This document shows, one piece after another, positions 1 to 64,000 of a DNA stretch of 64,000 nucleotides. Under the pieces are notes generated by a model. It was not told where the DNA came from. It did no database searches and worked only from the letters and a program-made list of their open reading frames with translations. Position 1 is the stretch's first letter. The number at the start of each line of letters is the position of its first letter. A program made the position numbers and the translations under genes. This stretch comes from Megasphaera sp. NM10. GTDB taxonomy: Bacteria; Bacillota; Negativicutes; Veillonellales; Megasphaeraceae. The DNA lies in contig NZ_APHY01000035.1 of NCBI RefSeq assembly GCF_000417505.1, forward strand, positions 4-64,003, written 5' to 3'.

Positions 1-2
1 CG

Positions 3-149
3 TTTTTGAGCCATGGAACGGAGAACGCCCTGGCAACCAGCATCATACTGGCAATGGCCCACAATGTCTTGACCTTACATCACAAGCTGCAATCCGGCAA
101 TTTCGGGACATACCTTTATTCCTTAAAAAAAGTGAAAAAGAGTGCTTGA
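3..149 (+). CDS. Transposase C-terminal fragment (cut by window edge)
   Basis: An open frame enters from the left edge and ends at TGA 147-149, giving the last 48 residues of a protein. The stretch ENALATSIILAMAHN followed by LHHKLQSGNF resembles the C-terminal end of DDE transposases (IS1182/IS5-like), where a helix with an AHN motif follows the last catalytic Glu. No inverted repeat could be delimited because the element starts outside the window. The family is inferred from these few residues only; that it is coding is more certain than which IS family it belongs to. Confidence 0.55.
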   Translation, partial: FLSHGTENALATSIILAMAHNVLTLHHKLQSGNFGTYLYSLKKVKKSA

Positions 150-261
150 ATAACCATATACATAGCAAAGGCACACGTTTTTTGCCGACTGGATGGCCGA
201 TCTGTTTCGTGTACCTTTTTTACGTTTAGCTAAAAAAAGAGAATAGAACGATGAAATAGAA

Positions 262-316
262 TAAAAAAAGAGAGCTGTCGCACAAAGCCGAAATGGCTTA
301 ATGCGACAGCCCCTTT
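262..316. terminator. Bidirectional hairpin terminator
   Basis: GCTGTCGCA (274-282) pairs with TGCGACAGC (302-310). A run of A precedes the stem and CCCCTTTT follows it, so it can terminate from either side. It lies after the transposase fragment. Confidence 0.7.
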
Positions 317-322
317 TAAGTT

Positions 323-357
323 GTTAGTGGCTAGCAGTTAGTGGTTAGCGGATAGCT
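323..357 (+). repeat. Heptamer tandem repeat, 5 units
   Basis: Five exact-length 7-base units: GTTAGTG, GCTAGCA, GTTAGTG, GTTAGCG, GATAGCT. Register is perfect although the units differ in sequence. This is a member of the dispersed heptamer family described in the findings. Confidence 0.8.
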
Positions 358-392
358 TAAAATTTAAAAGTTTTCTCTGCAAATTATAAAGC

Positions 393-445
393 AACAGGGA
401 CAGTCGCATGATGGTCAAAACCTTCGTGCGACTGTCCCTGTTTTT
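393..445 (+). terminator. Strong intrinsic terminator-like hairpin
   Basis: AACAGGGACAGTCGCA (393-408) pairs perfectly with the segment at 427-442, and T441-T445 follow. No gene on the plus strand directly precedes it. The T-run overlaps the first base of the CRISPR repeat at 443. Confidence 0.7.
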
Positions 446-530
446 CTGAGCTGCCTATGCGGCAGTTAACCAAGGAAGAATCCCTGTTTTTCTTTTTCAA
501 AATTTCTAAGCTGCCTACACGGCAGTTAAC
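443..530 (-). CRISPR. Minimal type I-F-like CRISPR array (two repeats, one spacer)
   Basis: Two 28-nt repeats (443-470 and 503-530) flank a 32-nt spacer (471-502). The repeats differ only at positions 6, 16 and 17. Each has the I-F hairpin core AGCTGCCT-NNNN-GGCAG. Compared from memory with the Pseudomonas aeruginosa PA14 I-F repeat, read as its reverse complement, the second copy differs at two positions. Both 28-nt repeats and 32-nt spacers are standard for type I-F. By that comparison the array reads on the minus strand, so the AT-rich side from 531 rightward would be the leader. No cas gene lies in the window. Caution: CCCTGTTTTTCT occurs both just before repeat 1 and inside the spacer, so a local duplication of a hairpin element is the alternative. 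Confidence 0.68.
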
Positions 531-666
531 AGGTTACTCTTATTTAACCAAAATTTCAGGCATTTGTCAAAAGGCTTGATTTACCAGCCTGCAGGCAAAG
601 AAAAAATTTTAGGTCAAAAAATCGTGAGTCTGTCGCGGCGGAACGCCGCATCTGAATCCGCGGCGG
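531..666. other. Non-coding stretch, possible CRISPR leader side
   Basis: AT-rich sequence with no credible gene. The part nearest the array could be its leader if the array is read on the minus strand. A short GC-rich palindrome (GCGGCG-GAA-CGCCGC) lies near 637-651. I see no further CRISPR repeat here. Confidence 0.4.
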
Positions 667-694
667 CCTGCGAACTGCGAACGGCGGCCTGCGT
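667..694 (-). repeat. Heptamer tandem repeat, 4 units
   Basis: Units CCTGCGA, ACTGCGA, ACGGCGG and CCTGCGT in register. As reverse complements these match the GTTCGCA-type variant of the heptamer family. Confidence 0.65.
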
Positions 695-701
695 CCTTTA
701 A

Positions 702-1130
702 TCATTTATGTTCCACTTTATGTGTCACTGCGCTCAAGGCCGCTGCGACGGGACCCATACCGCGCAGGACCATGGGGAAAAAGAGGAAGAGGACACCCAT
801 GGCGCCGACGTTGGCCGAAATGACGATGACCGCCATCCCGGGCTGGCAGACGGTCCCAAAGAGAAGACCGTTCGGACAATTCGCCTGAACGGTCTGTCCG
901 GCATCGGGGCCATCTTCCATGCGCAAGGTGACGATCTGATCGCCCACACGGCTTCCGTCTTCCTGCAGATTATCGCGGACAATATCGACGACGCGGGCCT
1001 TTTCAAAGACCCGGCCATCGCTGTTGACCAGCTGCGGCTTATCGACCTGGTTATACTGCCAGAGGAAAAGGCCGCCGGCCACCATCAGCACGACGATGAC
1101 GACCAGGCGGAACCAGCGGGAGTGGATCAT
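702..1130 (-). CDS. YibE/F-like N-terminal domain protein, probably truncated
   Basis: A 142-residue protein with a membrane anchor at about residues 8-25 and a second hydrophobic stretch near 102-118. Between them is a soluble domain (ARVVDIVRDNLQEDG ... GDQIVTLRMEDGPDAGQT) that resembles the N-terminal domain of YibE/F membrane proteins. Full YibE/F proteins continue with several more membrane helices; this one stops soon after the second helix, so it looks like a fragment or a short paralogue. ATG at 1128-1130 is preferred; TTG at 1134-1136 is in frame upstream. It follows the Sel1 protein closely. Function is unknown and the family call is tentative. Confidence 0.5.
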   Translation of the reverse strand: MIHSRWFRLVVIVVLMVAGGLFLWQYNQVDKPQLVNSDGRVFEKARVVDIVRDNLQEDGSRVGDQIVTLRMEDGPDAGQTVQANCPNGLLFGTVCQPGMAVIVISANVGAMGVLFLFFPMVLRGMGPVAAALSAVTHKVEHK

Positions 1131-1149
1131 GCTCAATTACGTAAAAATG

Positions 1150-1959
1150 TCAGTCCTGTTCATTTCCTTTCTGCCGCCAATAGGCCGCTTCGACGGTATC
1201 CTTCTCCACGCCTTCCCCCTTTTCCAGGGCACGGGCATAATTCTTCATGCCCTCTTTATAGCCAGACGCAGCCGACTGGGCGAACCAATACGCCGCCTGA
1301 CAGAGGTCATGGCGGACGCCGTGGCCGTCGCGATAGAGGACGCCCAGGTTATTCTGAGCCGGTCCGTCACCAGCCATGGCAGCTTCGTAATACCAGTGCG
1401 CCGCCAGTTCCCAGTCCTGGGGGACGCCGCGGCCCGTCTCATAGAGGTATCCCAGGTTGTTCTGGGCAATGGTCTGGCCCTTCCCGGCGGCCTGGGCATA
1501 CCAATAGGCGGCCTGGTCGTAATCCCGCTTGCCGGCATAGCCGAACTGGTACATGATGGCCGTATTGCACTGGCCGTCGGCATCGTCGTGCCGCGCCGCC
1601 CGGCCGTACCAGTGCAGGGCCTGGGCATAGTCCTGGGGCAGGCCGCATCCCGTTTCGTAAAGATGGCCCAGATTGTTCTCGGCTGCGCCGTAGCCTTGAT
1701 TGGCGGCCCGGAGGTACCAGTACACGGCCTGTTCCAAGTCAATCTCTATCCCCAGACCGTGTTCATACTGATAGGCCAAGTTGTACTGACTGGCGGCGTG
1801 GCCCTTCTGGGCGGCCCGGTGATACCAATAGATAGCTTTCCTATATAAAACATCTTTATCTTCTATATCCGCATCGAAAGCTTCAAAAAAATAGTCATCG
1901 CCCATGTCACACTGCGCTTGAGCATCGCCTTCAAAAGCTTTCCGTTCTTTTTCGTCCAT
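1150..1959 (-). CDS. Sel1-repeat (TPR-like) protein
   Basis: A 269-residue protein built from about six Sel1-like repeats of roughly 36 residues. Each has the signature A-x-x-WY-x-x-AA-x-x-G-x-x-x-A-x-x-NLG, for example AVYWYLRAANQGYGAAENNL and AAYWYAQAAGKGQTIAQNNL. Such repeats form helical scaffolds for protein-protein contacts. No signal peptide is visible, so it is probably cytoplasmic. The start at 1959 follows a good AAGGAG site. The short YibE/F-like gene follows 20 bases downstream. The binding partner cannot be deduced. Confidence 0.9.
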   Translation of the reverse strand: MDEKERKAFEGDAQAQCDMGDDYFFEAFDADIEDKDVLYRKAIYWYHRAAQKGHAASQYNLAYQYEHGLGIEIDLEQAVYWYLRAANQGYGAAENNLGHLYETGCGLPQDYAQALHWYGRAARHDDADGQCNTAIMYQFGYAGKRDYDQAAYWYAQAAGKGQTIAQNNLGYLYETGRGVPQDWELAAHWYYEAAMAGDGPAQNNLGVLYRDGHGVRHDLCQAAYWFAQSAASGYKEGMKNYARALEKGEGVEKDTVEAAYWRQKGNEQD

Positions 1960-2043
1960 ATATCCGTCTCCTTTCTGACAAAATAAGTGTAGCTAAAGGT
2001 TCCTTCCTTTGTCAAATATTTTTCTATTTTTCTTTTTGTCCTA

Positions 2044-2071
2044 TTGACTTTTTGACTTTTGACGATATAAT
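2044..2071 (+). promoter_or_regulatory. clpB promoter with repeated TTGAC motifs
   Basis: TTGACT (2044-2049), 16-base spacer, TATAAT (2066-2071). Two further TTGAC copies lie in the spacer, making a direct repeat with periods of 8 and 7. A small inverted repeat GAGCTT/AAGCTC (2079-2095) follows. The arrangement closely matches the htpG promoter at 50197-50224. Confidence 0.75.
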
Positions 2072-2137
2072 AATACTAGAGCTTGAGGAAAGCTCCTAAG
2101 AATGATTACTTCCACCATAAGTAAGGAGGTCTTAATT

Positions 2138-4726
2138 ATGGGAAACGAAAAATATACGCAAAAGGTCATTGAAGCCTTCCAGTCTGCCCAGCAGATTGCC
2201 GCGCTCCATTATAACCAGGAACTCTCATCGGTCCATATACTCATGGGCTTGACGAAAGAACCGGAAGGCCTGCTCAATACGATTTTCTCGGAATGTCACA
2301 CTGACGTCCCCATGCTCCAGGCCCGCTTGGAACAGTTGTTGAAGAAAATCCCGTCTGTCAAAGGCTCCAGCCAGTTGTCCATGTCGACAGAAATGGTCCG
2401 TGTCATCGGCAAGGCTCAGCAGTTGGCCGACTCCATGCACGATGAATATATCAGCACGGAACATATCCTCATGGGCATCGTCAGCGAAAGCGACGACGAA
2501 GTCCAGCAGTTGTGCCGTGAATTTGGCTTGACCCAGGACAAGATCATGAGTACCATCAAAGCCAACCGCAAGGCCAACGTCAACAGCGATAACCCGGAAG
2601 AAAACTACAAGGCCCTGGAAAAATACGGCCGCGACTTGACCGCTGCTGCCCGCCAGAATAAATTGGACCCGGTCATCGGCCGTGACGACGAAATCCGCCG
2701 CACCATCGAAATTCTCTCGCGCCGCCGTAAGAACAACCCGGTCCTCATCGGTGAACCGGGTGTCGGCAAGACGGCTATCGTCGAAGGCCTGGCCCGCCGT
2801 ATCGTCAGCGGCGACGTCCCGGAATCGCTGAAGAACAAGACCCTCTACTCCCTCGATATGGGTTCCCTCATCGCCGGTGCCAAATACCGTGGCGAATTTG
2901 AAGAACGACTCAAATCGGTCCTCAATGAAATCGCCAAATCGGACGGCCAGATTCTCCTCTTCATCGATGAAATCCACACTGTCGTCGGTGCCGGCGCCTC
3001 TGAAGGCTCCATGGATGCAGGCAACATCCTGAAACCGATGCTGGCCCGCGGTGACCTGCGCTGCATCGGCGCTACGACGCTCAATGAATACCAGAAATAC
3101 ATCGAAAAAGATGCCGCTTTGGAACGTCGTTTCCAGCCGGTCATGGTCGATCAGCCTTCTGTTGAAGACACGATCACCATTCTCCGTGGTCTGAAAGAAC
3201 GCTACGAAGTCCATCATGGCGTCCGCATCCGTGATAAAGCCCTGGTCGCTGCCGCCGTCTTGTCGGACCGCTACATTTCCGACCGTTTCCTGCCCGATAA
3301 GGCCATCGACCTCGTCGACGAAGCTGCCGCCAAACTGCGTACGGAAATCGAATCCATGCCGACGCCGATTGACGAACTGCGCCATAAGATCATGCAGCTG
3401 GAAATCGAAGAACAGTCCCTGAACAAAGAAACGGACGACGCTTCCAAAGAACGCCTGGCTAAGATCACGGAAACGAAGAACGAACTGAAAGAAAAAGAAA
3501 GCAAGCTCAAAGCTCAGTGGGATAAAGAAAAACAGTCCATCCTGCGCACGCAGGGCCTGAAGAAGGAAATCGACGCCGTCAAGAGCGACATGGCCCAGGC
3601 AGAACGCAATTACGACCTGGCCAAGGCTTCGGAATTGAAGTACGGCAAACTGCCGGAACTGCAGAAACAGTTGAAGGAACAGGAAGCCTACCTGGCTGAA
3701 CACCAGGATTCGCAGCTCCTCAAAGAAGAAGTCGGCGAAGAAGATATCGCCCAGGTCGTCAGCCGCTGGACGGGTATCCCGGTCACCAAGATGATGACGG
3801 GCGAACGGGAAAAACTTCTGCACCTCGACGAAACGCTGCATAAACGGGTCGTCGGCCAGGACGATGCCGTCCGCGTCGTGAGCGATGCTATCATCCGCGC
3901 CCGTGCCGGTATCAAGGATCCGAACCGTCCGATTGGTTCCTTCATCTTCCTCGGCCCGACCGGTGTCGGCAAGACCGAACTGGCCAAGACCCTGGCTGAA
4001 GCCCTCTTCGATGATGAACGCAACATCATCCGTATCGATATGTCGGAATACATGGAAAAACATACCGTATCCCGCCTGATCGGGGCTCCTCCGGGATATG
4101 TCGGCTATGATGAAGGGGGCCAGCTCACTGAAGCCGTCCGCCGTCGTCCGTACAGCGTCATCCTCCTCGACGAAATCGAAAAGGCCCATCCGGACATCTT
4201 CAACGTCCTCTTGCAGATTCTCGATGATGGCCGCCTGACCGATGGCAAAGGCCGTGTAGTCAACTTCAAGAACACCATCATCATCATGACCAGTAACCTC
4301 GGCTCCCACGAAATCCTCGAATCGAAGGATTACGACGAAGCCAACAAGAAAGTCCGTGAACTGCTTAAACAGTACTTCCGTCCGGAATTCCTCAACCGTG
4401 TCGACGACATCGTCGTCTTCAAAGCGCTCCAGAAAGACCAGGTACGCAATATCGCCGCTATCCTCCTGGAACGCCTGGGCAAACGTCTGGAAAAACAGGT
4501 CAAGATCTACCTCACCTGGACCGACGAAGCCCTGCAGGAATTGGCCGACAAAGGCTTCGACCCGCAGTTCGGTGCCCGTCCGCTGCGCCGCCTGATCACG
4601 CATACCGTCGAAACGGCCCTGAGCCGCGACATCATCGCCGGTACTATCCGTGAAGGCGATACAGTCACCATCGGCTACGACGGCAATGGCTTCACCTTCA
4701 CGCCCATGCGTGCCCATGCCGCGTGA
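2138..4726 (+). CDS. clpB: ATP-dependent disaggregase ClpB
   Basis: Hsp100 chaperone that, with DnaK, pulls polypeptides out of aggregates through its hexameric pore. The 862-residue length is typical. Visible parts: Clp N-domain (about 1-145), first AAA+ module with Walker A GEPGVGKT near residue 205, charged coiled-coil middle domain (about 400-520) that marks ClpB rather than ClpC, and second AAA+ module with GPTGVGKT near residue 605 and pore loop GYVGYDEGG. The start at 2138 is set by the TAAGGAGGT site; an in-frame ATG at 2102 lies before it. Monocistronic: its own promoter is upstream, and repeats and a terminator follow. Confidence 0.97.
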
Positions 4727-4731
4727 GTGTG

Positions 4732-4766
4732 GCGAGCTGTTAGCCGTTAGCTGTTAGCTGTTAGTA
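4732..4766 (+). repeat. Heptamer tandem repeat, 5 units
   Basis: GCGAGCT, GTTAGCC, GTTAGCT, GTTAGCT, GTTAGTA, beginning six bases after the clpB stop. Confidence 0.8.
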
Positions 4767-4787
4767 TGTGGAAAACGCTGTCAGACA

Positions 4788-4878
4788 CTAACCCCTAGCT
4801 GCTAGGCCCTAACCCCTGGCAGTTGGCGGTCAGCGGCTAGCAGTCAGCTGTCAGCAGTGAGTGGCTGGCGGCTGGCGC
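4788..4878 (+). repeat. Heptamer tandem repeat, 13 units
   Basis: Thirteen consecutive 7-base units in unbroken register (CTAACCC, CTAGCTG, CTAGGCC, CTAACCC, CTGGCAG, TTGGCGG, TCAGCGG, CTAGCAG and so on). No unit length varies although identity between units is modest. It is the longest tract in the window and lies between clpB and its terminator. Confidence 0.85.
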
Positions 4879-4884
4879 ATAAAG

Positions 4885-4929
4885 GACCCGTTCCTGATGC
4901 AAAAAAACATCGGGAACGGGTCTTTTTTT
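4885..4929 (+). terminator. clpB intrinsic terminator
   Basis: A GACCCGTTCC-containing arm (4885-4899) pairs with 4908-4922 and is followed by T4922-T4929. Confidence 0.9.
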
Positions 4930-4932
4930 CTG

Positions 4933-4961
4933 TTTACATTAGCCCGAAAACAGTATATAAT
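4933..4961 (+). promoter_or_regulatory. Promoter of the speD-like gene
   Basis: TTTACA (4933-4938), 17-base spacer, TATAAT (4956-4961). It lies 31 bases before the ATG at 4992, directly after the clpB terminator. Confidence 0.85.
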
Positions 4962-4991
4962 AAGCTGTAACTAAGTAACGGGTGGAGATTT

Positions 4992-5495
4992 ATGAATAAC
5001 ACATTAGGAAAACATGTACTCATCGATTTTTATAACTGCAAGGCTTCCTTTTCGGAGGCCGAAGATTTGCAGCCCTTGGTAGATCGCGCGTTCGACCTCG
5101 TCGGCGCCCCTGTCGAAGGGATTACATTCTTCCATATCGACGACGAACTGACGTGTATTGCCGTTTCCGGCAACGCACATATTTGTATTCACGCCTATCC
5201 TCCCCTGTCCTACGTGGCAGTGGACATCTACAGTTTTAATATCGACCTCAAGACGAGCCAGATCATGAGCACCCTGAAGGTAAACCTCCGCTCAGACCGC
5301 ATCAAAGCGACAAGTATCCGCCGCGGTGATTTCGGCTCTATCCGAGACATGCGCCCGAAACGCAAATCGAAGATCACGACGGCACGGCGCATGAAAAACA
5401 CCGGTGCACGCATCAAGAAGACGAGTGTGAAGATGTTCAACATCCTCCGCCATCCGCAGAAGGTACGTCGGGCACATCGGACGACGAACAAGTAA
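4992..5495 (+). CDS. AdoMet decarboxylase (SpeD)-like protein lacking catalytic residues
   Basis: The first 110 residues align with class 1 bacterial S-adenosylmethionine decarboxylase, which makes the aminopropyl donor for spermidine: LGKHVLIDFYNC, the core HICIHAYPP, then YVAVDIYSFN. True enzymes have Glu-Ser before HLSIH; self-cleavage there turns the Ser into the pyruvoyl cofactor. Here those positions are Asn61-Ala62. The catalytic Cys of the FTCG motif is Phe82; only the proton-donor His67 remains. It should therefore be unable to process or decarboxylate AdoMet. A Lys/Arg-rich tail (about 118-167) absent from ordinary SpeD suggests binding to nucleic acid or another polyanion. GGTGGAG precedes the ATG. 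The HD-GYP-like gene follows 30 bases downstream. Confidence 0.8.
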   Translation: MNNTLGKHVLIDFYNCKASFSEAEDLQPLVDRAFDLVGAPVEGITFFHIDDELTCIAVSGNAHICIHAYPPLSYVAVDIYSFNIDLKTSQIMSTLKVNLRSDRIKATSIRRGDFGSIRDMRPKRKSKITTARRMKNTGARIKKTSVKMFNILRHPQKVRRAHRTTNK

Positions 5496-5525
5496 CACGT
5501 TTGCAGATGAAAGGGTTTGTTGGTC

Positions 5526-6128
5526 ATGTATATGGTATCGTTAAAACAGGCTGCGGGCATTGCCCGGGAAGAAATGACGTCCCTCGACGCCATTACAGCG
5601 GAATTGCTCAATTTCATACAGTTGAAGAGTCAGCGCTTATATATGCATTCCCTGCAGGTCGCTAACTACAGCGTCAGCGTCGCCGCCAAACTGACGCTGC
5701 CCAAGAGTGAAATCGAACAAGTGAAATACGCAGCACTCCTCCATGACGTGGGCCTGCTCTTCGTGTCCAATACCCTGCTGGCCAAGATGCCCTATCTCAA
5801 CCGCTCGGAAAAGGCGCAGTACAAGCGCCACGCCGCAGCCGGCGGCAACATGCTGGAAAACATCCCCTGCTGCCAGGACATCGTGCCTTACATCCGCTAT
5901 CACCACGAACACTGGGACGGCTCGGGCTTTCCCAAACACCTGCGCGGCGCCAATATTCCCTTGGGGGCGCGCATCATCGCCGTCGCCGATTACTACGACA
6001 TGATCATCAACCCGTCGGCAGAATTCTGGGCGAAAACCAAAAAACAGGCCGTCCGCGAACTCTTCAGCGCGTCGGGCCTGCTCTTTGATCCGGAAGTGGT
6101 CAAAGCTTTTATTGAAACATTAGGTTAA
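5526..6128 (+). CDS. HD-GYP-like phosphohydrolase domain protein
   Basis: About 200 residues forming a single HD domain of the HD-GYP type: HSLQVANYSV, LLHDVGLL, HHEHWDGSGFP and ARIIAVADYYDMI. HD-GYP proteins normally degrade cyclic di-GMP. Two signatures deviate: the Lys normally after HD-x-G is Leu, and GYP is GFP. The metal-binding His and Asp residues appear intact, so catalysis is possible but the substrate is uncertain. ATG at 5526 is preferred because AAAGGG lies ten bases before it. It is probably co-transcribed with the speD-like gene and ends at a terminator. Confidence 0.8.
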   Translation: MYMVSLKQAAGIAREEMTSLDAITAELLNFIQLKSQRLYMHSLQVANYSVSVAAKLTLPKSEIEQVKYAALLHDVGLLFVSNTLLAKMPYLNRSEKAQYKRHAAAGGNMLENIPCCQDIVPYIRYHHEHWDGSGFPKHLRGANIPLGARIIAVADYYDMIINPSAEFWAKTKKQAVRELFSASGLLFDPEVVKAFIETLG

Positions 6129-6143
6129 TAACACATTGTAATC

Positions 6144-6176
6144 AAAAAGCGCTGTTGCATGAAGACAGCGCTTTTT
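6144..6176. terminator. Bidirectional terminator between converging genes
   Basis: AAAAAGCGCTGT (6144-6155) and ACAGCGCTTTTT (6165-6176). It serves the HD-GYP gene and the converging comF operon. Confidence 0.9.
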
Positions 6177-6180
6177 ACGT

Positions 6181-6208
6181 TCATCGTAGGTCGTTCATCG
6201 TTCATCGA
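6181..6208 (+). repeat. Heptamer tandem repeat, 4 units
   Basis: TCATCGT, AGGTCGT, TCATCGT, TCATCGA in register. Two further reverse-oriented units (GCCTGCG, AACTGCG) lie near 6225-6240. Confidence 0.65.
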
Positions 6209-6245
6209 ATTGAAGAACGCCGGCCGCCTGCGAACTGCGTTTATT

Positions 6246-6893
6246 TTATGGTGCACCGCTGGCGATGACGAGGCCCGTCACGCTGGCGGCGCCTTTTTGT
6301 TTCAAGGCATGAGCGCAGGCTTCTAAGGTCGCACCAGTCGTGAAGATGTCGTCGACGAGGAGGATGTGTTTTTTATCGACGTCGATGGTTTCTTTGACGG
6401 CAAAGGCATCGTGGACGTTCTCGGTCCGCTCGTCCCGCCGGAGCTGCCATTGGACTTTCGTCGGCCGCAGGCGCTGCAAGGCGTCGCACCAGGTCCAGCG
6501 GGCCGAGGCCCAGTCGCGAAAGAGGGCTTCGGCCTGGTTGAAGCCGCGGCGCTGTAATTTTTCCGGTGCCAGCGGCACGGGGACGACGACGTCGATGCGG
6601 GCGAACCGTTCCGGCCAGGGGAAGCAGTCGAGCAGGATCCGGCAGGCCCGGCACTTCCCTGGCTTGCCGTTATATTTGATGTCGTGCAGGACATGGCGCA
6701 TGGCACCGCGGTAATCGGCCAGGCAGTAACAGGCGCTGAGGTGCCTCACAGCCGGCGTCTTGTTGATGCGCCGGGGATGCCAGATGGCAGCCAGACAGGC
6801 CGGGCACCAGTCGCCATCATGGGCTACCATGGCACCGCAGGACGGACAGCGCGGCGGATATAAGAGGTTGAAAAGCTGCGTGATCAGGGACAT
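6246..6893 (-). CDS. comF: ComF family phosphoribosyltransferase-like protein
   Basis: A 215-residue protein with an N-terminal zinc ribbon (CPSCGAMV, CPAC) and a C-terminal phosphoribosyltransferase fold whose PRPP loop reads LLVDDIFTTGAT. ComF takes part in taking up transforming DNA in competent bacteria; in others it is a conserved protein of uncertain role linked to DNA helicases. A GGGAGGG site precedes the start. It is the last gene of the chorismate mutase-recD2-comF operon, 12 bases after recD2. Confidence 0.92.
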   Translation of the reverse strand: MSLITQLFNLLYPPRCPSCGAMVAHDGDWCPACLAAIWHPRRINKTPAVRHLSACYCLADYRGAMRHVLHDIKYNGKPGKCRACRILLDCFPWPERFARIDVVVPVPLAPEKLQRRGFNQAEALFRDWASARWTWCDALQRLRPTKVQWQLRRDERTENVHDAFAVKETIDVDKKHILLVDDIFTTGATLEACAHALKQKGAASVTGLVIASGAP

Positions 6894-6905
6894 GGTCTTC
6901 CCTCC

Positions 6906-9065
6906 CTAGACGATGAGTTCTCCTTGCAGGCGTGGGATGAGCAGTGTGAAGCGGCGGCTCGTGCGCTGGTTCTGGACGGCTGTCTGGACGGCCCGCTTGG
7001 TGCCGACGAGGATGACTTTGCGCTTGGCCCGAGTGACAGCCGTATAGAAGAGGTTGCGCTGGAGCATGATGGCGTGGCTGTTGACCAGGACCATGATGAC
7101 CGTGTGGTATTCACTGCCCTGGCTCTTGTGGACGGTAATGGCATAGGCCAGGGTGATTTCATCGACTTCCTGGCCTTCGTATTTGACATCCTGTTCGGGA
7201 TAGCGGACATAGACCATGTCCTTCTGGATGGCAAAGATTTCACCCATATCGCCGTTGAAGACGCCTTTTTCATAGTCGTTGTGCTTCTGCATGACCTTAT
7301 CGCCGACGCGGAAGACGACGTTCTTCCCTTTCAGTTCGGCCTTCCCTTCGGCCGGCGGGTTGAACCGTTCCTGGATGAGCTGATTGAGGTTATCTACGCC
7401 ACAGGGGTTCTTATACATCGGCGACAAGACCTGGACGGCGAATTTATCGCCCGTTTCCAATAATTCGCTGTTATAGAGGGCGCTTATCTTTTCGGCGCCG
7501 TCGGCTTCGTTGTCGATTTCGACAAAGCGGAATTCCGTGTCTTCATTGACGACGGGCAGGCGGCCGCTGTTGATGAGATGGGCATTTGTGACGATGCGGC
7601 CCCCTTCTTTCTGACGAAAAATCGTATCCAGGCGGACGACCGGGACCTGACCGGACGCGATGATATCGTGCAGGACGGCGCCGGCCCCGACCGACGGCAG
7701 CTGGTCGGCGTCGCCGACGAGGATGCAGCGGCACTGCGGCTTCAGAGCGCTGAGGAGATGGTACATCATTTCCATGTCGAGCATGGATACTTCATCGACG
7801 ATGACCAGGTCGGCCGGCAGCATCTTCGTTTCGTTGTATTCAAAGACCTGCATGGCCCCGACGTGGCCGTCGGGAACGAGCAGGCGGTGGATGGTCTTGG
7901 CCTTGCGCTGCGTCGTTTCGGCCAGGCGCTTGGCCGCCCGTCCCGTCGGTGCACAAAGCAGGATGCGCAGGCCTTCCTGTTCGGCCAGGCGGATGATGGT
8001 CTGGACGACAGTCGTCTTGCCCGTCCCAGGGCCGCCGGTGATGACGGTCATGCCGGACTGCAGGGATTTCTCTACGGCTTCGCGCTGCTTGTCGGCCAGC
8101 TCGAAATGGCGCGCATCCTGCCAGCGGTCGAGGAAGAGCTGGACGTGAGTCTTCATGGGCAGGGGCTTCATATTCCCCATTTCGCCGATGCGCCCGGCAA
8201 TATATTCCTCTTCTTCATAGGCTTCCGGCGTGTAGACGTACAAAGTCCCTTCAAAATCGGCCGTACAGAGCTGGCCCACTTCGATGGCTTCCCGGAGGAT
8301 GTCGTGCAGCCCCAGGGCATCAGCCTGGAGGATGAAAGCCGCCCGCCGGACCAGTTCCGTATCTGGGATACAGACGTGGCCATTCTGGGTCATCGTCCGC
8401 AGGACATAGGTCAGGCCGGCGCTGAGGCGCTGCGGGTCCTGCCGGTCCATGCCGTAGGCCAGGGCAATCTGGTCGGCCGTCTTGAAGCCGATGCCGTCGA
8501 TTTCAGCGATCATGCGGTACGGTTCTTCCGTCAGGACGTAGTGGACGTCGTCGCCGTATTTCTGCAAGAGCCGGCTGGCATAACGGCCGGCGACGCCGTG
8601 CTGTTCCAGGTCATAGGCGATGTCGTTGACCTGTTTTTCTTCATAGAAGGATTCCGTAATGACAGCCAGCTTCTTAGGGCCGATGCCTTCGACTTCCAGG
8701 AGCCGCTGCGGGTCTTTTTCCAGTACGGCCATGGTATCCTTGCCAAAGGCTGCGACGACGCGGTGGGCCAGGGCCGGTCCCATGCCCTTGACGGCGCCGC
8801 TGCCCAGGAAGCGTTCGATGCCGTCGACCGATTCGGGGATGATGCGGCTCCAGCCGTCAGCGGCGAACTGGCGGCCATAGCGCTTATGCTGGACCCAGTG
8901 GCCCTTCACTTCCAGGCGGTCGCCGACGAGGGGTTTCGTCCCGTGGCCGGTGACGGTATATGTCGCATCATCGTCTTCATCGTGCAGGCGGAAGACGCGG
9001 TAATCCGAATCGGGCGCTTCAAATAAGAGGCGTTCCGCAATGCCTCGTACTACGATTTGTTCCAT
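6906..9065 (-). CDS. recD2: RecD2 family 5'-3' DNA helicase
   Basis: A 719-residue SF1B helicase of the RecD2 type, which acts without RecBC in DNA repair and replication fork maintenance. Visible: N-terminal OB-like region, helix-hairpin-helix segments (around VEGIGPKKLAVITESF), Walker A GGPGTGKTTVV, Walker B VDEVSMLDMEMM, and the C-terminal helicase motif VHKSQGSEY. Length is normal. ATG at 9063-9065 is preferred; GTG at 9069-9071 would overlap the upstream stop as GTGA, a coupling arrangement, so it is a real alternative. Confidence 0.95.
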   Translation of the reverse strand: MEQIVVRGIAERLLFEAPDSDYRVFRLHDEDDDATYTVTGHGTKPLVGDRLEVKGHWVQHKRYGRQFAADGWSRIIPESVDGIERFLGSGAVKGMGPALAHRVVAAFGKDTMAVLEKDPQRLLEVEGIGPKKLAVITESFYEEKQVNDIAYDLEQHGVAGRYASRLLQKYGDDVHYVLTEEPYRMIAEIDGIGFKTADQIALAYGMDRQDPQRLSAGLTYVLRTMTQNGHVCIPDTELVRRAAFILQADALGLHDILREAIEVGQLCTADFEGTLYVYTPEAYEEEEYIAGRIGEMGNMKPLPMKTHVQLFLDRWQDARHFELADKQREAVEKSLQSGMTVITGGPGTGKTTVVQTIIRLAEQEGLRILLCAPTGRAAKRLAETTQRKAKTIHRLLVPDGHVGAMQVFEYNETKMLPADLVIVDEVSMLDMEMMYHLLSALKPQCRCILVGDADQLPSVGAGAVLHDIIASGQVPVVRLDTIFRQKEGGRIVTNAHLINSGRLPVVNEDTEFRFVEIDNEADGAEKISALYNSELLETGDKFAVQVLSPMYKNPCGVDNLNQLIQERFNPPAEGKAELKGKNVVFRVGDKVMQKHNDYEKGVFNGDMGEIFAIQKDMVYVRYPEQDVKYEGQEVDEITLAYAITVHKSQGSEYHTVIMVLVNSHAIMLQRNLFYTAVTRAKRKVILVGTKRAVQTAVQNQRTSRRFTLLIPRLQGELIV

Positions 9066-9067
9066 CT

Positions 9068-9337
9068 TCACAGCCCCATATGCTCCCGTTCGTATTTCTT
9101 GCTCTCATCCATGATGCACTGATAAATACGCCGCAGATACGGCGACAATTCCTTCTGGACGGTCAGATTGGCGATCTTATCCAGGACCTGCCGTTCCCGG
9201 CGGGGGTCATAGATTTCCATATGATGCTCCTTCTTATAGGCGGCGACTTCAGCGACGACCTGCATGCGCCGTTCCAGTATTTTCGTCAAATCCCGGTCCA
9301 ATACGTCGATTTCCCGACGACATTCTTCTAATTCCAT
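9068..9337 (-). CDS. Small chorismate mutase type II-like protein
   Basis: An 89-residue all-helical protein with the AroQ pattern: RREIDVLDRDLTKILERRM, VAAYKKEHHMEIYDPRRE and the QVLDKIA helix. This fold converts chorismate to prephenate for Phe/Tyr synthesis; small relatives also act on isochorismate. The Arg and Lys residues that bind substrate appear present. GGGAAGGG lies before the start. It shares an operon with recD2 and comF, not with other aromatic genes. Confidence 0.85.
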   Translation of the reverse strand: MELEECRREIDVLDRDLTKILERRMQVVAEVAAYKKEHHMEIYDPRRERQVLDKIANLTVQKELSPYLRRIYQCIMDESKKYEREHMGL

Positions 9338-9473
9338 ACACTAGCCCTTCCCTTCTGCATAATACCTTTATTATAACAAAAAAAGCGGGTTCAGGCCATT
9401 TTATTCATCTTGTACACTCTATACAAAATCGGATTTGAAAATTAGTAACTCTCTCATCGCCTGTATGCGATTT
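9338..9473 (-). other. Intergenic, promoter region of the recD2 operon
   Basis: On the minus strand a TATAAT lies at 9370-9375, 33 bases before the chorismate mutase start. I could not find a convincing -35 at the right spacing. Otherwise I see nothing definite here. Confidence 0.4.
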
Positions 9474-9600
9474 CGTAGGGGACGTCCTGAACAAGGCGTC
9501 CCGCTGAGAATCCTGTGAATAGCCAAAGTTTATGACGATGCCAGAATGGGCTTTGATGAAATCTCGCAACGGGCCAAAAAGGCTTGGGACAGCCCCTACG
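9474..9600. repeat. BIME-like composite repeat
   Basis: Begins GTAGGGGACGTCC...GGCGTCCCGC and ends GGGACAGCCCCTACG, so the two ends are inverted copies of GTAGGGG. It is a divergent member of the GTAGGGG...CCCCTAC family. Confidence 0.6.
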
Positions 9601-9674
9601 CAACCCCAATCGGGGTTAGTTGATTGTTTTGTTTCTGTTTATCTTTCGTCTCAGCTATAATTTTTTGCATACAG

Positions 9675-9714
9675 AAACAGGACCTGTGCACAGTTATGTG
9701 CGCAGGTCCTGTTT
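9675..9714 (-). terminator. Hairpin downstream of rlmD
   Basis: AAACAGGACCTG pairs with CAGGTCCTGTTT around an inner GTGCAC..GTGCGC stem. The T-run is weak on the minus strand. It is placed 17 bases after the rlmD stop. Confidence 0.65.
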
Positions 9715-9731
9715 AGGTAATCCCGATTCAA

Positions 9732-11112
9732 TTAGTGAGCTCTGGTCAACAAGGCCACGGACTCGACGTGATGGGTCCGCGGGAACATGTCCACGGGCTG
9801 TACTTTGGTGGTGTGGTAGCCGTGCTGGTCGAGGTGGGCCAGGTCGCGGGCCAGGGTGGCCGGGTTGCAGGAGACGTAGACGACGCGTTTGGGTTTGCTC
9901 TGGGCGATGGCTTTGAGGACCGGTTCGCCGCAGCCGGCCCGGGGCGGGTCGAGGACGATGACGTCGGGACGGACGCCGTTTTTGATGAGTTCCGGCAGTT
10001 TGTAGATGGCGTCGCCTAAGATGAACTGGGCGTTGCCGACGCGGTTGTCTTTGGCGTTGCGGACGGCGTCGCGGATGGCCGGGGCGACGATTTCGATGCC
10101 GTAGACCTGCTTGGCTTTCTGGGCCAGGAACAGGGTGATGGTCCCGGTGCCGCAGTAGACGTCGGCCACGGTTTCGCCGCCTTTGAGGTCGGCAAAGTCG
10201 AGGGCCGTTTCATAGAGGCGCTGGGCCTGTTCGCTGTTGACCTGGAAGAAGGACTGGGCGGAAATGTGGAAGGTCAGGGGTCCGATGGAGTCGTGGATGG
10301 TCCCTTTGCCGTAGACGGTCTTGGTCTTGGGTCCCAAGATGACGTTGGTGTGGCGCTTGTTGACGTTCTGGACGACGCTGGTCAGGCCCGGTATGTCCCG
10401 GCGCAGGCGCTGGACCAGGTCTTTCATGTGCGGCACCATGTCGCAGGCCGTGACCAGGCAGACCATGATTTCACCCGTATGGACGCCGACGCGGCCCATG
10501 ATGTGGCGGACGATGCCCGTCCGGGCGTCTTCGTCATAGGCAGGGATCTTGAAGTCCTTCATCCACTGGCGGACGACGGCGACGATGGCGTTGTTCCCTT
10601 CTTTCTGGATGGCGCAGTCCGTCACGTCGATGACTTCGTGCGTAGCCGCAGCGAAACAGCCGATAGCGACTTTGCTCTTGCCGGCAGCAGCGACGGGGAA
10701 CTGCATCTTATTGCGGTAATGCCAGGGCGTATGGCACCCAGGTCGGCAGGACGTCGAGGCCCTGCAGATGACCGATGCGTTCCAGCGCATCCCGGACCTG
10801 CTGGCGCTTTTCCTTCAATTCCCCTTCATAGCTCAGGTGCTGGAGCTGGCAGCCGCCGCAGCGGTCGTAGACGGGACACTGGGGCTGAATCCGGTCCGGC
10901 GAGGGCTTCAGGACTTCGACCAGGGAAGCCGTGGCGTAAGTCTTCTTGACCAGGGTAATGCGGGCCCGCACGGTTTCACTGGGCAGGGCGAAGGGCACGA
11001 AGACCGTAAAGCCTTCATGGCGTCCGACGCCTTCGCCGCTGCTGCCCAGGCGGACGATGGATATATCATAGGTTTTCCCCTTCTGGACGGGGATTTGCCG
11101 TGTTTCTTTCAT
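9732..11112 (-). pseudogene. rlmD: 23S rRNA (uracil-5)-methyltransferase RlmD/RumA family, frameshifted
   Basis: AdoMet-dependent RNA methyltransferase of the TrmA/RumA family. The first frame (11112 to about 10740) carries a TRAM domain and the 4Fe-4S motif CPVYDRCGGCQLQH. The second frame (about 10740 to 9732) has PWHYRNKMQFPVA, the AdoMet motif DVYCGTGTITLFLA, LDPPRAGC and the catalytic Cys in YVSCNPATLARDL. The frames join at about 10733-10743, consistent with one extra base (or two missing). Both halves are otherwise intact, so sequencing error is plausible. It is the last gene of the nudix-deoB-pdp-rlmD operon. Firmicutes often have several members, so the exact target uridine is inferred. 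Confidence 0.88.
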
Positions 11113-11127
11113 GGGATTCCTTTCTAT

Positions 11128-12432
11128 TTAGACGATGATTTCGCTGATGACCGGTTCCTGGACGGGAGCCTGTTCGGCTGTGACGATGATGTGGTCGGCG
11201 ACCTGCCGGGCCAGGGCCATCATATCGGCGCCTTCCTTGCCATATAAGGTGAACAGGGCTTCGCCGGGACGGACCGGGTCATAGAGCTCTTTGAACAGGC
11301 GGATGCCGACCATGGGATCGATGGCATCTTCCTTGCGGGCCCGGCCGGCGCCCATAGCCATGGCGATTTCGCCGAGGGCCCGGCCGTCGATGCGGGTGAT
11401 GCAGCCTTCATCGGTGCAGACGGCCGTAAAGACCTGGGGCGCCTTGGTGAGGGGCCGCTTGCCGATCCACGACGTACTGCCGCCCTGGGCCTTGACGAAT
11501 TCCCGGAACTTAGCCAGGCCCTTGCCGGAAGCGACAAGGTCGCGGATCATGGCTCTCCCCTGCCTTTCGTCCTGGGCCTTGCCGCCGACGATGAGCATCT
11601 GGGCGCCGATGGCTTCGACGACTTCCATGAGCCGCCGGCCGCCTTTGCCCGACAGGGCTTCGACGGCTTCATCGACTTCCAGGCAGTTGCCGATAGCCGT
11701 GCCCAGAGGCGCTTCCATGGACGTGACGACGGCCCGTGTCGGCCGGCCGGCGAGGTTGCCGATGCCGACCATGGTCCGGGCCAGTTCCCGCGCCCGTTCT
11801 TGGGTCTTCATGAAGGCGCCGTCGCCGTATTTGACGTCGAGGACGATGGCATCGGCACCAGAGGCGATTTTCTTGCTCATGATGGAGCTGGCGATGAGAG
11901 GGATGCTCTCTACCGTCGCCGTCGCGTCGCGCAGGGCGTAGAGCAGCTTATCAGCCGGTGCGATTTCGCCGGACTGGGTGATAAGGGACAGGCCGATGCG
12001 GCGCACTTGTTCCAGGAACTGTTCTTCCGGCAGGACGACGTGGAAGCCGGGGATGGATTCCAGTTTATCTGCCGTGCCGCCTGTGAATCCCAGGCCGCGG
12101 CCGCTCATCTTGGCGACGGGGACGCCGGCTGCCGCCACTAAGGGCGCGACGATGAGCGTCGTCGTATCGGCAATGCCGCCGGTGCTGTGTTTGTCGACTT
12201 TGATGCCCGGAATGGACGACAAGTCGACCATATCGCCGGAATGGGCCATCGCCAGGGTCAGTTCCTTCGTTTCTTCATAAGTCATGCCCTGGAAATAGAC
12301 GGCCATGAGCCAGGCCGCCGCCTGGTAGTCGGCGACGCGCCCTGCCGTATAGTCAGTGATGAAGCGCGAGATTTCTTCTTTCGTCAGGACCTTGCCGTCC
12401 CGTTTGTGTTCGATGCAGTCGATGGGCCACAT
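11128..12432 (-). CDS. pdp: Pyrimidine-nucleoside phosphorylase
   Basis: A 434-residue enzyme that cleaves uridine, thymidine and deoxyuridine with phosphate, giving base and (deoxy)ribose-1-phosphate. The family signature SGRGLGFTGGTADKLESIPG is intact, with the phosphate-binding KVDKHSTGGIADTT. The C-terminal alpha/beta domain (from about 345) is complete. Firmicutes enzymes of this length are usually bispecific Pdp rather than strict DeoA, hence the symbol. It starts 4 bases after deoB, whose product handles the sugar phosphate released here. Confidence 0.93.
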   Translation of the reverse strand: MWPIDCIEHKRDGKVLTKEEISRFITDYTAGRVADYQAAAWLMAVYFQGMTYEETKELTLAMAHSGDMVDLSSIPGIKVDKHSTGGIADTTTLIVAPLVAAAGVPVAKMSGRGLGFTGGTADKLESIPGFHVVLPEEQFLEQVRRIGLSLITQSGEIAPADKLLYALRDATATVESIPLIASSIMSKKIASGADAIVLDVKYGDGAFMKTQERARELARTMVGIGNLAGRPTRAVVTSMEAPLGTAIGNCLEVDEAVEALSGKGGRRLMEVVEAIGAQMLIVGGKAQDERQGRAMIRDLVASGKGLAKFREFVKAQGGSTSWIGKRPLTKAPQVFTAVCTDEGCITRIDGRALGEIAMAMGAGRARKEDAIDPMVGIRLFKELYDPVRPGEALFTLYGKEGADMMALARQVADHIIVTAEQAPVQEPVISEIIV

Positions 12433-12436
12433 AGGA

Positions 12437-13609
12437 TCACCTCAGTTCCGATAAAAAGCTGGTACCGAATTCAAGGCCTGTCAGGCCGAAATTATCCATG
12501 ATGCTCATGCCCAGGTCGGCATAGGTCTGGCGGAGCCCTAAGTCGACCGATTCCTTCAGGGCCGGGCTGTAGAGCAGGAGCGGTACCCGTTCGCGCGTAT
12601 GGTCCGTGCCGTGCCAGGTCGGGTCGTTGCCGTGGTCCGACGTGATGACCAGCAGTTCGTCGTCGTGGATTTCCGTCAGGAGCTGGCCCAGTTCCTGGTC
12701 GAAGGCTTCCAGGCAGTCGGCATAGCCCTGGACGTTGCGGCGGTGGCCGTACATGCTGTCGAAGTCGACGAAGTTGGCCATGAGCAGGCCCTTATCCTGG
12801 CGATGAGCTGCCAGCTGGGTCCGCAGGGCTTCCATGTCTTCGTGGTTGTTGGCCGTGTGGTACGATTCGGTCAGGCCGATGTGGGCGTAGATGTCGCCGA
12901 TTTTGCCGACACCGACGACGGCATAACCCGCTTCGGACAAATAGGAGAAGACCATTTTCCGCTTGGGCAGACGGCTGTAATCACGGCGGTCGCCAGTGCG
13001 GACGAAATGGCCCTGGGTCCCGATGAACGGCCGGGCGATGATGCGCCCTACTTCATAAGGGCCGACGCAGACTTCGCGGCGCGTAATGTCGCAGATGCGG
13101 TATAATTCTTCCAGGGGGATGACGTCGTTGTGGGCGGCAATCTGGAAGACGCTGTCCGCCGACGTGTAGACGATGGGCAGGCCCGTGCGGAAATGTTCCG
13201 GCCCCAGGCGTTCGATGATTTCCGTGCCCGACGCGATTTCATTGCCGATGTAGCCGTAGCCCGTCTTTTCCGTAAAGGCTTTCAACAGGTCCGGCGGGAA
13301 GGCATCGGGGAAGGTCGGGAAGGGATTTTCCACGGGGTTGCCCATGAATTCCCAATGGCCGCTGGTCGTATCCTTGCCGGCCGAGATTTCCTGCATGAGG
13401 CCATACGAGCCGACGACATCGGCCGGTTCCGCATGGATATGGGCGACGCGGCCCAGACCCAGGCGGCGCAGATTAGGCACCTTCAAGGGTACATTGGCGT
13501 CGATGTGACCATACGTGTCGGCTCCTTTGTCGCCGAATTTTTCGGCATCCGGTGCATCGCCGGCGCCGACGCTGTCCGTGACGATGACGATGATGCGATT
13601 GAATTTCAT
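12437..13609 (-). CDS. deoB: Phosphopentomutase
   Basis: A 390-residue alkaline-phosphatase-superfamily enzyme that interconverts (deoxy)ribose-1- and -5-phosphate, channelling nucleoside sugars into central metabolism. Visible: metal site VTDSVGAGDAPDA, GADTYGHI, the insertion domain, TSADSVFQIAAH with the phosphorylated Thr region, FVDFDSMYGHRRN and ITSDHGNDPT. A GGAGGG site lies before the start. It forms a salvage operon with pdp and the Nudix hydrolase. Confidence 0.96.
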   Translation of the reverse strand: MKFNRIIVIVTDSVGAGDAPDAEKFGDKGADTYGHIDANVPLKVPNLRRLGLGRVAHIHAEPADVVGSYGLMQEISAGKDTTSGHWEFMGNPVENPFPTFPDAFPPDLLKAFTEKTGYGYIGNEIASGTEIIERLGPEHFRTGLPIVYTSADSVFQIAAHNDVIPLEELYRICDITRREVCVGPYEVGRIIARPFIGTQGHFVRTGDRRDYSRLPKRKMVFSYLSEAGYAVVGVGKIGDIYAHIGLTESYHTANNHEDMEALRTQLAAHRQDKGLLMANFVDFDSMYGHRRNVQGYADCLEAFDQELGQLLTEIHDDELLVITSDHGNDPTWHGTDHTRERVPLLLYSPALKESVDLGLRQTYADLGMSIMDNFGLTGLEFGTSFLSELR

Positions 13610-13621
13610 AGGGTTCCCTCC

Positions 13622-14194
13622 TTATAATCCCGGCAGATATTTGCGGGCTTTTTCAAAAGCTGCGATAGTCTTGGCATCGGTGATTTCGTTCTTATCGATG
13701 AGGTCTTCCATTTCCTTGGGCGTGTAGTATTCGACGTTCATGAATTCGTCGTCGTCGAGGTGCTGCTTCCCTTTCTGGAGGCCCCGGGCCAGATAGAGGT
13801 AAATCCGTTCACTGCAGAATCCCGGCGACGTATAGGTATAACCTAGGGGCAGGATTTCCGAAGCCGTGACGCCTGCTTCTTCTTCCAGTTCCCGGGCGGC
13901 GCAGTAATCGGGCGATTCGCCGTCGTGTTCGATTTTGCCGGCCGGCACTTCCAGCATGACCTGGGCGGCAGCATAGCGATACTGGCGGACGAGGATGATC
14001 TTGCCGTCATTGGTCAGCGGCAGGATGGCGCAGGCGCCGAAATGCCAGACCGCTTCGCGCGTGGCCGTCTTCTTTTCGCCGCCCTGGCCGTCGTCGATGG
14101 AAACCGTATCGACCGTGACGTGCAGGACCCGGCCCTTCATGATTTCTTTACGAGAAACGAGTGTTTCTTTGCTGATACTCACTTGATTCATCAT
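13622..14194 (-). CDS. Nudix hydrolase, ADP-ribose pyrophosphatase type
   Basis: A 190-residue protein with a Nudix box spanning GKIEHDGESPDYC and ARELEEEAGV. The residues around it (QYRYAAAQVMLEVPAG) are typical of the NudF/YqkG group that hydrolyses ADP-ribose to AMP and ribose-5-phosphate. That product fits the neighbouring phosphopentomutase and nucleoside phosphorylase. The start ATG ATG follows GAAAGG. A hairpin with a T-run ends only about ten bases upstream, so expression may depend on readthrough. Confidence 0.9.
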   Translation of the reverse strand: MMNQVSISKETLVSRKEIMKGRVLHVTVDTVSIDDGQGGEKKTATREAVWHFGACAILPLTNDGKIILVRQYRYAAAQVMLEVPAGKIEHDGESPDYCAARELEEEAGVTASEILPLGYTYTSPGFCSERIYLYLARGLQKGKQHLDDDEFMNVEYYTPKEMEDLIDKNEITDAKTIAAFEKARKYLPGL

Positions 14195-14200
14195 CCTTTC

Positions 14201-14228
14201 AAAAAAAAGGCTCCCCTAATAGGGGAGC
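14201..14228 (-). terminator. pnp-dut terminator or attenuator before the Nudix gene
   Basis: On the minus strand AGCTCCCCTA pairs with TTAGGGGAGC and is followed by eight T. It is the right-hand end of a larger repeat element and abuts the Nudix ribosome-binding site. Confidence 0.7.
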
Positions 14229-14312
14229 TGGCAGCCGCAGGCTGGCTGAGAAGTTGTTTTTTCAGTGCAACCCTTCCGGCCCGTTGGGCCACCTCCCCTA
14301 TCAGGGAGGCAA
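14209..14312. repeat. Hairpin repeat element (CTCCCCTA...GGGGAG class)
   Basis: Begins GGCTCCCCTAATAGGGGAGC, has an inner stem GCAGCCGCAGGCTGGC, and ends with CCTCCCCTATCAGGGAGGC. Elements with these ends are common in Firmicutes genomes. It is related to the shorter copies at 47891 and 50371. Confidence 0.6.
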
Positions 14313-14350
14313 AACCCTCCAGATAGGTATATTATCTCATTTTCACTTTT

Positions 14351-14796
14351 TTACTTTCCCGTGCTGCCGATGCCGCCAGTGCGGATACCACTGGCAGCGT
14401 CGTCGTTGACGGTCAGGTACTTCATGAAGATACCCTGACCGATGCGTTCGCCCTTTTCCAGGGTATAGGCCTGATCATTGGTATTGTAATAGGCAATCAT
14501 GATATGCCCTTCATTGTCGGCATTGTTGTAGTAATCGCTGTCGACGATGCCCGTGCTGTTGGCCAGCATGAGGCCCTTCTTGAAGGCCAAGCTGGAGCGG
14601 ATGAAGATGGAAAGGTATTCATCGTCTTCCATGAAGCCTTCAGCCCAGTCGGGACGACGGTGACGGCATGCGGTGCCAGGACCGTCGTTTCTGCGGCTTC
14701 CAAGTCATAGCCGGCACTCTTGGCCGTCTTGCGGACGGGAAGATGGATGCCACAGCCTTCATAGGCCGTGATGATTTCAAATCCTCTGCCTGCCAT
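14351..14796 (-). pseudogene. dut: dUTP diphosphatase (dUTPase), frameshifted
   Basis: Hydrolyses dUTP to dUMP, keeping uracil out of DNA and feeding dTMP synthesis. The N-terminal frame starts at ATG 14794-14796 and has the dUTPase motif KTAKSAGYDLEA and PTGLKA. The C-terminal frame has the uridine-binding GIVDSDYYNN, ERIGQ and the P-loop-like tail GIRTGGIGSTGK. They join at about 14633-14635, consistent with one missing T (GCTTC for GCTTTC), which would restore a protein of about 148 residues. It begins 5 bases after pnp. Because dut is usually needed, sequencing error is likely. Confidence 0.88.
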
Positions 14797-14801
14797 AAGC
14801 C

Positions 14802-16952
14802 CTACCGTTTCTGACGGTCGTGGTTGTGACCGCCGCGGGGACCCCGGCTGCGATGGGACGGGCCTTCGTCGCCGCCGCCCAGGAGGGCTTTGCGGGACAG
14901 GTTGACACGGCCCTGGCTGTCGATTTCGACGCATTTGACCATGATTCCATCGCCGACGTGGACGACGTCTTCGACTTTTTCAACCCGTTCTTTAGCCAGC
15001 TGGGAAATATGGACCAGGCCTTCTTTGCCCGGCAGGACTTCGACGAAAGCGCCGAAGTTCATGATGCGCGTGACTTTGCCGACGTAGGTCTTGCCGACTT
15101 CGACGTCTTCGGTCAGTTTTTCGATCCATTCTTTGGCCTTCTGGCCGCTTTCGCCGTCAACGGCAGCGATGTATACCAGGCCCGAATTGTCGATGTCGAT
15201 CTTGGCGCCTGTTTTTTCGGTGATCTGCTTGATCATCTTGCCGCCCGGCCCGATGACGTCGCGGATCTTATCCGGCTTGATGTGCATGGAGATGATGCGC
15301 GGAGCGTAGGGAGAGAGCTCCTTTCGCGGTTCACTGATGACCTGCATCATCTTGCCCATGATGTGCATACGGCCTTCGTGGGCCTGTTTCAGAGCCTGGG
15401 CCAGGATTTCACGGCTGAGGCCTTTGATCTTGATATCCATCTGGATCGCCGTGACCCCTTTCATGGTACCGGCGACTTTGAAGTCCATGTCGCCCAAGGC
15501 GTCTTCCATGCCCTGGATATCGGTCAGGATAGTGAAGTCATCGCCTTTGGTGACCAGGCCCATAGCGACACCGGCAACGGGCGCTTTGATGGGCACGCCG
15601 GCATCCATCAGGGCCAGGGTGCTGCCGCAAACGCTGCCCATGGAGCTGGAGCCGTTCGATTCGAGGACTTCCGATACGACGCGGATGGCGTACGGGAATT
15701 CTTCTTCACTGGGCATGACCTGGGTCAATGCGCGTTCTGCCAGTTTACCGTGGCCGATTTCACGACGGCCGGGACCGCGGGACGATTTCGTTTCGCCGAC
15801 GCAGAAGGACGGGAAATTGTAGTAGTGCATGTAGCGGCGGTCTGTTTCCAGGCCGACGCCGTCGATGTGCTGGCATTCCGACAGCGGAGCCAGGGTGCAG
15901 AAGCTCATGATCTGCGTCTGGCCGCGGGTGAACAGGCCTGTGCCGTGAGTGCGGGCAAAGAGGCCGACTTCGCAGCTGACCGGACGGACTTCGTTGACAC
16001 GGCGGCCGTCAGGACGGATCTTGTCGACGGCGATCATGTGGCGGACGATTTCCTTGATCATCTTCTGCGTGACTTCAGCGACATCATCGGCGTTGTCCGG
16101 ATAGATGTCGGCAAAGTGTTCATAAATGTCGGCTTCGACAGCGTCCATCTTTTCTTCGCGTTCGACTTTGTCAGCCGTGAAGATAGCCGTCTTCATGGCT
16201 TCTTCGCCATAAGCGTGGACAGCTTCGACGATATCTGCCGGCGGTTCTTTTTCGACGAATTCCTGTTTCGGTACGGAAATCTTGTCGAGGAAGCTGAGCT
16301 GGAATTCGACGACTTTCTTGATTTCTTCATGGGCGAACATGATGGCGTCCAGGACCTGTTCTTCCGGGACTTCGTGAGCGCCGCCTTCAACCATGAGGAT
16401 GGCGTCTTTTGTACCGGCAACGACGATATCCATGTCGCTCTGTTCACTCTGGGCGACGGTCGGGTTGATGATGAACTGGCCATCGACGCGGCCGACGCGG
16501 ACACCGGCAATCGGGCCGGCAAAGGGGATATGGGACATGCACAGCGATACGGATGCGCCGATCATAGCGGCGATTTCCGGAGCGTTGTCATGGTCTACGC
16601 AGAAATCATAAGCCACGACGTGGACGTCATGACGGTATGTCTTCGGGAAGAGCGGGCGGATCGGACGGTCGATGAGGCGGGCAAAAAGGGTTGCCGATTC
16701 AGGCGGTTTGCCTTCGCGTTTGATGAAGCCGCCGGGAATCTTGCCGACGGAGTACATCTTTTCTTCGTAATCGACAGTGAGCGGGAAAAAGTCAGCGTCT
16801 TCACGCGCTTCCTTCGAGCCCGTAGCCGTGACGAAAACGGCCGTGTCGCCATAACGGACCAATGCGGCACCGCTGGCCTGTTTAGCCAGTTTGCCGACTT
16901 CAATCACCAGCGGGCGGCCGGCGAAATCCATTTGGAATTTCGGTTCTTCCAT
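14802..16952 (-). CDS. pnp: Polyribonucleotide nucleotidyltransferase (PNPase)
   Basis: Phosphorolytic 3'-5' exoribonuclease of the RNA degradosome. The 716-residue protein has two RNase PH domains, the second with the catalytic region [19 protein letters not shown], a KH domain ([18 protein letters not shown]) and an S1 domain ([20 protein letters not shown]). A short basic tail [16 protein letters not shown] follows. The start at 16952 is fixed by AAGGAGGTAAC; an ATG 33 bases upstream is in frame but lacks a site. It lies downstream of rpsO as in many bacteria. Confidence 0.97.
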
Positions 16953-17040
16953 TGTTACCTCCTTGAATTCACAGGTGATAGGCACTAGTCCGGGAACATC
17001 GGCGATATGCCCAGGCTACAACCTACCACCCTGTGTCCTG

Positions 17041-17078
17041 AAAAAAGAGGCTGATGCAGTCACATCAGCATCAGCCTC
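17041..17078 (-). terminator. rpsO terminator
   Basis: GAGGCTGATG (17047-17056) pairs with CATCAGCCTC (17069-17078). On the minus strand the stem is followed by a T-run (17046-17041). It separates rpsO from pnp, where partial readthrough is usual. Confidence 0.85.
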
Positions 17079-17091
17079 ACAGTATGCGAGA

Positions 17092-17358
17092 TTATTTACG
17101 CAAGTTCAATTTTTCGAGAATTGCACGATAACGATTGAGATCGTGTTTCTGCAAGTAACCGAGCAAGTTACGGCGCTGGCCGACGAGTTTCAACAGGCCG
17201 CGGCGGGATGCATGGTCTTTTTTATGGCTACGGAGATGTTCCGTCAAATAGATGATGCGGCTCGTGAGGAGCGCAATCTGTACTTCCGGAGAACCCGTAT
17301 CGTTTTCATTGGCACCAAATTTAGCTACGATTGCTTTTTTTTCTTCTACGCTTAACAT
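17092..17358 (-). CDS. rpsO: 30S ribosomal protein S15
   Basis: An 88-residue four-helix protein that binds the 16S rRNA central domain early in 30S assembly. [19 protein letters not shown], the [19 protein letters not shown] helix pair and RRNLLGYLQ are canonical. GGAGGAAAG precedes the start. It has its own promoter and a leader of about 90 bases, where S15 commonly represses its own translation; no specific fold was verified. Confidence 0.98.
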
Positions 17359-17456
17359 TGTATCTTTCCTCCATGTGTAAAAAAATTGAATCTATTCGCA
17401 AAGTGCTAAGTGATCGTCGGAGTCATCGAGACACCGAGCACCCGTACGACATAGCT

Positions 17457-17485
17457 ATTATACTATACCCGGGCGGTTGTGTAAA
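17457..17485 (-). promoter_or_regulatory. rpsO promoter
   Basis: On the minus strand: TTTACA (17485-17480), 17-base spacer, TATAAT (17462-17457). The transcript leader is about 90 bases. Confidence 0.85.
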
Positions 17486-17495
17486 GGGGATTTTC

Positions 17496-17516
17496 GTGGT
17501 TCGTGGCTTGTGGCTC
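17496..17516 (+). repeat. Heptamer tandem repeat, 3 units
   Basis: GTGGTTC, GTGGCTT, GTGGCTC. The next seven bases, GTAGGGG, open the palindromic element at 17517 in the same register. Confidence 0.8.
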
Positions 17517-17557
17517 GTAGGGGCCGTCCTGTAAAGGCGGCCCGCTTGTGGGAATTC
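17517..17557. repeat. GTAGGGG palindromic element
   Basis: GTAGGGGCCGTCCTG...GGCGGCCCGCTTGTGGGAATT, an imperfect palindrome. Near-copies occur at 23320, 50448, 51752 and 53412. Confidence 0.75.
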
Positions 17558-17558
17558 C

Positions 17559-17593
17559 GTGGTTCGTGGCCAGCGGCTAGCAGCCAGCTGCTC
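17559..17593 (+). repeat. Heptamer tandem repeat, 5 units
   Basis: GTGGTTC, GTGGCCA, GCGGCTA, GCAGCCA, GCTGCTC, directly after the palindromic element. Confidence 0.75.
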
Positions 17594-17601
17594 ATATGGC
17601 C

Positions 17602-17630
17602 TTGTCAAAAAGGCCGCTTTCGCTTATACT
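17602..17630 (+). promoter_or_regulatory. Promoter of the disulfide oxidoreductase gene
   Basis: TTGTCA (17602-17607), 17-base spacer, TATACT (17625-17630). GGAG precedes the ATG at 17683. Confidence 0.8.
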
Positions 17631-17682
17631 ATACTAAAAAGGTTGTATTTAATATTTTGTTAGAAATAAAGGAGCGCTATTT

Positions 17683-19194
17683 ATGAAGAAATATGATGTC
17701 ATTGTCATCGGTACGGGGGCAGCCAATATTGTGACCGATGCGGCCCTGGCCCAGGGCTTGCAGGTGGCTGTCATTGAACGCGGCCGGTTCGGCGGGACTT
17801 GTCTGAACCGCGGCTGTATCCCGACGAAGGTCATGGTCACGACAGCCAACCGCATCCGCGAAATCCGCGAAGGGAGCCGTATCGGCGTCTTTGCCGACAA
17901 CGTCCGCCTGGATTGGGATATCTTGTCCAAGCGACTGTGGGAAAAGGTCGATGAAAGTCCGGCTATTCAAAGTTATTACGACCAGTTCCCCAATGTCGAC
18001 ACCTTTAACGGCACGGCGTCTTTCGTCGACAACCACACCGTCGCCATCGCCCTGAATGACGGCAGCAGCGTCACTTTGACGGGCGATAAGGTTTTCGTCG
18101 CCACTGGCGGCCGGACCAATATCCCCTCCCTGCCGGGCCTGGAAGAAGCGGGCTATTTGACGTCGGAATCGTTCTTTGGCCCGTCGTATCCGAAAAAGCC
18201 CTACCAGAGCCTGATCATCATCGGCGGCGGCCCTATCGGCTGTGAATTCGCCCACGTCTTCGACGCCGCCGGCACCCAGGTCACGATGGTCCAGCACAAT
18301 GTCCGCCTCCTGCCCAAGGAAGATCCGGCCGTATCGGCATTCATCCTCAAGCAGTTCCAGCGCTACGGCATGGACATCCGCCTCAATAAAGACACGGTTT
18401 CCGTCAGCCAGCACGATGGCCTGAAGGTCCTGTCCTTCCGCGACCGCACGACAGGCGAAGAAGGCGAAGTAGCTGCCGAAGAAATCCTGGTCGCTCCGGG
18501 CATCCGGCCCATGACGGAACTGCTGCACCTGGAAAACACCGACGTCCGCCTGGACAAGCGCGGCTACATCGAAACGAACGAATTCCTGGAAACGACGGCT
18601 GAAAATATCTGGGCCCTGGGCGACGTCAACGGCCTGGCCCCCTTCCGCCACAAGGCCAATTACGAAGCGGAAATCCTGGCACACAACCTCTTTTCCGGAA
18701 ACGAACCGGAAACGTGGCGCTGGGCCGATTACGATGCCGTGCCGGCCGTCACCTACACCTATCCCGAAGCGGCTCACGTCGGCCTGACGGAAGACCAGGC
18801 CGTGAAGAAAGGCTATGACGTCGAAACGGCCATCAACCACTATTCATCGTCGGCCAAGGGCTACGCCATGGGCTACGAACCGGGCGATGAAGACGACGGC
18901 TTCGTCAAACTGGTCATCGACAAGAAGACGAAATTCATCCTCGGCGCCCACATCGTCGGCCCCGAAGCATCCATCCTCATCCAGCCTTTCATCAATAACC
19001 TCATGAGCGGCACCCACGTCGTCCATCCCATCCACGAAGACATCGCGTCGCCGACGGTCCAGGCCCTGCGGGCCAAACCGCTGACGCGGACCCTCAATCC
19101 CAAATCGGTCTACACCTTCAGCGAAACCATGACCCCTCACCCGTCCCTGTCGGAAGTCGTCATGTGGACGCGGTATTATTACGAAGGGAAGTAG
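17683..19194 (+). CDS. Class I pyridine nucleotide-disulfide oxidoreductase (Lpd/mycothione reductase-like)
   Basis: A 503-residue flavoprotein with FAD motif IGTGAANIVTDAA, redox-active disulfide GGTCLNRGCIPTK, NAD(P) motif IIGGGPIGCEFAHVF, second FAD motif IWALGDVNG, and the C-terminal dimerisation domain ending in the active-site pair of HPSLSE. The family includes dihydrolipoamide, glutathione, mycothione and mercuric reductases. The overall pattern is closest to dihydrolipoamide dehydrogenase or mycothione reductase, but no lipoyl-enzyme or thiol-synthesis genes are nearby, so the substrate is open. It is a single gene with its own promoter and terminator, and it lies next to the ars cluster on the opposite strand. 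Confidence 0.9.
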   Translation: MKKYDVIVIGTGAANIVTDAALAQGLQVAVIERGRFGGTCLNRGCIPTKVMVTTANRIREIREGSRIGVFADNVRLDWDILSKRLWEKVDESPAIQSYYDQFPNVDTFNGTASFVDNHTVAIALNDGSSVTLTGDKVFVATGGRTNIPSLPGLEEAGYLTSESFFGPSYPKKPYQSLIIIGGGPIGCEFAHVFDAAGTQVTMVQHNVRLLPKEDPAVSAFILKQFQRYGMDIRLNKDTVSVSQHDGLKVLSFRDRTTGEEGEVAAEEILVAPGIRPMTELLHLENTDVRLDKRGYIETNEFLETTAENIWALGDVNGLAPFRHKANYEAEILAHNLFSGNEPETWRWADYDAVPAVTYTYPEAAHVGLTEDQAVKKGYDVETAINHYSSSAKGYAMGYEPGDEDDGFVKLVIDKKTKFILGAHIVGPEASILIQPFINNLMSGTHVVHPIHEDIASPTVQALRAKPLTRTLNPKSVYTFSETMTPHPSLSEVVMWTRYYYEGK

Positions 19195-19195
19195 G

Positions 19196-19230
19196 AAAAA
19201 GCGGCTGTCCTTTGAAGACAGCCGCTTTTT
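19196..19230 (+). terminator. Terminator of the oxidoreductase gene
   Basis: AAAAAGCGGCTGTC pairs with GACAGCCGCTTTTT. Confidence 0.92.
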
Positions 19231-19231
19231 A

Positions 19232-19259
19232 GTGGCTCGTGGTTCGTGGTTAGCGGATG
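19232..19259 (+). repeat. Heptamer tandem repeat, 4 units
   Basis: GTGGCTC, GTGGTTC, GTGGTTA, GCGGATG. Here the GTGGTTC and GTTAGCG-type variants meet in one tract. Confidence 0.75.
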
Positions 19260-19270
19260 GGGTTTTATTT

Positions 19271-19449
19271 GTAGGGGCGACCACGTGCCTTTTCAGCCCG
19301 TCAGGTCATGACTGTAAGGAATGGCAGGACGGTTGCTGAAACGGACCGCAGTAGAGGGGGCGCCCGTTGGATATGGGGACGATTTCTCCAGAAAACTGAT
19401 TGGGAAAGCACACATATTCTGGAGCGGGCTTGCTGCAGCAAGCCCCTAC
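19271..19449. repeat. BIME-like composite repeat, long form
   Basis: Opens with GTAGGGGCGACCACGTG and closes with GCGGGCTTGCTGCAGCAAGC then CCCTAC. The segment ACATATTCTGGA before the last palindrome recurs at about 55957 and, degenerate, at about 35110. It fills most of the gap to acr3. Confidence 0.65.
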
Positions 19450-19469
19450 AATTCCAGGGACTAGCGTAG

Positions 19470-20504
19470 CTAGTTTTTAGTTGCTAAGGCAATGCGGACC
19501 AGGGTCAGCATAATCGGGACTTCGGTCAGGACACCGACGGTCGTCGCCAAGGCTGCCGGGCTGGTGACGCCAAAGAGCGCAATGGCTACGGCAACGGCCA
19601 ATTCAAAGAAGTTAGAAGCGCCGATGAACCCGGCCGGTGCGGCAATGTCGAAGGGCAGTTTCAGCAGCCGGCAGGCTCCATAGGCAAGGAAGAAGATAAA
19701 GAAGGTCTGCAAGGTAAGGGGAATGGCGATGAGGACGATGTGGAGTGGATTCGATAAGATGACCTGGGCTTGGGAGCTGAAAATGATGACCAGCGTCAGC
19801 AACAGTCCCCACGTCGTTGCCGAATCGAATTTGTGTACAAAGTGCTGTTCAAAATAATCGAGACCTTTTCGTTTGACGACAGTCATCCGGGTCAGGATAC
19901 CGCCTGCCAGAGGAATGACGACGAACAGGAAGATACTGACAAAGAGGACACTATAAGGAACCGCAACTTGTGAAACTCCTAAAAGGAACTTGACGATAGG
20001 TACGAAAGCGATGAGAATGATTAAATCATTCGTCGCGACTTGGACGACGGTATAGGCCGGATTCCCTTTGACCAGTGTACTCCAGACGAAAACCATGGCC
20101 GTACAGGGAGCCGCACCGAGCAATACGGCGCCAGCCAAGTATTGCCGGCCCAGGTCCGCAGGGATCCACGAACCAAAGAGGACGAAAAGGAAGAACCAGG
20201 CAATAGCATACATGGTAAAAGGCTTGATGAGCCAGTTGGCAATCCAAGTGACGAACAAGCCTTTAGGCTGGCGTCCTACGGCTTTGATGCTCTGAAAGTC
20301 GACTTTCATCATCATCGGATAAATCATGAGCCAAATCAAAATGGCAATGGGAATAGAAATCCCCATGACCTGTAAGGTATCTAAAAAGGCTGGCACAGCC
20401 GGAAGGGCATAACCGATGGCTACGCCGACGACCATGCATAACAAGACCCAAAGGGTCAGATATCGCTGAAAAAAACTGATGCCTGCGTGTGATTCATGTT
20501 CCAT
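19470..20504 (-). CDS. acr3: ACR3-type arsenite efflux permease
   Basis: A 344-residue membrane protein with about ten helices that exports As(III) (and often antimonite). The family's conserved Cys is visible in LGAAPCTAMVFVWSTLVKG, followed by the conserved VQVATNDLIIL. Other signature stretches are WLMIYPMMMKVDF and FIGASNFFELAVAVAI. GGAGGCGCG precedes the start. It is the last gene of the ars cluster but lies beyond a terminator that follows arsA, so it may have its own promoter. Confidence 0.95.
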   Translation of the reverse strand: MEHESHAGISFFQRYLTLWVLLCMVVGVAIGYALPAVPAFLDTLQVMGISIPIAILIWLMIYPMMMKVDFQSIKAVGRQPKGLFVTWIANWLIKPFTMYAIAWFFLFVLFGSWIPADLGRQYLAGAVLLGAAPCTAMVFVWSTLVKGNPAYTVVQVATNDLIILIAFVPIVKFLLGVSQVAVPYSVLFVSIFLFVVIPLAGGILTRMTVVKRKGLDYFEQHFVHKFDSATTWGLLLTLVIIFSSQAQVILSNPLHIVLIAIPLTLQTFFIFFLAYGACRLLKLPFDIAAPAGFIGASNFFELAVAVAIALFGVTSPAALATTVGVLTEVPIMLTLVRIALATKN

Positions 20505-20559
20505 GATAACGCGCCTCCTATAAATAGATAAATTGAAATATATGAATGTTTAATATCTG

Positions 20560-20593
20560 AAAAAGGGCTTGCTACACGATGACAAGCCCTTTT
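20560..20593 (-). terminator. Terminator between arsA and acr3
   Basis: AAAAGGGCTTG and CAAGCCCTTTT arms. On the minus strand the stem is followed by TTTTT. Between it and acr3 lies AT-rich sequence with ATTGAAATATATGAATG, loosely similar to the upstream ars operators. Confidence 0.8.
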
Positions 20594-20628
20594 ACTACAA
20601 ACTACAAACGCTCAACTACAGACTATAA
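20594..20628 (-). repeat. Heptamer tandem repeat, 5 units
   Basis: ACTACAA, ACTACAA, ACGCTCA, ACTACAG, ACTATAA. It runs from the terminator into the arsA stop codon. Reverse complement reads GTTTGTA/TTGTAGT-type units. Confidence 0.75.
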
Positions 20629-22356
20629 TTTTCCCAGGACTTCCCCGCGGACTTCGTCGGGGCGCCAGGCGATGAGGGCCGTGTGGCCCTGGGTGTGGTC
20701 GTCGACTTTGTTGATCCAGGCGATTTCGTGAGAGGCCTTGGCTTTTAGCAGGGGGCTCGTCGTCCGGGCCTGATAGAAGGATTTGTTGATGACCCACCAT
20801 TTCGAGCGCAGTTTCGTCCGCTTCAGGTCCGCTTCCAGGCGCAGGGCTTCATAGACCGGCGTCGCTTCGGGCAGGGTGACGATGACGACTTCTGTTTCGT
20901 CCCCTTTCAGGCGCGGCAGCAGGTGCTGTACTGACGGCGGCGTCGAACCGTGGGTCCGGCGGATTTCCCGGTCGTAGCTTTCCGTCGATTCCAGGAGCAG
21001 CAGCGTGTGGCCTGTCGGCGCCGTGTCGATGACGACGATCTGGTCGTCGGCCGCTTCGACGATGTCGGCAAAGGCATGGAAGACGGCAATTTCCTGGGTG
21101 CACGGCGAGCGCAGGTCTTCTTCGATATAGGCCAGGTCCGACGGGCCCAGGCCGTTGGCTTTGGCCTGGCTCAGGACTTCATCCTGGTATTTCTTCAGCT
21201 CTTCCCCTTGGTCGATATGGCTCAGGGTCAGGTTGTCCGTCTGGCTGACGACGTACTGCAAGTGAGCGGCCGGGTCGGTCGTCGTCAAGTGGACGCGATG
21301 GCCGCGGCGGGCCAGGCCCAGGGCGATGGCGGCAGCGACGGTCGTCTTGCCGACGCCGCCCTTGCCCATGGTGAAGATGACCTTGCGCTGATGGGCTTCC
21401 AGGTCGTCGATGACGGCCTGCAGGGGCTGGACCCGTTCCAGCGTCAGTTCCGTCGCCGCTTCCTTCACTTCCCCTTTGAGCAGGGCCCGGACGTGGTCCA
21501 GGCCGGTGATGTTGTACGTCCGCAAGGGAATCTGGAAGCGCGGCAAATCGGCGATGGCTTCGGGCATGGCCTTCAGGGCGGCCTGCTGTTTTTCGTATAA
21601 CGTCTTGGTCGCATCGTCATCCCACGAGGCCAACAGGCCGTTGACGATGAGCTGCTGGTTGGCAATGCCCAGGGCGGCCAGTTCCTTCGACGCCCGGGCC
21701 GCTTCTTTCAGGGGCAGGGCATCGGGACGGGCGACGAGGAGCATCGTCGTCTTTTCCCCGTCGGCCAGGGTCTGGACGGCCTGTTTATACAGTTCTTTCC
21801 GCGATTCCAGGCCCGACAGCTGGCCCAGGCAGGACGCGCCGTGTTTGCTCTTCTGGATGAACTGGCTCCACGCCGACGGCAGCTGCAGCATGCGCAGGGT
21901 GTGGCCTGTCGGCGCCGTATCGAAGATGATGTGGTCGTAGCCACAGGCAACGGCTTCATCGGTGAGGAAATTGGTGAACTCGTTGAAGGCGGCGATTTCT
22001 ACGGTACACGAGCCGGACAGCTGTTCTTCCATGTTGCGCAGGGCCGCTTCCGGCAGGAGGCCGCGATAGGGCCCGATGACGCTTTCCCGATATTCGGCCG
22101 CGGCCTGGACCGGGTCGAGGTTGGCTACGGCCAAGTTGGGCACGGCGGCGATGGGCGTGGCCTTATTGGTCAGTTCCATGGAAAAGACGTCTTGCAGATT
22201 CGACGCCGGGTCGGTACTGATGAGCAGGACCTTCTTACCGGCATCGGCCAGGGCGACGGCCGTGGCACAGGCGACGGACGTCTTGCCGACGCCGCCCTTG
22301 CCGGTCAGGAAGAGGTATTTCGTCTGGACGACGTGAAAGGGATCGTAGAGGATCAT
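20623..22356 (-). CDS. arsA: Arsenical pump-driving ATPase ArsA
   Basis: A 577-residue duplicated ATPase that energises arsenite export and receives As(III) from ArsD. Each half has a deviant Walker A (LTGKGGVGKTSVACA near the N-terminus and MGKGGVGKTTVAAAIALGL in the second half) and the signature DTAPTGHTL. Three Cys residues sit where As(III) ligands occur in the E. coli protein: SGSCTVEIAAF, ASCLGQL and SPCTQEIAVF. The start overlaps the arsD stop (ATGA), indicating coupling. With ACR3 it forms a two-component pump, an arrangement known from several anaerobes. Confidence 0.96.
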   Translation of the reverse strand: MILYDPFHVVQTKYLFLTGKGGVGKTSVACATAVALADAGKKVLLISTDPASNLQDVFSMELTNKATPIAAVPNLAVANLDPVQAAAEYRESVIGPYRGLLPEAALRNMEEQLSGSCTVEIAAFNEFTNFLTDEAVACGYDHIIFDTAPTGHTLRMLQLPSAWSQFIQKSKHGASCLGQLSGLESRKELYKQAVQTLADGEKTTMLLVARPDALPLKEAARASKELAALGIANQQLIVNGLLASWDDDATKTLYEKQQAALKAMPEAIADLPRFQIPLRTYNITGLDHVRALLKGEVKEAATELTLERVQPLQAVIDDLEAHQRKVIFTMGKGGVGKTTVAAAIALGLARRGHRVHLTTTDPAAHLQYVVSQTDNLTLSHIDQGEELKKYQDEVLSQAKANGLGPSDLAYIEEDLRSPCTQEIAVFHAFADIVEAADDQIVVIDTAPTGHTLLLLESTESYDREIRRTHGSTPPSVQHLLPRLKGDETEVVIVTLPEATPVYEALRLEADLKRTKLRSKWWVINKSFYQARTTSPLLKAKASHEIAWINKVDDHTQGHTALIAWRPDEVRGEVLGKL

Positions 22357-22799
22357 TTACAGTCACCTCCGCAACAGCACGACGGGCTTTCCGGTTCCGC
22401 CGGCGTGTCACCGCAGCAGCAGGAAGCTGTTTCTTCGGCGCTGTCGCCGCAGCAGCAGCTGTCCCCAGCGGCCTGAGCGGCTTCGAGGATGGCCGGGTCG
22501 AAGCCGATGAGGCTGGCAAATTCATCATTCGTCGGATAGCGGCCGGCAAACTGGACGGCGCCGTCGACGAGGATGAGGGGCAGGTCTTCAGGACCGTGGT
22601 ACTGGAGAAAGTCCGTCACGGCCTTGGTCTGGACGAATTTCAAGGGCGCACTAGTCAGGTTATAGCGGCCGACGTCGATGCCGTGCTGTTTCAGCGTGTC
22701 CAGGACCGTCGATACGCGCAAGAGTTCCGGATCGATAGACGGACCGCAGAGACCGGTCGGGCAGCACATTGCTTGTTCAAAGATTTCCATATGTTTCAT
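22353..22799 (-). CDS. arsD: Arsenite metallochaperone ArsD with extra C-terminal Cys clusters
   Basis: A 148-residue protein that carries As(III) to ArsA. The thioredoxin-like core has the essential CCPTGLCG motif (Cys12, Cys13, Cys18) and DLPLILVDG. The tail (from about residue 110) has three triple-Cys clusters, DSCCCGD, ASCCCGD and SCCCGGDC, spaced by acidic linkers. The E. coli protein has only two Cys pairs there. The tail may hold several As(III) ions. AGGAGG precedes the start, and a palindrome resembling the arsR operator lies 36-49 bases upstream. Confidence 0.93.
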   Translation of the reverse strand: MKHMEIFEQAMCCPTGLCGPSIDPELLRVSTVLDTLKQHGIDVGRYNLTSAPLKFVQTKAVTDFLQYHGPEDLPLILVDGAVQFAGRYPTNDEFASLIGFDPAILEAAQAAGDSCCCGDSAEETASCCCGDTPAEPESPSCCCGGDCK

Positions 22800-22834
22800 G
22801 ATGAAAGACCTCCTAAATAGAAATTTATATATTT

Positions 22835-22848
22835 ACATTTATCAATGT
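22835..22848. promoter_or_regulatory. Operator-like palindrome upstream of arsD
   Basis: ACATTTATCAATGT, with ACATT/AATGT arms. It resembles the palindrome in the arsR promoter (CATTGAC/GTCAATG), so ArsR may bind here too. It lies between the arsR terminator and arsD. Confidence 0.5.
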
Positions 22849-22854
22849 ATAAGC

Positions 22855-22889
22855 TGAAAAAAGGGCCTGCCTCACTGGCAGCGGCAGGC
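22855..22889 (-). terminator. Terminator overlapping the 3' end of arsR
   Basis: On the minus strand GCCTGCC (22889-22883) pairs with GGCAGGC (22871-22865) and CCTTTTTTC follows. It overlaps the last arsR codons, so arsDA would need readthrough or a second promoter. Confidence 0.75.
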
Positions 22890-23183
22890 TTCGTCCTCTG
22901 CCGACACGGCACTGGGCTGGAATAAGTCGTGAACGGCCTGTTCCAGGACCTGGGCCTGGGCGCGGTTGAGGGAATAATAGACCCACTTCCCTTCCTTGCG
23001 GCCTGTGACCAGCTGGGCATCGCAGAGGATCTTCATGTGGTGGGACAGCGTCGGCTGGGACAGGTTCAAGTGTTCCAGGAGCACGCAGGCACAGCGTTCC
23101 CCCTGCCGCAAGAGCAACAAGATGCGCAGCCGCTTTTCATCACCCAAAGCCTTGAATACGCGAACCGCTTCCCTTTCCTCCAT
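22872..23183 (-). CDS. arsR: ArsR family arsenic-responsive repressor
   Basis: A 103-residue winged-helix repressor that leaves its operator when As(III) binds. The metal site is the CxC of ERCACVLLEHL, followed by the recognition helix LSQPTLSHHMKIL. The C-terminus ends in CRCQ, which could supply further thiols. ATG 23181-23183 is chosen because AAAGGAGG lies ten bases upstream; a longer in-frame extension has no site. First gene of the ars cluster. Confidence 0.95.
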   Translation of the reverse strand: MEEREAVRVFKALGDEKRLRILLLLRQGERCACVLLEHLNLSQPTLSHHMKILCDAQLVTGRKEGKWVYYSLNRAQAQVLEQAVHDLFQPSAVSAEDEACRCQ

Positions 23184-23227
23184 CACGGCGCCTCCTTTCA
23201 TATCGAAGTTTATCAATCTATGGTTAG

Positions 23228-23258
23228 AGTATAGCAGACACATTGACGTTTGTCAATG
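23228..23258 (-). promoter_or_regulatory. arsR promoter and operator
   Basis: On the minus strand TTGACA (23256-23251), 17-base spacer, TATACT (23233-23228). The palindrome CATTGACGTTTGTCAATG (23241-23258) covers the -35 and part of the spacer, a classic repressor position. Confidence 0.85.
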
Positions 23259-23263
23259 TGTCT

Positions 23264-23284
23264 GCTAGCGGCTCGTGGTTCGTA
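23264..23284 (+). repeat. Heptamer tandem repeat, 3 units
   Basis: GCTAGCG, GCTCGTG, GTTCGTA. Confidence 0.65.
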
Positions 23285-23319
23285 AACCAATCGCGTTCAT
23301 TTGGGAAAGCCATTCACGG

Positions 23320-23360
23320 GATTCCCACAAGCGGGCCGCCCTTTGGGACGGCCCCTACGA
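23320..23360. repeat. GTAGGGG palindromic element (inverted orientation)
   Basis: GATTCCCACAAGCGGGCC...GGGACGGCCCCTACGA, the reverse-complement orientation of the copy at 17517. A short GCGGTCC/GGACCGC hairpin follows. Confidence 0.75.
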
Positions 23361-23386
23361 AAGCGGTCCATAGGACCGCGCCACGA

Positions 23387-23422
23387 AAAAAAAAGCTTGT
23401 CGCACATGCGACAAGCTTTTTT
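23387..23422 (-). terminator. aspS operon terminator
   Basis: AAGCTTGTCGCA pairs with TGCGACAAGCTT, flanked by A- and T-runs. It ends the long recJ-to-aspS gene chain. Confidence 0.92.
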
Positions 23423-23429
23423 CATCTCT

Positions 23430-25223
<1,794 letters not shown>

Positions 25224-25230
25224 TCGTAAA

Positions 25231-26496
25231 TCATCCCTTCTTGTGTGTTTCCATATATGCAACAATCCCATCAAGGGGAACGCTGACTTGTTCTTTGCTG
25301 GCCATATTGCGGACCTGGGCTTCACCGGCGGCTAATTCGTTTTCGCCGATGATGACCGTGTAATCGGCATTGAGCTTGTTGGCCGATTTCATCTGGCCCT
25401 TCATGCTGCGGCCCAGGAGGTCGATTTCAGCATAGAGGCCCTTTTCGCGGAGCTGCTGCTGCAGTTCGAAGGCCCTGGTCTTGGCCGCATCGCCGAGGGC
25501 GACGATGAAGACGGGCTGCTTCTTTTCGACCGGCGGCAGGAGGCCCTGTTCCTTCAAGGTCAGGAGCAGCCGTTCCATGCCGATGGCAAAGCCGATGCCC
25601 GGTGTCGACGGACCGCCGACTTCTTCGATGAGGCCGTCGTAACGGCCGCCACCGCAGACCGTGCTCTGTGCGCCCAAAGGAGCGTACATGATTTCAAAGG
25701 CCGTATTGGTATAATAATCGAGGCCGCGGACCAGGCGCGGGTCGAGGGTAAAGGGAATACCGATGGCCGTCAGATATTCCTGGACTTTGTGGAAATGTTC
25801 CTTGCAGTCGTCGCAGAGATTATCCGTGATCAAAGGTACGCCCATCTGCATCATCTTTTCGCCGTCTTCCTTGCAGTCGAGGACGCGGAGCGGGTTCTTT
25901 TCCAGGCGTTCGTTGCAGTCGTCGCAGAGCTGGTCCCGTTTGTCGGCAAAGAAATCGAGGAGCTTCTGGCGATAGACGGGACGGCACTTCGGGCAGCCGA
26001 CGGAGTTGAGGTGCAGGACCAGATCATTGAGGCCCAGTTCCCGGAAGAGCTGGAAGGCCATGGCAATGATTTCCGCATCGACAGCCGGGTCCTTGGAGCC
26101 GATTTCTTCGACGCCGAACTGGGTGAACTGGCGGTAACGGCCAGCCTGGGGGCGGTCATGACGGAACATGGGGCCCATGTAGTAGAACTTGTGGACCTGC
26201 GGGTCGCCGTAGAGCTTGTGTTCCAGGAAGGCCCGGACGACAGAAGCCGTATTTTCCGGGCGCAATGTCATGCTGCGGCCGCCGCGGTCTTCAAAGGTAT
26301 ACATTTCCTTGGTGACGACGTCTGTCGTTTCCCCGATGCCGCGTAAAAACAATTCAGTACTTTCAAACATAGGCGTGCGGATTTCGCCGAAGCCGTAGAG
26401 CGAGCAGATCTGGCGGATCTTTGCTTCCAGCAGCTGCCACTCTGCCGTCTGTTCCGGCAGAAAATCCTGCGTGCCTCTCGGTGCAGTAATAGCCAT
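25231..26496 (-). CDS. hisS: Histidyl-tRNA synthetase
   Basis: A 421-residue class II enzyme. Motif 1 region TPMFESTELFLRGIG, motif 2 FRHDRPQAGRYRQFTQFGVE, the histidine-specific LVRGLDYYTNTAFEIM and motif 3 GIGFAIGMERLLL are present, and a C-terminal anticodon-binding domain follows (from about 325). Its ATG directly abuts the hemZ stop, consistent with translational coupling. Confidence 0.97.
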   Translation of the reverse strand: MAITAPRGTQDFLPEQTAEWQLLEAKIRQICSLYGFGEIRTPMFESTELFLRGIGETTDVVTKEMYTFEDRGGRSMTLRPENTASVVRAFLEHKLYGDPQVHKFYYMGPMFRHDRPQAGRYRQFTQFGVEEIGSKDPAVDAEIIAMAFQLFRELGLNDLVLHLNSVGCPKCRPVYRQKLLDFFADKRDQLCDDCNERLEKNPLRVLDCKEDGEKMMQMGVPLITDNLCDDCKEHFHKVQEYLTAIGIPFTLDPRLVRGLDYYTNTAFEIMYAPLGAQSTVCGGGRYDGLIEEVGGPSTPGIGFAIGMERLLLTLKEQGLLPPVEKKQPVFIVALGDAAKTRAFELQQQLREKGLYAEIDLLGRSMKGQMKSANKLNADYTVIIGENELAAGEAQVRNMASKEQVSVPLDGIVAYMETHKKG

Positions 26497-27950
26497 TTAA
26501 ACATCCTCTTTTCCGTATATGATAGCACACAAACGGCGGCGCTGGGCTATTCTTTCGGCCAGCGCCTGCACATATGCATCGACGTCTTTCAGCATGTACA
26601 CCTTTTCCAAGGTGTGGCCGTCGCGGCAGAGGAACTTCGTCGCCCCGCCCGGTCCGGCTGCCAGGACGGACTGCCGTTCTTCCATCATCTCGATATTATA
26701 GGCACTGACGCTGCCCGGCAGGGCATAGCCAATGTTGGCGAAGCTGGCTGCCATGTACTTCTGGCGGTACATGTAGTACGGCACATAGCCGCCGGCCGTC
26801 AGGATGGACTGACAGAGGCGGACCATATGGCCCGTTTCTTCGGCTGGCGGAATGGCGGCCCGCAATTCATGATGGAATAAGGGTGCCCGTTTTTTTAATG
26901 CTAACGTATGAATTGTAACATTTTCCGGGTGCAGTTTGCAAACAATTTCCATATTTTCCTGCATATCTGCCACGGTTTGCCCGGGAAGGCCGGCGATAAA
27001 GTCCATGTTGATGACGGAAAAACCCAGTTTCCGGCAGTTCTCATACATGGTGTAAATATCTTCGACCCGGTGGCGCCGGCCCAGGGCATCGAGGAGATGC
27101 TGCTGCAACGTCTGGGGATTGACGCTGATGCGATCGACACCGGCCTGGCGGAGCATGGCCAGCATGTCCGGCGTCGCCGTATCGGGCCGTCCCGCTTCGA
27201 CGGTCCATTCGCAGGCTTCCGGGAAATTCCGGGCCAGCCGCGTCATCATCGCTTCCAGTACCGGCAGGGGCAGGCACGTCGGCGTACCGCCGCCGACGTA
27301 GAGCGACGTGACTTCCAAGTCATAGGTCCGGCACAGGTCGGCCAGGTCGTCGAGGTCGGCCAGGACGGCATCGCGAAAAGCCGTGAGTTCCGCCTCCCCT
27401 TCCTGCCGATGAGGCGCGACGGGAAGGAGCAGTACAGGCAGTGGCTGGGACAATAGGGAATCCCTACGTAGAGGGCCACTTTCCGGCCCCTGTCGGTGAC
27501 GTAAGGCCGTTGGAGCCTGGCCATGGCCACCAGGTCCCGGGCGACGGCCGGCGCCACGCAATACGACGTCTGCAAGGCCTTTTCGGCCTGGTCGGCTGTG
27601 AAGCCCTGGTCGAAGAGGTGGTGGACCAGTTTCGTCGGCCGCACGCCGATGAGCGTCCCCCACGGGCTGGGTCCGTGGCCGCAGAAGCGGTTATGCCAGT
27701 GGATGAGGCAGTCCTTGAGGGATGCCCGTTCCCGGTCCGTCCCGACGAGGCGGGCCTCAGAAGACCAGGGCGCCCCGCCGTCCTGGAAGGTACAGCGCAC
27801 GTGGAGGTGAGCGCCTTCCTCGCGGACAGTGACGGCAGCCCCGACGTCGCGGACTTCCCGGCCGCCGACATAGCCCAGGGAGGCCATGACCTGCCCGACG
27901 AGGGAATGGAAGCGTTCCGGCCCGTCATAGGTATAGGTCTGGAGGGCCAT
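26497..27950 (-). pseudogene. hemZ: HemZ-type coproporphyrinogen dehydrogenase (radical SAM), frameshifted
   Basis: Radical SAM protein of the oxygen-independent coproporphyrinogen III oxidase family, HemZ branch. The first frame (27950 to about 27420) has the HemZ N-terminal domain and the cluster motif GIPYCPSHCLYCSFPS. The second frame continues with SLYVGGGTPTCL, VNPQTLQQHLLDALGR and INMDFIAGLPGQT. They join at about 27415-27421, consistent with one missing G. The restored length is about 484 residues, normal for HemZ. The start is one base after the fur stop. Position between relA-dtd and hisS-aspS is a known Firmicutes arrangement. Confidence 0.88.
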
Positions 27951-27951
27951 C

Positions 27952-28482
27952 TTATTCCGCTTCTTTCGCAGCTTCGGCTTCTTTGGCTGCTTCTTCTTCC
28001 CGTTTCTTCTGGCAGGCTTCGCAGTAGCCATAGACTTTCAGCTGATGGTCGACGGTGTGGAAGTGGAGGCGCTTTTCCAGGATCGTTTCCAGCGTTTCCA
28101 GGAGGTCGTCTTCACATTCCCAGACCTTGCCGCAGCCCAGGCAGATGAGATGATGATGGAAATGGCCTTCATTGTCGCGGTCATTCAATTCATAGCGGCT
28201 GCAGCCGTCGTCGAAATCGAGTTTCTTCAAGAGGTCCATCTGGGTGAACAGGTCCAGCGTCCGGTAGACCGTAGCCAGGCCGATGTCAGGCGCCGTCTTC
28301 TTGACCAGCTCGAAGACTTCTTCGGCGCTCATATGGCGGATTGGGCTTTCGACGAAGGCCCGCAGGATGATCTGCCGCTGGGACGTCATCTTGCATTTCT
28401 TGAACTTGATCTTTTCTTTCATGCGTTTCATCATGGTATCCATGATTTCTTTCTTATTAGTTTCTGTTCTCGTTGTTTCCAT
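27952..28482 (-). CDS. fur: Fur family metalloregulator
   Basis: A 176-residue DNA-binding regulator with the Fur winged helix (KMTSQRQIILRAF, HMSAEEVFELV, GLATVYRTLDLF), the metal site HFHHHLICLGCGK and a second zinc pair CEAC. Fur, Zur and PerR cannot be separated reliably from sequence alone; the HHHLIC motif and neighbouring hemZ favour iron. The C-terminus is a Lys/Glu/Ala tail with AAKEAE repeated, probably helical. The 5' end overlaps the restored end of the AI-2E transporter gene by 26 bases. Confidence 0.9.
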   Translation of the reverse strand: METTRTETNKKEIMDTMMKRMKEKIKFKKCKMTSQRQIILRAFVESPIRHMSAEEVFELVKKTAPDIGLATVYRTLDLFTQMDLLKKLDFDDGCSRYELNDRDNEGHFHHHLICLGCGKVWECEDDLLETLETILEKRLHFHTVDHQLKVYGYCEACQKKREEEAAKEAEAAKEAE

Positions 28483-29547
28483 TGTACTTCATCGCCTTTT
28501 CTTTATATGTATTGTAAAACCATAAATGTTTACACAAAATCTGTAAGACTGCCGTCACCGGGACGGTAAGGATCATGCCGCTACGCCAAAGAGGGTCCCG
28601 CCGATGAGCAGGGCGATGACGATGACGACCGGATGCAGGCTGATGACGGCCCCCATGACCTGAGGCATGATGAGGTGGCTGTCGATCTGCTGGATGACGA
28701 TATAGAAGATGATGACTTTCAGCGGCAGGGACAAACTGACCGTCGCGCTGAGCAGGATAGCCGGCACGGCGCCGACGATAGGCCCGACGATGGGTATCCA
28801 TTCGGTAATGGCCGCCAAGATGCCGATGACCATGGGGTACGGTACGCCCATGGCCCACATGCCGAGGAAAGTCAGGGTGGCAATGATACAGCTCATGAGG
28901 ATCTGGCCGCGGATGTAGCGGCTCAGGACGTGCTGTATTTCCTGGAAGAGGCCGGCCAGATGGCTGCGATAGCTTTCGGGAAAGATATCGACGAAGCTCT
29001 TGACCATGTGGCCGCCGTCTTTCATGAAGTAGAAAGTAATGATCGGTACGACGAAGAATTCGACGACCGTCCCGGCAATGGCAAAGACGGACTGGATGAG
29101 GTTGGTGATGCCCTCGATGCCGTAATTGCCGATCTTGACGAAGGCATCGTTGACGATTTTCTTGACCTGGTCCGGGATATAGAACTGGGTCTGCTCATTT
29201 TCAAGCTGCGTCACCAGGGCCGCCGTCTGGCTGACCAAATCGTTGAAGTTGGCTGCCAGCAGATTGACCTGGATGACCAGCGGCTTGACGATGATATTGG
29301 TAATAATCGTCACGATGACGATGAGGATGACAAAGGAGATGAGGATGGCAAGGTCGATGGGTACATGACGGCCGGTCAGGCGCCGCAGCCCTTTGATGAC
29401 GCCATCGCGGATAGGCATGAGGATGAACGTCAGGATCAGGGAAATGACGACGGGCCAGTAGACGGCATGGACCGTGAGGAACAGCGCACCGGCCAGGATG
29501 GCCAGGGTGACGCGCATCCAGAACTCCGCGCCCTTATAGGCAACCAT
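28457..29547 (-). pseudogene. AI-2E family transporter (UPF0118), frameshifted near the C-terminus
   Basis: Multi-pass membrane protein of the TqsA/YdiK family. Members have been linked to autoinducer-2 export or Na+/H+ antiport, so the name is not proof of function. Eight or so hydrophobic segments are visible, with the family's PIRDGVIKGL region and VGAVPAILLSATVSLSLPLK. The main frame ends abruptly at GGTLFGVAA (28573). One base (G) added near 28575-28580 would continue it as GMILTVPVTAVLQILCKHLW to a stop at 28457, the usual family ending. Last of the run before fur. Confidence 0.88.
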
Positions 29548-29550
29548 GGT

Positions 29551-30186
29551 TTACCAGCCTCCGTCCAGGAATGGATTGCCACGCCGTTCGTCGCCGATGG
29601 ACGTAGCCGGGCCGTGGCCAGGCAGGACCAGCGTATTGTCAGGCAGGGTCATGAGTTTCGTTTCCAGGCTGTGGAGCAGCGTCTTCGACGAGCCGCCGTA
29701 GAGGTCGGTACGGCCGACGGAATAGCGGAACAGCGTGTCGCCGGAAAAGACGACGCCTTCACCGTACAGGCTGAGGCCGCCCGGCGTATGGCCCGGCGTT
29801 TCCAGGACTGTGAAGTGCAGATGCCCCAATGTCAGTTCATCGCCGTCCTTGACCAGGTGGTCTGCCGACGTACATTCGATGGCCTGGCCCATGAACAGGG
29901 ACAGGTTATTGTGCGAATTGGAAATGAGGTCGGCATCGCCGGCGCCGACGTAGACCGGTACGTTCTTGCGCTGGCGCAGTTCCTGCAGGGCGCCGATGTG
30001 GTCAGCATGGCCATGGGTCAGGAAGATGAACTTCAGCGTCAGGCCATGGCTGGTCAGAGCCTTGTCGATGGCGGGATAATCCCAGGCCGGATCGACGACC
30101 ATGGCTTCTTTCGTATCCGTGTCGTAGACGATATAACAATTGGTCATGATAGGACCGAGTTCCATACTGATATATTTCATGCTCAT
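29551..30186 (-). CDS. Metallo-beta-lactamase fold hydrolase (glyoxalase II-like)
   Basis: A 211-residue hydrolase with the zinc motif THGHADHIGAL, a further His in ETPGHTPGGLSL, the bridging Asp in VFSGDTLFRYSVGRTDL and PGHGPATSIGDE near the end. Such proteins hydrolyse thioesters including hydroxyacylglutathione, but glutathione is not assured here, so the natural substrate is unknown. AAGGGGG precedes the start. It lies directly after dtd, an order common in Firmicutes. Confidence 0.9.
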   Translation of the reverse strand: MSMKYISMELGPIMTNCYIVYDTDTKEAMVVDPAWDYPAIDKALTSHGLTLKFIFLTHGHADHIGALQELRQRKNVPVYVGAGDADLISNSHNNLSLFMGQAIECTSADHLVKDGDELTLGHLHFTVLETPGHTPGGLSLYGEGVVFSGDTLFRYSVGRTDLYGGSSKTLLHSLETKLMTLPDNTLVLPGHGPATSIGDERRGNPFLDGGW

Positions 30187-30201
30187 AAGTATACTTCCCC
30201 C

Positions 30202-30651
30202 TTAAAAGGTTTTCTGGCTGTCCAAGAGGATGGTCACAGGCCCGTCGTTTGCCAGGGATACGACCATATGGGTCCGGAAATGGCCTGTCGCCACGGTGAC
30301 GCCGAAGGCGCGGACAGCGGCGACGAACTGCTCATATAATGCTTCGGCCTGTTCGGGCTTGGCCGCTTCGATATAGCTGGGACGGCGGCCGTGGCGGGCA
30401 TCGCCGTACAGGGTGAACTGGGAAATGACCAGCATCTCCCCTCCCTCGTCGAGGAGGGAGTGATTGAGTTTGCCCTGGTCATCTTCAAAGATACGCAAGT
30501 GGACGATCTTGTCGGCCAGGTAGCGGACGTCGGCTTCCGTATCCTTGACGGAAACGCCGAGGAGGACCGTCAGGCCGTTGCCTGCCTGGCCGGTGAGGAC
30601 GCCGTCCGAGGTCACAGAAGACGTCAGGGTCTTTTGTACGACAGCTCTCAT
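30202..30651 (-). CDS. dtd: D-aminoacyl-tRNA deacylase
   Basis: A 149-residue enzyme that removes D-amino acids (and Gly mischarged on tRNA-Ala) from tRNA. The catalytic motif SQFTLYGD and the cross-subunit motif near DGPVTILLDS are present. The start overlaps the relA stop (ATGA), as in many Firmicutes. Confidence 0.96.
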   Translation of the reverse strand: MRAVVQKTLTSSVTSDGVLTGQAGNGLTVLLGVSVKDTEADVRYLADKIVHLRIFEDDQGKLNHSLLDEGGEMLVISQFTLYGDARHGRRPSYIEAAKPEQAEALYEQFVAAVRAFGVTVATGHFRTHMVVSLANDGPVTILLDSQKTF

Positions 30652-32852
30652 GTCTGGCTCCCTCCCGTATAGCGTTCGACGGCGTAGACATCCTTCAGGC
30701 GGCGTATCTTGGTGGCCACGAATTCAAACTGGGCCAGGTCCTTGATGCTGATGCCCATGTGGATGGTGACGTTCTTGGTATCGCTGGTCTTGGCGTTGAC
30801 GCTGAGGATGGAAATCTTCATTTCCGCCAGGGTGGCCATGATTTCGGCCATGATGCCCGTGCGGTCGTAGGCGACGATTTCCATGTTCACTTCAAAGCGT
30901 TCGTTGCCGTCGTAATCCCATTCGACGTCGATGAGGCGGTCTACGTCGTTCTGGCCGTGCGTGACGTTCGGGCAGTCCGCGCGGTGGACCGAGACGCCGC
31001 GGCCGCGGGTGATGAAGCCGATGATGGGATCGCCCGGTACAGGGCTGCAGCATTTGGCCAGGCGGACCAGCAGGCCCGGTTCGCCTTTGACCAGGATGCC
31101 CGTGCCGTTGTGCTTGACGGGTTTCTTGGTCTTGAGTTTTTCCAGGGCAGCCAGGCTGTTGGTCTTTTCTTCCTGCTTCTGCAAGTCTTTCTTGTGCAGT
31201 TCCAGGAGCTTGATGAGGACCGTATTGACGGCAAAGCCGCCGTAGCCGACAGCGGCGACCAGGTCGTCTTCGGAGCCGGCGTTCATCTGCTTGGCCACGC
31301 GGCCCAGGCGGCCGCCGACGTTGAGGGCTTTCCAGTCGTGGCCCAGGCGCTTACATTCCCGTTCCAGCGCATCCAGGCCCTTGGCGATGTTTTCTTCGCG
31401 GTTTTCCTTCTTGAACCAGCTGCGTATCTTCGAGCGGCTTTCCGAGCTGCCGACGATGTTCAGCCAGTCCAGGCTGGGCTTGCCGACTTTGGACGTAATG
31501 ATTTCGACGATGTCGCCGTTCTTCAATTTATAGTCCAAAGGGACGATCTTGCCGTTGATCTTGGCGCCGACGCAACGGTGGCCGACGTCGGTGTGGATGC
31601 GGTAGGCAAAGTCGATGGGGATAGAACCCTGGGGCAGGTCGATGACGTCGCCCCGCGGCGAAAAAACGAAGACTTCGTCGGAAAAGGCGTCGAGCTTCAG
31701 GGCGTTGACGAATTCTTTCGGATTGCTCGTGTCCTGCCATTCCAGGAGGTTGCGCAGCCAGCCCATTTTTTCATCGAAAGCGTCCTTGTTGGCCGTCTGG
31801 TTGCCTTCTTTATAACGCCAATGGGCGGCGACGCCGTATTCGGCGATGCGGTGCATTTCCCAGGTGCGGATCTGGATTTCTACAGGCTGCCCTCTCGTCC
31901 CGATGACTGTCGTGTGCAGGGACTGGTAGTTATTGGGCTTAGGCATGGCGATGTAGTCCTTGAAGCGGTACGGCAGTGGCTTCCACAGGCTGTGGACGAT
32001 ACCCAGGACGCCGTAGCAGTCCTTGACGTCGTCGACGATGACGCGGATGGCGAAGAGGTCATAGACCTGGCTCAAGTCGCGGTTATCTTTCTTCATCTTT
32101 TTATAAATGCTGTAAAAATGCTTGGGCCGGCCGTTGATTTCGCAGTGGATGTGGGCTTCGTCGAGGGCCTTCTTGAGGACGTCGATGGCTTCGTTGACGA
32201 TTTCTTCGCGGACGTGGCGCTTCTGCTTCATCTGGTCGACGAGGTCGTAGTACTTGTCCGGTTCGAGGTAGCGGAAGGACAAATCTTCCAGTTCCCACTT
32301 GATATTGAAAATCCCTAAGCGGTGTGCCAGGGGGGCAAAGATTTCCAGCGTTTCCTGGGCAATACGCTTCTGCTTGTCGCTGCGCATGTAGCGCAGGGTA
32401 CGCATGTTGTGCAGGCGGTCGGCGAGCTTGATGACGACGACGCGCACGTCCTTGGCCATGGCCAGGAACATCTTGCGCATGCTGTTGAGCTGCTGGTCTT
32501 CTTTGGTACGGTAATTGAGGCGGCTCAACTTGGTGACGCCGTCGACGAGGAAGGCTACTTCCTTGCCGAACATCTTCTTGATATCTTCCAGTGTGTACGA
32601 CGTATCTTCGACGACATCGTGGAGGAGCGACGCCGTAATGGTCGTCGTATCTATTTTCATATCTGCCAGTATCTGGGCGACGGCCAGGGGATGCAGGATA
32701 TACGGTTCCCCGCTGACGCGGCGCTGGTCCTTGTGGGCCTCTTCGGCCAGGTTATAGGCTTTGGTCACGTCATCGCATTTGGCCTGGGGCAGATACGTAT
32801 GTATCGTGTCGATGAGGTGTTTGAATTCGACATCTTTATCTTTAAATTCCAT
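30648..32852 (-). CDS. relA: Bifunctional (p)ppGpp synthetase/hydrolase (Rel)
   Basis: A 734-residue stringent-response enzyme. Order: HD hydrolase domain (HPLAVAQILADMKI, SLLHDVVEDT, KLADRLHNMRTL), synthetase domain (YDLFAIRVIV, MPKPNNYQSLHTTVIG), TGS domain (VFVFSPRGDVIDLPQGSIPI) and a C-terminal ACT domain. The intact HD motif argues for a bifunctional Rel rather than a synthesis-only RelA. ATG at 32850-32852 is chosen from GGAGG nine bases upstream; longer starts are in frame. It follows recJ and couples to dtd. Confidence 0.96.
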   Translation of the reverse strand: MEFKDKDVEFKHLIDTIHTYLPQAKCDDVTKAYNLAEEAHKDQRRVSGEPYILHPLAVAQILADMKIDTTTITASLLHDVVEDTSYTLEDIKKMFGKEVAFLVDGVTKLSRLNYRTKEDQQLNSMRKMFLAMAKDVRVVVIKLADRLHNMRTLRYMRSDKQKRIAQETLEIFAPLAHRLGIFNIKWELEDLSFRYLEPDKYYDLVDQMKQKRHVREEIVNEAIDVLKKALDEAHIHCEINGRPKHFYSIYKKMKKDNRDLSQVYDLFAIRVIVDDVKDCYGVLGIVHSLWKPLPYRFKDYIAMPKPNNYQSLHTTVIGTRGQPVEIQIRTWEMHRIAEYGVAAHWRYKEGNQTANKDAFDEKMGWLRNLLEWQDTSNPKEFVNALKLDAFSDEVFVFSPRGDVIDLPQGSIPIDFAYRIHTDVGHRCVGAKINGKIVPLDYKLKNGDIVEIITSKVGKPSLDWLNIVGSSESRSKIRSWFKKENREENIAKGLDALERECKRLGHDWKALNVGGRLGRVAKQMNAGSEDDLVAAVGYGGFAVNTVLIKLLELHKKDLQKQEEKTNSLAALEKLKTKKPVKHNGTGILVKGEPGLLVRLAKCCSPVPGDPIIGFITRGRGVSVHRADCPNVTHGQNDVDRLIDVEWDYDGNERFEVNMEIVAYDRTGIMAEIMATLAEMKISILSVNAKTSDTKNVTIHMGISIKDLAQFEFVATKIRRLKDVYAVERYTGGSQT

Positions 32853-32866
32853 AATATGAAACCTCC

Positions 32867-34843
32867 TCACTCCTTGCAGTACAATTCATACGTCGGCGAC
32901 GCATGAAGATCCATTTTCCCCGCAAGGATAGGAAAATAATAAGCTGGGCCGTCGTCATCATGGCGTATTTTGAGGACGCCGATTTCCCGGAGGACGACGA
33001 TGGCAGCGTAAATGGTGTGGACATCATAACAGTCCCCCTGGTCCGCAGCCAGACGGCGGCGGACCTGCCAGACCGGCATGCCCCAGTCGGGGATGCATTT
33101 CTTGAGGGCCATGTAAATATCGACCATGACCGCCCGGTTGAGGACGATGTGGCGGCCTGGCAGGTGGACGTCCTGGATGACCAGCTGCGGCGACGACATG
33201 CCATTGAAGTCGTTCCGTTCGAGCTGGAAGGCCACGTCGATGACGTCGCCTTCGACGATGGCGTCGCACAGGCCCGCCTGGGACCAGGCGACACCGGAAA
33301 GGCGTGTCCTATCGGCGCCGCGGGCGACGAGGCGGACGTGCTGCTTTTCCCGGCCGATGGGACGGATTTCCTCTACCGTAGCCCCGCTCAGGGAAAAGAC
33401 GGGCCGGCTGTTGCCCATGCCATAGGGCTCCAGGCGGGACAGCTCAACAATGAGGTCCAAGGTCACATCGGCCGGTTCCAATTGCTTGTCGATGTGGACC
33501 AAGGGGACGTAGTCGGCGGCCGTCATATGCGCTGCCGCATAGTCCAGCAGGCGCCGGCGCAGGGCTTCGATGTTCTCGGCCCTGACGGAAAAGCCCGCCG
33601 CCATGGTGTGGCCGCCGAACTGGATGAGCAAATCCTGGGCGTATTGCAGGGCTTCGTACATGTTGAAACCGCTGATACTGCGGCACGATCCCTTGCCGAT
33701 GCCGTCGCGGACGGTGATGACCAGGGACGGCCGGTAATACGTCTCTACCAGGCGCGATGCGGCGATGCCGATGACGCCGACGTGCCAGCCCTCATGATAG
33801 GCGATGAGGACGCCGTCGCGGCCCCTCGCCTGCCCTTCGATCTGGGTGATGGCTTCCTGGGCAATGGTGTGCTCAATGTCCTGGCGCTCCGTGTTGAGGC
33901 GGCTCAGTTCGGCTGCATCGGCCGCCGCCTTGGCCGCATCGGTTTCCAGGAGCAGTTCGACACCCTTCGTCGCATGGCTGATGCGCCCGGCCGCATTGAG
34001 GCGCGGCGCCGCCGTAAAGGCGATACGGCCGGCCGTGATATCCTTCCCGCTGAGATTGGACGCATCGAGGAGGGCCTTGATGCCCGTCCGCTTCCCTTCT
34101 TTCATGGCCGCCAAGCCATGGCGGACGAGGATACGGTTCTCGCCAGTCAGGGGGACCAGGTCGGCAATGGTCCCCAAGGCCGCCAGGTCCGTATAGCCCG
34201 GCAGGTCTTCATGGCAGTGATGCTGCCACAGGGCCCGGCAGAGGACGTAGGCCACGCCGGCGCCGGCCAGCTCCTTAAAGGGATAGGGGCAGCCGGCCTG
34301 CTTGGGATTGAGGACGGCCAGGGCTGGCGGGATCTGTTCCGGCGGTTCGTGATGATCCGTAATGATCATATCCAGGACCGGCGAGAACTGCTGGACCAGG
34401 TCGTGTGACGAAATGCCGCAGTCGACGGTGATGAGCAGGTCGGCCTGCCGGCTCAGCTGCTCCAGGGCCCCTTCGTTGAGGCCATAGCCTTCGCTCTCCC
34501 GTTCGGGAATGTAGAACTGCGGCGATGCGCCGAGGTCGCGAAGGACGGAATAAACAAGAGACGTCGACGTAATGCCGTCGACGTCATAGTCACCGTAGAT
34601 GACGATGCGCTGCTTTTCAGTTATCGCCTGCTCCAGCCTGATGACGGCATTCTCCATGCCTTTCATCAGGAAAGGATCGGCCATATCGGCCAAAGTATTG
34701 TGAAGAAAATGGTCCCCTGCCCGGACATCGGCGATGCCGCGATTGGCCAGTACCTGTGCCAAGACCGGGGATATATGTAATTGTGCGGACAAGGCCTCCA
34801 TGAGCCCCTCGTCGGGACTGCCGAACTGCCATCGTTTCTCCAT
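32867..34843 (-). CDS. recJ: Single-stranded-DNA-specific exonuclease RecJ
   Basis: A DHH-family 5'-3' nuclease used in recombination and mismatch repair. Motifs: GDYDVDGITSTSLVY, ITVDCGISS, ITDHHEPPE, and in the DHHA1 domain TAAPRLNAAGRISHA and GGHTMAAGFSV. At about 658 residues it is a little shorter than Bacillus RecJ. ATG 34843 fits the family N-terminus (MEKRWQFGSP); GTG at 34852 is also in frame and neither has a strong ribosome site. First gene of the chain running to aspS. Confidence 0.95.
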   Translation of the reverse strand: MEKRWQFGSPDEGLMEALSAQLHISPVLAQVLANRGIADVRAGDHFLHNTLADMADPFLMKGMENAVIRLEQAITEKQRIVIYGDYDVDGITSTSLVYSVLRDLGASPQFYIPERESEGYGLNEGALEQLSRQADLLITVDCGISSHDLVQQFSPVLDMIITDHHEPPEQIPPALAVLNPKQAGCPYPFKELAGAGVAYVLCRALWQHHCHEDLPGYTDLAALGTIADLVPLTGENRILVRHGLAAMKEGKRTGIKALLDASNLSGKDITAGRIAFTAAPRLNAAGRISHATKGVELLLETDAAKAAADAAELSRLNTERQDIEHTIAQEAITQIEGQARGRDGVLIAYHEGWHVGVIGIAASRLVETYYRPSLVITVRDGIGKGSCRSISGFNMYEALQYAQDLLIQFGGHTMAAGFSVRAENIEALRRRLLDYAAAHMTAADYVPLVHIDKQLEPADVTLDLIVELSRLEPYGMGNSRPVFSLSGATVEEIRPIGREKQHVRLVARGADRTRLSGVAWSQAGLCDAIVEGDVIDVAFQLERNDFNGMSSPQLVIQDVHLPGRHIVLNRAVMVDIYMALKKCIPDWGMPVWQVRRRLAADQGDCYDVHTIYAAIVVLREIGVLKIRHDDDGPAYYFPILAGKMDLHASPTYELYCKE

Positions 34844-34998
34844 AGCTATCACGACACATTCTCAAGAATAATCACTATCAATAAATCAACTATTATTTTA
34901 TCACTTTCTATTCTCAAAATAAAGGCTAAATCTATAGCTATTTGCCATTATTTGTTAATTTTGAGAAAGTTTAAAGTTTGTTTAAATATGGCAGGCGT
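34844..34998 (-). other. AT-rich intergenic region upstream of recJ
   Basis: Very AT-rich and presumably holds the promoter of the recJ operon. TAAAAT and several TTGA hexamers are present, but no pair has ideal spacing. A small palindrome ATTCTTGAGAAT lies at the recJ side. Confidence 0.35.
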
Positions 34999-35034
34999 AA
35001 AAAAAAGCGCTGTCATATGAAGACAGCGCTTTTT
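34999..35034 (-). terminator. Terminator of the DMT-kinase fusion gene
   Basis: GCGCTGTC (35007-35014) pairs with GACAGCGC (35022-35029) between A- and T-runs. Confidence 0.85.
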
Positions 35035-35036
35035 CT

Positions 35037-35150
35037 GTAGGGGTCGCCACGTGGGCGACCCGTTTCGGTATCTGGGTGAATTCTCTACGGAGCCGGACGG
35101 GAAAATCCATACATATCCAGTTGCGGGCTTGCCACGTGCAAGCCCCTACT
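35037..35150. repeat. BIME-like composite repeat (two CACGTG palindromes)
   Basis: GTAGGGGTCGCCACGTGGGC opens it and GCGGGCTTGCCACGTGCAAG then CCCCTACT closes it, about 60 bases apart. It is the cleanest copy of the paired-palindrome architecture together with 55882. Confidence 0.8.
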
Positions 35151-35163
35151 GCAAACTACAAAA

Positions 35164-36783
35164 TCACGATTCGGCTACAGCCGGCGCGGAGACGGCGTTG
35201 TGGTCGGCAGCAGGGTTGATATCTTCTTTGGAGATAGTCAGGCGGTGCTGGGCAGCCTGCAGGATGAGGTCGGCTGTCTTGACGATGCCGTAGTCACTGG
35301 ATTTGAGGCTCAAGTCGTAGTTGGCGCCGTAGCCCCAATAGGAATCGGTGCAGTACATGCAGTGGTCGCGCCGTTCGTGATTGACGTGGTTGCGGATCTT
35401 CCGCGCCTTGTCGGCATCGACGTGTTCGCGGAGCATGATGCGCTGGATGGCCCAATCCGGGTCGGACGAAACGAAGACATTGAAGGTATTCGGCCGTTTG
35501 CGCAGGATGTAGTTGGCCAGGCGGCCGACGATGACGCACGACTTCCCTTCTGTCAGAGCCTGGATGACTTCGGATTCATCGCGGAACATTTCCTGCTGCT
35601 TCGATTCATAGCCCGACGCGTAGTGGATATAATCGTCATAGACCTTGGTCAGCAAGGGGCCGAGCATGCGCTTGCGGTCTTTACACCAGGCGGCGAAGGT
35701 CTGCGGATGTTCTTTACGGGTCAGGTTGAGGATTTCCGTATCGTAATAAGGGATGCCGAGCTTACGGGCGACGAGCTTGCCGATGTTGCGGCCGCCGCTG
35801 CCGTATTCACGGGAAATGGTAATGACCAAGGGACTTTCTGTATCTTCCTTGATCCAGGCCGGATGATTTTCGCGGCCTTCGATTTCACCGATAGCATGGT
35901 GACGGAAGAGCAGGTGTTCAATCGGCCCTGCCATCGTGCAGCCCAGGAGGATCAGGGCCAGGCCGACGACGGCATTGACCGTAATCGGTTCCGACAAGAT
36001 GATGGCCGACAAGATCAAGGCGATGATCGGCTTGATGAAGAAGGCAAAGGATGCATTGGACGGACCTGTCAGTTCGATGGCCTTCATGAAGCACAGATAG
36101 CCGAAGCCCGTGACGACTAAGGAACAGTAAATAAGGGGCCATACGGTCTGGGAATCAATACCGGCCACGATGGGGTCGCCGTGGAACAAGAGGATGAAAA
36201 ACAGGAAGACGCAGCCGATGAGGAAGCTGAAGGCGTTTTCTACGTTGCCGCCCAGTTTTTCAATACGGAGTTTACCCAGCGCCGTATAAAGGGCAAAGGA
36301 AACGGCAGCTGCCAGCGATACGAGCAGGCCGATATTGCCGCTGCGGATAATGGCCATGGGATTGGCGACAATGACCAGGCCGATGATACTCAAGACCAAG
36401 GTAATGGCCTTCTTGCGGGTAAAGGCTTCGTGAATGATGAAATACGAAAAAATCATGACAAAAATCGGGGTACTGGAGAAAACGATAGCTGCCAGGCCGG
36501 CATTGGCCATGTTGACCCCGATCTGGAAGAGGATCATGCTGAAGCAGATGTTAATCAGCCCGAGGACAGCCAAATAGCCCCAATCAGAACGATCGAGGTG
36601 GATGCTGCGCTTCTTCAAATCGCGGACAGCCAGCGGCATGAGCAGCAGCCCGCCGACGAGGAACCGAAGGAAAGTCAGCTGGAAAGGCGTGAACGCCGTT
36701 CCGGCAATCTTCAAGGAAATTTCCATCGTACCAAAGGCTATGGCTGTCAAAACAATACATAATGTACCCATTTTAGATGACAT
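35164..36783 (-). CDS. Fusion: DMT (EamA) transporter plus cytidylate-kinase-like domain
   Basis: A 539-residue protein. Residues about 1-290 form two EamA repeats (ten membrane helices), as in drug/metabolite exporters. After a linker of about 30 residues, residues about 317-515 match cytidylate-kinase-like proteins (Cytidylate_kin2 type): ITISREYGSGGRNIGKLVARK with a P-loop-like GSGGRNIG, YYDTEILNL, CVIVGRLANYILRKRPNTF, VFVSSD and KARKIRNHVNHERRDHCMYC. The gene is uninterrupted and has one promoter and one terminator, so this is not a merge of two genes by sequence error. Kinase-like domains of this group usually stand alone and lack an assigned substrate. Cytoplasmic placement of the kinase part at the transporter's C-terminus is inferred. 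Confidence 0.88.
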   Translation of the reverse strand: MSSKMGTLCIVLTAIAFGTMEISLKIAGTAFTPFQLTFLRFLVGGLLLMPLAVRDLKKRSIHLDRSDWGYLAVLGLINICFSMILFQIGVNMANAGLAAIVFSSTPIFVMIFSYFIIHEAFTRKKAITLVLSIIGLVIVANPMAIIRSGNIGLLVSLAAAVSFALYTALGKLRIEKLGGNVENAFSFLIGCVFLFFILLFHGDPIVAGIDSQTVWPLIYCSLVVTGFGYLCFMKAIELTGPSNASFAFFIKPIIALILSAIILSEPITVNAVVGLALILLGCTMAGPIEHLLFRHHAIGEIEGRENHPAWIKEDTESPLVITISREYGSGGRNIGKLVARKLGIPYYDTEILNLTRKEHPQTFAAWCKDRKRMLGPLLTKVYDDYIHYASGYESKQQEMFRDESEVIQALTEGKSCVIVGRLANYILRKRPNTFNVFVSSDPDWAIQRIMLREHVDADKARKIRNHVNHERRDHCMYCTDSYWGYGANYDLSLKSSDYGIVKTADLILQAAQHRLTISKEDINPAADHNAVSAPAVAES

Positions 36784-36824
36784 ACAGAAAGACCCCTTTC
36801 AAAATGGTTATAAAAACACGCTTT

Positions 36825-36853
36825 ATTATATACCTATTGAGAAAGGATAGCAA
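36825..36853 (-). promoter_or_regulatory. Promoter of the DMT-kinase fusion gene
   Basis: On the minus strand TTGCTA (36853-36848), 17-base spacer, TATAAT (36830-36825). Confidence 0.8.
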
Positions 36854-36854
36854 T

Positions 36855-36890
36855 AAAAAAGGAGCTGTCGCAGTGCAACAGTTCCTTTTT
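36855..36890. terminator. Hairpin terminator between nifJ and the fusion gene
   Basis: GGAGCTGT pairs with ACAGTTCC, flanked by AAAAAA and TTTTT. It probably backs up the nifJ terminator. Confidence 0.75.
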
Positions 36891-36899
36891 GAGTATGAA

Positions 36900-36963
36900 G
36901 TTTGCAGTTTTTAGTTTTTAGTGAAGGCTTTTTAATTTAAAGCCCTCTTCTACAAACTACAAA
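36900..36963. repeat. Two heptamer tracts in inverted orientation
   Basis: Forward units GTTTGCA, GTTTTTA, GTTTTTA (36900-36920). Reverse units CTACAAA, CTACAAA (36950-36963). A GGCTTT/AAAGCC stem lies between them, so the whole block can fold on itself. Confidence 0.65.
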
Positions 36964-37010
36964 AAGAAAAGACCCCGCATGAGGGTCGAAACCTTCATGC
37001 GGGGCCTTTC
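36964..37010 (-). terminator. nifJ terminator
   Basis: GACCCCGCATGA pairs with TCATGCGGGGCC. On the minus strand CTTTTCTTTTT follows. Confidence 0.9.
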
Positions 37011-37040
37011 TTCTATTCTCATGCAGCGAGTGCAATCAAA

Positions 37041-40000
37041 TTAGTCTTCAAAACCCTTCTGTAAACGTACATAGGATTCGCGACGAGCTTTTGCGTCTGC
37101 TTCTGTCTTAGCATAGAGAGCGTCTGCTTCTTCCGGGAAGCCTTTCTTAAGGGAAGCATAACGAACTTCACCCTGTAAGAATTCCTGGAATTTGCTGTAA
37201 TCCGGTTCTTTGGAGTCGAGGCTGAACGGATTCTTGCCCTGAGCTTTGAGATCCGGGTTGTAGCGGAAGAGATCCCAGTAACCGCATTCGACAGCGAGTT
37301 TTTCTTCGAGCTGGCTCTTGCCCATGCCTTTACGGATGCCGTGGTTAATGCAAGGAGCGTAGCAGATAACCAGGGACGGGCCATGGTAAGCTTCAGCTTC
37401 AGTCATGGCTTTCATGAGCTGGTTCTTATCAGCACCCATAGCTACCTGAGCTACATAGACATAGCCATAGGAGATAGCCATCATGCCGAGGTCCTTCTTC
37501 TTCGTGCGTTTGCCGGCAGCAGCGAACTGAGCGATAGCTGCAGTCGGGGTAGCTTTAGAGGACTGACCGCCAGTGTTGGAGTAAACTTCGGTATCGAGGA
37601 CGAGGACGTTGACGTCGTGGTCGGAAGCGAGGACGTGGTCAACACCGCCGTAACCGATATCGTAGGACCAGCCGTCACCACCGATGATCCACTGGCTACG
37701 TTTAACGAAGAACTGTTTCTTAGCGAGGAAGTCTTCGAGAACCGGTTTGCCAGCAGCTTCTTTTTCGAGGAGAGCTGTCAGTTTGTCAGCGCGTTCACGA
37801 GAGCCTTTGCCTTCGTTCAGGTTAGCAGCCCAGTCGCTGAGTGCAGCCTGGAGTTCCGGAGAAGCAACGGCTTTAGCAGCGTCGAGGTTTTCAGCCAAGT
37901 CTTTGCGGACTTTGTCTACGCCGAGGAACATGCCGAGACCAAATTCAGCAGCATCTTCGAAGAGGCTGTTTGCCCAAGCCGGGCCATGGCCAGCAGCGTT
38001 CATGGTGTACGGGGAAACCGGAGCGGATGCACCCCAAATGGAGGAGCAGCCAGTAGCGTTAGCAATCATCATGCGATCGCCGAAGAGCTGCGTGATGAGT
38101 TTGACATACGGTGTTTCACCGCAGCCTGCGCATGCGCCGGAGAATTCGAGGAGCGGAGTTTCGAACTGAGAACCGATGACGGTCTTCTTGTTCTGCGGGT
38201 TAGCTTTCGGAGCAACCGTTTCCGTACCATAGTACCAGAGATCCATCTTCTGACGTTCTTCGTCGGTGTTCGGAACCATGGTGAGAGCCTGAACCGGGCA
38301 AACGTTTACGCAGGAACCGCATTCGAGGCAGTCGAGCTGGTCAACGATGATGGCGAGATCATATTCTTTGCCGGATTTAGCTTTCGGAGCTACTTTGTAG
38401 CCTGCCGGAGCAGCAGCCGTTTCTTCTTTCGTCGTCAAGACCGGACGGATAGTAGCGTGCGGGCAGACGAAGGAGCACTGCAAGCAGCCGATACATTTTT
38501 CAGCATCCCAGGAAGGAACGTGGAGAGCCGGGCCTGCTTTTTCGAATTTAGCAGTACCGGAAGGCATGGTGCCATCTTCGCGGCCAGCAAATGCGGAAAC
38601 CGAGAGATCGTCGCCAACCTGTTCGAGCATCGGTTTTGCAACTTCCGTGAAGTACTTCGGAGCCGGACGGCCTTCGACGACTTCGTCTTTAGCGTCAGCC
38701 CAGGAAGCCGGATAGTTAACTTCATGGAATTCTTTGATACCAGCATCAACAGCGCCGTTGTTCATGTCAACGACTTTCTGGCCTTTCTTGCCATAGCTCT
38801 TGACGATGGAGTCTTTCAAGTATTTAACAGCGTCATCGATAGGAATGATCTTAGCGAGTGCGAAGAATGCAGCCTGCATGACCATGTTGATACGAGTGCC
38901 GAGGCCGAGTCTCCGGCCGATAGCGTCACCGTTCAAGGTGTAGAATTTAACATGGTTCTTAGCGATAGCGCGTTTGATGCGAGCCGGAAGTTCTTTTTCC
39001 AGTTCTTCGTCGGTCCAGGTGCAGTTCAGCATGAATGTGCCGCCTTCTTTGATACCGCGGAGGATGTCAAAGCGTTTTACATAGGACTGACGATGGCAAG
39101 CGATGTAGTCAGCTGCGTCGATGAGGTACGGCATATCGATCGGGCGAGTACCGAAACGCAGGTGAGAAATAGTTACGCCGCCGGATTTCTTGGAGTCATA
39201 AGCGAAGTATGCCTGAGCATACATGTCGGTGTGGTCACCGATGATCTTGATAGCGGATTTGTTAGCGCCGACAGTACCATCAGAACCGAAGCCCCAGAAT
39301 TTGCAGGACGTAAGGCCAGTCGTGTCAACCGGCATTTTCGGTTCGCGCGGAAGGCTGAGGTTGGTAACGTCGTCGTTGATAGCCAGCGTGAAGCCGTTGA
39401 GCGGATGTTCTTTCTTGAGTTCTTTGAAGACAGCGAGGAAGTCTTCCGGAAGAACGTCTTTGGAGCCCATACCTGTACGGCCGCCGATAACGTCGATGTT
39501 GAGGTTTTCTTCAGTTACGAAGCCAACGATATCGAGGTAGAGAGGTTCGCCGAGGGAGCCCGGTTCTTTCGTACGGTCGATGACAGCGATCTTCTTAACA
39601 GTTTTCGGAAGAACGTTGAGGAGGTATTTGTTGGAGAACGGACGATAGAGGTGAACGTTGATGGCACCGACTTTTTCGCCCTGGCTCTGCAAGTATTCGA
39701 CAGTCTGTTTAGCGACGTCGGAGAGAGAACCCATGGATACGACAACGTATTCAGCATCAGGAGCACCGTAGTAGTTGAACGGTTTGTACGTACGGCCAGT
39801 GATTTCAGAAATCTTGTCCATGTAGCCAGCTACGATATCCGGCATAGCATCATAGAATTTGTTGGAAGCTTCTGTGTGCTGGAAGTATACGTCCGGGTTT
39901 TCTGCAGTGCCGCGGATTTCCGGATGATCCGGGTTGAGGGCACGTTTGCGGAATGCTTCGATAGCGTCCCAGTCAACGAGTTTCTTGAAGTTTTCGAAGT

Positions 40001-40556
40001 CCATGACTTCAACTTTCTGGATTTCGTGAGAAGTACGGAAACCATCGAAGAAGTTGATGAACGGCAGGGAACCTTTAATTGCTGCCAAATGAGCGACACC
40101 ACCGAGATCCATGACTTCCTGAACATTGGATTCAGCCAAGAGACAGCAGCCTGTTGCACGAGCAGACATAACGTCCTGATGGTCACCGAAGATGTTCAGT
40201 GCATGGTTAGCCAAAGCACGAGCAGCTACGTGGAATACGCCCGGGAGAAGTTCACCGGCAACTTTGTACATGTTCGGGATCATGAGGAGGAAGCCCTGAG
40301 ATGCCGTGTACGTAGTTGTCAAAGCACCAGCCTGTAAAGAACCGTGGAATGCGCCAGCTGCGCCAGCTTCGGACTGCATTTCAACAACGTTGACTTTGTG
40401 GCCGAAGATGTTTTTCATGCCAGCGGCTGCCCAATCATCGACATGTTCTGCCATAGGAGAAGACGGCGTGATCGGATAAATTGCGGCAACTTCAGTAAAT
40501 GCATAGGACACCCATCCAGCTGCTTCGTTACCATCCATGGTTTTAAATTTGCTCAT
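37041..40556 (-). CDS. nifJ: Pyruvate:ferredoxin (flavodoxin) oxidoreductase
   Basis: Oxidises pyruvate to acetyl-CoA and CO2 while reducing ferredoxin, the main pyruvate route in this anaerobe. The 1171-residue single-chain form has the pyrimidine-binding YPITPSSPMAEHVDDW, the domain III region FGSDGTVGANKSAIKIIGDH, two 4Fe-4S motifs (CIGCLQCSFVCP and CLECGSCVNVCP), a further Cys pair in GACAGCGETPYV and the thiamine pyrophosphate site GDGWSYDIGYGGVDH. AAGGAG precedes ATG 40554-40556; a longer in-frame start exists but is far from any site. Codon use is strongly biased, as expected for high expression. Acetyl-CoA made here can feed the nearby acetate kinase route. Confidence 0.98.
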   Translation of the reverse strand: MSKFKTMDGNEAAGWVSYAFTEVAAIYPITPSSPMAEHVDDWAAAGMKNIFGHKVNVVEMQSEAGAAGAFHGSLQAGALTTTYTASQGFLLMIPNMYKVAGELLPGVFHVAARALANHALNIFGDHQDVMSARATGCCLLAESNVQEVMDLGGVAHLAAIKGSLPFINFFDGFRTSHEIQKVEVMDFENFKKLVDWDAIEAFRKRALNPDHPEIRGTAENPDVYFQHTEASNKFYDAMPDIVAGYMDKISEITGRTYKPFNYYGAPDAEYVVVSMGSLSDVAKQTVEYLQSQGEKVGAINVHLYRPFSNKYLLNVLPKTVKKIAVIDRTKEPGSLGEPLYLDIVGFVTEENLNIDVIGGRTGMGSKDVLPEDFLAVFKELKKEHPLNGFTLAINDDVTNLSLPREPKMPVDTTGLTSCKFWGFGSDGTVGANKSAIKIIGDHTDMYAQAYFAYDSKKSGGVTISHLRFGTRPIDMPYLIDAADYIACHRQSYVKRFDILRGIKEGGTFMLNCTWTDEELEKELPARIKRAIAKNHVKFYTLNGDAIGRRLGLGTRINMVMQAAFFALAKIIPIDDAVKYLKDSIVKSYGKKGQKVVDMNNGAVDAGIKEFHEVNYPASWADAKDEVVEGRPAPKYFTEVAKPMLEQVGDDLSVSAFAGREDGTMPSGTAKFEKAGPALHVPSWDAEKCIGCLQCSFVCPHATIRPVLTTKEETAAAPAGYKVAPKAKSGKEYDLAIIVDQLDCLECGSCVNVCPVQALTMVPNTDEERQKMDLWYYGTETVAPKANPQNKKTVIGSQFETPLLEFSGACAGCGETPYVKLITQLFGDRMMIANATGCSSIWGASAPVSPYTMNAAGHGPAWANSLFEDAAEFGLGMFLGVDKVRKDLAENLDAAKAVASPELQAALSDWAANLNEGKGSRERADKLTALLEKEAAGKPVLEDFLAKKQFFVKRSQWIIGGDGWSYDIGYGGVDHVLASDHDVNVLVLDTEVYSNTGGQSSKATPTAAIAQFAAAGKRTKKKDLGMMAISYGYVYVAQVAMGADKNQLMKAMTEAEAYHGPSLVICYAPCINHGIRKGMGKSQLEEKLAVECGYWDLFRYNPDLKAQGKNPFSLDSKEPDYSKFQEFLQGEVRYASLKKGFPEEADALYAKTEADAKARRESYVRLQKGFED

Positions 40557-40806
40557 AGATAAAACACGCTCCTTAGATAAAAGTATACTTTCAATATGGA
40601 AAAACCATACTGATAGGCTTAAGAAAGCTATAAAGACGTCCTGTTGCATCCTCATACGGACGGCATACGGACGGCGCGGACCCTCACCCAGGTTCCATGG
40701 ATGACTTCTGTTCACGTATCGTCCATACACGTCCCTATCTTGAAAAAAATGCAATGAAAAGCGGGAAGGTTCAATAATATTCAAAAAAGGTGTTGCTAAT
40801 ATTCTT
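40557..40806 (-). other. Long nifJ leader region
   Basis: About 250 bases separate the palindrome/-10 region from nifJ. It contains a direct repeat CATACGGACGG (twice near 40660-40680) and an inverted ATATGG/CCATAC pair near 40595-40612, with TATACT between that pair and the ribosome site. No coding potential is visible. It may be a regulated untranslated leader. Confidence 0.4.
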
Positions 40807-40840
40807 AATCTGTAATACTATTATAGTGATATTACAGATT
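40807..40840. promoter_or_regulatory. Perfect 10-bp inverted repeat between nifJ and lysR
   Basis: AATCTGTAAT (40807-40816) and ATTACAGATT (40831-40840) are exact inverted copies 14 bases apart. A minus-strand TATAAT (40825-40820) lies inside, so a regulator bound here would control transcription toward nifJ. The flanking LysR-type gene product is a candidate. Confidence 0.6.
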
Positions 40841-40984
40841 TGCACACCAACATGCCTTTTGAAGCTTGCTGACCATCACAAACCGAACGACTTTGTAACT
40901 TTTTCTTACAAGTTAATTATATGCCTAAGTAATGCTAAATTCAATAGGAATGTGATGCTAGTTTATGCATCGTTCAGTGCTATT

Positions 40985-41014
40985 TTGTAAACGTATACCA
41001 ATCGAGTGTATATT
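40985..41014 (+). promoter_or_regulatory. lysR promoter
   Basis: TTGTAA (40985-40990), 18-base spacer, TATATT (41009-41014). A perfect palindrome GGTGTACACC (41028-41037) follows just after the predicted start of transcription. Confidence 0.65.
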
Positions 41015-41055
41015 AAAGTGCCGATTCGGTGTACACCATTAGTGGAGGTGTTAGT

Positions 41056-41967
41056 ATGGATTTTCATCATCTTAAATACTTTGTCGAAGTAGCCGACAAG
41101 AAATCATTCAGCAAAGCCGCGCGGACGCTGCACATTTCCCAGTCCGCCATCAGCCGCACCATCAAGGCCCTGGAAGAAGAACTGGGCGTCGTCCTCTTCA
41201 TGCGCAACGCCAAGGCCGTCGAACTCACCGATGCCGGCACGATTTTCCTCTCCCACGCCAAGCGCGTCGTCTTCATGTTCGAACACTTGAAGACGGACTT
41301 TGAAAACGAATTCAAGCTGGAACAAGGGACGGTCCTCATCGGCCTGCCGCCAATCACGGGCGCACCGATCTTCGCCAACCTCCTGGGGGCGTTCAAGCAG
41401 GAATACCCGCAGATCGAACTGGACCTCTACGAACACGGCTCGAAGAAAGTCGAAATCAGCGTCCAGGAAGGCCTCATCGACCTGGGCATCGTCTGCACGC
41501 AGCCGAAGGAAAAGGACTTTGAATCGTTCTTCCTGACCCAGGACCCGATGAACGTCATCATCCACCGGGACAACATCCTGTCCAAGGAAAAGACGATTCC
41601 CCTCAAGAAGCTGGCCAATGAATCGCTGGTCCTCTACCGCGACGACTTCAACCTGCACGACGAAATCATCCAGCACTGTAAGAAAATCGGTTTCCAGCCG
41701 AAGATCGTCTTCGAAACGAGCCAGCGGGACCTCATGATCCAGACCGTCGTCGCCAACCTGGGCGTCGCCCTCCTGCCGAGCCGCCTGTGCCCGACGAAGG
41801 AAACGAACCCCCGCGTATCGGAATCGGTCGTCGTCCGTCCCCTGGTAGAACCGGAAATCATGCACGTCCTCTACGTCATCTGGAAACGGGGCCACTACCT
41901 CTCCCATGCCGCCCAGTTGTGGCTCGACTTCGTCCGCAATAAGGCCCGCGTCATTTCCAACTTATAA
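41056..41967 (+). CDS. LysR family transcriptional regulator
   Basis: A 303-residue regulator. N-terminal winged helix FHHLKYFVEVADKKSFSKAA with LHISQSAISRTIKALEEELG, then a periplasmic-binding-like effector domain (from about residue 90). The closest types by appearance are general LTTRs such as CysL/CynR; the effector is unknown. GTGGAGGTG precedes ATG 41056. Divergent from nifJ, with a palindrome between, which makes pyruvate or acetyl-CoA metabolism a reasonable but unproven target. Confidence 0.92.
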   Translation: MDFHHLKYFVEVADKKSFSKAARTLHISQSAISRTIKALEEELGVVLFMRNAKAVELTDAGTIFLSHAKRVVFMFEHLKTDFENEFKLEQGTVLIGLPPITGAPIFANLLGAFKQEYPQIELDLYEHGSKKVEISVQEGLIDLGIVCTQPKEKDFESFFLTQDPMNVIIHRDNILSKEKTIPLKKLANESLVLYRDDFNLHDEIIQHCKKIGFQPKIVFETSQRDLMIQTVVANLGVALLPSRLCPTKETNPRVSESVVVRPLVEPEIMHVLYVIWKRGHYLSHAAQLWLDFVRNKARVISNL

Positions 41968-41972
41968 GGCTT

Positions 41973-42362
41973 ATGGACAGACACAAGTTCCCTCCTGACC
42001 TGACGGGGATCCGCCAAAAGGAGCAGCACGGCCGGGCGGCCCTCTCCCGCCTGCGCCGCCGCTTCTGCCAGGCCTGGCACGGTCTGCCAAAGGCCCAGAA
42101 ATGCGTCGTCATCGTCGCCCTGCTGGAATTCTTCTGGATCGCAGCCTTGCAGTTCCAGGTCTATGAACTGGCGGACACCGTATCCACCCAGCGCGTTCGC
42201 ATGGCACAGCTGGAAAAGCAGGCCAAGAAACAAAATAATATGTTATATTCCGCCTCGCAGACACTGGACGATATCGAAAAGAAATGGCACCGCCTCAATT
42301 TCCGCGTCCTCGAAAACACCTGGCGCATCGAAGAACCGGAAAAAGACCCGGACGCTTTATAG
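41973..42362 (+). CDS. Small membrane protein with coiled coil
   Basis: A 129-residue protein I do not recognise. A basic N-terminus (about 1-43) precedes one hydrophobic segment, CVVIVALLEFFWIAALQF (about 44-61). A charged region with heptad character follows (QLEKQAKKQNNMLYSASQ ... IEKKWHRLNFRVLENTW). It starts 5 bases after the lysR stop, so it is probably co-transcribed. A short protein with one anchor and a coiled coil could be a scaffold or division-type protein, but nothing firm supports that. Confidence 0.65.
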   Translation: MDRHKFPPDLTGIRQKEQHGRAALSRLRRRFCQAWHGLPKAQKCVVIVALLEFFWIAALQFQVYELADTVSTQRVRMAQLEKQAKKQNNMLYSASQTLDDIEKKWHRLNFRVLENTWRIEEPEKDPDAL

Positions 42363-42382
42363 TTTGGAGTTTGCAGTTTGTA
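42362..42382 (+). repeat. Heptamer tandem repeat, 3 units
   Basis: GTTTGGA, GTTTGCA, GTTTGTA, starting inside the stop codon region of the preceding gene. Confidence 0.7.
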
Positions 42383-42411
42383 GCCGGTGGTTTTAATTTT
42401 TTCAGCCATTC

Positions 42412-42439
42412 ACTGCAAACTAAAAACTTAAAACTCAAA
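42412..42439 (-). repeat. Heptamer tandem repeat, 4 units, inverted relative to 42362
   Basis: ACTGCAA, ACTAAAA, ACTTAAA, ACTCAAA. Reverse complement gives TTTGAGT, TTTAAGT, TTTTAGT, TTGCAGT. Confidence 0.7.
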
Positions 42440-42492
42440 AAATAGGCTGTCACATTAATGCATGTTTTGCTTAATGTGACAGCCTATTTTTT
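42437..42492. terminator. Bidirectional terminator between converging genes
   Basis: AAAAAATAGGCTGTCACATT pairs with AATGTGACAGCCTATTTTTT around the loop ATGCATGTTTTGCTT. Confidence 0.92.
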
Positions 42493-42502
42493 ACACTTTT
42501 CT

Positions 42503-43189
42503 TTAATTTTCGATGATTTTCAGGAAGGCTTCCGGTTCCGGCAGGGACCGCAGTATCTTCCAGGGCGCGCACTGGGCCAGTTCCTCATAGGAATAGCGGC
42601 CTGTAGCCACGCTGATCGTGCGGGCGCCGATGGCTTTGCCGCACTGGATGTCGTAAGGCGTGTCGCCGATGACATAAGCCATCTCGATGGCATCGCCCCA
42701 GGCTTCCTTGGCGATGGCCAGGGCATTGCGGGCCAGATCATCGCGATAGTAATAATTGAAGGCGAACCCAGAATGAGAGAAATCGAAGTACTGGGACAGG
42801 CCGAAGACGTCCATCTTCATGCGGGCGCCGATGGCGCTGTTGCCGGTCAGGAGGAGCTGCCTGTAATCCTTTCGCTGTTGGAAGAAAGCCAGGTTCTCTT
42901 CTACGTGGGGCAGGACGACGCCTTCTTCGGCCTTGCGCTTCAGCCATTTCAGGAGCTTCTTTTCATAGCCCCGGCAAAAGGCATGGACTTCATCGTCTGT
43001 CGGCATGATGCCTGTGGCTTTATACAAGAGCTGCTGGCAGATGAAATTATCCGTCCGGCCGCCGGCGGCGATCTTCGGCACGGGCACGTCGGCGCCCTTG
43101 AGGTCGTGGAAGACTTCTTCAATGGCGTACAGACCGGCCCGGCCCGTATTCAATAAGGTTCCGTCAATGTCCCAGTATAGTAATTTCAC
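42503..43189 (-). CDS. HAD family hydrolase (phosphoglycolate phosphatase-like)
   Basis: A 228-residue phosphatase fold: motif I YWDIDGTLLNTG, motif II LLTGNSAIG, motif III/IV VIGDTPYDIQCGKAIGA, and a helical cap between. The substrate is not evident. GTG 43189 is preferred because GGAG lies eight bases before it; GTG 43213 is an in-frame alternative. Downstream of ackA in the same direction. Confidence 0.88.
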   Translation of the reverse strand: MKLLYWDIDGTLLNTGRAGLYAIEEVFHDLKGADVPVPKIAAGGRTDNFICQQLLYKATGIMPTDDEVHAFCRGYEKKLLKWLKRKAEEGVVLPHVEENLAFFQQRKDYRQLLLTGNSAIGARMKMDVFGLSQYFDFSHSGFAFNYYYRDDLARNALAIAKEAWGDAIEMAYVIGDTPYDIQCGKAIGARTISVATGRYSYEELAQCAPWKILRSLPEPEAFLKIIEN

Positions 43190-43225
43190 AGTATTCACTC
43201 CATCTTCGGGCACGCACTTTGGTCA

Positions 43226-44422
43226 TTACTGTTTGGATACGATGTCCTTCGTATCGCGGGCGATCATGATTTCTTCGTTCGTCGGGATGACGTACATCTT
43301 GACCGTCGAATCATCCGTGCTGATGAGGGCATCTTTGCCGCGGACGTTGTTGCGCTGCGGGTCGAGTTTCGCACCGAGGTATTCCAGGCCTTCAGCGATG
43401 GCTGCACGGTCTTCGATGCCGTTTTCGCCGACGCCAGCCGTAAAGGTGATGACGTCTACGCCGCCCATGGCAGCTGCGAAAGCGCCGATTTCCTTGCGGA
43501 CCTGATAGTGGAACATGTCGAGGGCGAGCTGAGCGCGTTCGTTGCCTTCAGCAGCAGCCTGGCCGAGGTCGCGGAAGTCGCTGGAAACGCCGGAAATGCC
43601 GAGGACGCCGGATTTCTTATTCATGAGCGTATCCATTTCTTTCGTCGAAAGGTTGTGGTTGTCCATGACGTTGAGGACGATAGCCGGGTCGATATCGCCG
43701 CAGCGGGTGCCCATGAGGACGCCGGCGAGCGGTGTGAAGCCCATGGTCGTGTCGACGCATTTGCCATATTTGATGGCAGCCAGGGAAGAACCGTTGCCGA
43801 GGTGGCAGTTGATGATGCGCAGTTTTTCAACGGGTACGCCCATGACTTTAGCGACTTCGCCAGCTACATAGCGATGGCTCGTGCCGTGGAAGCCATAACG
43901 GCGGATGTGGTCTTCTTTGTAGAGTTCATACGGGAGGCCATACATGAAGGCTTTCGCCGGCATGGTCTGATGGAAAGCCGTATCGAAGACGCCGACCTGA
44001 GGAACGCCGGGCATGATGGCTTTGCAGGCGTTGATGCCGATGATGTTAGGCGGATTGTGGAGCGGAGCCATAGCCGAGCATTTTTCCAAGGCTTTCATGA
44101 CTTCATCCGTAATGAGCGTGGAAGCAGCGAATTCTTCGCCGCCATGGACGACGCGGTGGCCGACAGCGTCGATGGCATCCATGGATTTGATGACGCCGCA
44201 TTCAGCGTCGGTGAGGATGTCGAGGACGAGTTTGACAGCGACTTGGTGATCCGGGATGGACTGTTTGATTTCTTTCTTCTGGCCATTCCATTTGTGGGTC
44301 AGCTGCGAATCGGGAAGGCCGATTTTTTCGACCAAACCTTTTGCCATTACTTCTTCATTGTCCATGTTGATGAGCTGGTACTTCAAGGACGAGCTGCCGC
44401 AGTTTACAACCAATACGATCAT
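43226..44422 (-). CDS. ackA: Acetate kinase
   Basis: A 398-residue ASKHA-fold enzyme that makes ATP and acetate from acetyl phosphate. N-terminal [16 protein letters not shown], phosphate-binding [28 protein letters not shown] and the adenine site [12 protein letters not shown] are canonical. GAAAGAGGG precedes the start. No phosphate acetyltransferase gene is adjacent. It lies between a lipoprotein gene and the HAD gene. Confidence 0.97.
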
Positions 44423-44453
44423 GAAAATTTACCCTCTTTCATTTGTCTTAGAA

Positions 44454-44990
44454 TTATTTGAGCTGGCCAAATACGTGGTCAACTACTTCTTTAGCCAGGG
44501 CATCGCCGTCTTTGTACATGTACATGACGTGCCATATCTGGCCATTATCTTCAAAGAAGAGACTCCGCACGATGAGTTTGGCCGGCTGGCCGTTGAGCGG
44601 TTCCGTATAGGAAGCGTCGACAACGGTGGTCTTGCGGCCGCTTTCTTCCGCGTCGGTGACCTTCGTTTGCAGATCAGAAACATCCGGTGTCTGTTTCAGC
44701 ATGGCAACATATTCTTCTGCCATGGCTACAGGCGTCGTTTCGCCAGCCGTTTCGGAAACAGCGACGACATTGATGTGCTTATCGTTGTTGATGTACATCA
44801 TGCCTTCCCCATTCTGGCGGCTTACATGAGCCAGGTCGAACGGTGTCATGACATAGACTTCCGAATTCCCGGCTTTGAGCTGGACATACCCGAAGCTGTA
44901 TTCTTCGAGCATCGTCATGTTGCCGCATCCGGACAACAATACGACAGCTGCGGTCATGGCCGCAACTGCTAATAATTTCAATCCTTTCAT
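44454..44990 (-). CDS. Putative lipoprotein of unknown function
   Basis: A 178-residue secreted protein with a lipobox signal peptide (LKLLAVAAMTAAVVLLSGC, Cys at residue 22). The mature part has mixed alpha/beta composition without a motif I recognise; it ends YMYKDGDALAKEVVDHVF. It is expected to be membrane-anchored outside the cytoplasm. It has its own promoter upstream and ackA follows 31 bases downstream. Confidence 0.85.
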   Translation of the reverse strand: MKGLKLLAVAAMTAAVVLLSGCGNMTMLEEYSFGYVQLKAGNSEVYVMTPFDLAHVSRQNGEGMMYINNDKHINVVAVSETAGETTPVAMAEEYVAMLKQTPDVSDLQTKVTDAEESGRKTTVVDASYTEPLNGQPAKLIVRSLFFEDNGQIWHVMYMYKDGDALAKEVVDHVFGQLK

Positions 44991-45026
44991 GCAATCACCT
45001 ATTTATGCTTTCTACAGACTAGGTTC

Positions 45027-45055
45027 ATTATAGCATAAAAGATTTATAGCGTCAC
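45027..45055 (-). promoter_or_regulatory. Promoter of the lipoprotein-ackA unit
   Basis: On the minus strand GTGACG (45055-45050), 17-base spacer, TATAAT (45032-45027). Confidence 0.7.
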
Positions 45056-45247
45056 CTAAAAAAAAGCGACGAATTGCAAATACTTTCGCCTCTCCCTTGG
45101 CAGGAATGAGTATACACCATTGACGTTTCCCGGCCTGCCCCGTATACTTATAACCATTAGCACGATTTTATTTAAAACATATAATATAATTCTCATCAGG
45201 CTATACTTTTTCGAGATTTTGTGAAATTCTGAACATATAGGAGCTCT

Positions 45248-46456
45248 ATGGAATCCCTTGCCATCATCGCCGAATTCAACCCGTTCCACACGGGTCACGC
45301 CCGTTTAATCCGCCAAGTCCGCCAGGCAGCCGGCCCGGAGGCGGCCATCGTCATCATCATGAGCGGCGCCTTCGTCCAGCGCGGCGAACCGGCTTTTTTC
45401 GATAAATGGCACCGCGCGGCCTGGGCCATCGACGGCGGTGCCGATGTGGTCATCGAACTCCCTGCCGTCTATGCCCTGTCCAGCGCGGCCGGTTTCGCTC
45501 AAGGCGGCGTCACCTTAGCCGCCCGCCTGGGCTGCCAGGCCCTGGCCTGCGGCGTCGAAGGCGGAACGGCGGCTGACTTTCTCTCCCTGGCCCGCCGCTC
45601 CGAGGGACTGACAGCCTGCCTGAAGGCAGCAAAAAAATCCTCAGCCGGACAGCAGCTGACTGACGCACTCATGGCCGCGGCCCCTGACGAAGCCCGGCTG
45701 CTGCAGCAGCCCAATGCCCTGCTGGCCTTTGAATATGCCCGGGCCATGTTGAAACAGGAACAGCCCTTGACCTTTCTTCCCCTGCCCCGCCAGGGCCGAC
45801 ACGGCGATACCGGCCTCGGTGCCGCCTTTGCCAGCGCCTCGGCCCTGCGCCAGGCCATGCGCTGCAGCGGGACAGCCGCCGCCTGTCGGCCTTATCTCAC
45901 AGCGGCCAGCCTGGCAGGTGCCGAAGACCAGCTGGCCCAGGGCGCCTTCACTGATTACGGCCGCTACGGCGATTTCGTCGCCAGCCATAACCGCCTGCTG
46001 ACACCGGACCAGCTGCGCAGTCTGCCGGCCTTTACGGAAGGATTGGAAAACCGCTGGCACCGCGCTTTCATGGAAAGCGGCAGTTACGACCAGGCCCTCA
46101 GGAGCATCAAGACGCGGCGCTATGCCTACAGCCGCCTCTGCCGCATGGGCGCCTATACGCTCTTGCAGCCCTCGCGGGACCTCATGGACTGCTCCTATGA
46201 GGCAGGTCCGCAATATGCCCGCCTCCTGGCCCTCAACAGCCGCGGTGCAGCTTTCCTGAAAGGGGCCAAGGGCCAGCTCCCGGTGGTCACCAAAGTGCGT
46301 TCCGACGCTCCCGGCCTCTCTCCCCTGGGACAGGAACAGCTGAAGCTGGACCTCAAGGCCAGCGACATCCAGTTCTTTTGTTTTTCTAAAGAGAGCCAGC
46401 GAAAAGGCCGTCAAGATTATTATCATTCACCATTTTTTCTGTCTATTAAAAAATAA
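45248..46456 (+). CDS. tmcAL: tRNA(Met) cytidine acetate ligase TmcAL
   Basis: A 402-residue nucleotidyltransferase-fold protein. The family member YlbM of Bacillus subtilis makes N4-acetylcytidine at the elongator tRNA-Met wobble base from acetate and ATP via acetyl-AMP. Present here: IIAEFNPFHTGHARL (ATP site, the HxGH motif), IMSGAFVQRGEPAFFDKWHR and ELPAVYALSSAAGFA. AGGAG precedes the start. Acetate from the neighbouring ackA route is its substrate, but the genes are divergent and that link is inference. Confidence 0.93.
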   Translation: MESLAIIAEFNPFHTGHARLIRQVRQAAGPEAAIVIIMSGAFVQRGEPAFFDKWHRAAWAIDGGADVVIELPAVYALSSAAGFAQGGVTLAARLGCQALACGVEGGTAADFLSLARRSEGLTACLKAAKKSSAGQQLTDALMAAAPDEARLLQQPNALLAFEYARAMLKQEQPLTFLPLPRQGRHGDTGLGAAFASASALRQAMRCSGTAAACRPYLTAASLAGAEDQLAQGAFTDYGRYGDFVASHNRLLTPDQLRSLPAFTEGLENRWHRAFMESGSYDQALRSIKTRRYAYSRLCRMGAYTLLQPSRDLMDCSYEAGPQYARLLALNSRGAAFLKGAKGQLPVVTKVRSDAPGLSPLGQEQLKLDLKASDIQFFCFSKESQRKGRQDYYHSPFFLSIKK

Positions 46457-46570
46457 TATCCCATATATGCTTAAAAAATCAAAACATTTTCTCATGTTTA
46501 CAATTGTTTTACAGCCTAAAATCTGTTATGATATGTATTGTATTTTTAAAATTATAAGGAGGTTTTCCGT

Positions 46571-47833
46571 GTGTCTTTAAATCTTAATATTTATCAGACC
46601 CTGGCTGCGGCCATCGTCGTCTACTACGTTGGCGTCTTCCTGCGCGTCAAGATCAGCGTCCTTCGTAAGTACTGTATCCCGGCGCCCGTCGTCGGCGGTA
46701 TCTTATTTGCTATCATCAATTGCATCTTATATACGCAGGGCATCTGGAAATACGAACAGGATACGATCATGCAGAACATCTGCATGATGCTCTTCTTCAC
46801 CAGCGTCGGCTATACGGCCAGCATCAGCCTCATCAAGCGCGGCGGCGTCATGGTCCTGAAAATGGCCATTGTCACGACGGTCCTGATCATCTGCCAGAAC
46901 ATCATCGGCTCCGGCCTGGCTATGGCCTTTAACCTGAGCCCGCTCCTGGGCCTGGCAACGGGTTCCATCCCCATGGTCGGCGGCCACGGTACGGCAGCGG
47001 CTTTCGGCCCGCTCCTGGAAAGCATCGGCCTCGACGGCGGCGTGACCATTGCCGTCGCAGCAGCTACGTTCGGCCTCGTCGCCGGCGGCGTCATCGGCGG
47101 CCCGATTGGCGAAGAACTGGTCCACAAATTCCACCTCGTCAGCTCGGCCGAATCGGAACGCTTCGACCCGTCCTTCAATGCCGGCACCGTTTCGACGCTC
47201 AAAGCCGTCGCCGGCAATAAAGAACGCGCCGAAAACGCCATTAAGATTGAAAATAAAATCGGCCAGACCATCGACAACTACCGTTTCATGAACGCCATGG
47301 CCCACCTCTTCCTGGCCATGGGCCTGGGCACTCTGGTCAGCGGCTTCTTCAGCAGCATCGGCCTGGTCTTCCCGGGCTATATCGGCTCCATGATCGTCGC
47401 CGCCATCATCCGCAACATCGCCGACTTCACGCACGCCTATAAAATCTATCAGCGCGAAAGCGAAGTCCTGGGCAACCTGAGCCTGACCGTCTTTTTGACC
47501 TGCGTCCTCATGAGCCTCAAGCTCTGGCAGCTCGCCGACCTGGCCATCCCCCTGGTCGTCATGCTCCTCAGCCAGGCCCTGTTCATGGCCATCTTCGCTT
47601 ACTTCATCGTCTTCCGCGCCATGGGCAAGGACTACGAAGCAGCCGTCATGACCAGCGGCGTCTGCGGCTTCGGCCTCGGCGCTACGCCGAACGCCATCGC
47701 CAACATGACAGCCATGACCGAACTCTTCGGCCCGGCACCGACGGCCTTCTTCGTCATCCCCCTCATCGGCTCGCTCATCATCGACCCAGTCAACGCATCG
47801 ATCATCACCGTGTTCATCAACATATTCCACTAG
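46571..47833 (+). CDS. gltS: Sodium/glutamate symporter GltS
   Basis: A 420-residue Na+-coupled glutamate importer with the two-repeat fold. Family signatures include YYVGVFLRVKISVLRKYCIP, GLATGSIPMVGGHGTAAAFG and GVCGFGLGATPNAIANMTAM, the two re-entrant loops. GTG 46571 is the start, eight bases after AAGGAGG. TTTACA at two places upstream and TATGTA suggest a promoter. A heptamer tract begins in its stop codon. Confidence 0.96.
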   Translation: MSLNLNIYQTLAAAIVVYYVGVFLRVKISVLRKYCIPAPVVGGILFAIINCILYTQGIWKYEQDTIMQNICMMLFFTSVGYTASISLIKRGGVMVLKMAIVTTVLIICQNIIGSGLAMAFNLSPLLGLATGSIPMVGGHGTAAAFGPLLESIGLDGGVTIAVAAATFGLVAGGVIGGPIGEELVHKFHLVSSAESERFDPSFNAGTVSTLKAVAGNKERAENAIKIENKIGQTIDNYRFMNAMAHLFLAMGLGTLVSGFFSSIGLVFPGYIGSMIVAAIIRNIADFTHAYKIYQRESEVLGNLSLTVFLTCVLMSLKLWQLADLAIPLVVMLLSQALFMAIFAYFIVFRAMGKDYEAAVMTSGVCGFGLGATPNAIANMTAMTELFGPAPTAFFVIPLIGSLIIDPVNASIITVFINIFH

Positions 47834-47835
47834 GG

Positions 47836-47877
47836 GTTAGGGGTTAGCGGTTAGCAGTTTGTGGCTCGTGGCTCGCG
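47836..47877 (+). repeat. Heptamer tandem repeat, 6 units
   Basis: GTTAGGG, GTTAGCG, GTTAGCA, GTTTGTG, GCTCGTG, GCTCGCG in perfect register, starting at the gltS stop. The variants grade into one another within one tract. Confidence 0.85.
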
Positions 47878-47886
47878 GCCCCTATG

Positions 47887-47938
47887 GCAGCCCGGCTCTC
47901 CTGCTAGGAGAGCTGTCAGCGCAGCTGACTGAGAGGTT
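47887..47938. repeat. CTCTCCTGCTAGGAGAG element, copy 1
   Basis: Hairpin GGCTCTCCTGCTAGGAGAGC plus an inner stem AGCTGTCAGCGCAGCT and GACTGAGAGGTTA. Nearly identical to 50367-50419. Confidence 0.8.
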
Positions 47939-47982
47939 AATCGATGATTTGCCGCCTACGAACTGCAGTATCAGTTTGCGGA

Positions 47983-48090
47983 ATTCCCACAAGCGGGCCG
48001 CCCAGCCACAGCTGTCCTTTCCAGCAACCGTCCTGCGCCTCCCGTTGGTTGGCACCTGACGGGCTGGAAAGGCTTGGGACGGCCCCTACG
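47983..48090. repeat. BIME-like composite repeat
   Basis: ATTCCCACAAGCGGGCCGCC at one end and GCTTGGGACGGCCCCTACGG at the other. The inner TTTCCAGC...GCTGGAAA arms are also inverted. Confidence 0.65.
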
Positions 48091-48127
48091 GCAAAAGGTC
48101 CTGTCGTCTAACGACAGGACCTTTTGC
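48091..48127 (-). terminator. htpG terminator (second hairpin)
   Basis: GCAAAAGGTCCTGTCGT pairs with ACGACAGGACCTTTTGC around a three-base loop. Confidence 0.85.
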
Positions 48128-48138
48128 TGGAGGAACGT

Positions 48139-48168
48139 CCCTTCCGGTCACACACCGGGAGGGGCTTT
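48139..48168 (-). terminator. Hairpin directly after htpG
   Basis: CCCTTCCGGT pairs with ACCGGGAGGGG, with GCTTTT next to it. Placed 13 bases past the htpG stop. Confidence 0.55.
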
Positions 48169-48181
48169 TCTGTATGGAATT

Positions 48182-50131
48182 TTATTTTGCCATCAGGCTG
48201 GCTACTTTATTGGCAAAGGCGACGGGGTCGTCGGGCATGATGCCTTCCAGGAGCAGAGCCTGATCGTAGAGCAGATTGCAGTAGTCCTTGAAGGATTGGC
48301 TGTCTTTGCCCTGGTCGTGGACGGCCGTCAGTTTGCTGAACAGTTCATGCTGCGGGTTGATTTCCAGGATGCGGCGGGCCTTGAGCATGGGGTTGTTGGC
48401 AGCGGCAAAGGCCTGTTCCATGGCCAGCGACGGGCCGGCAGCGTCGGCGACGAGGCAGACGGCACCGCTCTTCAAGCGGTTGGACAAGCGGACATCGGCG
48501 ACTTTATCGCCCAGGAATTCTTTCATGTCCTTCAAGAGGCCTTCATTATCCTTGGCCAGTTCTTCGTTCTTCTTCTTTTCTTCCTTGAAGGCGTCGTCTT
48601 CCAGGTCCAGGTCGCCGCGGCTGATGGAGTGGAAGCGGTGGCCTTCGTATTCGCCGATGGCTTCGACGGCGAATTCATCGACCGGGTCGGTCATGTAGAG
48701 GACTTCGATGCCGCGGTCGCGGAGCATTTCCATCTGCGGCAGGCCTTCGATGGCTTCTTTATCCTTGCCCGTTGCGTAGTAGATCTTCTGCTGGCCGTCT
48801 TTCATGCGGTCGACGTATTCTTTGATGGTGCACAGTTTGCCATCTTTCGACGACATGAAGAGCAGCAGGTCCTTCAATTTTTCGACGTTGTTTTCACCGG
48901 TCATCATACCGCTGTAAACGCCGATTTTCAGGGATTTGCCGTATTCAGCCCAGAATTTTTCGTATTTTTCACGGTCCTTTTCCAGGTTGCGCTTCAACGT
49001 CTTGAGGATGGTCTTTTCCAGGTTACGGCCGATGAGGCTCAATTCGCGGCTCTTCTGCAACAGTTCACGGGAAATGTTCAACGACAGGTCCGGCGAATCG
49101 ACGAGGCCTTTGACGAAGCGCAGGTAATCCGGCAGGAGGTCCTTGCATTTATCCATGATGAAGACGTGGCGCGAATAAAGCTGGATGCCCGGTTCATAAT
49201 CGGCATAGTAGAGGTTGAACGGAGCCTTGCCTGGGATGAAGAGCAGTGCCGTGTAATCGACGGCCCCTTCGACGCGGTTGTGGAAGATTTCCATCGGTTC
49301 TTCCCATTCGTAGAACTGATGCTGGAAGAATTCCTTATATTCTTCCGGTTTGATGTCCGATTTATTGCGCGTCCACAAAGGCTGCATGGAGTTCAGCGTC
49401 CGCGTTTCCGTATGTTCTTCTTCCGGTGCGTCTTCGATGACCTTGCCGTCGGCGTCTTTCGGTTTTTCCTTGGTCGTGAAGTCCATGGTGATCGGGTAGC
49501 GGATATAGTCGGAATACTTCTTGACCAGGCTCTGGAGGGTCATCTTGTCGGTATAGTTTTCTTCACTGTCGTCGCCGTAGAAGTCCTTGCCCAGGCTGAG
49601 GATGATCGTCGTGCCGTGTTTCGGTTTCTGACATTCTTCCAGGCTGTATTCACCGTCGCCAGTGGATTCCCATTTATAAGCCTGTTCTTCGCCGGCCTTG
49701 CGGGTGACGACCGTGACTTTATCGGCGACCATGAAGGCCGAATAGAAACCGACACCGAACTGACCGATGAGATCCTTATCCGTGCTGTCGGCATCCTGGG
49801 ATTCTTTCAATTTTTCCAGGAATGCCTTGGTGCCGGACTGGGCGATAGTACCGAGGTTTTCCATCAAATCCTGTTTATTCATGCCCAGGCCGTTATCGGA
49901 GATCGTCAACGTGTGGGCATCGGCATCAGGCGTCAAATGGATTTCAAAGGCCATATCGCCTTCGAGGAGATCGCCATTGGTCAGGGACTGGTAATGCAGC
50001 TTGTCGATGGCATCGGATGCATTGGAAATCAGTTCGCGAAGGAAGATTTCGTGGTTCGTATAAATAGAATGGACCATCAAGTCCAGTAATTGTTTCGTTT
50101 CAGCTTGAAATTCATGGGTTTCTTTCGCCAT
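48182..50131 (-). CDS. htpG: Chaperone HtpG (Hsp90)
   Basis: A 649-residue Hsp90. N-terminal ATPase (GHKL) motifs: ELISNASDAIDKL, SDNGLGMNKQDL, and the lid GQFGVGFYSAFMVADKV. The middle domain has YSRHVFIMDKCKDLLPDYL with the catalytic Arg region SLNISRELLQ. The C-terminal dimerisation domain is complete. ATG 50131 follows AAAGGAG. Promoter architecture is shared with clpB, suggesting joint heat-shock control. Confidence 0.97.
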   Translation of the reverse strand: MAKETHEFQAETKQLLDLMVHSIYTNHEIFLRELISNASDAIDKLHYQSLTNGDLLEGDMAFEIHLTPDADAHTLTISDNGLGMNKQDLMENLGTIAQSGTKAFLEKLKESQDADSTDKDLIGQFGVGFYSAFMVADKVTVVTRKAGEEQAYKWESTGDGEYSLEECQKPKHGTTIILSLGKDFYGDDSEENYTDKMTLQSLVKKYSDYIRYPITMDFTTKEKPKDADGKVIEDAPEEEHTETRTLNSMQPLWTRNKSDIKPEEYKEFFQHQFYEWEEPMEIFHNRVEGAVDYTALLFIPGKAPFNLYYADYEPGIQLYSRHVFIMDKCKDLLPDYLRFVKGLVDSPDLSLNISRELLQKSRELSLIGRNLEKTILKTLKRNLEKDREKYEKFWAEYGKSLKIGVYSGMMTGENNVEKLKDLLLFMSSKDGKLCTIKEYVDRMKDGQQKIYYATGKDKEAIEGLPQMEMLRDRGIEVLYMTDPVDEFAVEAIGEYEGHRFHSISRGDLDLEDDAFKEEKKKNEELAKDNEGLLKDMKEFLGDKVADVRLSNRLKSGAVCLVADAAGPSLAMEQAFAAANNPMLKARRILEINPQHELFSKLTAVHDQGKDSQSFKDYCNLLYDQALLLEGIMPDDPVAFANKVASLMAK

Positions 50132-50196
50132 ATTCAAACACTCCTTTGTACGATTCTGCCGTAGTGGCGGATACCTTCGGGTACCCTTACACCAAT

Positions 50197-50224
50197 ATCA
50201 TACAGCAAAAAGTCAAATAGTCAA
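50197..50224 (-). promoter_or_regulatory. htpG promoter with repeated TTGACT motif
   Basis: On the minus strand TTGACT (50224-50219), 16-base spacer holding a second TTGACT (50216-50211), then TATGAT (50202-50197). A further TTTGACC copy lies on the plus strand at about 50240-50246. This matches the clpB promoter in hexamers, spacer length and repeat position. Confidence 0.75.
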
Positions 50225-50269
50225 GTATTTTTTAAGAATTTGACCTTTATCGTGTATCCAGTATGCAAT

Positions 50270-50299
50270 TTGAAATAGTGTACCAGATTGTATTATACT
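50270..50299 (+). promoter_or_regulatory. pckA promoter
   Basis: TTGAAA (50270-50275), 18-base spacer, TATACT (50294-50299). The leader to pckA is over 200 bases and holds three repeat elements. Confidence 0.65.
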
Positions 50300-50335
50300 A
50301 TATTTAGTACGTTAGTATGATTAAAAGAGATAGGT

Positions 50336-50349
50336 GTTCGCAGGCCGCA
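50336..50349 (+). repeat. Heptamer repeat, 2 units
   Basis: GTTCGCA, GGCCGCA. Confidence 0.5.
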
Positions 50350-50366
50350 GAGGCTGTCCTGTCAAG

Positions 50367-50419
50367 GCGGCCCGGCTCTCCTGCTAGGAGAGCTGTCAGC
50401 GCAGCTGACTGAGAGGTTA
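50367..50419. repeat. CTCTCCTGCTAGGAGAG element, copy 2
   Basis: Same as 47887-47938 with one base change in the first ten (GGCGGCCC for GGCAGCCC), 2.5 kb away. Confidence 0.8.
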
Positions 50420-50447
50420 TTTCGCAGTCTGCGGTGCCAGATTATGG

Positions 50448-50487
50448 GGTTTCCACAAACGGGCCGCCCAGCGGGCGGCCCCTACGA
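50448..50487. repeat. GTAGGGG palindromic element (inverted orientation)
   Basis: TTTCCACAAACGGGCCGCCC then GGGCGGCCCCTACGA. It ends 27 bases before the pckA start, just before its ribosome site. Confidence 0.7.
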
Positions 50488-50514
50488 GCCACAAATCTCA
50501 AAGGAGTGATAGAT

Positions 50515-51674
50515 ATGCAACAGACATATGGTTTAGAACGCATAGGACTCATGAATCCCAAAGTAGTATACCGCAATATGTCGCCGGCCTGGCTGACGGA
50601 ACAGGCCCTCTTGAATGGCGAAGGCGTCCTCAGCGACACTGGGGCCCTGGTCGTGCGGACCGGCAAATATACCGGCCGGGCACCGGATGACAAGTTCATC
50701 GTCGATACGCCGTCCATCCACGACTACATCGCCTGGAACAACATCAACCGGCCCATTTCCAAAGAAAAATTCAACGCCCTCAAGAGCAAAATCCTGGCCT
50801 ACTTCCAGAACCGGCCCATTTACCTCTTCGACGGCTTTGCCGGCGCCGACGAACACGGCTGTCGCCGCGGGGCATCTTCAATTTTGAAGGCGGCTGTTAC
50901 GCCAAATGCATCAACCTCAATCCCGAAAAGGAACCGTATATCTACAATGCCATCAAGGCCGGCACGCTCGTGGAAAACGTCGTCCTCGACGAAGACACGC
51001 GCCATCCCAACTACTTCGACAGCAAGATAACCGAAAATACGCGGGCCGGCTACCCTATCGACTACATCCCCAATGCGGCCCAGCCCGGTAAAGGCGGCAT
51101 CCCGACGGTCATCATCTTCCTCACGGCCGACAGCTTCGGCGTCTTGCCGCCCATTTCGCGGCTCAGTAAAGAAGCGGTGATGTACCACTTCGTCACGGGA
51201 TTCACGTCGAAAGTCGCCGGCACGGAACAGGGCATTACCGAACCGATTCCGACCTTCTCGACCCTCTTCGGCGAACCTTTTATGCCCTTGGCGCCGGATA
51301 TTTACGCCGGCATGCTCGGCGAACGCATCGAAAAGTACAACACCAAGGTCTACCTGGTCAATACGGGCTGGACCGGCGGCCCCTACGGCATCGGCAGCCG
51401 CATGGACCTGAAATACACGCGGGCCATGATCACCGCCGCCTTGAACGGCCAACTCGACAACGTCCCCTACCGTCACGACATGCGCTTCAACGTCGACATC
51501 CCCCAGGTCTGCCCAGGCGTGCCCAACCAGATACTCAACCCGCGGGCGACGTGGGACAACAAGAAGTCCTATGACATCATGGCCAAGAAAGTCGCCGCCA
51601 TGTTCTACGAAAACTTCAAGACCAAGTACCCCGACATGCCCGAAGAAATCATCCAGGCTGGACCGCGGGTGTAG
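50515..51674 (+). pseudogene. pckA: Phosphoenolpyruvate carboxykinase (ATP), internally deleted and frameshifted
   Basis: ATP-type PEPCK interconverts oxaloacetate and phosphoenolpyruvate. The first frame starts at ATG 50515 (AAAGGAG upstream) and is normal through GKYTGRAPDDKFIVD and IYLFDGFAGAD. It then jumps directly to EHG, which normally follows GDD much later in the protein. About 140 residues are therefore absent, including the ATP-binding GLSGTGKTT loop and oxaloacetate-binding residues. At 50861 one G is also missing (TG for TGG), after which the normal sequence resumes in another frame (GIFNFEGGCYAKCINL, ENVVLDEDTRHPNY, TENTRAGYPIDYIPNA) to the natural end. Even with the base restored it could not be active. 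Confidence 0.9.
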
Positions 51675-51694
51675 AGGGGCGCCCGTCCCGGGCA

Positions 51695-51729
51695 GGCCGC
51701 AGGCCGCAGTTCGCAAGCCGCAGGCCGCA
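51695..51729 (+). repeat. Heptamer tandem repeat, 5 units
   Basis: GGCCGCA, GGCCGCA, GTTCGCA, AGCCGCA, GGCCGCA, 20 bases after the pckA stop. Confidence 0.8.
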
Positions 51730-51751
51730 GCGACATCATAGATGTCGCACT

Positions 51752-51793
51752 GTAGGGGCCGTCCTGTTAAGGCGGCCCGTTGTGGGGAATCCC
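51752..51793. repeat. GTAGGGG palindromic element
   Basis: GTAGGGGCCGTCCTGTTAAG...GGCGGCCCGTTGTGGGGAATC, the same orientation as 17517. Confidence 0.75.
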
Positions 51794-51804
51794 GTTATCG
51801 TTCA

Positions 51805-52623
51805 TCATATAGTTGCCTTTCGGACTTGGCTCAATTTGACGGGACCGCCGATGAAGATCTGCTGCAGTTCCCCTTGTTCGCCGACTTTGGCGGCAATGGC
51901 CAGGGTACCGCCGGGCTGCTTCATGTAGCAGGCCACGTTCTTATGGGTCGTGCAGGCCAGGGCCGCGGCGACGGCTGCCGATCCGCTGCCGCAGCTGTTT
52001 TCCCAATATAGCGTGTCCGTATCGCGGACGTAGACAGCGGGAATCATGGTCTGTTCCTTCGTATCGCAGAGAATCAGGCCGTAAGCCGGGAAATCCTCGC
52101 CATCGACGTAATCAGCCAGGATATGCCAGTATTTCTCTTTATCAATGCCTTCTAAATCAGGCACGAAGTGGACGAAGTGCGTAATCCCCGGCAAATCGAC
52201 GCGGAAAAAACGGGCCGGCACATCGCCGGCGTCGACGAGGACGCCGCTCACATCTTCGGGATAAGGCATTTCAATGAAGGCTTCATACAGGCCATCGCCT
52301 TTCTGGGCAACCTTAGCCGGCAGGACCGTATCGCAGCCCGAGCAGGATACATCGTATACGCCTTGTGTCCCGCCGTCACAGGCCAGGGCCCAGGCCGCCG
52401 CCGACCGCGATGCATTGCCGCAGAACTCGCCGCCCATCATGTCGACGCGCAGGGGCTTGCCCGCTTCGCGGGTCACATAGCCGACCTGTTCCGCTTCGAT
52501 GCCCGGCAGGGCCAATAACTTCGCCGCCAAAGCACTGTGTTCCTCTTTCGGCACTGGCGTCAGCACCAGAATCGTCGTATTGCCGCTAGGGTCGGCTACT
52601 AAATAATCTATGGTCATGTCCAT
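51805..52623 (-). CDS. DapF-fold amino-acid racemase/epimerase
   Basis: A 272-residue protein of the diaminopimelate epimerase fold with the two catalytic Cys positions: GGEFCGNASRSAAAW (first) and WENSCGSGSAAVAAAL (second). Canonical DapF reads FCGNGTRC and ACGTG, so this is a divergent branch. It has the MMGGEFCGN pattern seen in uncharacterised relatives and in the histidine racemase group (CntK-like). Substrate is therefore not assignable as DAP with confidence. It is monocistronic, with no lysine or staphylopine-type genes nearby. A Cys-free alternative fold is unlikely. Confidence 0.8.
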   Translation of the reverse strand: MDMTIDYLVADPSGNTTILVLTPVPKEEHSALAAKLLALPGIEAEQVGYVTREAGKPLRVDMMGGEFCGNASRSAAAWALACDGGTQGVYDVSCSGCDTVLPAKVAQKGDGLYEAFIEMPYPEDVSGVLVDAGDVPARFFRVDLPGITHFVHFVPDLEGIDKEKYWHILADYVDGEDFPAYGLILCDTKEQTMIPAVYVRDTDTLYWENSCGSGSAAVAAALACTTHKNVACYMKQPGGTLAIAAKVGEQGELQQIFIGGPVKLSQVRKATI

Positions 52624-52681
52624 CGCTCCTTTAGTCTAGTAAAATATGTTCCTATTATACCATGATTTGGCGAAGGACGCA

Positions 52682-52716
52682 GGCCGCAGTTCGCAGTTCG
52701 CCGGCCGCAGGCCGCT
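52682..52716 (+). repeat. Heptamer tandem repeat, 5 units
   Basis: GGCCGCA, GTTCGCA, GTTCGCC, GGCCGCA, GGCCGCT. The palindromic element at 52717 opens with GTAGGGG in the same seven-base register. Confidence 0.8.
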
Positions 52717-52795
52717 GTAGGGGCTTCCACGTGGGAAGCCCGTTTAAGAGGTTAGCGGATAGCGACCGGCGGGACGGCAACAGACGTCCCTATAC
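52717..52795. repeat. BIME-like composite repeat
   Basis: GTAGGGGCTTCCACGTGGGA opens it; GCGGGACGgcaacagaCGTC then CCTATA closes it. Two heptamers (GTTAGCG, GATAGCG, 52751-52764) lie inside. Confidence 0.65.
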
Positions 52796-52808
52796 GCCCA
52801 AAATATGG

Positions 52809-52814
52809 TATAAT
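52809..52814 (+). promoter_or_regulatory. -10 element before the CBS gene
   Basis: TATAAT 55 bases before the ATG. No convincing -35 was found. Confidence 0.5.
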
Positions 52815-52868
52815 GTAATTGAATAGGAGTCATGCTCCCATCGAATTTATGATAAAGGGGTTGATCTT

Positions 52869-53342
52869 ATGTCGAAAACGGCAGCAGATATCATGGAAAA
52901 AAATGTCATTACGGCGCAGAAAGATACGTCTATCTTTGACCTCGTCGATATGTTCGTAGAAAACAACATCACGGCCATTCCTATCATCAAAGACGACAAG
53001 GAAATCATCGGCATCGTCACCGACGCAGACCTCCTGTACAAGGAAGTCAAGCCCTGTGTCCCCCAATACGTCAACCTCCTGGGAGCCAACATCTATTACG
53101 GCAACCTCAAGGAATACCAGCAGGGCTTCAAGAAACTCTTTGCCTGCACGGCCGAACAACTCATGACCAAAAAAGTCATCATGGCCGGCCCGGACGCCAC
53201 CATGGAAGACCTGGCCAGCGTCATGGTCGCAGAACACCTGAAAGCCATCCCTATCGTCAAGGACAAGAAGCTCCTGGGCATGGTAGAACGAAAGAACATC
53301 CTCAAACAACTCTACAATGAATACGGCGAAAATACACAGTGA
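52869..53342 (+). CDS. CBS-domain pair protein
   Basis: A 157-residue protein made of two CBS domains (about 6-60 and 95-150). Typical pieces: DIMEKNVITAQKDTSIFDL, GIVTDADLLYKEV, LMTKKVIMAGPDATMEDL and GMVERKNILKQL. Stand-alone CBS pairs sense adenine nucleotides (AMP, ATP, AdoMet) and regulate partner proteins; the insertion between the domains (YYGNLKEYQQGFKKLF) is usual for this Firmicutes group. AAAGGGG precedes the start and a terminator follows. The partner is unknown. Confidence 0.92.
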   Translation: MSKTAADIMEKNVITAQKDTSIFDLVDMFVENNITAIPIIKDDKEIIGIVTDADLLYKEVKPCVPQYVNLLGANIYYGNLKEYQQGFKKLFACTAEQLMTKKVIMAGPDATMEDLASVMVAEHLKAIPIVKDKKLLGMVERKNILKQLYNEYGENTQ

Positions 53343-53383
53343 AAAAAAAAAGCGCTGTCGCATATGCGGCAGCGCTTTTTTAG
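53343..53383 (+). terminator. Terminator of the CBS gene
   Basis: AAAAGCGCTG(TCGCATATGCGG)CAGCGCTTTTTT hairpin with inner CGCATATGCG palindrome. Confidence 0.9.
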
Positions 53384-53411
53384 CAATTAGCCGCGGTTCC
53401 ATGGACCGCTT

Positions 53412-53549
53412 CGTAGGGGCCGTCCCAGAGGGCGGCCCGCTGTGAGATTTTACCACTGTTCATTCGAGTATAATGGCAGTTTTTTACAAGTCACGAACTA
53501 CGAGCTACGGTTTTTCACGGCGGGACGCCTTAACAGGCGTCCCCTACGG
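53412..53549. repeat. BIME-like composite repeat
   Basis: GTAGGGGCCGTCCCAGAGGG opens it and GCGGGACGCC...GGCGTCCCCTAC closes it. Reverse-oriented heptamers (CACGAAC, TACGAGC) lie inside at 53492-53505. Confidence 0.7.
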
Positions 53550-53603
53550 AATCGCATGCAGGCGATAGCTTTACATGTTGGGCTCCTACAACCCCATTAT
53601 GGC

Positions 53604-53632
53604 AGCGGGCTCGCCACGTGCGAGCCCCTACA
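53604..53632. repeat. CACGTG palindromic element
   Basis: GCGGGCTCGCCACGTGCGAG followed by CCCCTACA, ending four bases before the stop codon of the radical SAM gene. Confidence 0.75.
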
Positions 53633-53635
53633 TCG

Positions 53636-54298
53636 TTATTTATCCTCGTACACGCGGACGCGGAGGTGGAGACCCAGTTTGTCGCAGATGGCGCGGCATT
53701 TCTTGATTTCTTCGCTGTCTTCGACGTGGTCGACGACGGTAAGGACGACGTTGGGGACGTACTGTTTACAGTCGACGGCGAATTTGAGCATGGCGTCATA
53801 AGACTGGATGCCGAATTTGCTGCGCGTCAGTTCCAGGTAGCGTTCCTTATTGGACGCATTCATGCTGATGGAAATGGTATCGAGGATACCGCCGCCAAAA
53901 TCGGGGGCCGTATCGCGGCCATAGGCCAGGTCGGACAGGCCGTTGGTATTGACGCGGGTCTTCACGCCGGGATGCGTTTCCTTGACGTACTTCAAGAGGG
54001 CCGTCAAATCGGCCAGCCGTTCCGTCGGTTCGCCGAAGCCGCAGAAGACGACTTCGTTGATGTGGTCCCAGGGAGCGCCATCGAGAGCCTTCTTCACTTC
54101 ATCGACGGTCGGTTCCCGCTTCAGCCACAGCGTTTCATTTTCGGCCATCTTCTTCATGGAGCGCAGACAGAAAGTACACGAACAGGTACAGCGGTTGGTC
54201 AGATTGACGTACATGCTCCACTGCCCTTCAGGCTTCATCTTCAAGCCATCTGCGAGATCTACATATTGTCCTTGTCCTACTACAGTGTAAACGATCAT
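53636..54298 (-). CDS. Radical SAM protein (TatD-associated type)
   Basis: A 220-residue short radical SAM protein. The cluster motif sits in YVNLTNRCTCSCTFCLR (C-x3-C-x2-C, with one extra Cys). LWLKREPTVDEVKKAL and VVFCGFGEPTERL follow, then RVNTNGL. This matches the small 'TatD family-associated' radical SAM group, whose members often sit next to a TatD nuclease gene. No TatD gene lies in this window. The reaction is unknown; it lacks an obvious auxiliary cluster domain. Confidence 0.85.
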   Translation of the reverse strand: MIVYTVVGQGQYVDLADGLKMKPEGQWSMYVNLTNRCTCSCTFCLRSMKKMAENETLWLKREPTVDEVKKALDGAPWDHINEVVFCGFGEPTERLADLTALLKYVKETHPGVKTRVNTNGLSDLAYGRDTAPDFGGGILDTISISMNASNKERYLELTRSKFGIQSYDAMLKFAVDCKQYVPNVVLTVVDHVEDSEEIKKCRAICDKLGLHLRVRVYEDK

Positions 54299-54320
54299 AA
54301 TACCCTATCCTCTTTTTTGT

Positions 54321-54345
54321 TATTTAGAGCTGCCTGAATGGCAGA
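54321..54345. repeat. Lone copy of the CRISPR-repeat core
   Basis: AGCTGCCTGAATGGCAG preserves the AGCTGCCT-NNNN-GGCAG core of the repeats at 443-530. It lies alone between two genes. The stem has no T-run, so it is a poor terminator. It may be chance or a shared hairpin element. Confidence 0.35.
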
Positions 54346-54347
54346 CA

Positions 54348-55169
54348 TCATCTCAGTGTGGTCAGATATTCTTCAAAGGCCAATCCGGCGTTGTGCGGCA
54401 GGTCCAGTTCTTCCGTATAGGCCATGACGCGGCAGATGAAGTCCGACGCCTTCTGTACGGCCTGTTCCAGGCTTTCGCCGCGGACGACGGACGCCGATAC
54501 GATGGCCGTAAAGACATCGCCTGTACCGCTGCGGTCGCCGCCGACCTTTTTGGCCCGGACCCAGCTCATCTTCCCCTGGTCATAGATGAAATTGCCGATG
54601 TACGGCCCATTGTGGATGCCCGTCAGGATGACGCCCTGCGGCCCCTTGTCGGCCAAGGCCTTGGCCATGGCGGCGAAATCGTCCTCGCTCAAGTCGCGGT
54701 CCGACCGGTACGGCAGGTTCAAAAGCTCACAGGCTTCGGTCACATTGGGCGTCACTACGTCGGCATAGGCCAGGAGGCACCGCATTTCATCGCACATCTC
54801 CTGGGTATACGACGGATACAGCTGGCCATTGTCGCCCATGACGGGGTCGACGATAGCCAATGTATGGGGTCCCTTGAAATCGCGGAGGAAATCGAGGACG
54901 ATGTCGATCTGCCGGGCCGAGCCGAGGAAGCCCGTACTGATGCCGTCAAAGGTCAGGCCGTTCTTCTTCCAGCTCTCGATATACGGCGTCATGTGATCCG
55001 TATAGTCGTCGAGATAATAGTCGTGGAAGCCCGTATGGACCGACAAGATAGCTGTCGGCAAAATGCAGCCCTGGACTTTCAGGGCCGACACGATGGGCAG
55101 GGCCACGGCGATGCTGCAGCGGCCATAGCCGGTCACATCATTGACCAGAGCCAGTTTCTTCTGATGCAT
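54348..55169 (-). CDS. pdxY: Pyridoxal/pyridoxamine kinase
   Basis: A 273-residue ribokinase-fold enzyme that phosphorylates B6 vitamers. Motifs: NDVTGYGRCSIAVALPI, SVHTGFHDY, VDPVMGDNGQLY and GGDRSGTGDVFTAI (anion hole and catalytic Asp). ATG 55169 follows AAGGAATG; TTG 55175 is an alternative. The ECF S component upstream is probably its vitamin importer. Confidence 0.92.
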   Translation of the reverse strand: MHQKKLALVNDVTGYGRCSIAVALPIVSALKVQGCILPTAILSVHTGFHDYYLDDYTDHMTPYIESWKKNGLTFDGISTGFLGSARQIDIVLDFLRDFKGPHTLAIVDPVMGDNGQLYPSYTQEMCDEMRCLLAYADVVTPNVTEACELLNLPYRSDRDLSEDDFAAMAKALADKGPQGVILTGIHNGPYIGNFIYDQGKMSWVRAKKVGGDRSGTGDVFTAIVSASVVRGESLEQAVQKASDFICRVMAYTEELDLPHNAGLAFEEYLTTLR

Positions 55170-55182
55170 ATACAATCATTCC

Positions 55183-55737
55183 TTATCTTTTCAGGCTATA
55201 ACCATAACCATGGAATTTAGCCTTGACCAGACAAGCGGCCAGTGCATAAGCGGCAATCATATTGACGACGCCTTCGCCGATGAGTCCCGGCACCATGGGG
55301 ATGCCGACGGCCCAGCTGCCGTAGAGGAGACTGCCCGATACGGTATAAGACAGGACCATCCAGGCAGCGGATAAGAAGAAACCGATGAAGACGCGCGGCG
55401 ACGTCAGCGTCCATTCCCGTTTGTCCGGGCGTACCGTATAAAAGACGGCTTCGACCATGACGTACTTGATGATCAGCGTCGGGATGATCCAAATCGGGAA
55501 ACCGCCAATGAAATCGGACAGGGCCGACCCGATAGAGGCAGCCAGGGCCGCCTGCCGGCGTGTACTGAACAGGACCGACGCAAAAATAATCGCGTCTCCC
55601 AAATGAGCATAGCCCAGTGGAATGGGAATCTTCGGCACAAAAGTGAGGACGAAGACCAACGCCGTCAAAACGGCCGCATAACAAAGGCTCCCAGCCGAAG
55701 TGGCCGATTGTTTGTGTTCCATAGAATATGATGACAT
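55183..55737 (-). CDS. ECF transporter S component, probably for vitamin B6
   Basis: A 184-residue membrane protein with about six helices and the S-component pattern KIPIPLGYAHLGDAIIFASV. S components bind one vitamin and share an energising EcfT/ATPase module encoded elsewhere. The 14-base gap to the pyridoxal kinase gene points to pyridoxine or a related vitamer; that assignment is from context only. GGGGGA precedes the start. Confidence 0.85.
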   Translation of the reverse strand: MSSYSMEHKQSATSAGSLCYAAVLTALVFVLTFVPKIPIPLGYAHLGDAIIFASVLFSTRRQAALAASIGSALSDFIGGFPIWIIPTLIIKYVMVEAVFYTVRPDKREWTLTSPRVFIGFFLSAAWMVLSYTVSGSLLYGSWAVGIPMVPGLIGEGVVNMIAAYALAACLVKAKFHGYGYSLKR

Positions 55738-55769
55738 GTGAAATCCCCCTAACGGTTATAGAGTTTCAC

Positions 55770-55783
55770 ACATTGGCCAATGT
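55770..55783. promoter_or_regulatory. Palindromic operator candidate in the B6 operon leader
   Basis: ACATTGGCCAATGT, a perfect 14-base palindrome about 25 bases past the -10 and 33 bases before the ECF gene. Confidence 0.5.
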
Positions 55784-55807
55784 ATGGTTATGATTAATCT
55801 GTACTCT

Positions 55808-55836
55808 ATTTTAGGGTATATCCACCCCATTGTAAA
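55808..55836 (-). promoter_or_regulatory. Promoter of the ECF-pdxY operon
   Basis: On the minus strand TTTACA (55836-55831), 17-base spacer, TAAAAT (55813-55808). Confidence 0.8.
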
Positions 55837-55843
55837 TGGGACA

Positions 55844-55880
55844 GATTGAACTTTTTCTGTCTAACAGAAAAAGTTCAATC
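55844..55880. repeat. Perfect 17-bp inverted repeat
   Basis: GATTGAACTTTTTCTGT and its exact inverse, separated by CTA. Directly upstream of the B6 operon promoter and adjoining the BIME-like element. No T-run follows on either side. Confidence 0.8.
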
Positions 55881-55881
55881 C

Positions 55882-55984
55882 GTAGGGTCTCCCACGTGGG
55901 GAGCCCGTCGGGTATTTGGCGGCACTCTCCTCAAACGGGAAAAGCGTTCATATTCTGGATTGGGCTTGCCACGTGCAAGCCCCT
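55882..55984. repeat. BIME-like composite repeat (two CACGTG palindromes)
   Basis: GTAGGGTCTCCCACGTGGGG opens it, and TTGGGCTTGCCACGTGCAAG then CCCCTATA closes it. The inner CATATTCTGGA is shared with the copy at 19271. Confidence 0.8.
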
Positions 55985-55994
55985 ATAAAATCAA

Positions 55995-56040
55995 AACGGG
56001 ACCGTGCATGACGACATATGTCTTCGTGCACGGTCCCGTT
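55995..56040 (-). terminator. cvfB operon terminator
   Basis: AACGGGACCGTGCA pairs with TGCACGGTCCCGTT. On the minus strand TTGATTTTAT follows. Confidence 0.8.
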
Positions 56041-56096
56041 GGTTATACGAACCGCTCAATCACACCAGCTTGCGGGATTCCCACAACGTGCCACAT

Positions 56097-56122
56097 GCGG
56101 GCTCGCCACGCGCGAGCCCCTA
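56097..56122. repeat. Palindromic element abutting the cvfB stop
   Basis: GCGGGCTCGCCACGCGCGAG then CCCCTA. The final CTA supplies the cvfB stop codon on the minus strand. Confidence 0.7.
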
Positions 56123-56974
56123 TATATCCAAATAGGTCCAGCCCTGGTCCTGGTGGATTTTCTTTTCTTTCATGAGGTGGCCCAAGGCGCGCTTGAAGGC
56201 GGCTTTGCTCAGGCCGAATTTGGCTTTGATGACGGCCGGTGCCGTCTTGTCGCCATAGGGCATCTTGCCCTTGCGCTGCTTGAGGAAGTCCAGGATACGT
56301 TCGGCATCGGGATTGATGGCATTTTCCTTGGTCTGGCGCAGGGAGATGTTAATGCGGCCGTCTTCGCGCAGGTAGGTGATGCGGCCTTTGATCATCTGGC
56401 CGATGAGGATGGGCCCGTTGAATTCGCTGCGGTGCAGGAAGGCGATCCAGCGTTCGCGGGTCATGAGGTATGCCCCCTGGTCGGTCATGTTGTAGACCGC
56501 CCCTTCGACCCAGTCGCCGACTTTGGCGTCCGTCGCCGCCCGCGAAGCCCGGCGCATTTCATCTTCCACTTCCATAGAGACGGCCAGACGGTGGGACTTG
56601 TCTTCATAGAGCTTGACCCAGACGTATTCCCCTTCCTTGGGGCGGCCTTTCATTTCGGCAAAGGGCATGAAGATGCCCCGTTCCGTGCCGACGTCGACGA
56701 AGGCACCGAAGCGCGTCGTATTGATGACCGGCGCATAGCCGATCTGGCCGACTTTGATCTTCGGCAGGCGCATAGAGGCCGTCAGGCGGCCTGACGGGTC
56801 GTGGTACAAGAAGACCGTCACTTTGTCGCCGACTTTGACGTCGCCTGTCTGCTGGTTCTTATGGAGTAAAATATCGTCGTTCGTATTGCCCGTACCGCCG
56901 TTCAAAAAGACGCCCATATCGCTCTGGCGCAGGGCTTCCAGCGTAACAATACTATTTTCCTGAAGTGTCGTCAT
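56120..56974 (-). CDS. cvfB: CvfB family S1-domain RNA-binding protein
   Basis: A 284-residue protein of the CvfB/YitL family with tandem S1-like domains (VGQIGYAPVINTTRFGAFVD is the clearest) and a C-terminal winged helix (IKAKFGLSKAAFKRALGHLM). CvfB affects virulence gene expression in Staphylococcus; the molecular role is RNA binding. It starts one base after the rsfS stop. Last gene of the long obgE-to-cvfB chain. Confidence 0.92.
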   Translation of the reverse strand: MTTLQENSIVTLEALRQSDMGVFLNGGTGNTNDDILLHKNQQTGDVKVGDKVTVFLYHDPSGRLTASMRLPKIKVGQIGYAPVINTTRFGAFVDVGTERGIFMPFAEMKGRPKEGEYVWVKLYEDKSHRLAVSMEVEDEMRRASRAATDAKVGDWVEGAVYNMTDQGAYLMTRERWIAFLHRSEFNGPILIGQMIKGRITYLREDGRINISLRQTKENAINPDAERILDFLKQRKGKMPYGDKTAPAVIKAKFGLSKAAFKRALGHLMKEKKIHQDQGWTYLDI

Positions 56975-56975
56975 C

Positions 56976-57359
56976 TTATTCACCTTCGTAGGCAATGCGC
57001 GGTGCGTCGCACCATAAGTTTTCCAGATCGTAATACTGACGATCCTGTTCGACGAAGACGTGGGCAATGACTTCACCGGCATCGATGAGGATCCACTTGC
57101 CTTCGCGGTAGCCTTCGACGTGACGGACATCATAGCCGTTCTTTTCCATCTGTTCTTCGATATTGTCGGCAATACTCTGGGACTGCCGGTTGTTGCGGGC
57201 ACTGCAGATGACGAAGTAGTCCGCCATGAGGGACGAATCGCTCATATCGAGGGTGACGATGTCCCAGGCTTTCTTGTCGTCAGCGGCCTTGCAGGCAATT
57301 TCATAGCTCTTCAGTTCTTTCGGTTGTTCAGCTTTCGCTGCTTTCATGGTAATTGGCAT
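56976..57359 (-). CDS. rsfS: Ribosomal silencing factor RsfS
   Basis: A 127-residue protein that binds L14 and blocks subunit joining when nutrients are short. WDIVTLDMSDSSLMADYFVI, SARNNRQSQSIADNIEE and WILIDAGEVIAHVFVEQDR are diagnostic. Neighbours nadD and yqeK are the usual ones. Confidence 0.96.
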   Translation of the reverse strand: MPITMKAAKAEQPKELKSYEIACKAADDKKAWDIVTLDMSDSSLMADYFVICSARNNRQSQSIADNIEEQMEKNGYDVRHVEGYREGKWILIDAGEVIAHVFVEQDRQYYDLENLWCDAPRIAYEGE

Positions 57360-57386
57360 GTATATAGTAACTCCTTTATGACGTAA

Positions 57387-58355
57387 TTATTGTTTCGTAT
57401 CATCCGGTTCCGGCGCCGTCGAGATGGCGTTGTTCGTGCGGCCAATGACTTTCTGGACTTCGACCGGATCGTAGGTCCAGTAGTATTTCGTATCGCCGTT
57501 CTTGCCGCTCATGGCCATTTCGCCGGGCAGGATATAGAAATCGATGTTGTCAGCCGTCACGCCGCGGAAATCGAAGGCCAGCTGGGCCATGTCCTTGGCG
57601 GAAATGTTGGAATCGACGTTGTGCCAGGCCCGGTACATGAAGAAGGCATTGGTCACGCCGAAGCAGTCCTGCCGATCTTCATAGAAGTTCTTGATGAACC
57701 GTTCCTGCCGCTGCGTCCGCGACAGATAGCCGTCCGCGTCGATATAGCGCATATAGCCGGCGGCTTCCTTCCCGGTCAGGGTCTGATAGCCCTGGAAGAG
57801 GTTGATGTCGGTCTTCCCCGTCGCTTCGTCGCCGTGGTACATGTTCTTTTCGACGTAAATCGGCACACCGCCGCTGAGGTCGACCATCTTCGAGAAGGAA
57901 TCGGCCGTAAAGGTCGCATAATACGGGATGGGGATGTGGAAAATGTCTTCGACGACGGCCCGGACCAGGCTCATGCCGCCTTCACTGTAGACATCCTGCA
58001 ATTCCTGGATGCCCTTTTCCTTGCGCCCTTCGATTTTCGTATCGTCAGGCAGCATGATGATGTCGATGTGCTTCTTGGCCTTGTTGATAGCCGCGACGCC
58101 GACGAAATTCGCCTGCTGCGGGTCCCCGCCATCGGTGCCGAGGAGCAGGACGTAGAGCGGCTTGTCCGGGCTGGTCTGGGCAAAGACGGAGCTGTCGCTC
58201 TGGGTCTGGCTCGTGTCCGGCACATCCTGCTGGATCGGCGCCTCTTTGATGGACTGGTAATGCAGGTACAGGGACCGGCCTGCCAGGACGATGGCGATGG
58301 CGGCGACGACGGCCAGGATGCGGTATAATATCTTTCTTCGTTTCTCCTGTGTCAT
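57387..58355 (-). CDS. LytR-CpsA-Psr (LCP) family protein
   Basis: A 322-residue protein with an N-terminal membrane anchor (about 11-29) and an extracytoplasmic LCP domain: LLLGTDGGDPQQANFVGVAA, LPDDTKIEG, YYATFTADSFSKMVDLSGGV and RYIDADGYLSRTQRQERFI, including the Arg residues that bind polyprenyl pyrophosphate. LCP enzymes attach glycopolymers to peptidoglycan. It starts 2 bases after yqeK and is followed by rsfS; an LCP gene in this place is common in Firmicutes. Confidence 0.92.
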   Translation of the reverse strand: MTQEKRRKILYRILAVVAAIAIVLAGRSLYLHYQSIKEAPIQQDVPDTSQTQSDSSVFAQTSPDKPLYVLLLGTDGGDPQQANFVGVAAINKAKKHIDIIMLPDDTKIEGRKEKGIQELQDVYSEGGMSLVRAVVEDIFHIPIPYYATFTADSFSKMVDLSGGVPIYVEKNMYHGDEATGKTDINLFQGYQTLTGKEAAGYMRYIDADGYLSRTQRQERFIKNFYEDRQDCFGVTNAFFMYRAWHNVDSNISAKDMAQLAFDFRGVTADNIDFYILPGEMAMSGKNGDTKYYWTYDPVEVQKVIGRTNNAISTAPEPDDTKQ

Positions 58356-58357
58356 CC

Positions 58358-58954
58358 TCAGGCCTTCCCATCTGCGGCACGGACGACGTCGATCTGGGCA
58401 TTGCGGTTGACGACGGTGCCGACGAAAATAGGTTTGCCCTGGTCGAGGAGATGGCGGATCGTCGAATCATAGCCCAAGAGGACGGCTTCATCGAGGTCGC
58501 GCCTGGCTGCCTGGCGCAGGTCGTCGACACCGTCGAAGTCGCGGTTCACTTCGATGTAATCGGCGAGGAAAATGATTTTTTCCAGGGTGCTCATCTGTTC
58601 CGCCCCGGTCGTGTGGTGGGCGACGGCCCCCAAGAGGGCCGGGTCGGTAATGCCATAGCGCTCCTTGGCGATGGTCACGGCCGCATAGCCGTGGAGCAGG
58701 CCGCCGTTAGCCAGGATAGGTGCCGGCAGGACGGGAAAGGATTTTTCCGCCAGTGCCTGCATCTCCGGCAGGGGCAGCTGTTTGGCAGCATCGTGCAAAA
58801 GGCCGGCTACTTCAGCCGTATCGGCATCGCAGCCGTAGCGGTCTGCCAATTCGCGGGCCGCTGCTGCTACACCCAGTACATGGGTATAGCGATGAGAAGA
58901 CAGAGATTTCTTTAAATCCTCTTTGATTCTATCTTTGAATTCTTCGTTGTACAT
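58358..58954 (-). CDS. yqeK: YqeK family HD phosphohydrolase (symmetrical Ap4A hydrolase)
   Basis: A 198-residue HD protein that splits diadenosine tetraphosphate into two ADP. Motifs: HRYTHVLGVAAAARELA, GLLHDAAKQL, HGYAAVTIAKERYG and FLADYIEVNRDFDGVDDLR. ATG 58954 follows GGAG eight bases upstream. Its first 43 bases overlap the end of nadD in another frame. Confidence 0.94.
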   Translation of the reverse strand: MYNEEFKDRIKEDLKKSLSSHRYTHVLGVAAAARELADRYGCDADTAEVAGLLHDAAKQLPLPEMQALAEKSFPVLPAPILANGGLLHGYAAVTIAKERYGITDPALLGAVAHHTTGAEQMSTLEKIIFLADYIEVNRDFDGVDDLRQAARRDLDEAVLLGYDSTIRHLLDQGKPIFVGTVVNRNAQIDVVRAADGKA

Positions 58955-59553
58955 TGATATACTCCATTTTTTCTGATGTATTCGGCCACAGCCGGCGGTA
59001 TCATATAGCGCACAGATAGCCCTAAGCGGATGCGGCGGCGCAGTTCTGTCGATGAGATTTCCATGGTCGGTACGGGCAGCTTGAGGATATGCTTCCCCAG
59101 CTCTCCGAAAGAGGCGATGATGGAATCGATCTGTTCTGAGCCATCGGGCCGGGTCGCTCCGACGAACTGGCACAGCTTCAGGATTTCTTCCGGTTCCTTC
59201 CAGTTGTACAGGTCGTGGATCGTGTCTGTACCGGATATAAAATACAAGATATACGACGGTCCGTAGAGCTTCTTCAGGAAGCGCAGCGTATCGACCGTAT
59301 AGGAGTTGCCCTTGCGGCGCATCTCCATATCACTGACTGTAAAATGCGGGTTGTCAGCCGTAGCCAGGCGCGTCATGGCCAGGCGCTGCTCGGCCGTCGC
59401 GCCGTTGACGTTCTTGTTGGGCGTGATGTATGACGGCACGAAGAGGACCTTGTCCAGGTGAAAGGTCTGGCGCGCTTCTTCAGCGACCATGAGATGGCCT
59501 AAATGGATGGGATTGAAGGTCCCTCCCATGATGCCGAGCCTAGTGATTTCCAT
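58912..59553 (-). CDS. nadD: Nicotinate-nucleotide adenylyltransferase
   Basis: A 213-residue enzyme making deamido-NAD from nicotinate mononucleotide and ATP. GIMGGTFNPIHLGHLMVAEE is the nucleotide site; ISGTDTIHDLYNWKEPEEIL and SSTELRRRI complete the signature. The C-terminus runs 14 residues past the usual end into yqeK. Confidence 0.96.
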   Translation of the reverse strand: MEITRLGIMGGTFNPIHLGHLMVAEEARQTFHLDKVLFVPSYITPNKNVNGATAEQRLAMTRLATADNPHFTVSDMEMRRKGNSYTVDTLRFLKKLYGPSYILYFISGTDTIHDLYNWKEPEEILKLCQFVGATRPDGSEQIDSIIASFGELGKHILKLPVPTMEISSTELRRRIRLGLSVRYMIPPAVAEYIRKNGVYQCTTKNSKIESKRI

Positions 59554-59704
59554 GGTACCAATAGATTCCTCCCCAGGCGATAGCTACTGCTAACGCGTAA
59601 AGCAATAAAAATCTGGCATAATGCCGGTATTCAAACTGTGTCTTCGGCGACGCAGCGTACTGGCGCAGGGTCCGTCCATACCCGCGCAGCTTCCGCAGCC
59701 TCAA
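59540..59704 (-). CDS. Small single-pass membrane protein (54 residues)
   Basis: An open frame in the gap between proA and nadD. It starts at TTG 59704-59702, overlapping the proA stop as TTGA, and ends at TAG inside the first codons of nadD. The product has a basic N-terminus (MRLRKLRGYGRTLRQY) and one helix (ARFLLLYALAVAIAWGGIYW), a positive-inside anchor pattern. Both ends overlap neighbours in the manner of coupled operon genes. I do not recognise a family, and coding status rests on composition and the overlaps. Confidence 0.5.
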   Translation of the reverse strand: MRLRKLRGYGRTLRQYAASPKTQFEYRHYARFLLLYALAVAIAWGGIYWYHGNH

Positions 59705-60944
59705 CGGACCTGACCGTCGCCGTCGACGAGGTATTTATAGGACACGAGAGCTTCCAGCCCCATGGGTCCGCGGACATGCAGCTTCTGCGTACTGATGCCG
59801 ATTTCGGCGCCAAAGCCGAATTCAAAGCCATCGGTAAAGCGCGTCGACGCGTTGACGTAGACAGCGGCCGAATCGACGGCGGCCTGGAAGGCAGCCGCAG
59901 TGGCCTTGTTTTCCGTGATGATGGCTTCCGAATGGTGAGTGCTGAAACGGCGGATATGGTCCAGTGCTTCCTGGAGGGAGCCGACGACCTTGACCGACAT
60001 GATGAGGGCGTTGTATTCCGTCGCCCAGTCGTCGTCACTGGCAGCCTTCATGGCGCTGGACTGGCAGGCTTCGTCGTCACCGCGCAGCTCGACGCCGTCG
60101 GCTTTCATGACCGGCACCAGTTTCTTGAGAAAGGCCTGGGCCACATCGCGGTGGACCAGGAGCGTTTCCATGGCGTTGCACGTCGACGGCCGCGAGACCT
60201 TGGCATTTTCGACGATCTTGACGGCCATGTCCAAATCGGCATCCTTGTCGACGTAGACGTGGCAGACGCCGCTCCCCGTTTCGATGCAGGCACTGTCGCC
60301 GTGTCGACGACCATGCGGATCAGGCCGGCCCCGCCGCGGGGAATGGCCAGGTCGATATAGCGGCGCAAGGTCAAGAGTTCTTTGACCAGGGCCCGGTCGG
60401 TATCCTCGATGAGGTTCACAGCATCGGCCGGAAGGCCGGCTGCGGCCAGGCTTTCGCGGATGACTTTGGCCAGGGCCGTATTGGAAGCGATGGCTTCACT
60501 GCCGCCGCGGAGAACGCAGGCATTACCGGCTTTGACGCAGAGGACGGCGGCGTCGACCGTGACGTTGGGCCGCGATTCATAAATGATGGCGATGACGCCT
60601 AAGGGCACGCTGACCTTGCGGATGTGCAAGCCGTTGGGGCGGTCCCATTCGTCGAGGACGACGCCGGCCGGGTCTGGCAGGGCGATGACCTGGCGGACGC
60701 CTTCGGCCATGGCGGCGATGCGCTCTTTGGTCAGCGTCAGGCGGTCGACCATGGCCGACGCCATGCCCTTGGCTTTAGCCCGCTGCAAGTCGACGGCATT
60801 GGCTGCCAGGATATCGGTTTCATGGGCGACGAGACCGTCGGCGATGGCGGCCAGAGCCTGATTCTTTTCCGCCGTAGAGGCAGCGGCCAGGACGTACGAG
60901 GCTTCCTTGGCGTCACGGCCTTTGCGGAATACTTCGGATATCAT
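59701..60944 (-). pseudogene. proA: Glutamate-5-semialdehyde dehydrogenase (gamma-glutamyl phosphate reductase), frameshifted
   Basis: Second step of proline synthesis. The first frame (60944 to about 60290) carries GVIAIIYESRPNVTVDAA, LRGGSEAIASN and IPRGGAGLIRMVV. The second frame resumes with IETGSGVCHVYVDKDADL and holds NAKVSRPSTCNAMETLLVH with the catalytic Cys, then GPMGLEALVSYKY. They join at about 60284-60290, consistent with one missing T. The restored length of about 413 residues is normal. It is 15 bases after proB. Confidence 0.92.
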
Positions 60945-60959
60945 AGAAAATACCCCCTT

Positions 60960-62090
60960 TTAATACATGGCGACGAGATTATCGCGATGAATGACTTCCT
61001 CATAAATGCCATTGTGGCCCAGGACCTTGGGAATATCCGCAGACTGCAGGCCCTTGATGGCATTGATGTTGACGCTGCTGTAGTTGCTGATGCCCTTGGC
61101 AATGGTCAGGCCGTCGTAGACGACGCTGACGATGTCCCCTTCATCGAAGATGCCTTCGACGGCGGTAATGCCGACGGGCAGGAGGCTCGAACCGTGGTCG
61201 ATGATGGCATTGCGGCAGCCCTGGTCGACGACGAGCCGGCCCTGGGCCTTGCTGCCCGATACGAGCCAGCGCTTCTTCGAGTGCAGCGGCGTTTCTTTAG
61301 CTTTGAACAGCGTCCCCACTTCTTCGCCGGCGCAGATACGGCTGATGATGCCGTCTTCACTGCCCGAGGCGATGACCATGTCCACATCGGCTGCCGTGGC
61401 AATGGACGCAGCCTGTATCTTAGTGTACATGCCGCCCGTGCCCATACTGGACCCGGCGTCGCCGGCGATTTCATAGATGTGCTTGTCGATGTTGTCGACG
61501 ACAGGGATGATTTTGGCATCATCATGGGTCCGCGGATTATCCGTGTAGAGGCCGTCGATGTCGGACAAGAGGATGAGCAGGTCGGCGTCGACGAGGCCGC
61601 TGACCATAGCCGACAGCGTGTCGTTGTCGCCGATTTTGTATTCATCGACGGCGACGACGTCGTTTTCATTGATGATGGGAATGACGCCCATGTCGAGCAT
61701 CGTCAGCAAAGCGTTGCGAGAGTTCATGAACTTGCTCCGGTCCTGGGAATCCATGCGGGTCAGCAGGACCTGGCCGACGACCTGGCCGTATTCGCGGAAG
61801 AGCCGTTCATACGTATGCATGAGGACGCCCTGGCCGACGGCGGCGAGAGCCTGCTTTTCCCGTATCGACCGGGGCCGGTGGTCCATGTGGAGCGGCGCCA
61901 TACCGGCATTGGTCGCGCCGGAGCTGACGAGGATCATCTGCTTACCCTGGTTCTGGAGATCCGCCAGTTCCCGGACCAGGTGTTCCATACGCCGATAGTT
62001 CAATTTTCCCGTAGCATGGGAAATGGTGCTGGACCCGACCTTGACGACGATGCGTTTCTTCTGGCCGAAGTCCCTGCTTGTACTGTTCAC
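60960..62090 (-). CDS. proB: Glutamate 5-kinase
   Basis: First step of proline synthesis. A 376-residue protein with the amino-acid-kinase domain (VVKVGSSTISH, LVSSGATNAGM, INENDVVAVDEYKIGDND, GTGGMYTKIQAA) and a C-terminal PUA domain (from about 285). Usually feedback-inhibited by proline. Followed directly by proA. Confidence 0.97.
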   Translation of the reverse strand: MNSTSRDFGQKKRIVVKVGSSTISHATGKLNYRRMEHLVRELADLQNQGKQMILVSSGATNAGMAPLHMDHRPRSIREKQALAAVGQGVLMHTYERLFREYGQVVGQVLLTRMDSQDRSKFMNSRNALLTMLDMGVIPIINENDVVAVDEYKIGDNDTLSAMVSGLVDADLLILLSDIDGLYTDNPRTHDDAKIIPVVDNIDKHIYEIAGDAGSSMGTGGMYTKIQAASIATAADVDMVIASGSEDGIISRICAGEEVGTLFKAKETPLHSKKRWLVSGSKAQGRLVVDQGCRNAIIDHGSSLLPVGITAVEGIFDEGDIVSVVYDGLTIAKGISNYSSVNINAIKGLQSADIPKVLGHNGIYEEVIHRDNLVAMY

Positions 62091-62103
62091 AAAGCCTCAC
62101 GTC

Positions 62104-62397
62104 CTAGTCTTTAATAAATTCGTAATGAGATTTCTTGTCTTTCTTCTTGAATAAGACGCCGTAGTGGCCGATGACCTGGATGAGTTCGGCGCCGAGCATA
62201 TCGGCCAAATCTTCCATGGTTTCCTTCGTCGGCAGATTGGCGTTGTTGAGGACGTGGGCCTTGATCAGTTCCCGCGCCGTAATAGCAGCACGGGCGCTGT
62301 CGATGACGGCATCGCTGAGGCCGTCCTTGCCAATCTGGACGACAGACGGCATGAGGCTGGCCATGCCCTTGAGTTGCTTCTTATCTTTATTGTTCAT
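62104..62397 (-). CDS. yhbY: YhbY family RNA-binding protein
   Basis: A 97-residue CRS1-YhbY domain protein that associates with pre-50S ribosomes. KGMASLMPSVVQIGKDGL, LIKAHVLNN and LGAELIQVIGHYGVLFKK are typical. It sits between obgE and proB, both in the same direction; the obgE-yhbY-proBA-nadD order is common in Firmicutes. Confidence 0.94.
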   Translation of the reverse strand: MNNKDKKQLKGMASLMPSVVQIGKDGLSDAVIDSARAAITARELIKAHVLNNANLPTKETMEDLADMLGAELIQVIGHYGVLFKKKDKKSHYEFIKD

Positions 62398-62442
62398 ATG
62401 GATCTCCTTGTGCTCATTATTATGTAAAATATGTTGGACTCA

Positions 62443-62470
62443 GGCGGGCTCGCCACGTGCGAGCCCCTAC
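62443..62470. repeat. CACGTG palindromic element
   Basis: GCGGGCTCGCCACGTGCGAG then CCCCTACG, in the obgE-yhbY gap. It is the same 28-base unit as at 53604. Confidence 0.8.
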
Positions 62471-62473
62471 GAT

Positions 62474-62494
62474 GGCTCCCCTATCAGGGGAGCC
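62474..62494. repeat. GGCTCCCCTATCAGGGGAGCC hairpin
   Basis: A 21-base inverted repeat matching the end of the element at 14209. It lies inside an operon gap and may reduce readthrough or protect the 3' end of obgE mRNA. Confidence 0.65.
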
Positions 62495-62508
62495 AATGGC
62501 GGCCTGCG

Positions 62509-63781
62509 TTATTTGTGGTATTCAAATTCCATGGAATAAATGCGGACGGTGTTGCCGTCCTGGATGCCGTGTTCCTGGAGGAGCTTGTCCAGTTCCATGT
62601 AGCGCCAGATGCGCTGGAAGCGGCGCAGGGACTGGTCGTCGTCGAAGTTGGTCATAGCGACGAGGTTTTCGATGCGGGCGCCGGTGATGACGAAGGCGCC
62701 GTCGTCGTCGCGCTTGACTTCAAAGTCCGGCTTATTCTGGGCTTTATAGACGACTTCTTCCGTCATTTCGTCCGGTTCTTCGACGTACTCTTCGAGCATC
62801 GTCCAGACCCGTTCCAGGAGCTTGTCCATGCCTTCGCCGGTCATGGCGCAGATGGGATAGACTTCGACGCCGTGAGCGGTCATGTAGTCCATGAGCCGTT
62901 CCAGGTTGTCCGAATCGCCGAGGAGGTCGATTTTGTTGGCCGCTACGACCTGGCGTTTGCGCGCCAGTTTTTCGCTGTATTTCGCCAGTTCGGCATTGAT
63001 CTTTTCATAGTCTTCGATGGGGTCGCGCCCTTCGATGCCCGACACGTCGACGACGTGGATGAGGATCTTCGTCCGTTCGATGTGGCGCAGGAAATCGTGG
63101 CCCAGGCCGACGCCTTCACTGGCGCCGTCGATGAGGCCGGGGATATCGGCCATGACGAAACTGCGGTGGTCCGGCAGGTTGACGACACCCAAAATCGGGT
63201 TGAGCGTCGTGAAGTGGTAAGCTGCGACTTCCGGCTGAGACTGCCGAAACCTTGCGCAGGATACTCGACTTGCCGACGCTGGGGTAACCCAGGAGGCCGA
63301 CGTCAGCCAGGACCTTCAGTTCCAGGCGCAGCCACCGTTCTTCCCCCGGTTCGCCCCGTTCGGCAAAGGTCGGCGTCCGGTTGGCGCTGGTGCGGAAATG
63401 CCAGTTGCCGCGGCCGCCGCGGCCGCCTTTGGCGACGATGGCCCGCTGGCCGTCGCGGGATAAGTCGGCTATGACCTGGCCCGTTTCTTCATCTTTGACG
63501 ATGGTCCCCAAGGGAACAGTGATCAATAAATCTTCGGCATTGCGGCCGTACTTGTTGCTGCCTTCACCTTTTCCGCCGGGCTTGGCCTTGAACAGGCGGC
63601 GGAACCGGAAGTCGACCAGGGTATTGACGTTGCGGTCGGCGACGAGGACGACGTTGCCGCCCTGGCCGCCGTCACCGCCGTTCGGCCCGCCCTTGGGGAC
63701 GAACTTTTCGTGACGGAAACTGCTCATGCCGTCGCCGCCCTTGCCGGACTGTACAAAAATTCTTGCTCTGTCTATAAACAT
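62509..63781 (-). pseudogene. obgE: GTPase Obg (CgtA), frameshifted
   Basis: Ribosome-assembly GTPase. The first frame (63781 to about 63240) has the glycine-rich Obg domain ([33 protein letters not shown]) and the P-loop GYPSVGKSS. The second frame has [16 protein letters not shown], the NKID specificity motif and the C-terminal OCT domain. They join at about 63238-63242, consistent with one extra T. The restored length is about 423 residues. Because Obg is essential in most bacteria, the indel is probably a sequencing error. Confidence 0.92.
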
Positions 63782-63886
63782 ATTTCACCTCATAGGAATA
63801 CATGCGGATACAGAAAGAGACACAGCATACATATACCATGTCTCCTGTCTATCTGTCCAAAAATATCTAATTGACGTTACTATCAA

Positions 63887-63915
63887 ATTTTAAAGCATAT
63901 TCGCTCATCTGTAAA
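63887..63915 (-). promoter_or_regulatory. obgE promoter
   Basis: On the minus strand TTTACA (63915-63910), 17-base spacer, TAAAAT (63892-63887). It begins just after the stop of the upstream protease gene. The leader to obgE is about 100 bases. Confidence 0.8.
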
Positions 63916-63916
63916 G

Positions 63917-64000
63917 TCATTTTTCCTGAATAATTTCCAAAGCCTTCTCGAACTGGCTGTCTTCCGGGTCGGACGGCGTCAAGGGAACGACGACATCCGG
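63917..64000 (-). CDS. S41 family carboxy-terminal processing protease, C-terminal end
   Basis: Only the last 27 residues are in the window (PDVVVPLTPSD then SQFEKALEIIQEK). The pattern PD-x-x-V...D-x-Q-x-x-KALE-x-I is the usual end of CtpA-type proteases. The gene continues beyond the right edge. Confidence 0.6.
   Translation of the reverse strand, partial: PDVVVPLTPSDPEDSQFEKALEIIQEK

What the first reader, a model, noticed from the sequence alone, without database searches (positions are those of the whole stretch)
443..530. Two-repeat array with type I-F CRISPR geometry and no cas genes
Two 28-base repeats with three differences enclose a 32-base spacer, exactly the I-F unit sizes. The core AGCTGCCT-N4-GGCAG and the GTTAAC end match the I-F repeat (two differences for the second copy against the P. 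aeruginosa repeat, compared from memory). It lies beside a transposase remnant and a terminator. It may be a relic of a lost locus, a solo array served by Cas proteins elsewhere, or a guide array linked to a mobile element. A short repeat shared by the spacer and upstream flank (CCCTGTTTTTCT) leaves local duplication as an alternative.
Basis: partly seen in the sequence, partly recalled or inferred. Interest (0 to 1): 0.85.

Follow-up and report, generated by a model that had tools for sequence, protein, structure and literature searches.

The report
Orphan I-F array targeting its cas3
A gut bacterium (probably Megasphaera) that has lost its type I-F CRISPR genes still carries the promoter end of the old array with a single guide, and that guide matches the cas3 gene of a related I-F system, so it may block re-entry of such systems, as orphan arrays do in E. 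coli.

Summary
Two 28-nt repeats enclose a 32-nt spacer (443-530, read on the minus strand). Both repeats exceed the curated score of Rfam's CRISPR-DR4, and they are the only two copies in the genome. The genome has no detectable Csy4, Csy3 or I-F Cas1, while seven related genomes keep I-F cas genes.

The piece is homologous to such a locus. Window 535-620 aligns with the csy4 stop codon, intergenic DNA and leader of relative G004. A TTGACA-17-TTAAAT promoter is kept; 45 nt of leader next to the first repeat are deleted; the cas operon is gone and repetitive DNA abuts it.

The spacer is the key. It matches the I-F cas3 gene of G004 at 26 of 32 bases, with the I-F PAM (CC) in register. Controls do not reach this: 0 of 5000 shuffled spacers, and 22 at best among 390 genuine spacers.

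This is therefore an orphan array with one anti-cas spacer, the arrangement described for E. coli orphan I-F arrays, here in Negativicutes. Relic status and the anti-cas match are well supported. Expression, and blocking of incoming I-F systems, are inferred. No phage or plasmid target, Cas supply within this genome, or mobile-element link was found.

The parts
503..530 (-). I-F CRISPR repeat 1 (leader-proximal), GTTAACTGCCGTGTAGGCAGCTTAGAAA
   Evidence: Rfam CRISPR-DR4 42.0 bits; two loop differences from the G004 repeat GTTAACTGCCGCATAGGCAGCTTAGAAA; 5-bp hairpin
471..502 (-). 32-nt spacer TTTTGAAAAAGAAAAACAGGGATTCTTCCTTG, matching I-F cas3 of relative G004 at 26/32 with an adjacent CC PAM
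   Evidence: target gene identified as Cas3f, TIGR02562 E 2e-268
443..470 (-). I-F CRISPR repeat 2 (leader-distal), GTTAACTGCCGCATAGGCAGCTCAGAAA
   Evidence: Rfam CRISPR-DR4 42.6 bits; one difference from the G004 repeat; 5-bp hairpin
542..570 (-). leader promoter: TTGACA (570-565), 17 nt, TTAAAT (547-542), preceded by TGG
   Evidence: read from the sequence; conserved in both G004 leaders and found in no other of 17 genomes of the family
535..620 (-). remnant of the ancestral csy4-array junction: csy4 stop codon (TGA 616-614), intergenic DNA and promoter half of the leader; the 45 nt between here and repeat 1 are deleted relative to G004
   Evidence: alignments to G004; promoter-distal part 0 of 1000 shuffles
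625..693 (+). interspersed repetitive DNA abutting the remnant where the cas operon should be
   Evidence: 88-90% identical copies elsewhere in G000 and others in G002
267..447 (.). interspersed element of about 180 bp with a hairpin at each end (267-317, 393-442), directly abutting repeat 2; the left hairpin followed by a T-run would end minus-strand transcripts
702..1136 (-). short ORF related to a YibE/F-like protein of G002 over residues 7-134, with a gap: probably a decayed gene
   Evidence: tblastn 47% identity, E 2e-38; the G002 protein is YibE_F; the ORF itself has no Pfam match

Best explanation
This is the leader end of a degraded type I-F CRISPR locus. The cas operon was lost by a deletion reaching the csy4 stop codon. 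What remains is the array promoter, a leader shortened by 45 nt, two Csy4-type hairpin repeats and one spacer. The spacer came from an I-F cas3 gene: either the system's own (self-targeting, which would make cas loss advantageous) or that of a related system. The most likely present role is an anti-cas guard, as described for E. coli orphan I-F arrays. The promoter makes a short precursor. If DNA bearing a compatible I-F system enters, the incoming Csy4 cuts the precursor into one crRNA, and the incoming Cascade and Cas2/3 are led to the incoming cas3 gene. Shown here: anatomy, homology, absence of the I-F cas genes searched, and the match to cas3 with PAM. Inferred: transcription, processing, interference, and the order of events.
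For: Repeats match CRISPR-DR4 and the long arrays of I-F-bearing relatives. The leader promoter block occurs in only 2 of 17 genomes of the family, this one and G004. Window 535-620 aligns from the G004 csy4 stop codon through the leader. The 45-nt leader gap is clear in the alignment. I-F Cas genes are absent here and present in seven relatives found by the same searches. The spacer matches G004 cas3 (TIGR02562 E 2e-268) at 26/32 with CC exactly adjacent. Background best was 22 in 457,502 positions; Markov-shuffled spacers with PAM reached at most 23 in 5000; 390 genuine spacers of seven related genomes reached at most 22. In 380 genomes of the class, a pattern with the mismatched positions left open hit only this array and G004 cas3. 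Anti-cas orphan I-F arrays are described in E. coli (PMC5972030; PMC12814883).
Against: The match is to another species' cas3, with 6 mismatches, one in the seed (position 4), so the guide would work poorly on G004's own gene; a perfect target is not in hand. Other Megasphaera cas3 genes do not match at the homologous place (7-19 of 32), so any barrier would be narrow. Transcription and conservation among strains could not be tested. With one spacer, simple decay with no present function fits the sequence about as well. The csy4-derived part is only the stop codon and a few bases.
Confidence: 0.62

Rival explanations
1. Inert fossil: the array's last spacer happened to come from its own cas3, the cells survived by losing the cas operon, and the leftover unit does nothing now and is decaying.
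For: Leader truncated, cas genes lost, repetitive elements on both sides, nearby YibE/F-related ORF decayed. The related genome G002 has another I-F fragment: a single repeat with the leader part that is missing here.
Against: Promoter, both hairpins and spacer length are intact although the rest of the locus is gone; but nothing here measures selection.
Confidence: 0.3
2. Ordinary anti-phage memory: the spacer targets a phage or plasmid and the cas3 resemblance is chance.
For: This is the default for a CRISPR spacer; no tool result supports it here.
Against: No convincing phage, plasmid or viral contig match; the cas3 match exceeds all controls and has the right PAM.
Confidence: 0.04
3. A crRNA-like regulator (CreR/CreA type) silencing a promoter.
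For: Such mini-arrays exist in the I-F loci of relatives. The spacer's first ten bases match this array's own promoter at 9/10 next to CC.
Against: Relatives' mini-arrays have 18-27 nt spacers and degenerate repeats beside cas genes; this one has canonical 28-32-28 geometry, an array leader and a match along the whole spacer to a coding region. The promoter match is mismatched at position 7 and reached in about 1% of shuffled leaders.
Confidence: 0.03
4. RNA anti-CRISPR (Racr) or guide array of a mobile element such as an I-F Tn7-like transposon.
For: Racrs mimic I-F repeats and carry their own promoter (PMC10651486); repetitive elements flank the unit here.
Against: The unit lies in a chromosomal setting beside clpC-like and Sel1 genes conserved in relatives, has two repeats and a full spacer, and carries the leader of a chromosomal I-F locus. 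Tn7-like genes were not searched directly.
Confidence: 0.01

Closest known systems
E. coli orphan I-F array (CRISPR4) with anti-cas spacers (Almendros et al. 2016, as described in PMC5972030 and PMC12814883)
   Same: No I-F cas genes found in the genome, a remnant array with few I-F repeats, spacer matching an I-F cas gene
   Different: Different phylum; one spacer only; leader truncated; target known only from another species at 26/32; function untested
Complete type I-F CRISPR-Cas locus of Megasphaera relative G004 (LT608311.1)
   Same: Repeat (1-2 differences), leader promoter block, csy4-leader junction
   Different: G004 keeps cas1, cas3, csy1-4 and an array of more than 80 repeats; here all I-F cas genes searched are gone and one spacer is left
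CreR-type crRNA-like regulators (PMC12737573)
   Same: A short repeat-spacer-repeat unit outside the main array
   Different: No neighbouring cas operon, full-length spacer, coding-region target
RNA anti-CRISPRs / solitary repeat units (PMC10651486)
   Same: I-F repeat behind its own promoter without cas genes
   Different: Two repeats with a spacer, chromosomal, derived from an array leader

Membership tests
Type I-F CRISPR array | 28-nt I-F family repeat with 32-nt spacers | tested here: met
   CRISPR-DR4 above gathering score for both repeats; 60-nt unit
Type I-F CRISPR array | leader homologous to that of a bona fide I-F locus | tested here: met
Type I-F CRISPR array | protospacer flanked by the I-F PAM (CC/GG) | tested here: met
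   CC adjacent in the correct register in G004 cas3
[quoted passage not shown]
   Csy4, Csy3 and I-F Cas1 absent
Anti-cas orphan I-F array (E. coli type) | array without I-F cas genes in the genome | tested here: met
Anti-cas orphan I-F array (E. coli type) | spacer(s) matching I-F cas genes | tested here: met
   26/32 to Cas3f gene with PAM; controls
Anti-cas orphan I-F array (E. coli type) | array is expressed | not testable with these tools
   promoter sequence present only
Anti-cas orphan I-F array (E. coli type) | prevents establishment of I-F cas genes | not testable with these tools
   needs a transfer assay
CreR-type regulator | degenerate mini-array beside the cas operon with a partial match to a cas promoter | tested here: not met
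   no cas operon, canonical unit; relatives' units differ
RNA anti-CRISPR (Racr) | solitary repeat in a virus or plasmid | tested here: not met
   two repeats with spacer; chromosomal neighbours shared with relatives
I-F Tn7-like transposon guide array | tns genes and I-F3 cas genes nearby | tested here: inconclusive
   no Csy3/Csy4 family match in the genome; tns genes not searched

The most novel reading that the evidence does not exclude
A fossil of CRISPR autoimmunity turned guard: an I-F system captured a piece of its own cas3, survivors had deleted the cas operon and the acquisition part of the leader, and the remaining one-guide gene is kept because it destroys incoming I-F systems. It would be an independent origin, in another phylum, of the anti-cas arrays known in E. 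coli.
Probability: 0.35. Interest if true: 0.72.

Novelty: new member of a known kind. Interest (0 to 1): 0.58.

Why it matters
Why bacteria lose CRISPR systems, and why orphan arrays persist, is open. E. coli orphan I-F arrays with anti-cas spacers could be a peculiarity of one species. A second case in Negativicutes, with the deletion end visible at the csy4 stop codon and a single spacer matching cas3, suggests that I-F systems can repeatedly leave guides against themselves. It offers a small locus on which 'autoimmunity drove the loss' and 'the array guards against return' can be tested.

Tried and rejected
Spacer targets in phages, plasmids and viral contigs: only weak, low-complexity matches or none. 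A first genome search for the spacer (3 mismatches, every sixth base free) found only itself, because the cas3 match has six mismatches outside those positions; the direct scan of I-F loci found it. The first score, which ignored every sixth base, gave 21 of 27 and was only marginal against shuffles; with all 32 positions it is clear. Synteny with relatives' I-F loci: no shared flanking genes except a YibE/F-related ORF near the G002 locus, not enough for a claim. The site beside the Sel1 gene holds a type I-C cas operon in G002, a different system. Match of the spacer start to the array's own promoter: possible chance. The tool's promoter scan does not list the leader promoter because it requires A at the second base of the -10 hexamer. 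The sequence after the G002 orphan repeat has no convincing I-F target. The annotated record of G004 was not held.

Full report
Observation. The two 28-nt repeats at 443-470 and 503-530 enclose a 32-nt spacer and differ at three bases. Rfam's CRISPR-DR4 model matches both on the minus strand, end to end and above its curated score. With up to three mismatches they are the only two copies in the 2.6 Mb genome; a looser 23-mer search adds only unpaired sites at the mismatch limit.

Relatives. Eight of 17 genomes of the family, this one included, carry this repeat type, mostly in long arrays. Seven have Csy4 and Csy3. The genome of the window has neither, and its only Cas1 match (contig C82) is a partial, high-scoring one unlike the weak Pfam scores that the I-F Cas1 genes of relatives give. 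The assembly is given as 99.85% complete.

Anatomy, read on the minus strand. Window 620-535 aligns with G004 from the csy4 stop codon through intergenic DNA into the leader of the array that follows csy4. The part before the promoter alone was not equalled in 1000 shuffles. The leader block holds TTGACA, 17 nt, TTAAAT, shared with both G004 leaders and with no other genome of the family. Between this block and the first repeat G004 has about 45 nt that are missing here; I infer that spacer acquisition signals lay there. The related genome G002 has the reverse fragment, a single I-F repeat with the proximal leader part and no promoter, at another place, so I-F remnants are found twice in this group. 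At the csy4 end the remnant abuts repetitive DNA (625-693), and at the far end an interspersed element of about 180 bp with a hairpin at each end, with 40 or so matches in the genome. The left hairpin of that element, followed by a T-run, would stop a transcript from the array (sequence).

The spacer. No phage, plasmid or viral contig matched convincingly. Compared with the I-F loci themselves, it matches the cas3 gene of G004 (L092 minus strand, 5343 to 5312) at 26 of 32 bases, with CC, the I-F PAM, exactly adjacent. The gene is Cas3f (TIGR02562, E 2e-268), and the site lies within the stretch matched by the HD nuclease model. Controls: the same spacer against 457,502 other positions reached 22 at best; 5000 Markov-shuffled spacers against the G004 cas operon with PAM reached 23 once and never more; 390 genuine spacers from seven related genomes, tested the same way against all eight loci, reached 22 at best. 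In 380 Negativicutes genomes, a pattern leaving the mismatched positions open found only the array itself and G004 cas3; since that pattern was built on the G004 site, it shows uniqueness, not independent discovery. Other Megasphaera cas3 genes are not similar at the homologous place, so the source was a cas3 of the G004 kind. That is also the kind whose leader and repeat this array shares.

Mechanism. Spacers are acquired only with Cas1-Cas2/3 present (established knowledge), so the spacer dates from when an I-F system was active. If it came from the system's own cas3, it was self-targeting, and loss of the cas operon would rescue the cell; a deletion reaching the csy4 stop codon fits that. 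Any I-F system of the right kind that enters later would supply Csy4, Cascade and Cas2/3 and be directed at its own cas3. E. coli orphan I-F arrays are described as doing this (PMC5972030; PMC12814883). Expression, processing and interference are not shown here. One mismatch lies in the seed against the G004 gene, so only a closer cas3 would be a good target.

Novelty. Anti-cas orphan I-F arrays are known; this is a new member in another phylum. The open-access library holds no paper combining Megasphaera with type I-F or Csy4, which is weak evidence because most subscription papers are missing.

A second result, outside the finding: I-F loci of relatives carry short-spaced mini-arrays whose spacers match a CC-flanked site upstream of csy1 (G004 17/20, G011 19/20, G002 14/20, G013 16/20), and where there is a mismatch in the first ten bases it is a single one at position 6, the base known to be flipped out in type I targets. 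This looks like CreR autoregulation, described for type I systems in general (PMC12737573).

Noticed in passing
L092 ~7934 (G004), L098 ~5792 (G011), L095 minus ~7316 (G013), L093 ~18994 (G002), L096 minus ~12602 (G014): CreR-like mini-arrays (18-27 nt spacer between degenerate I-F repeats) in or near I-F cas operons. In G004, G011, G013 and G002 the spacer matches a CC-flanked site upstream of csy1; in G004, G002, G013 and G014 the single mismatch in the first ten bases is at position 6. The G014 match is not at a cas promoter.
   Followed up: partly
L114 439-466, minus strand (IMGVR_UViG_3300009537_000441): A viral contig with one solitary I-F repeat unit between small ORFs, a candidate RNA anti-CRISPR.
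   Followed up: partly
G002:C1:151414-151441, minus strand (in L094): Single orphan I-F repeat with the proximal leader part but no promoter: a second I-F remnant in a relative, complementary to the one in the window.
   Followed up: partly
window 267-447 and about 40 other places in G000: Interspersed element of about 180 bp with a conserved middle (GTTAGTGGCTAGCAGTTAGT...) and terminator-like hairpins at both ends whose stems vary in sequence.
   Followed up: partly
L101 8076-13720 (G002:C1 ~1932-1938 kb): The place beside the Sel1/clpC-like genes, where the window has the I-F remnant, holds a type I-C cas operon in G002.
   Followed up: partly
L109 10331-11128 minus (G000:C82): The genome's only Cas1 match covers positions 112-282 of 283 and lies near a contig end: truncated or broken by the assembly.
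   Followed up: no
L099 5447-8873 (G003): cas3 reading frame split into two overlapping ORFs, and Csy3 broken by stops, in a genome with a long I-F array.
   Followed up: no
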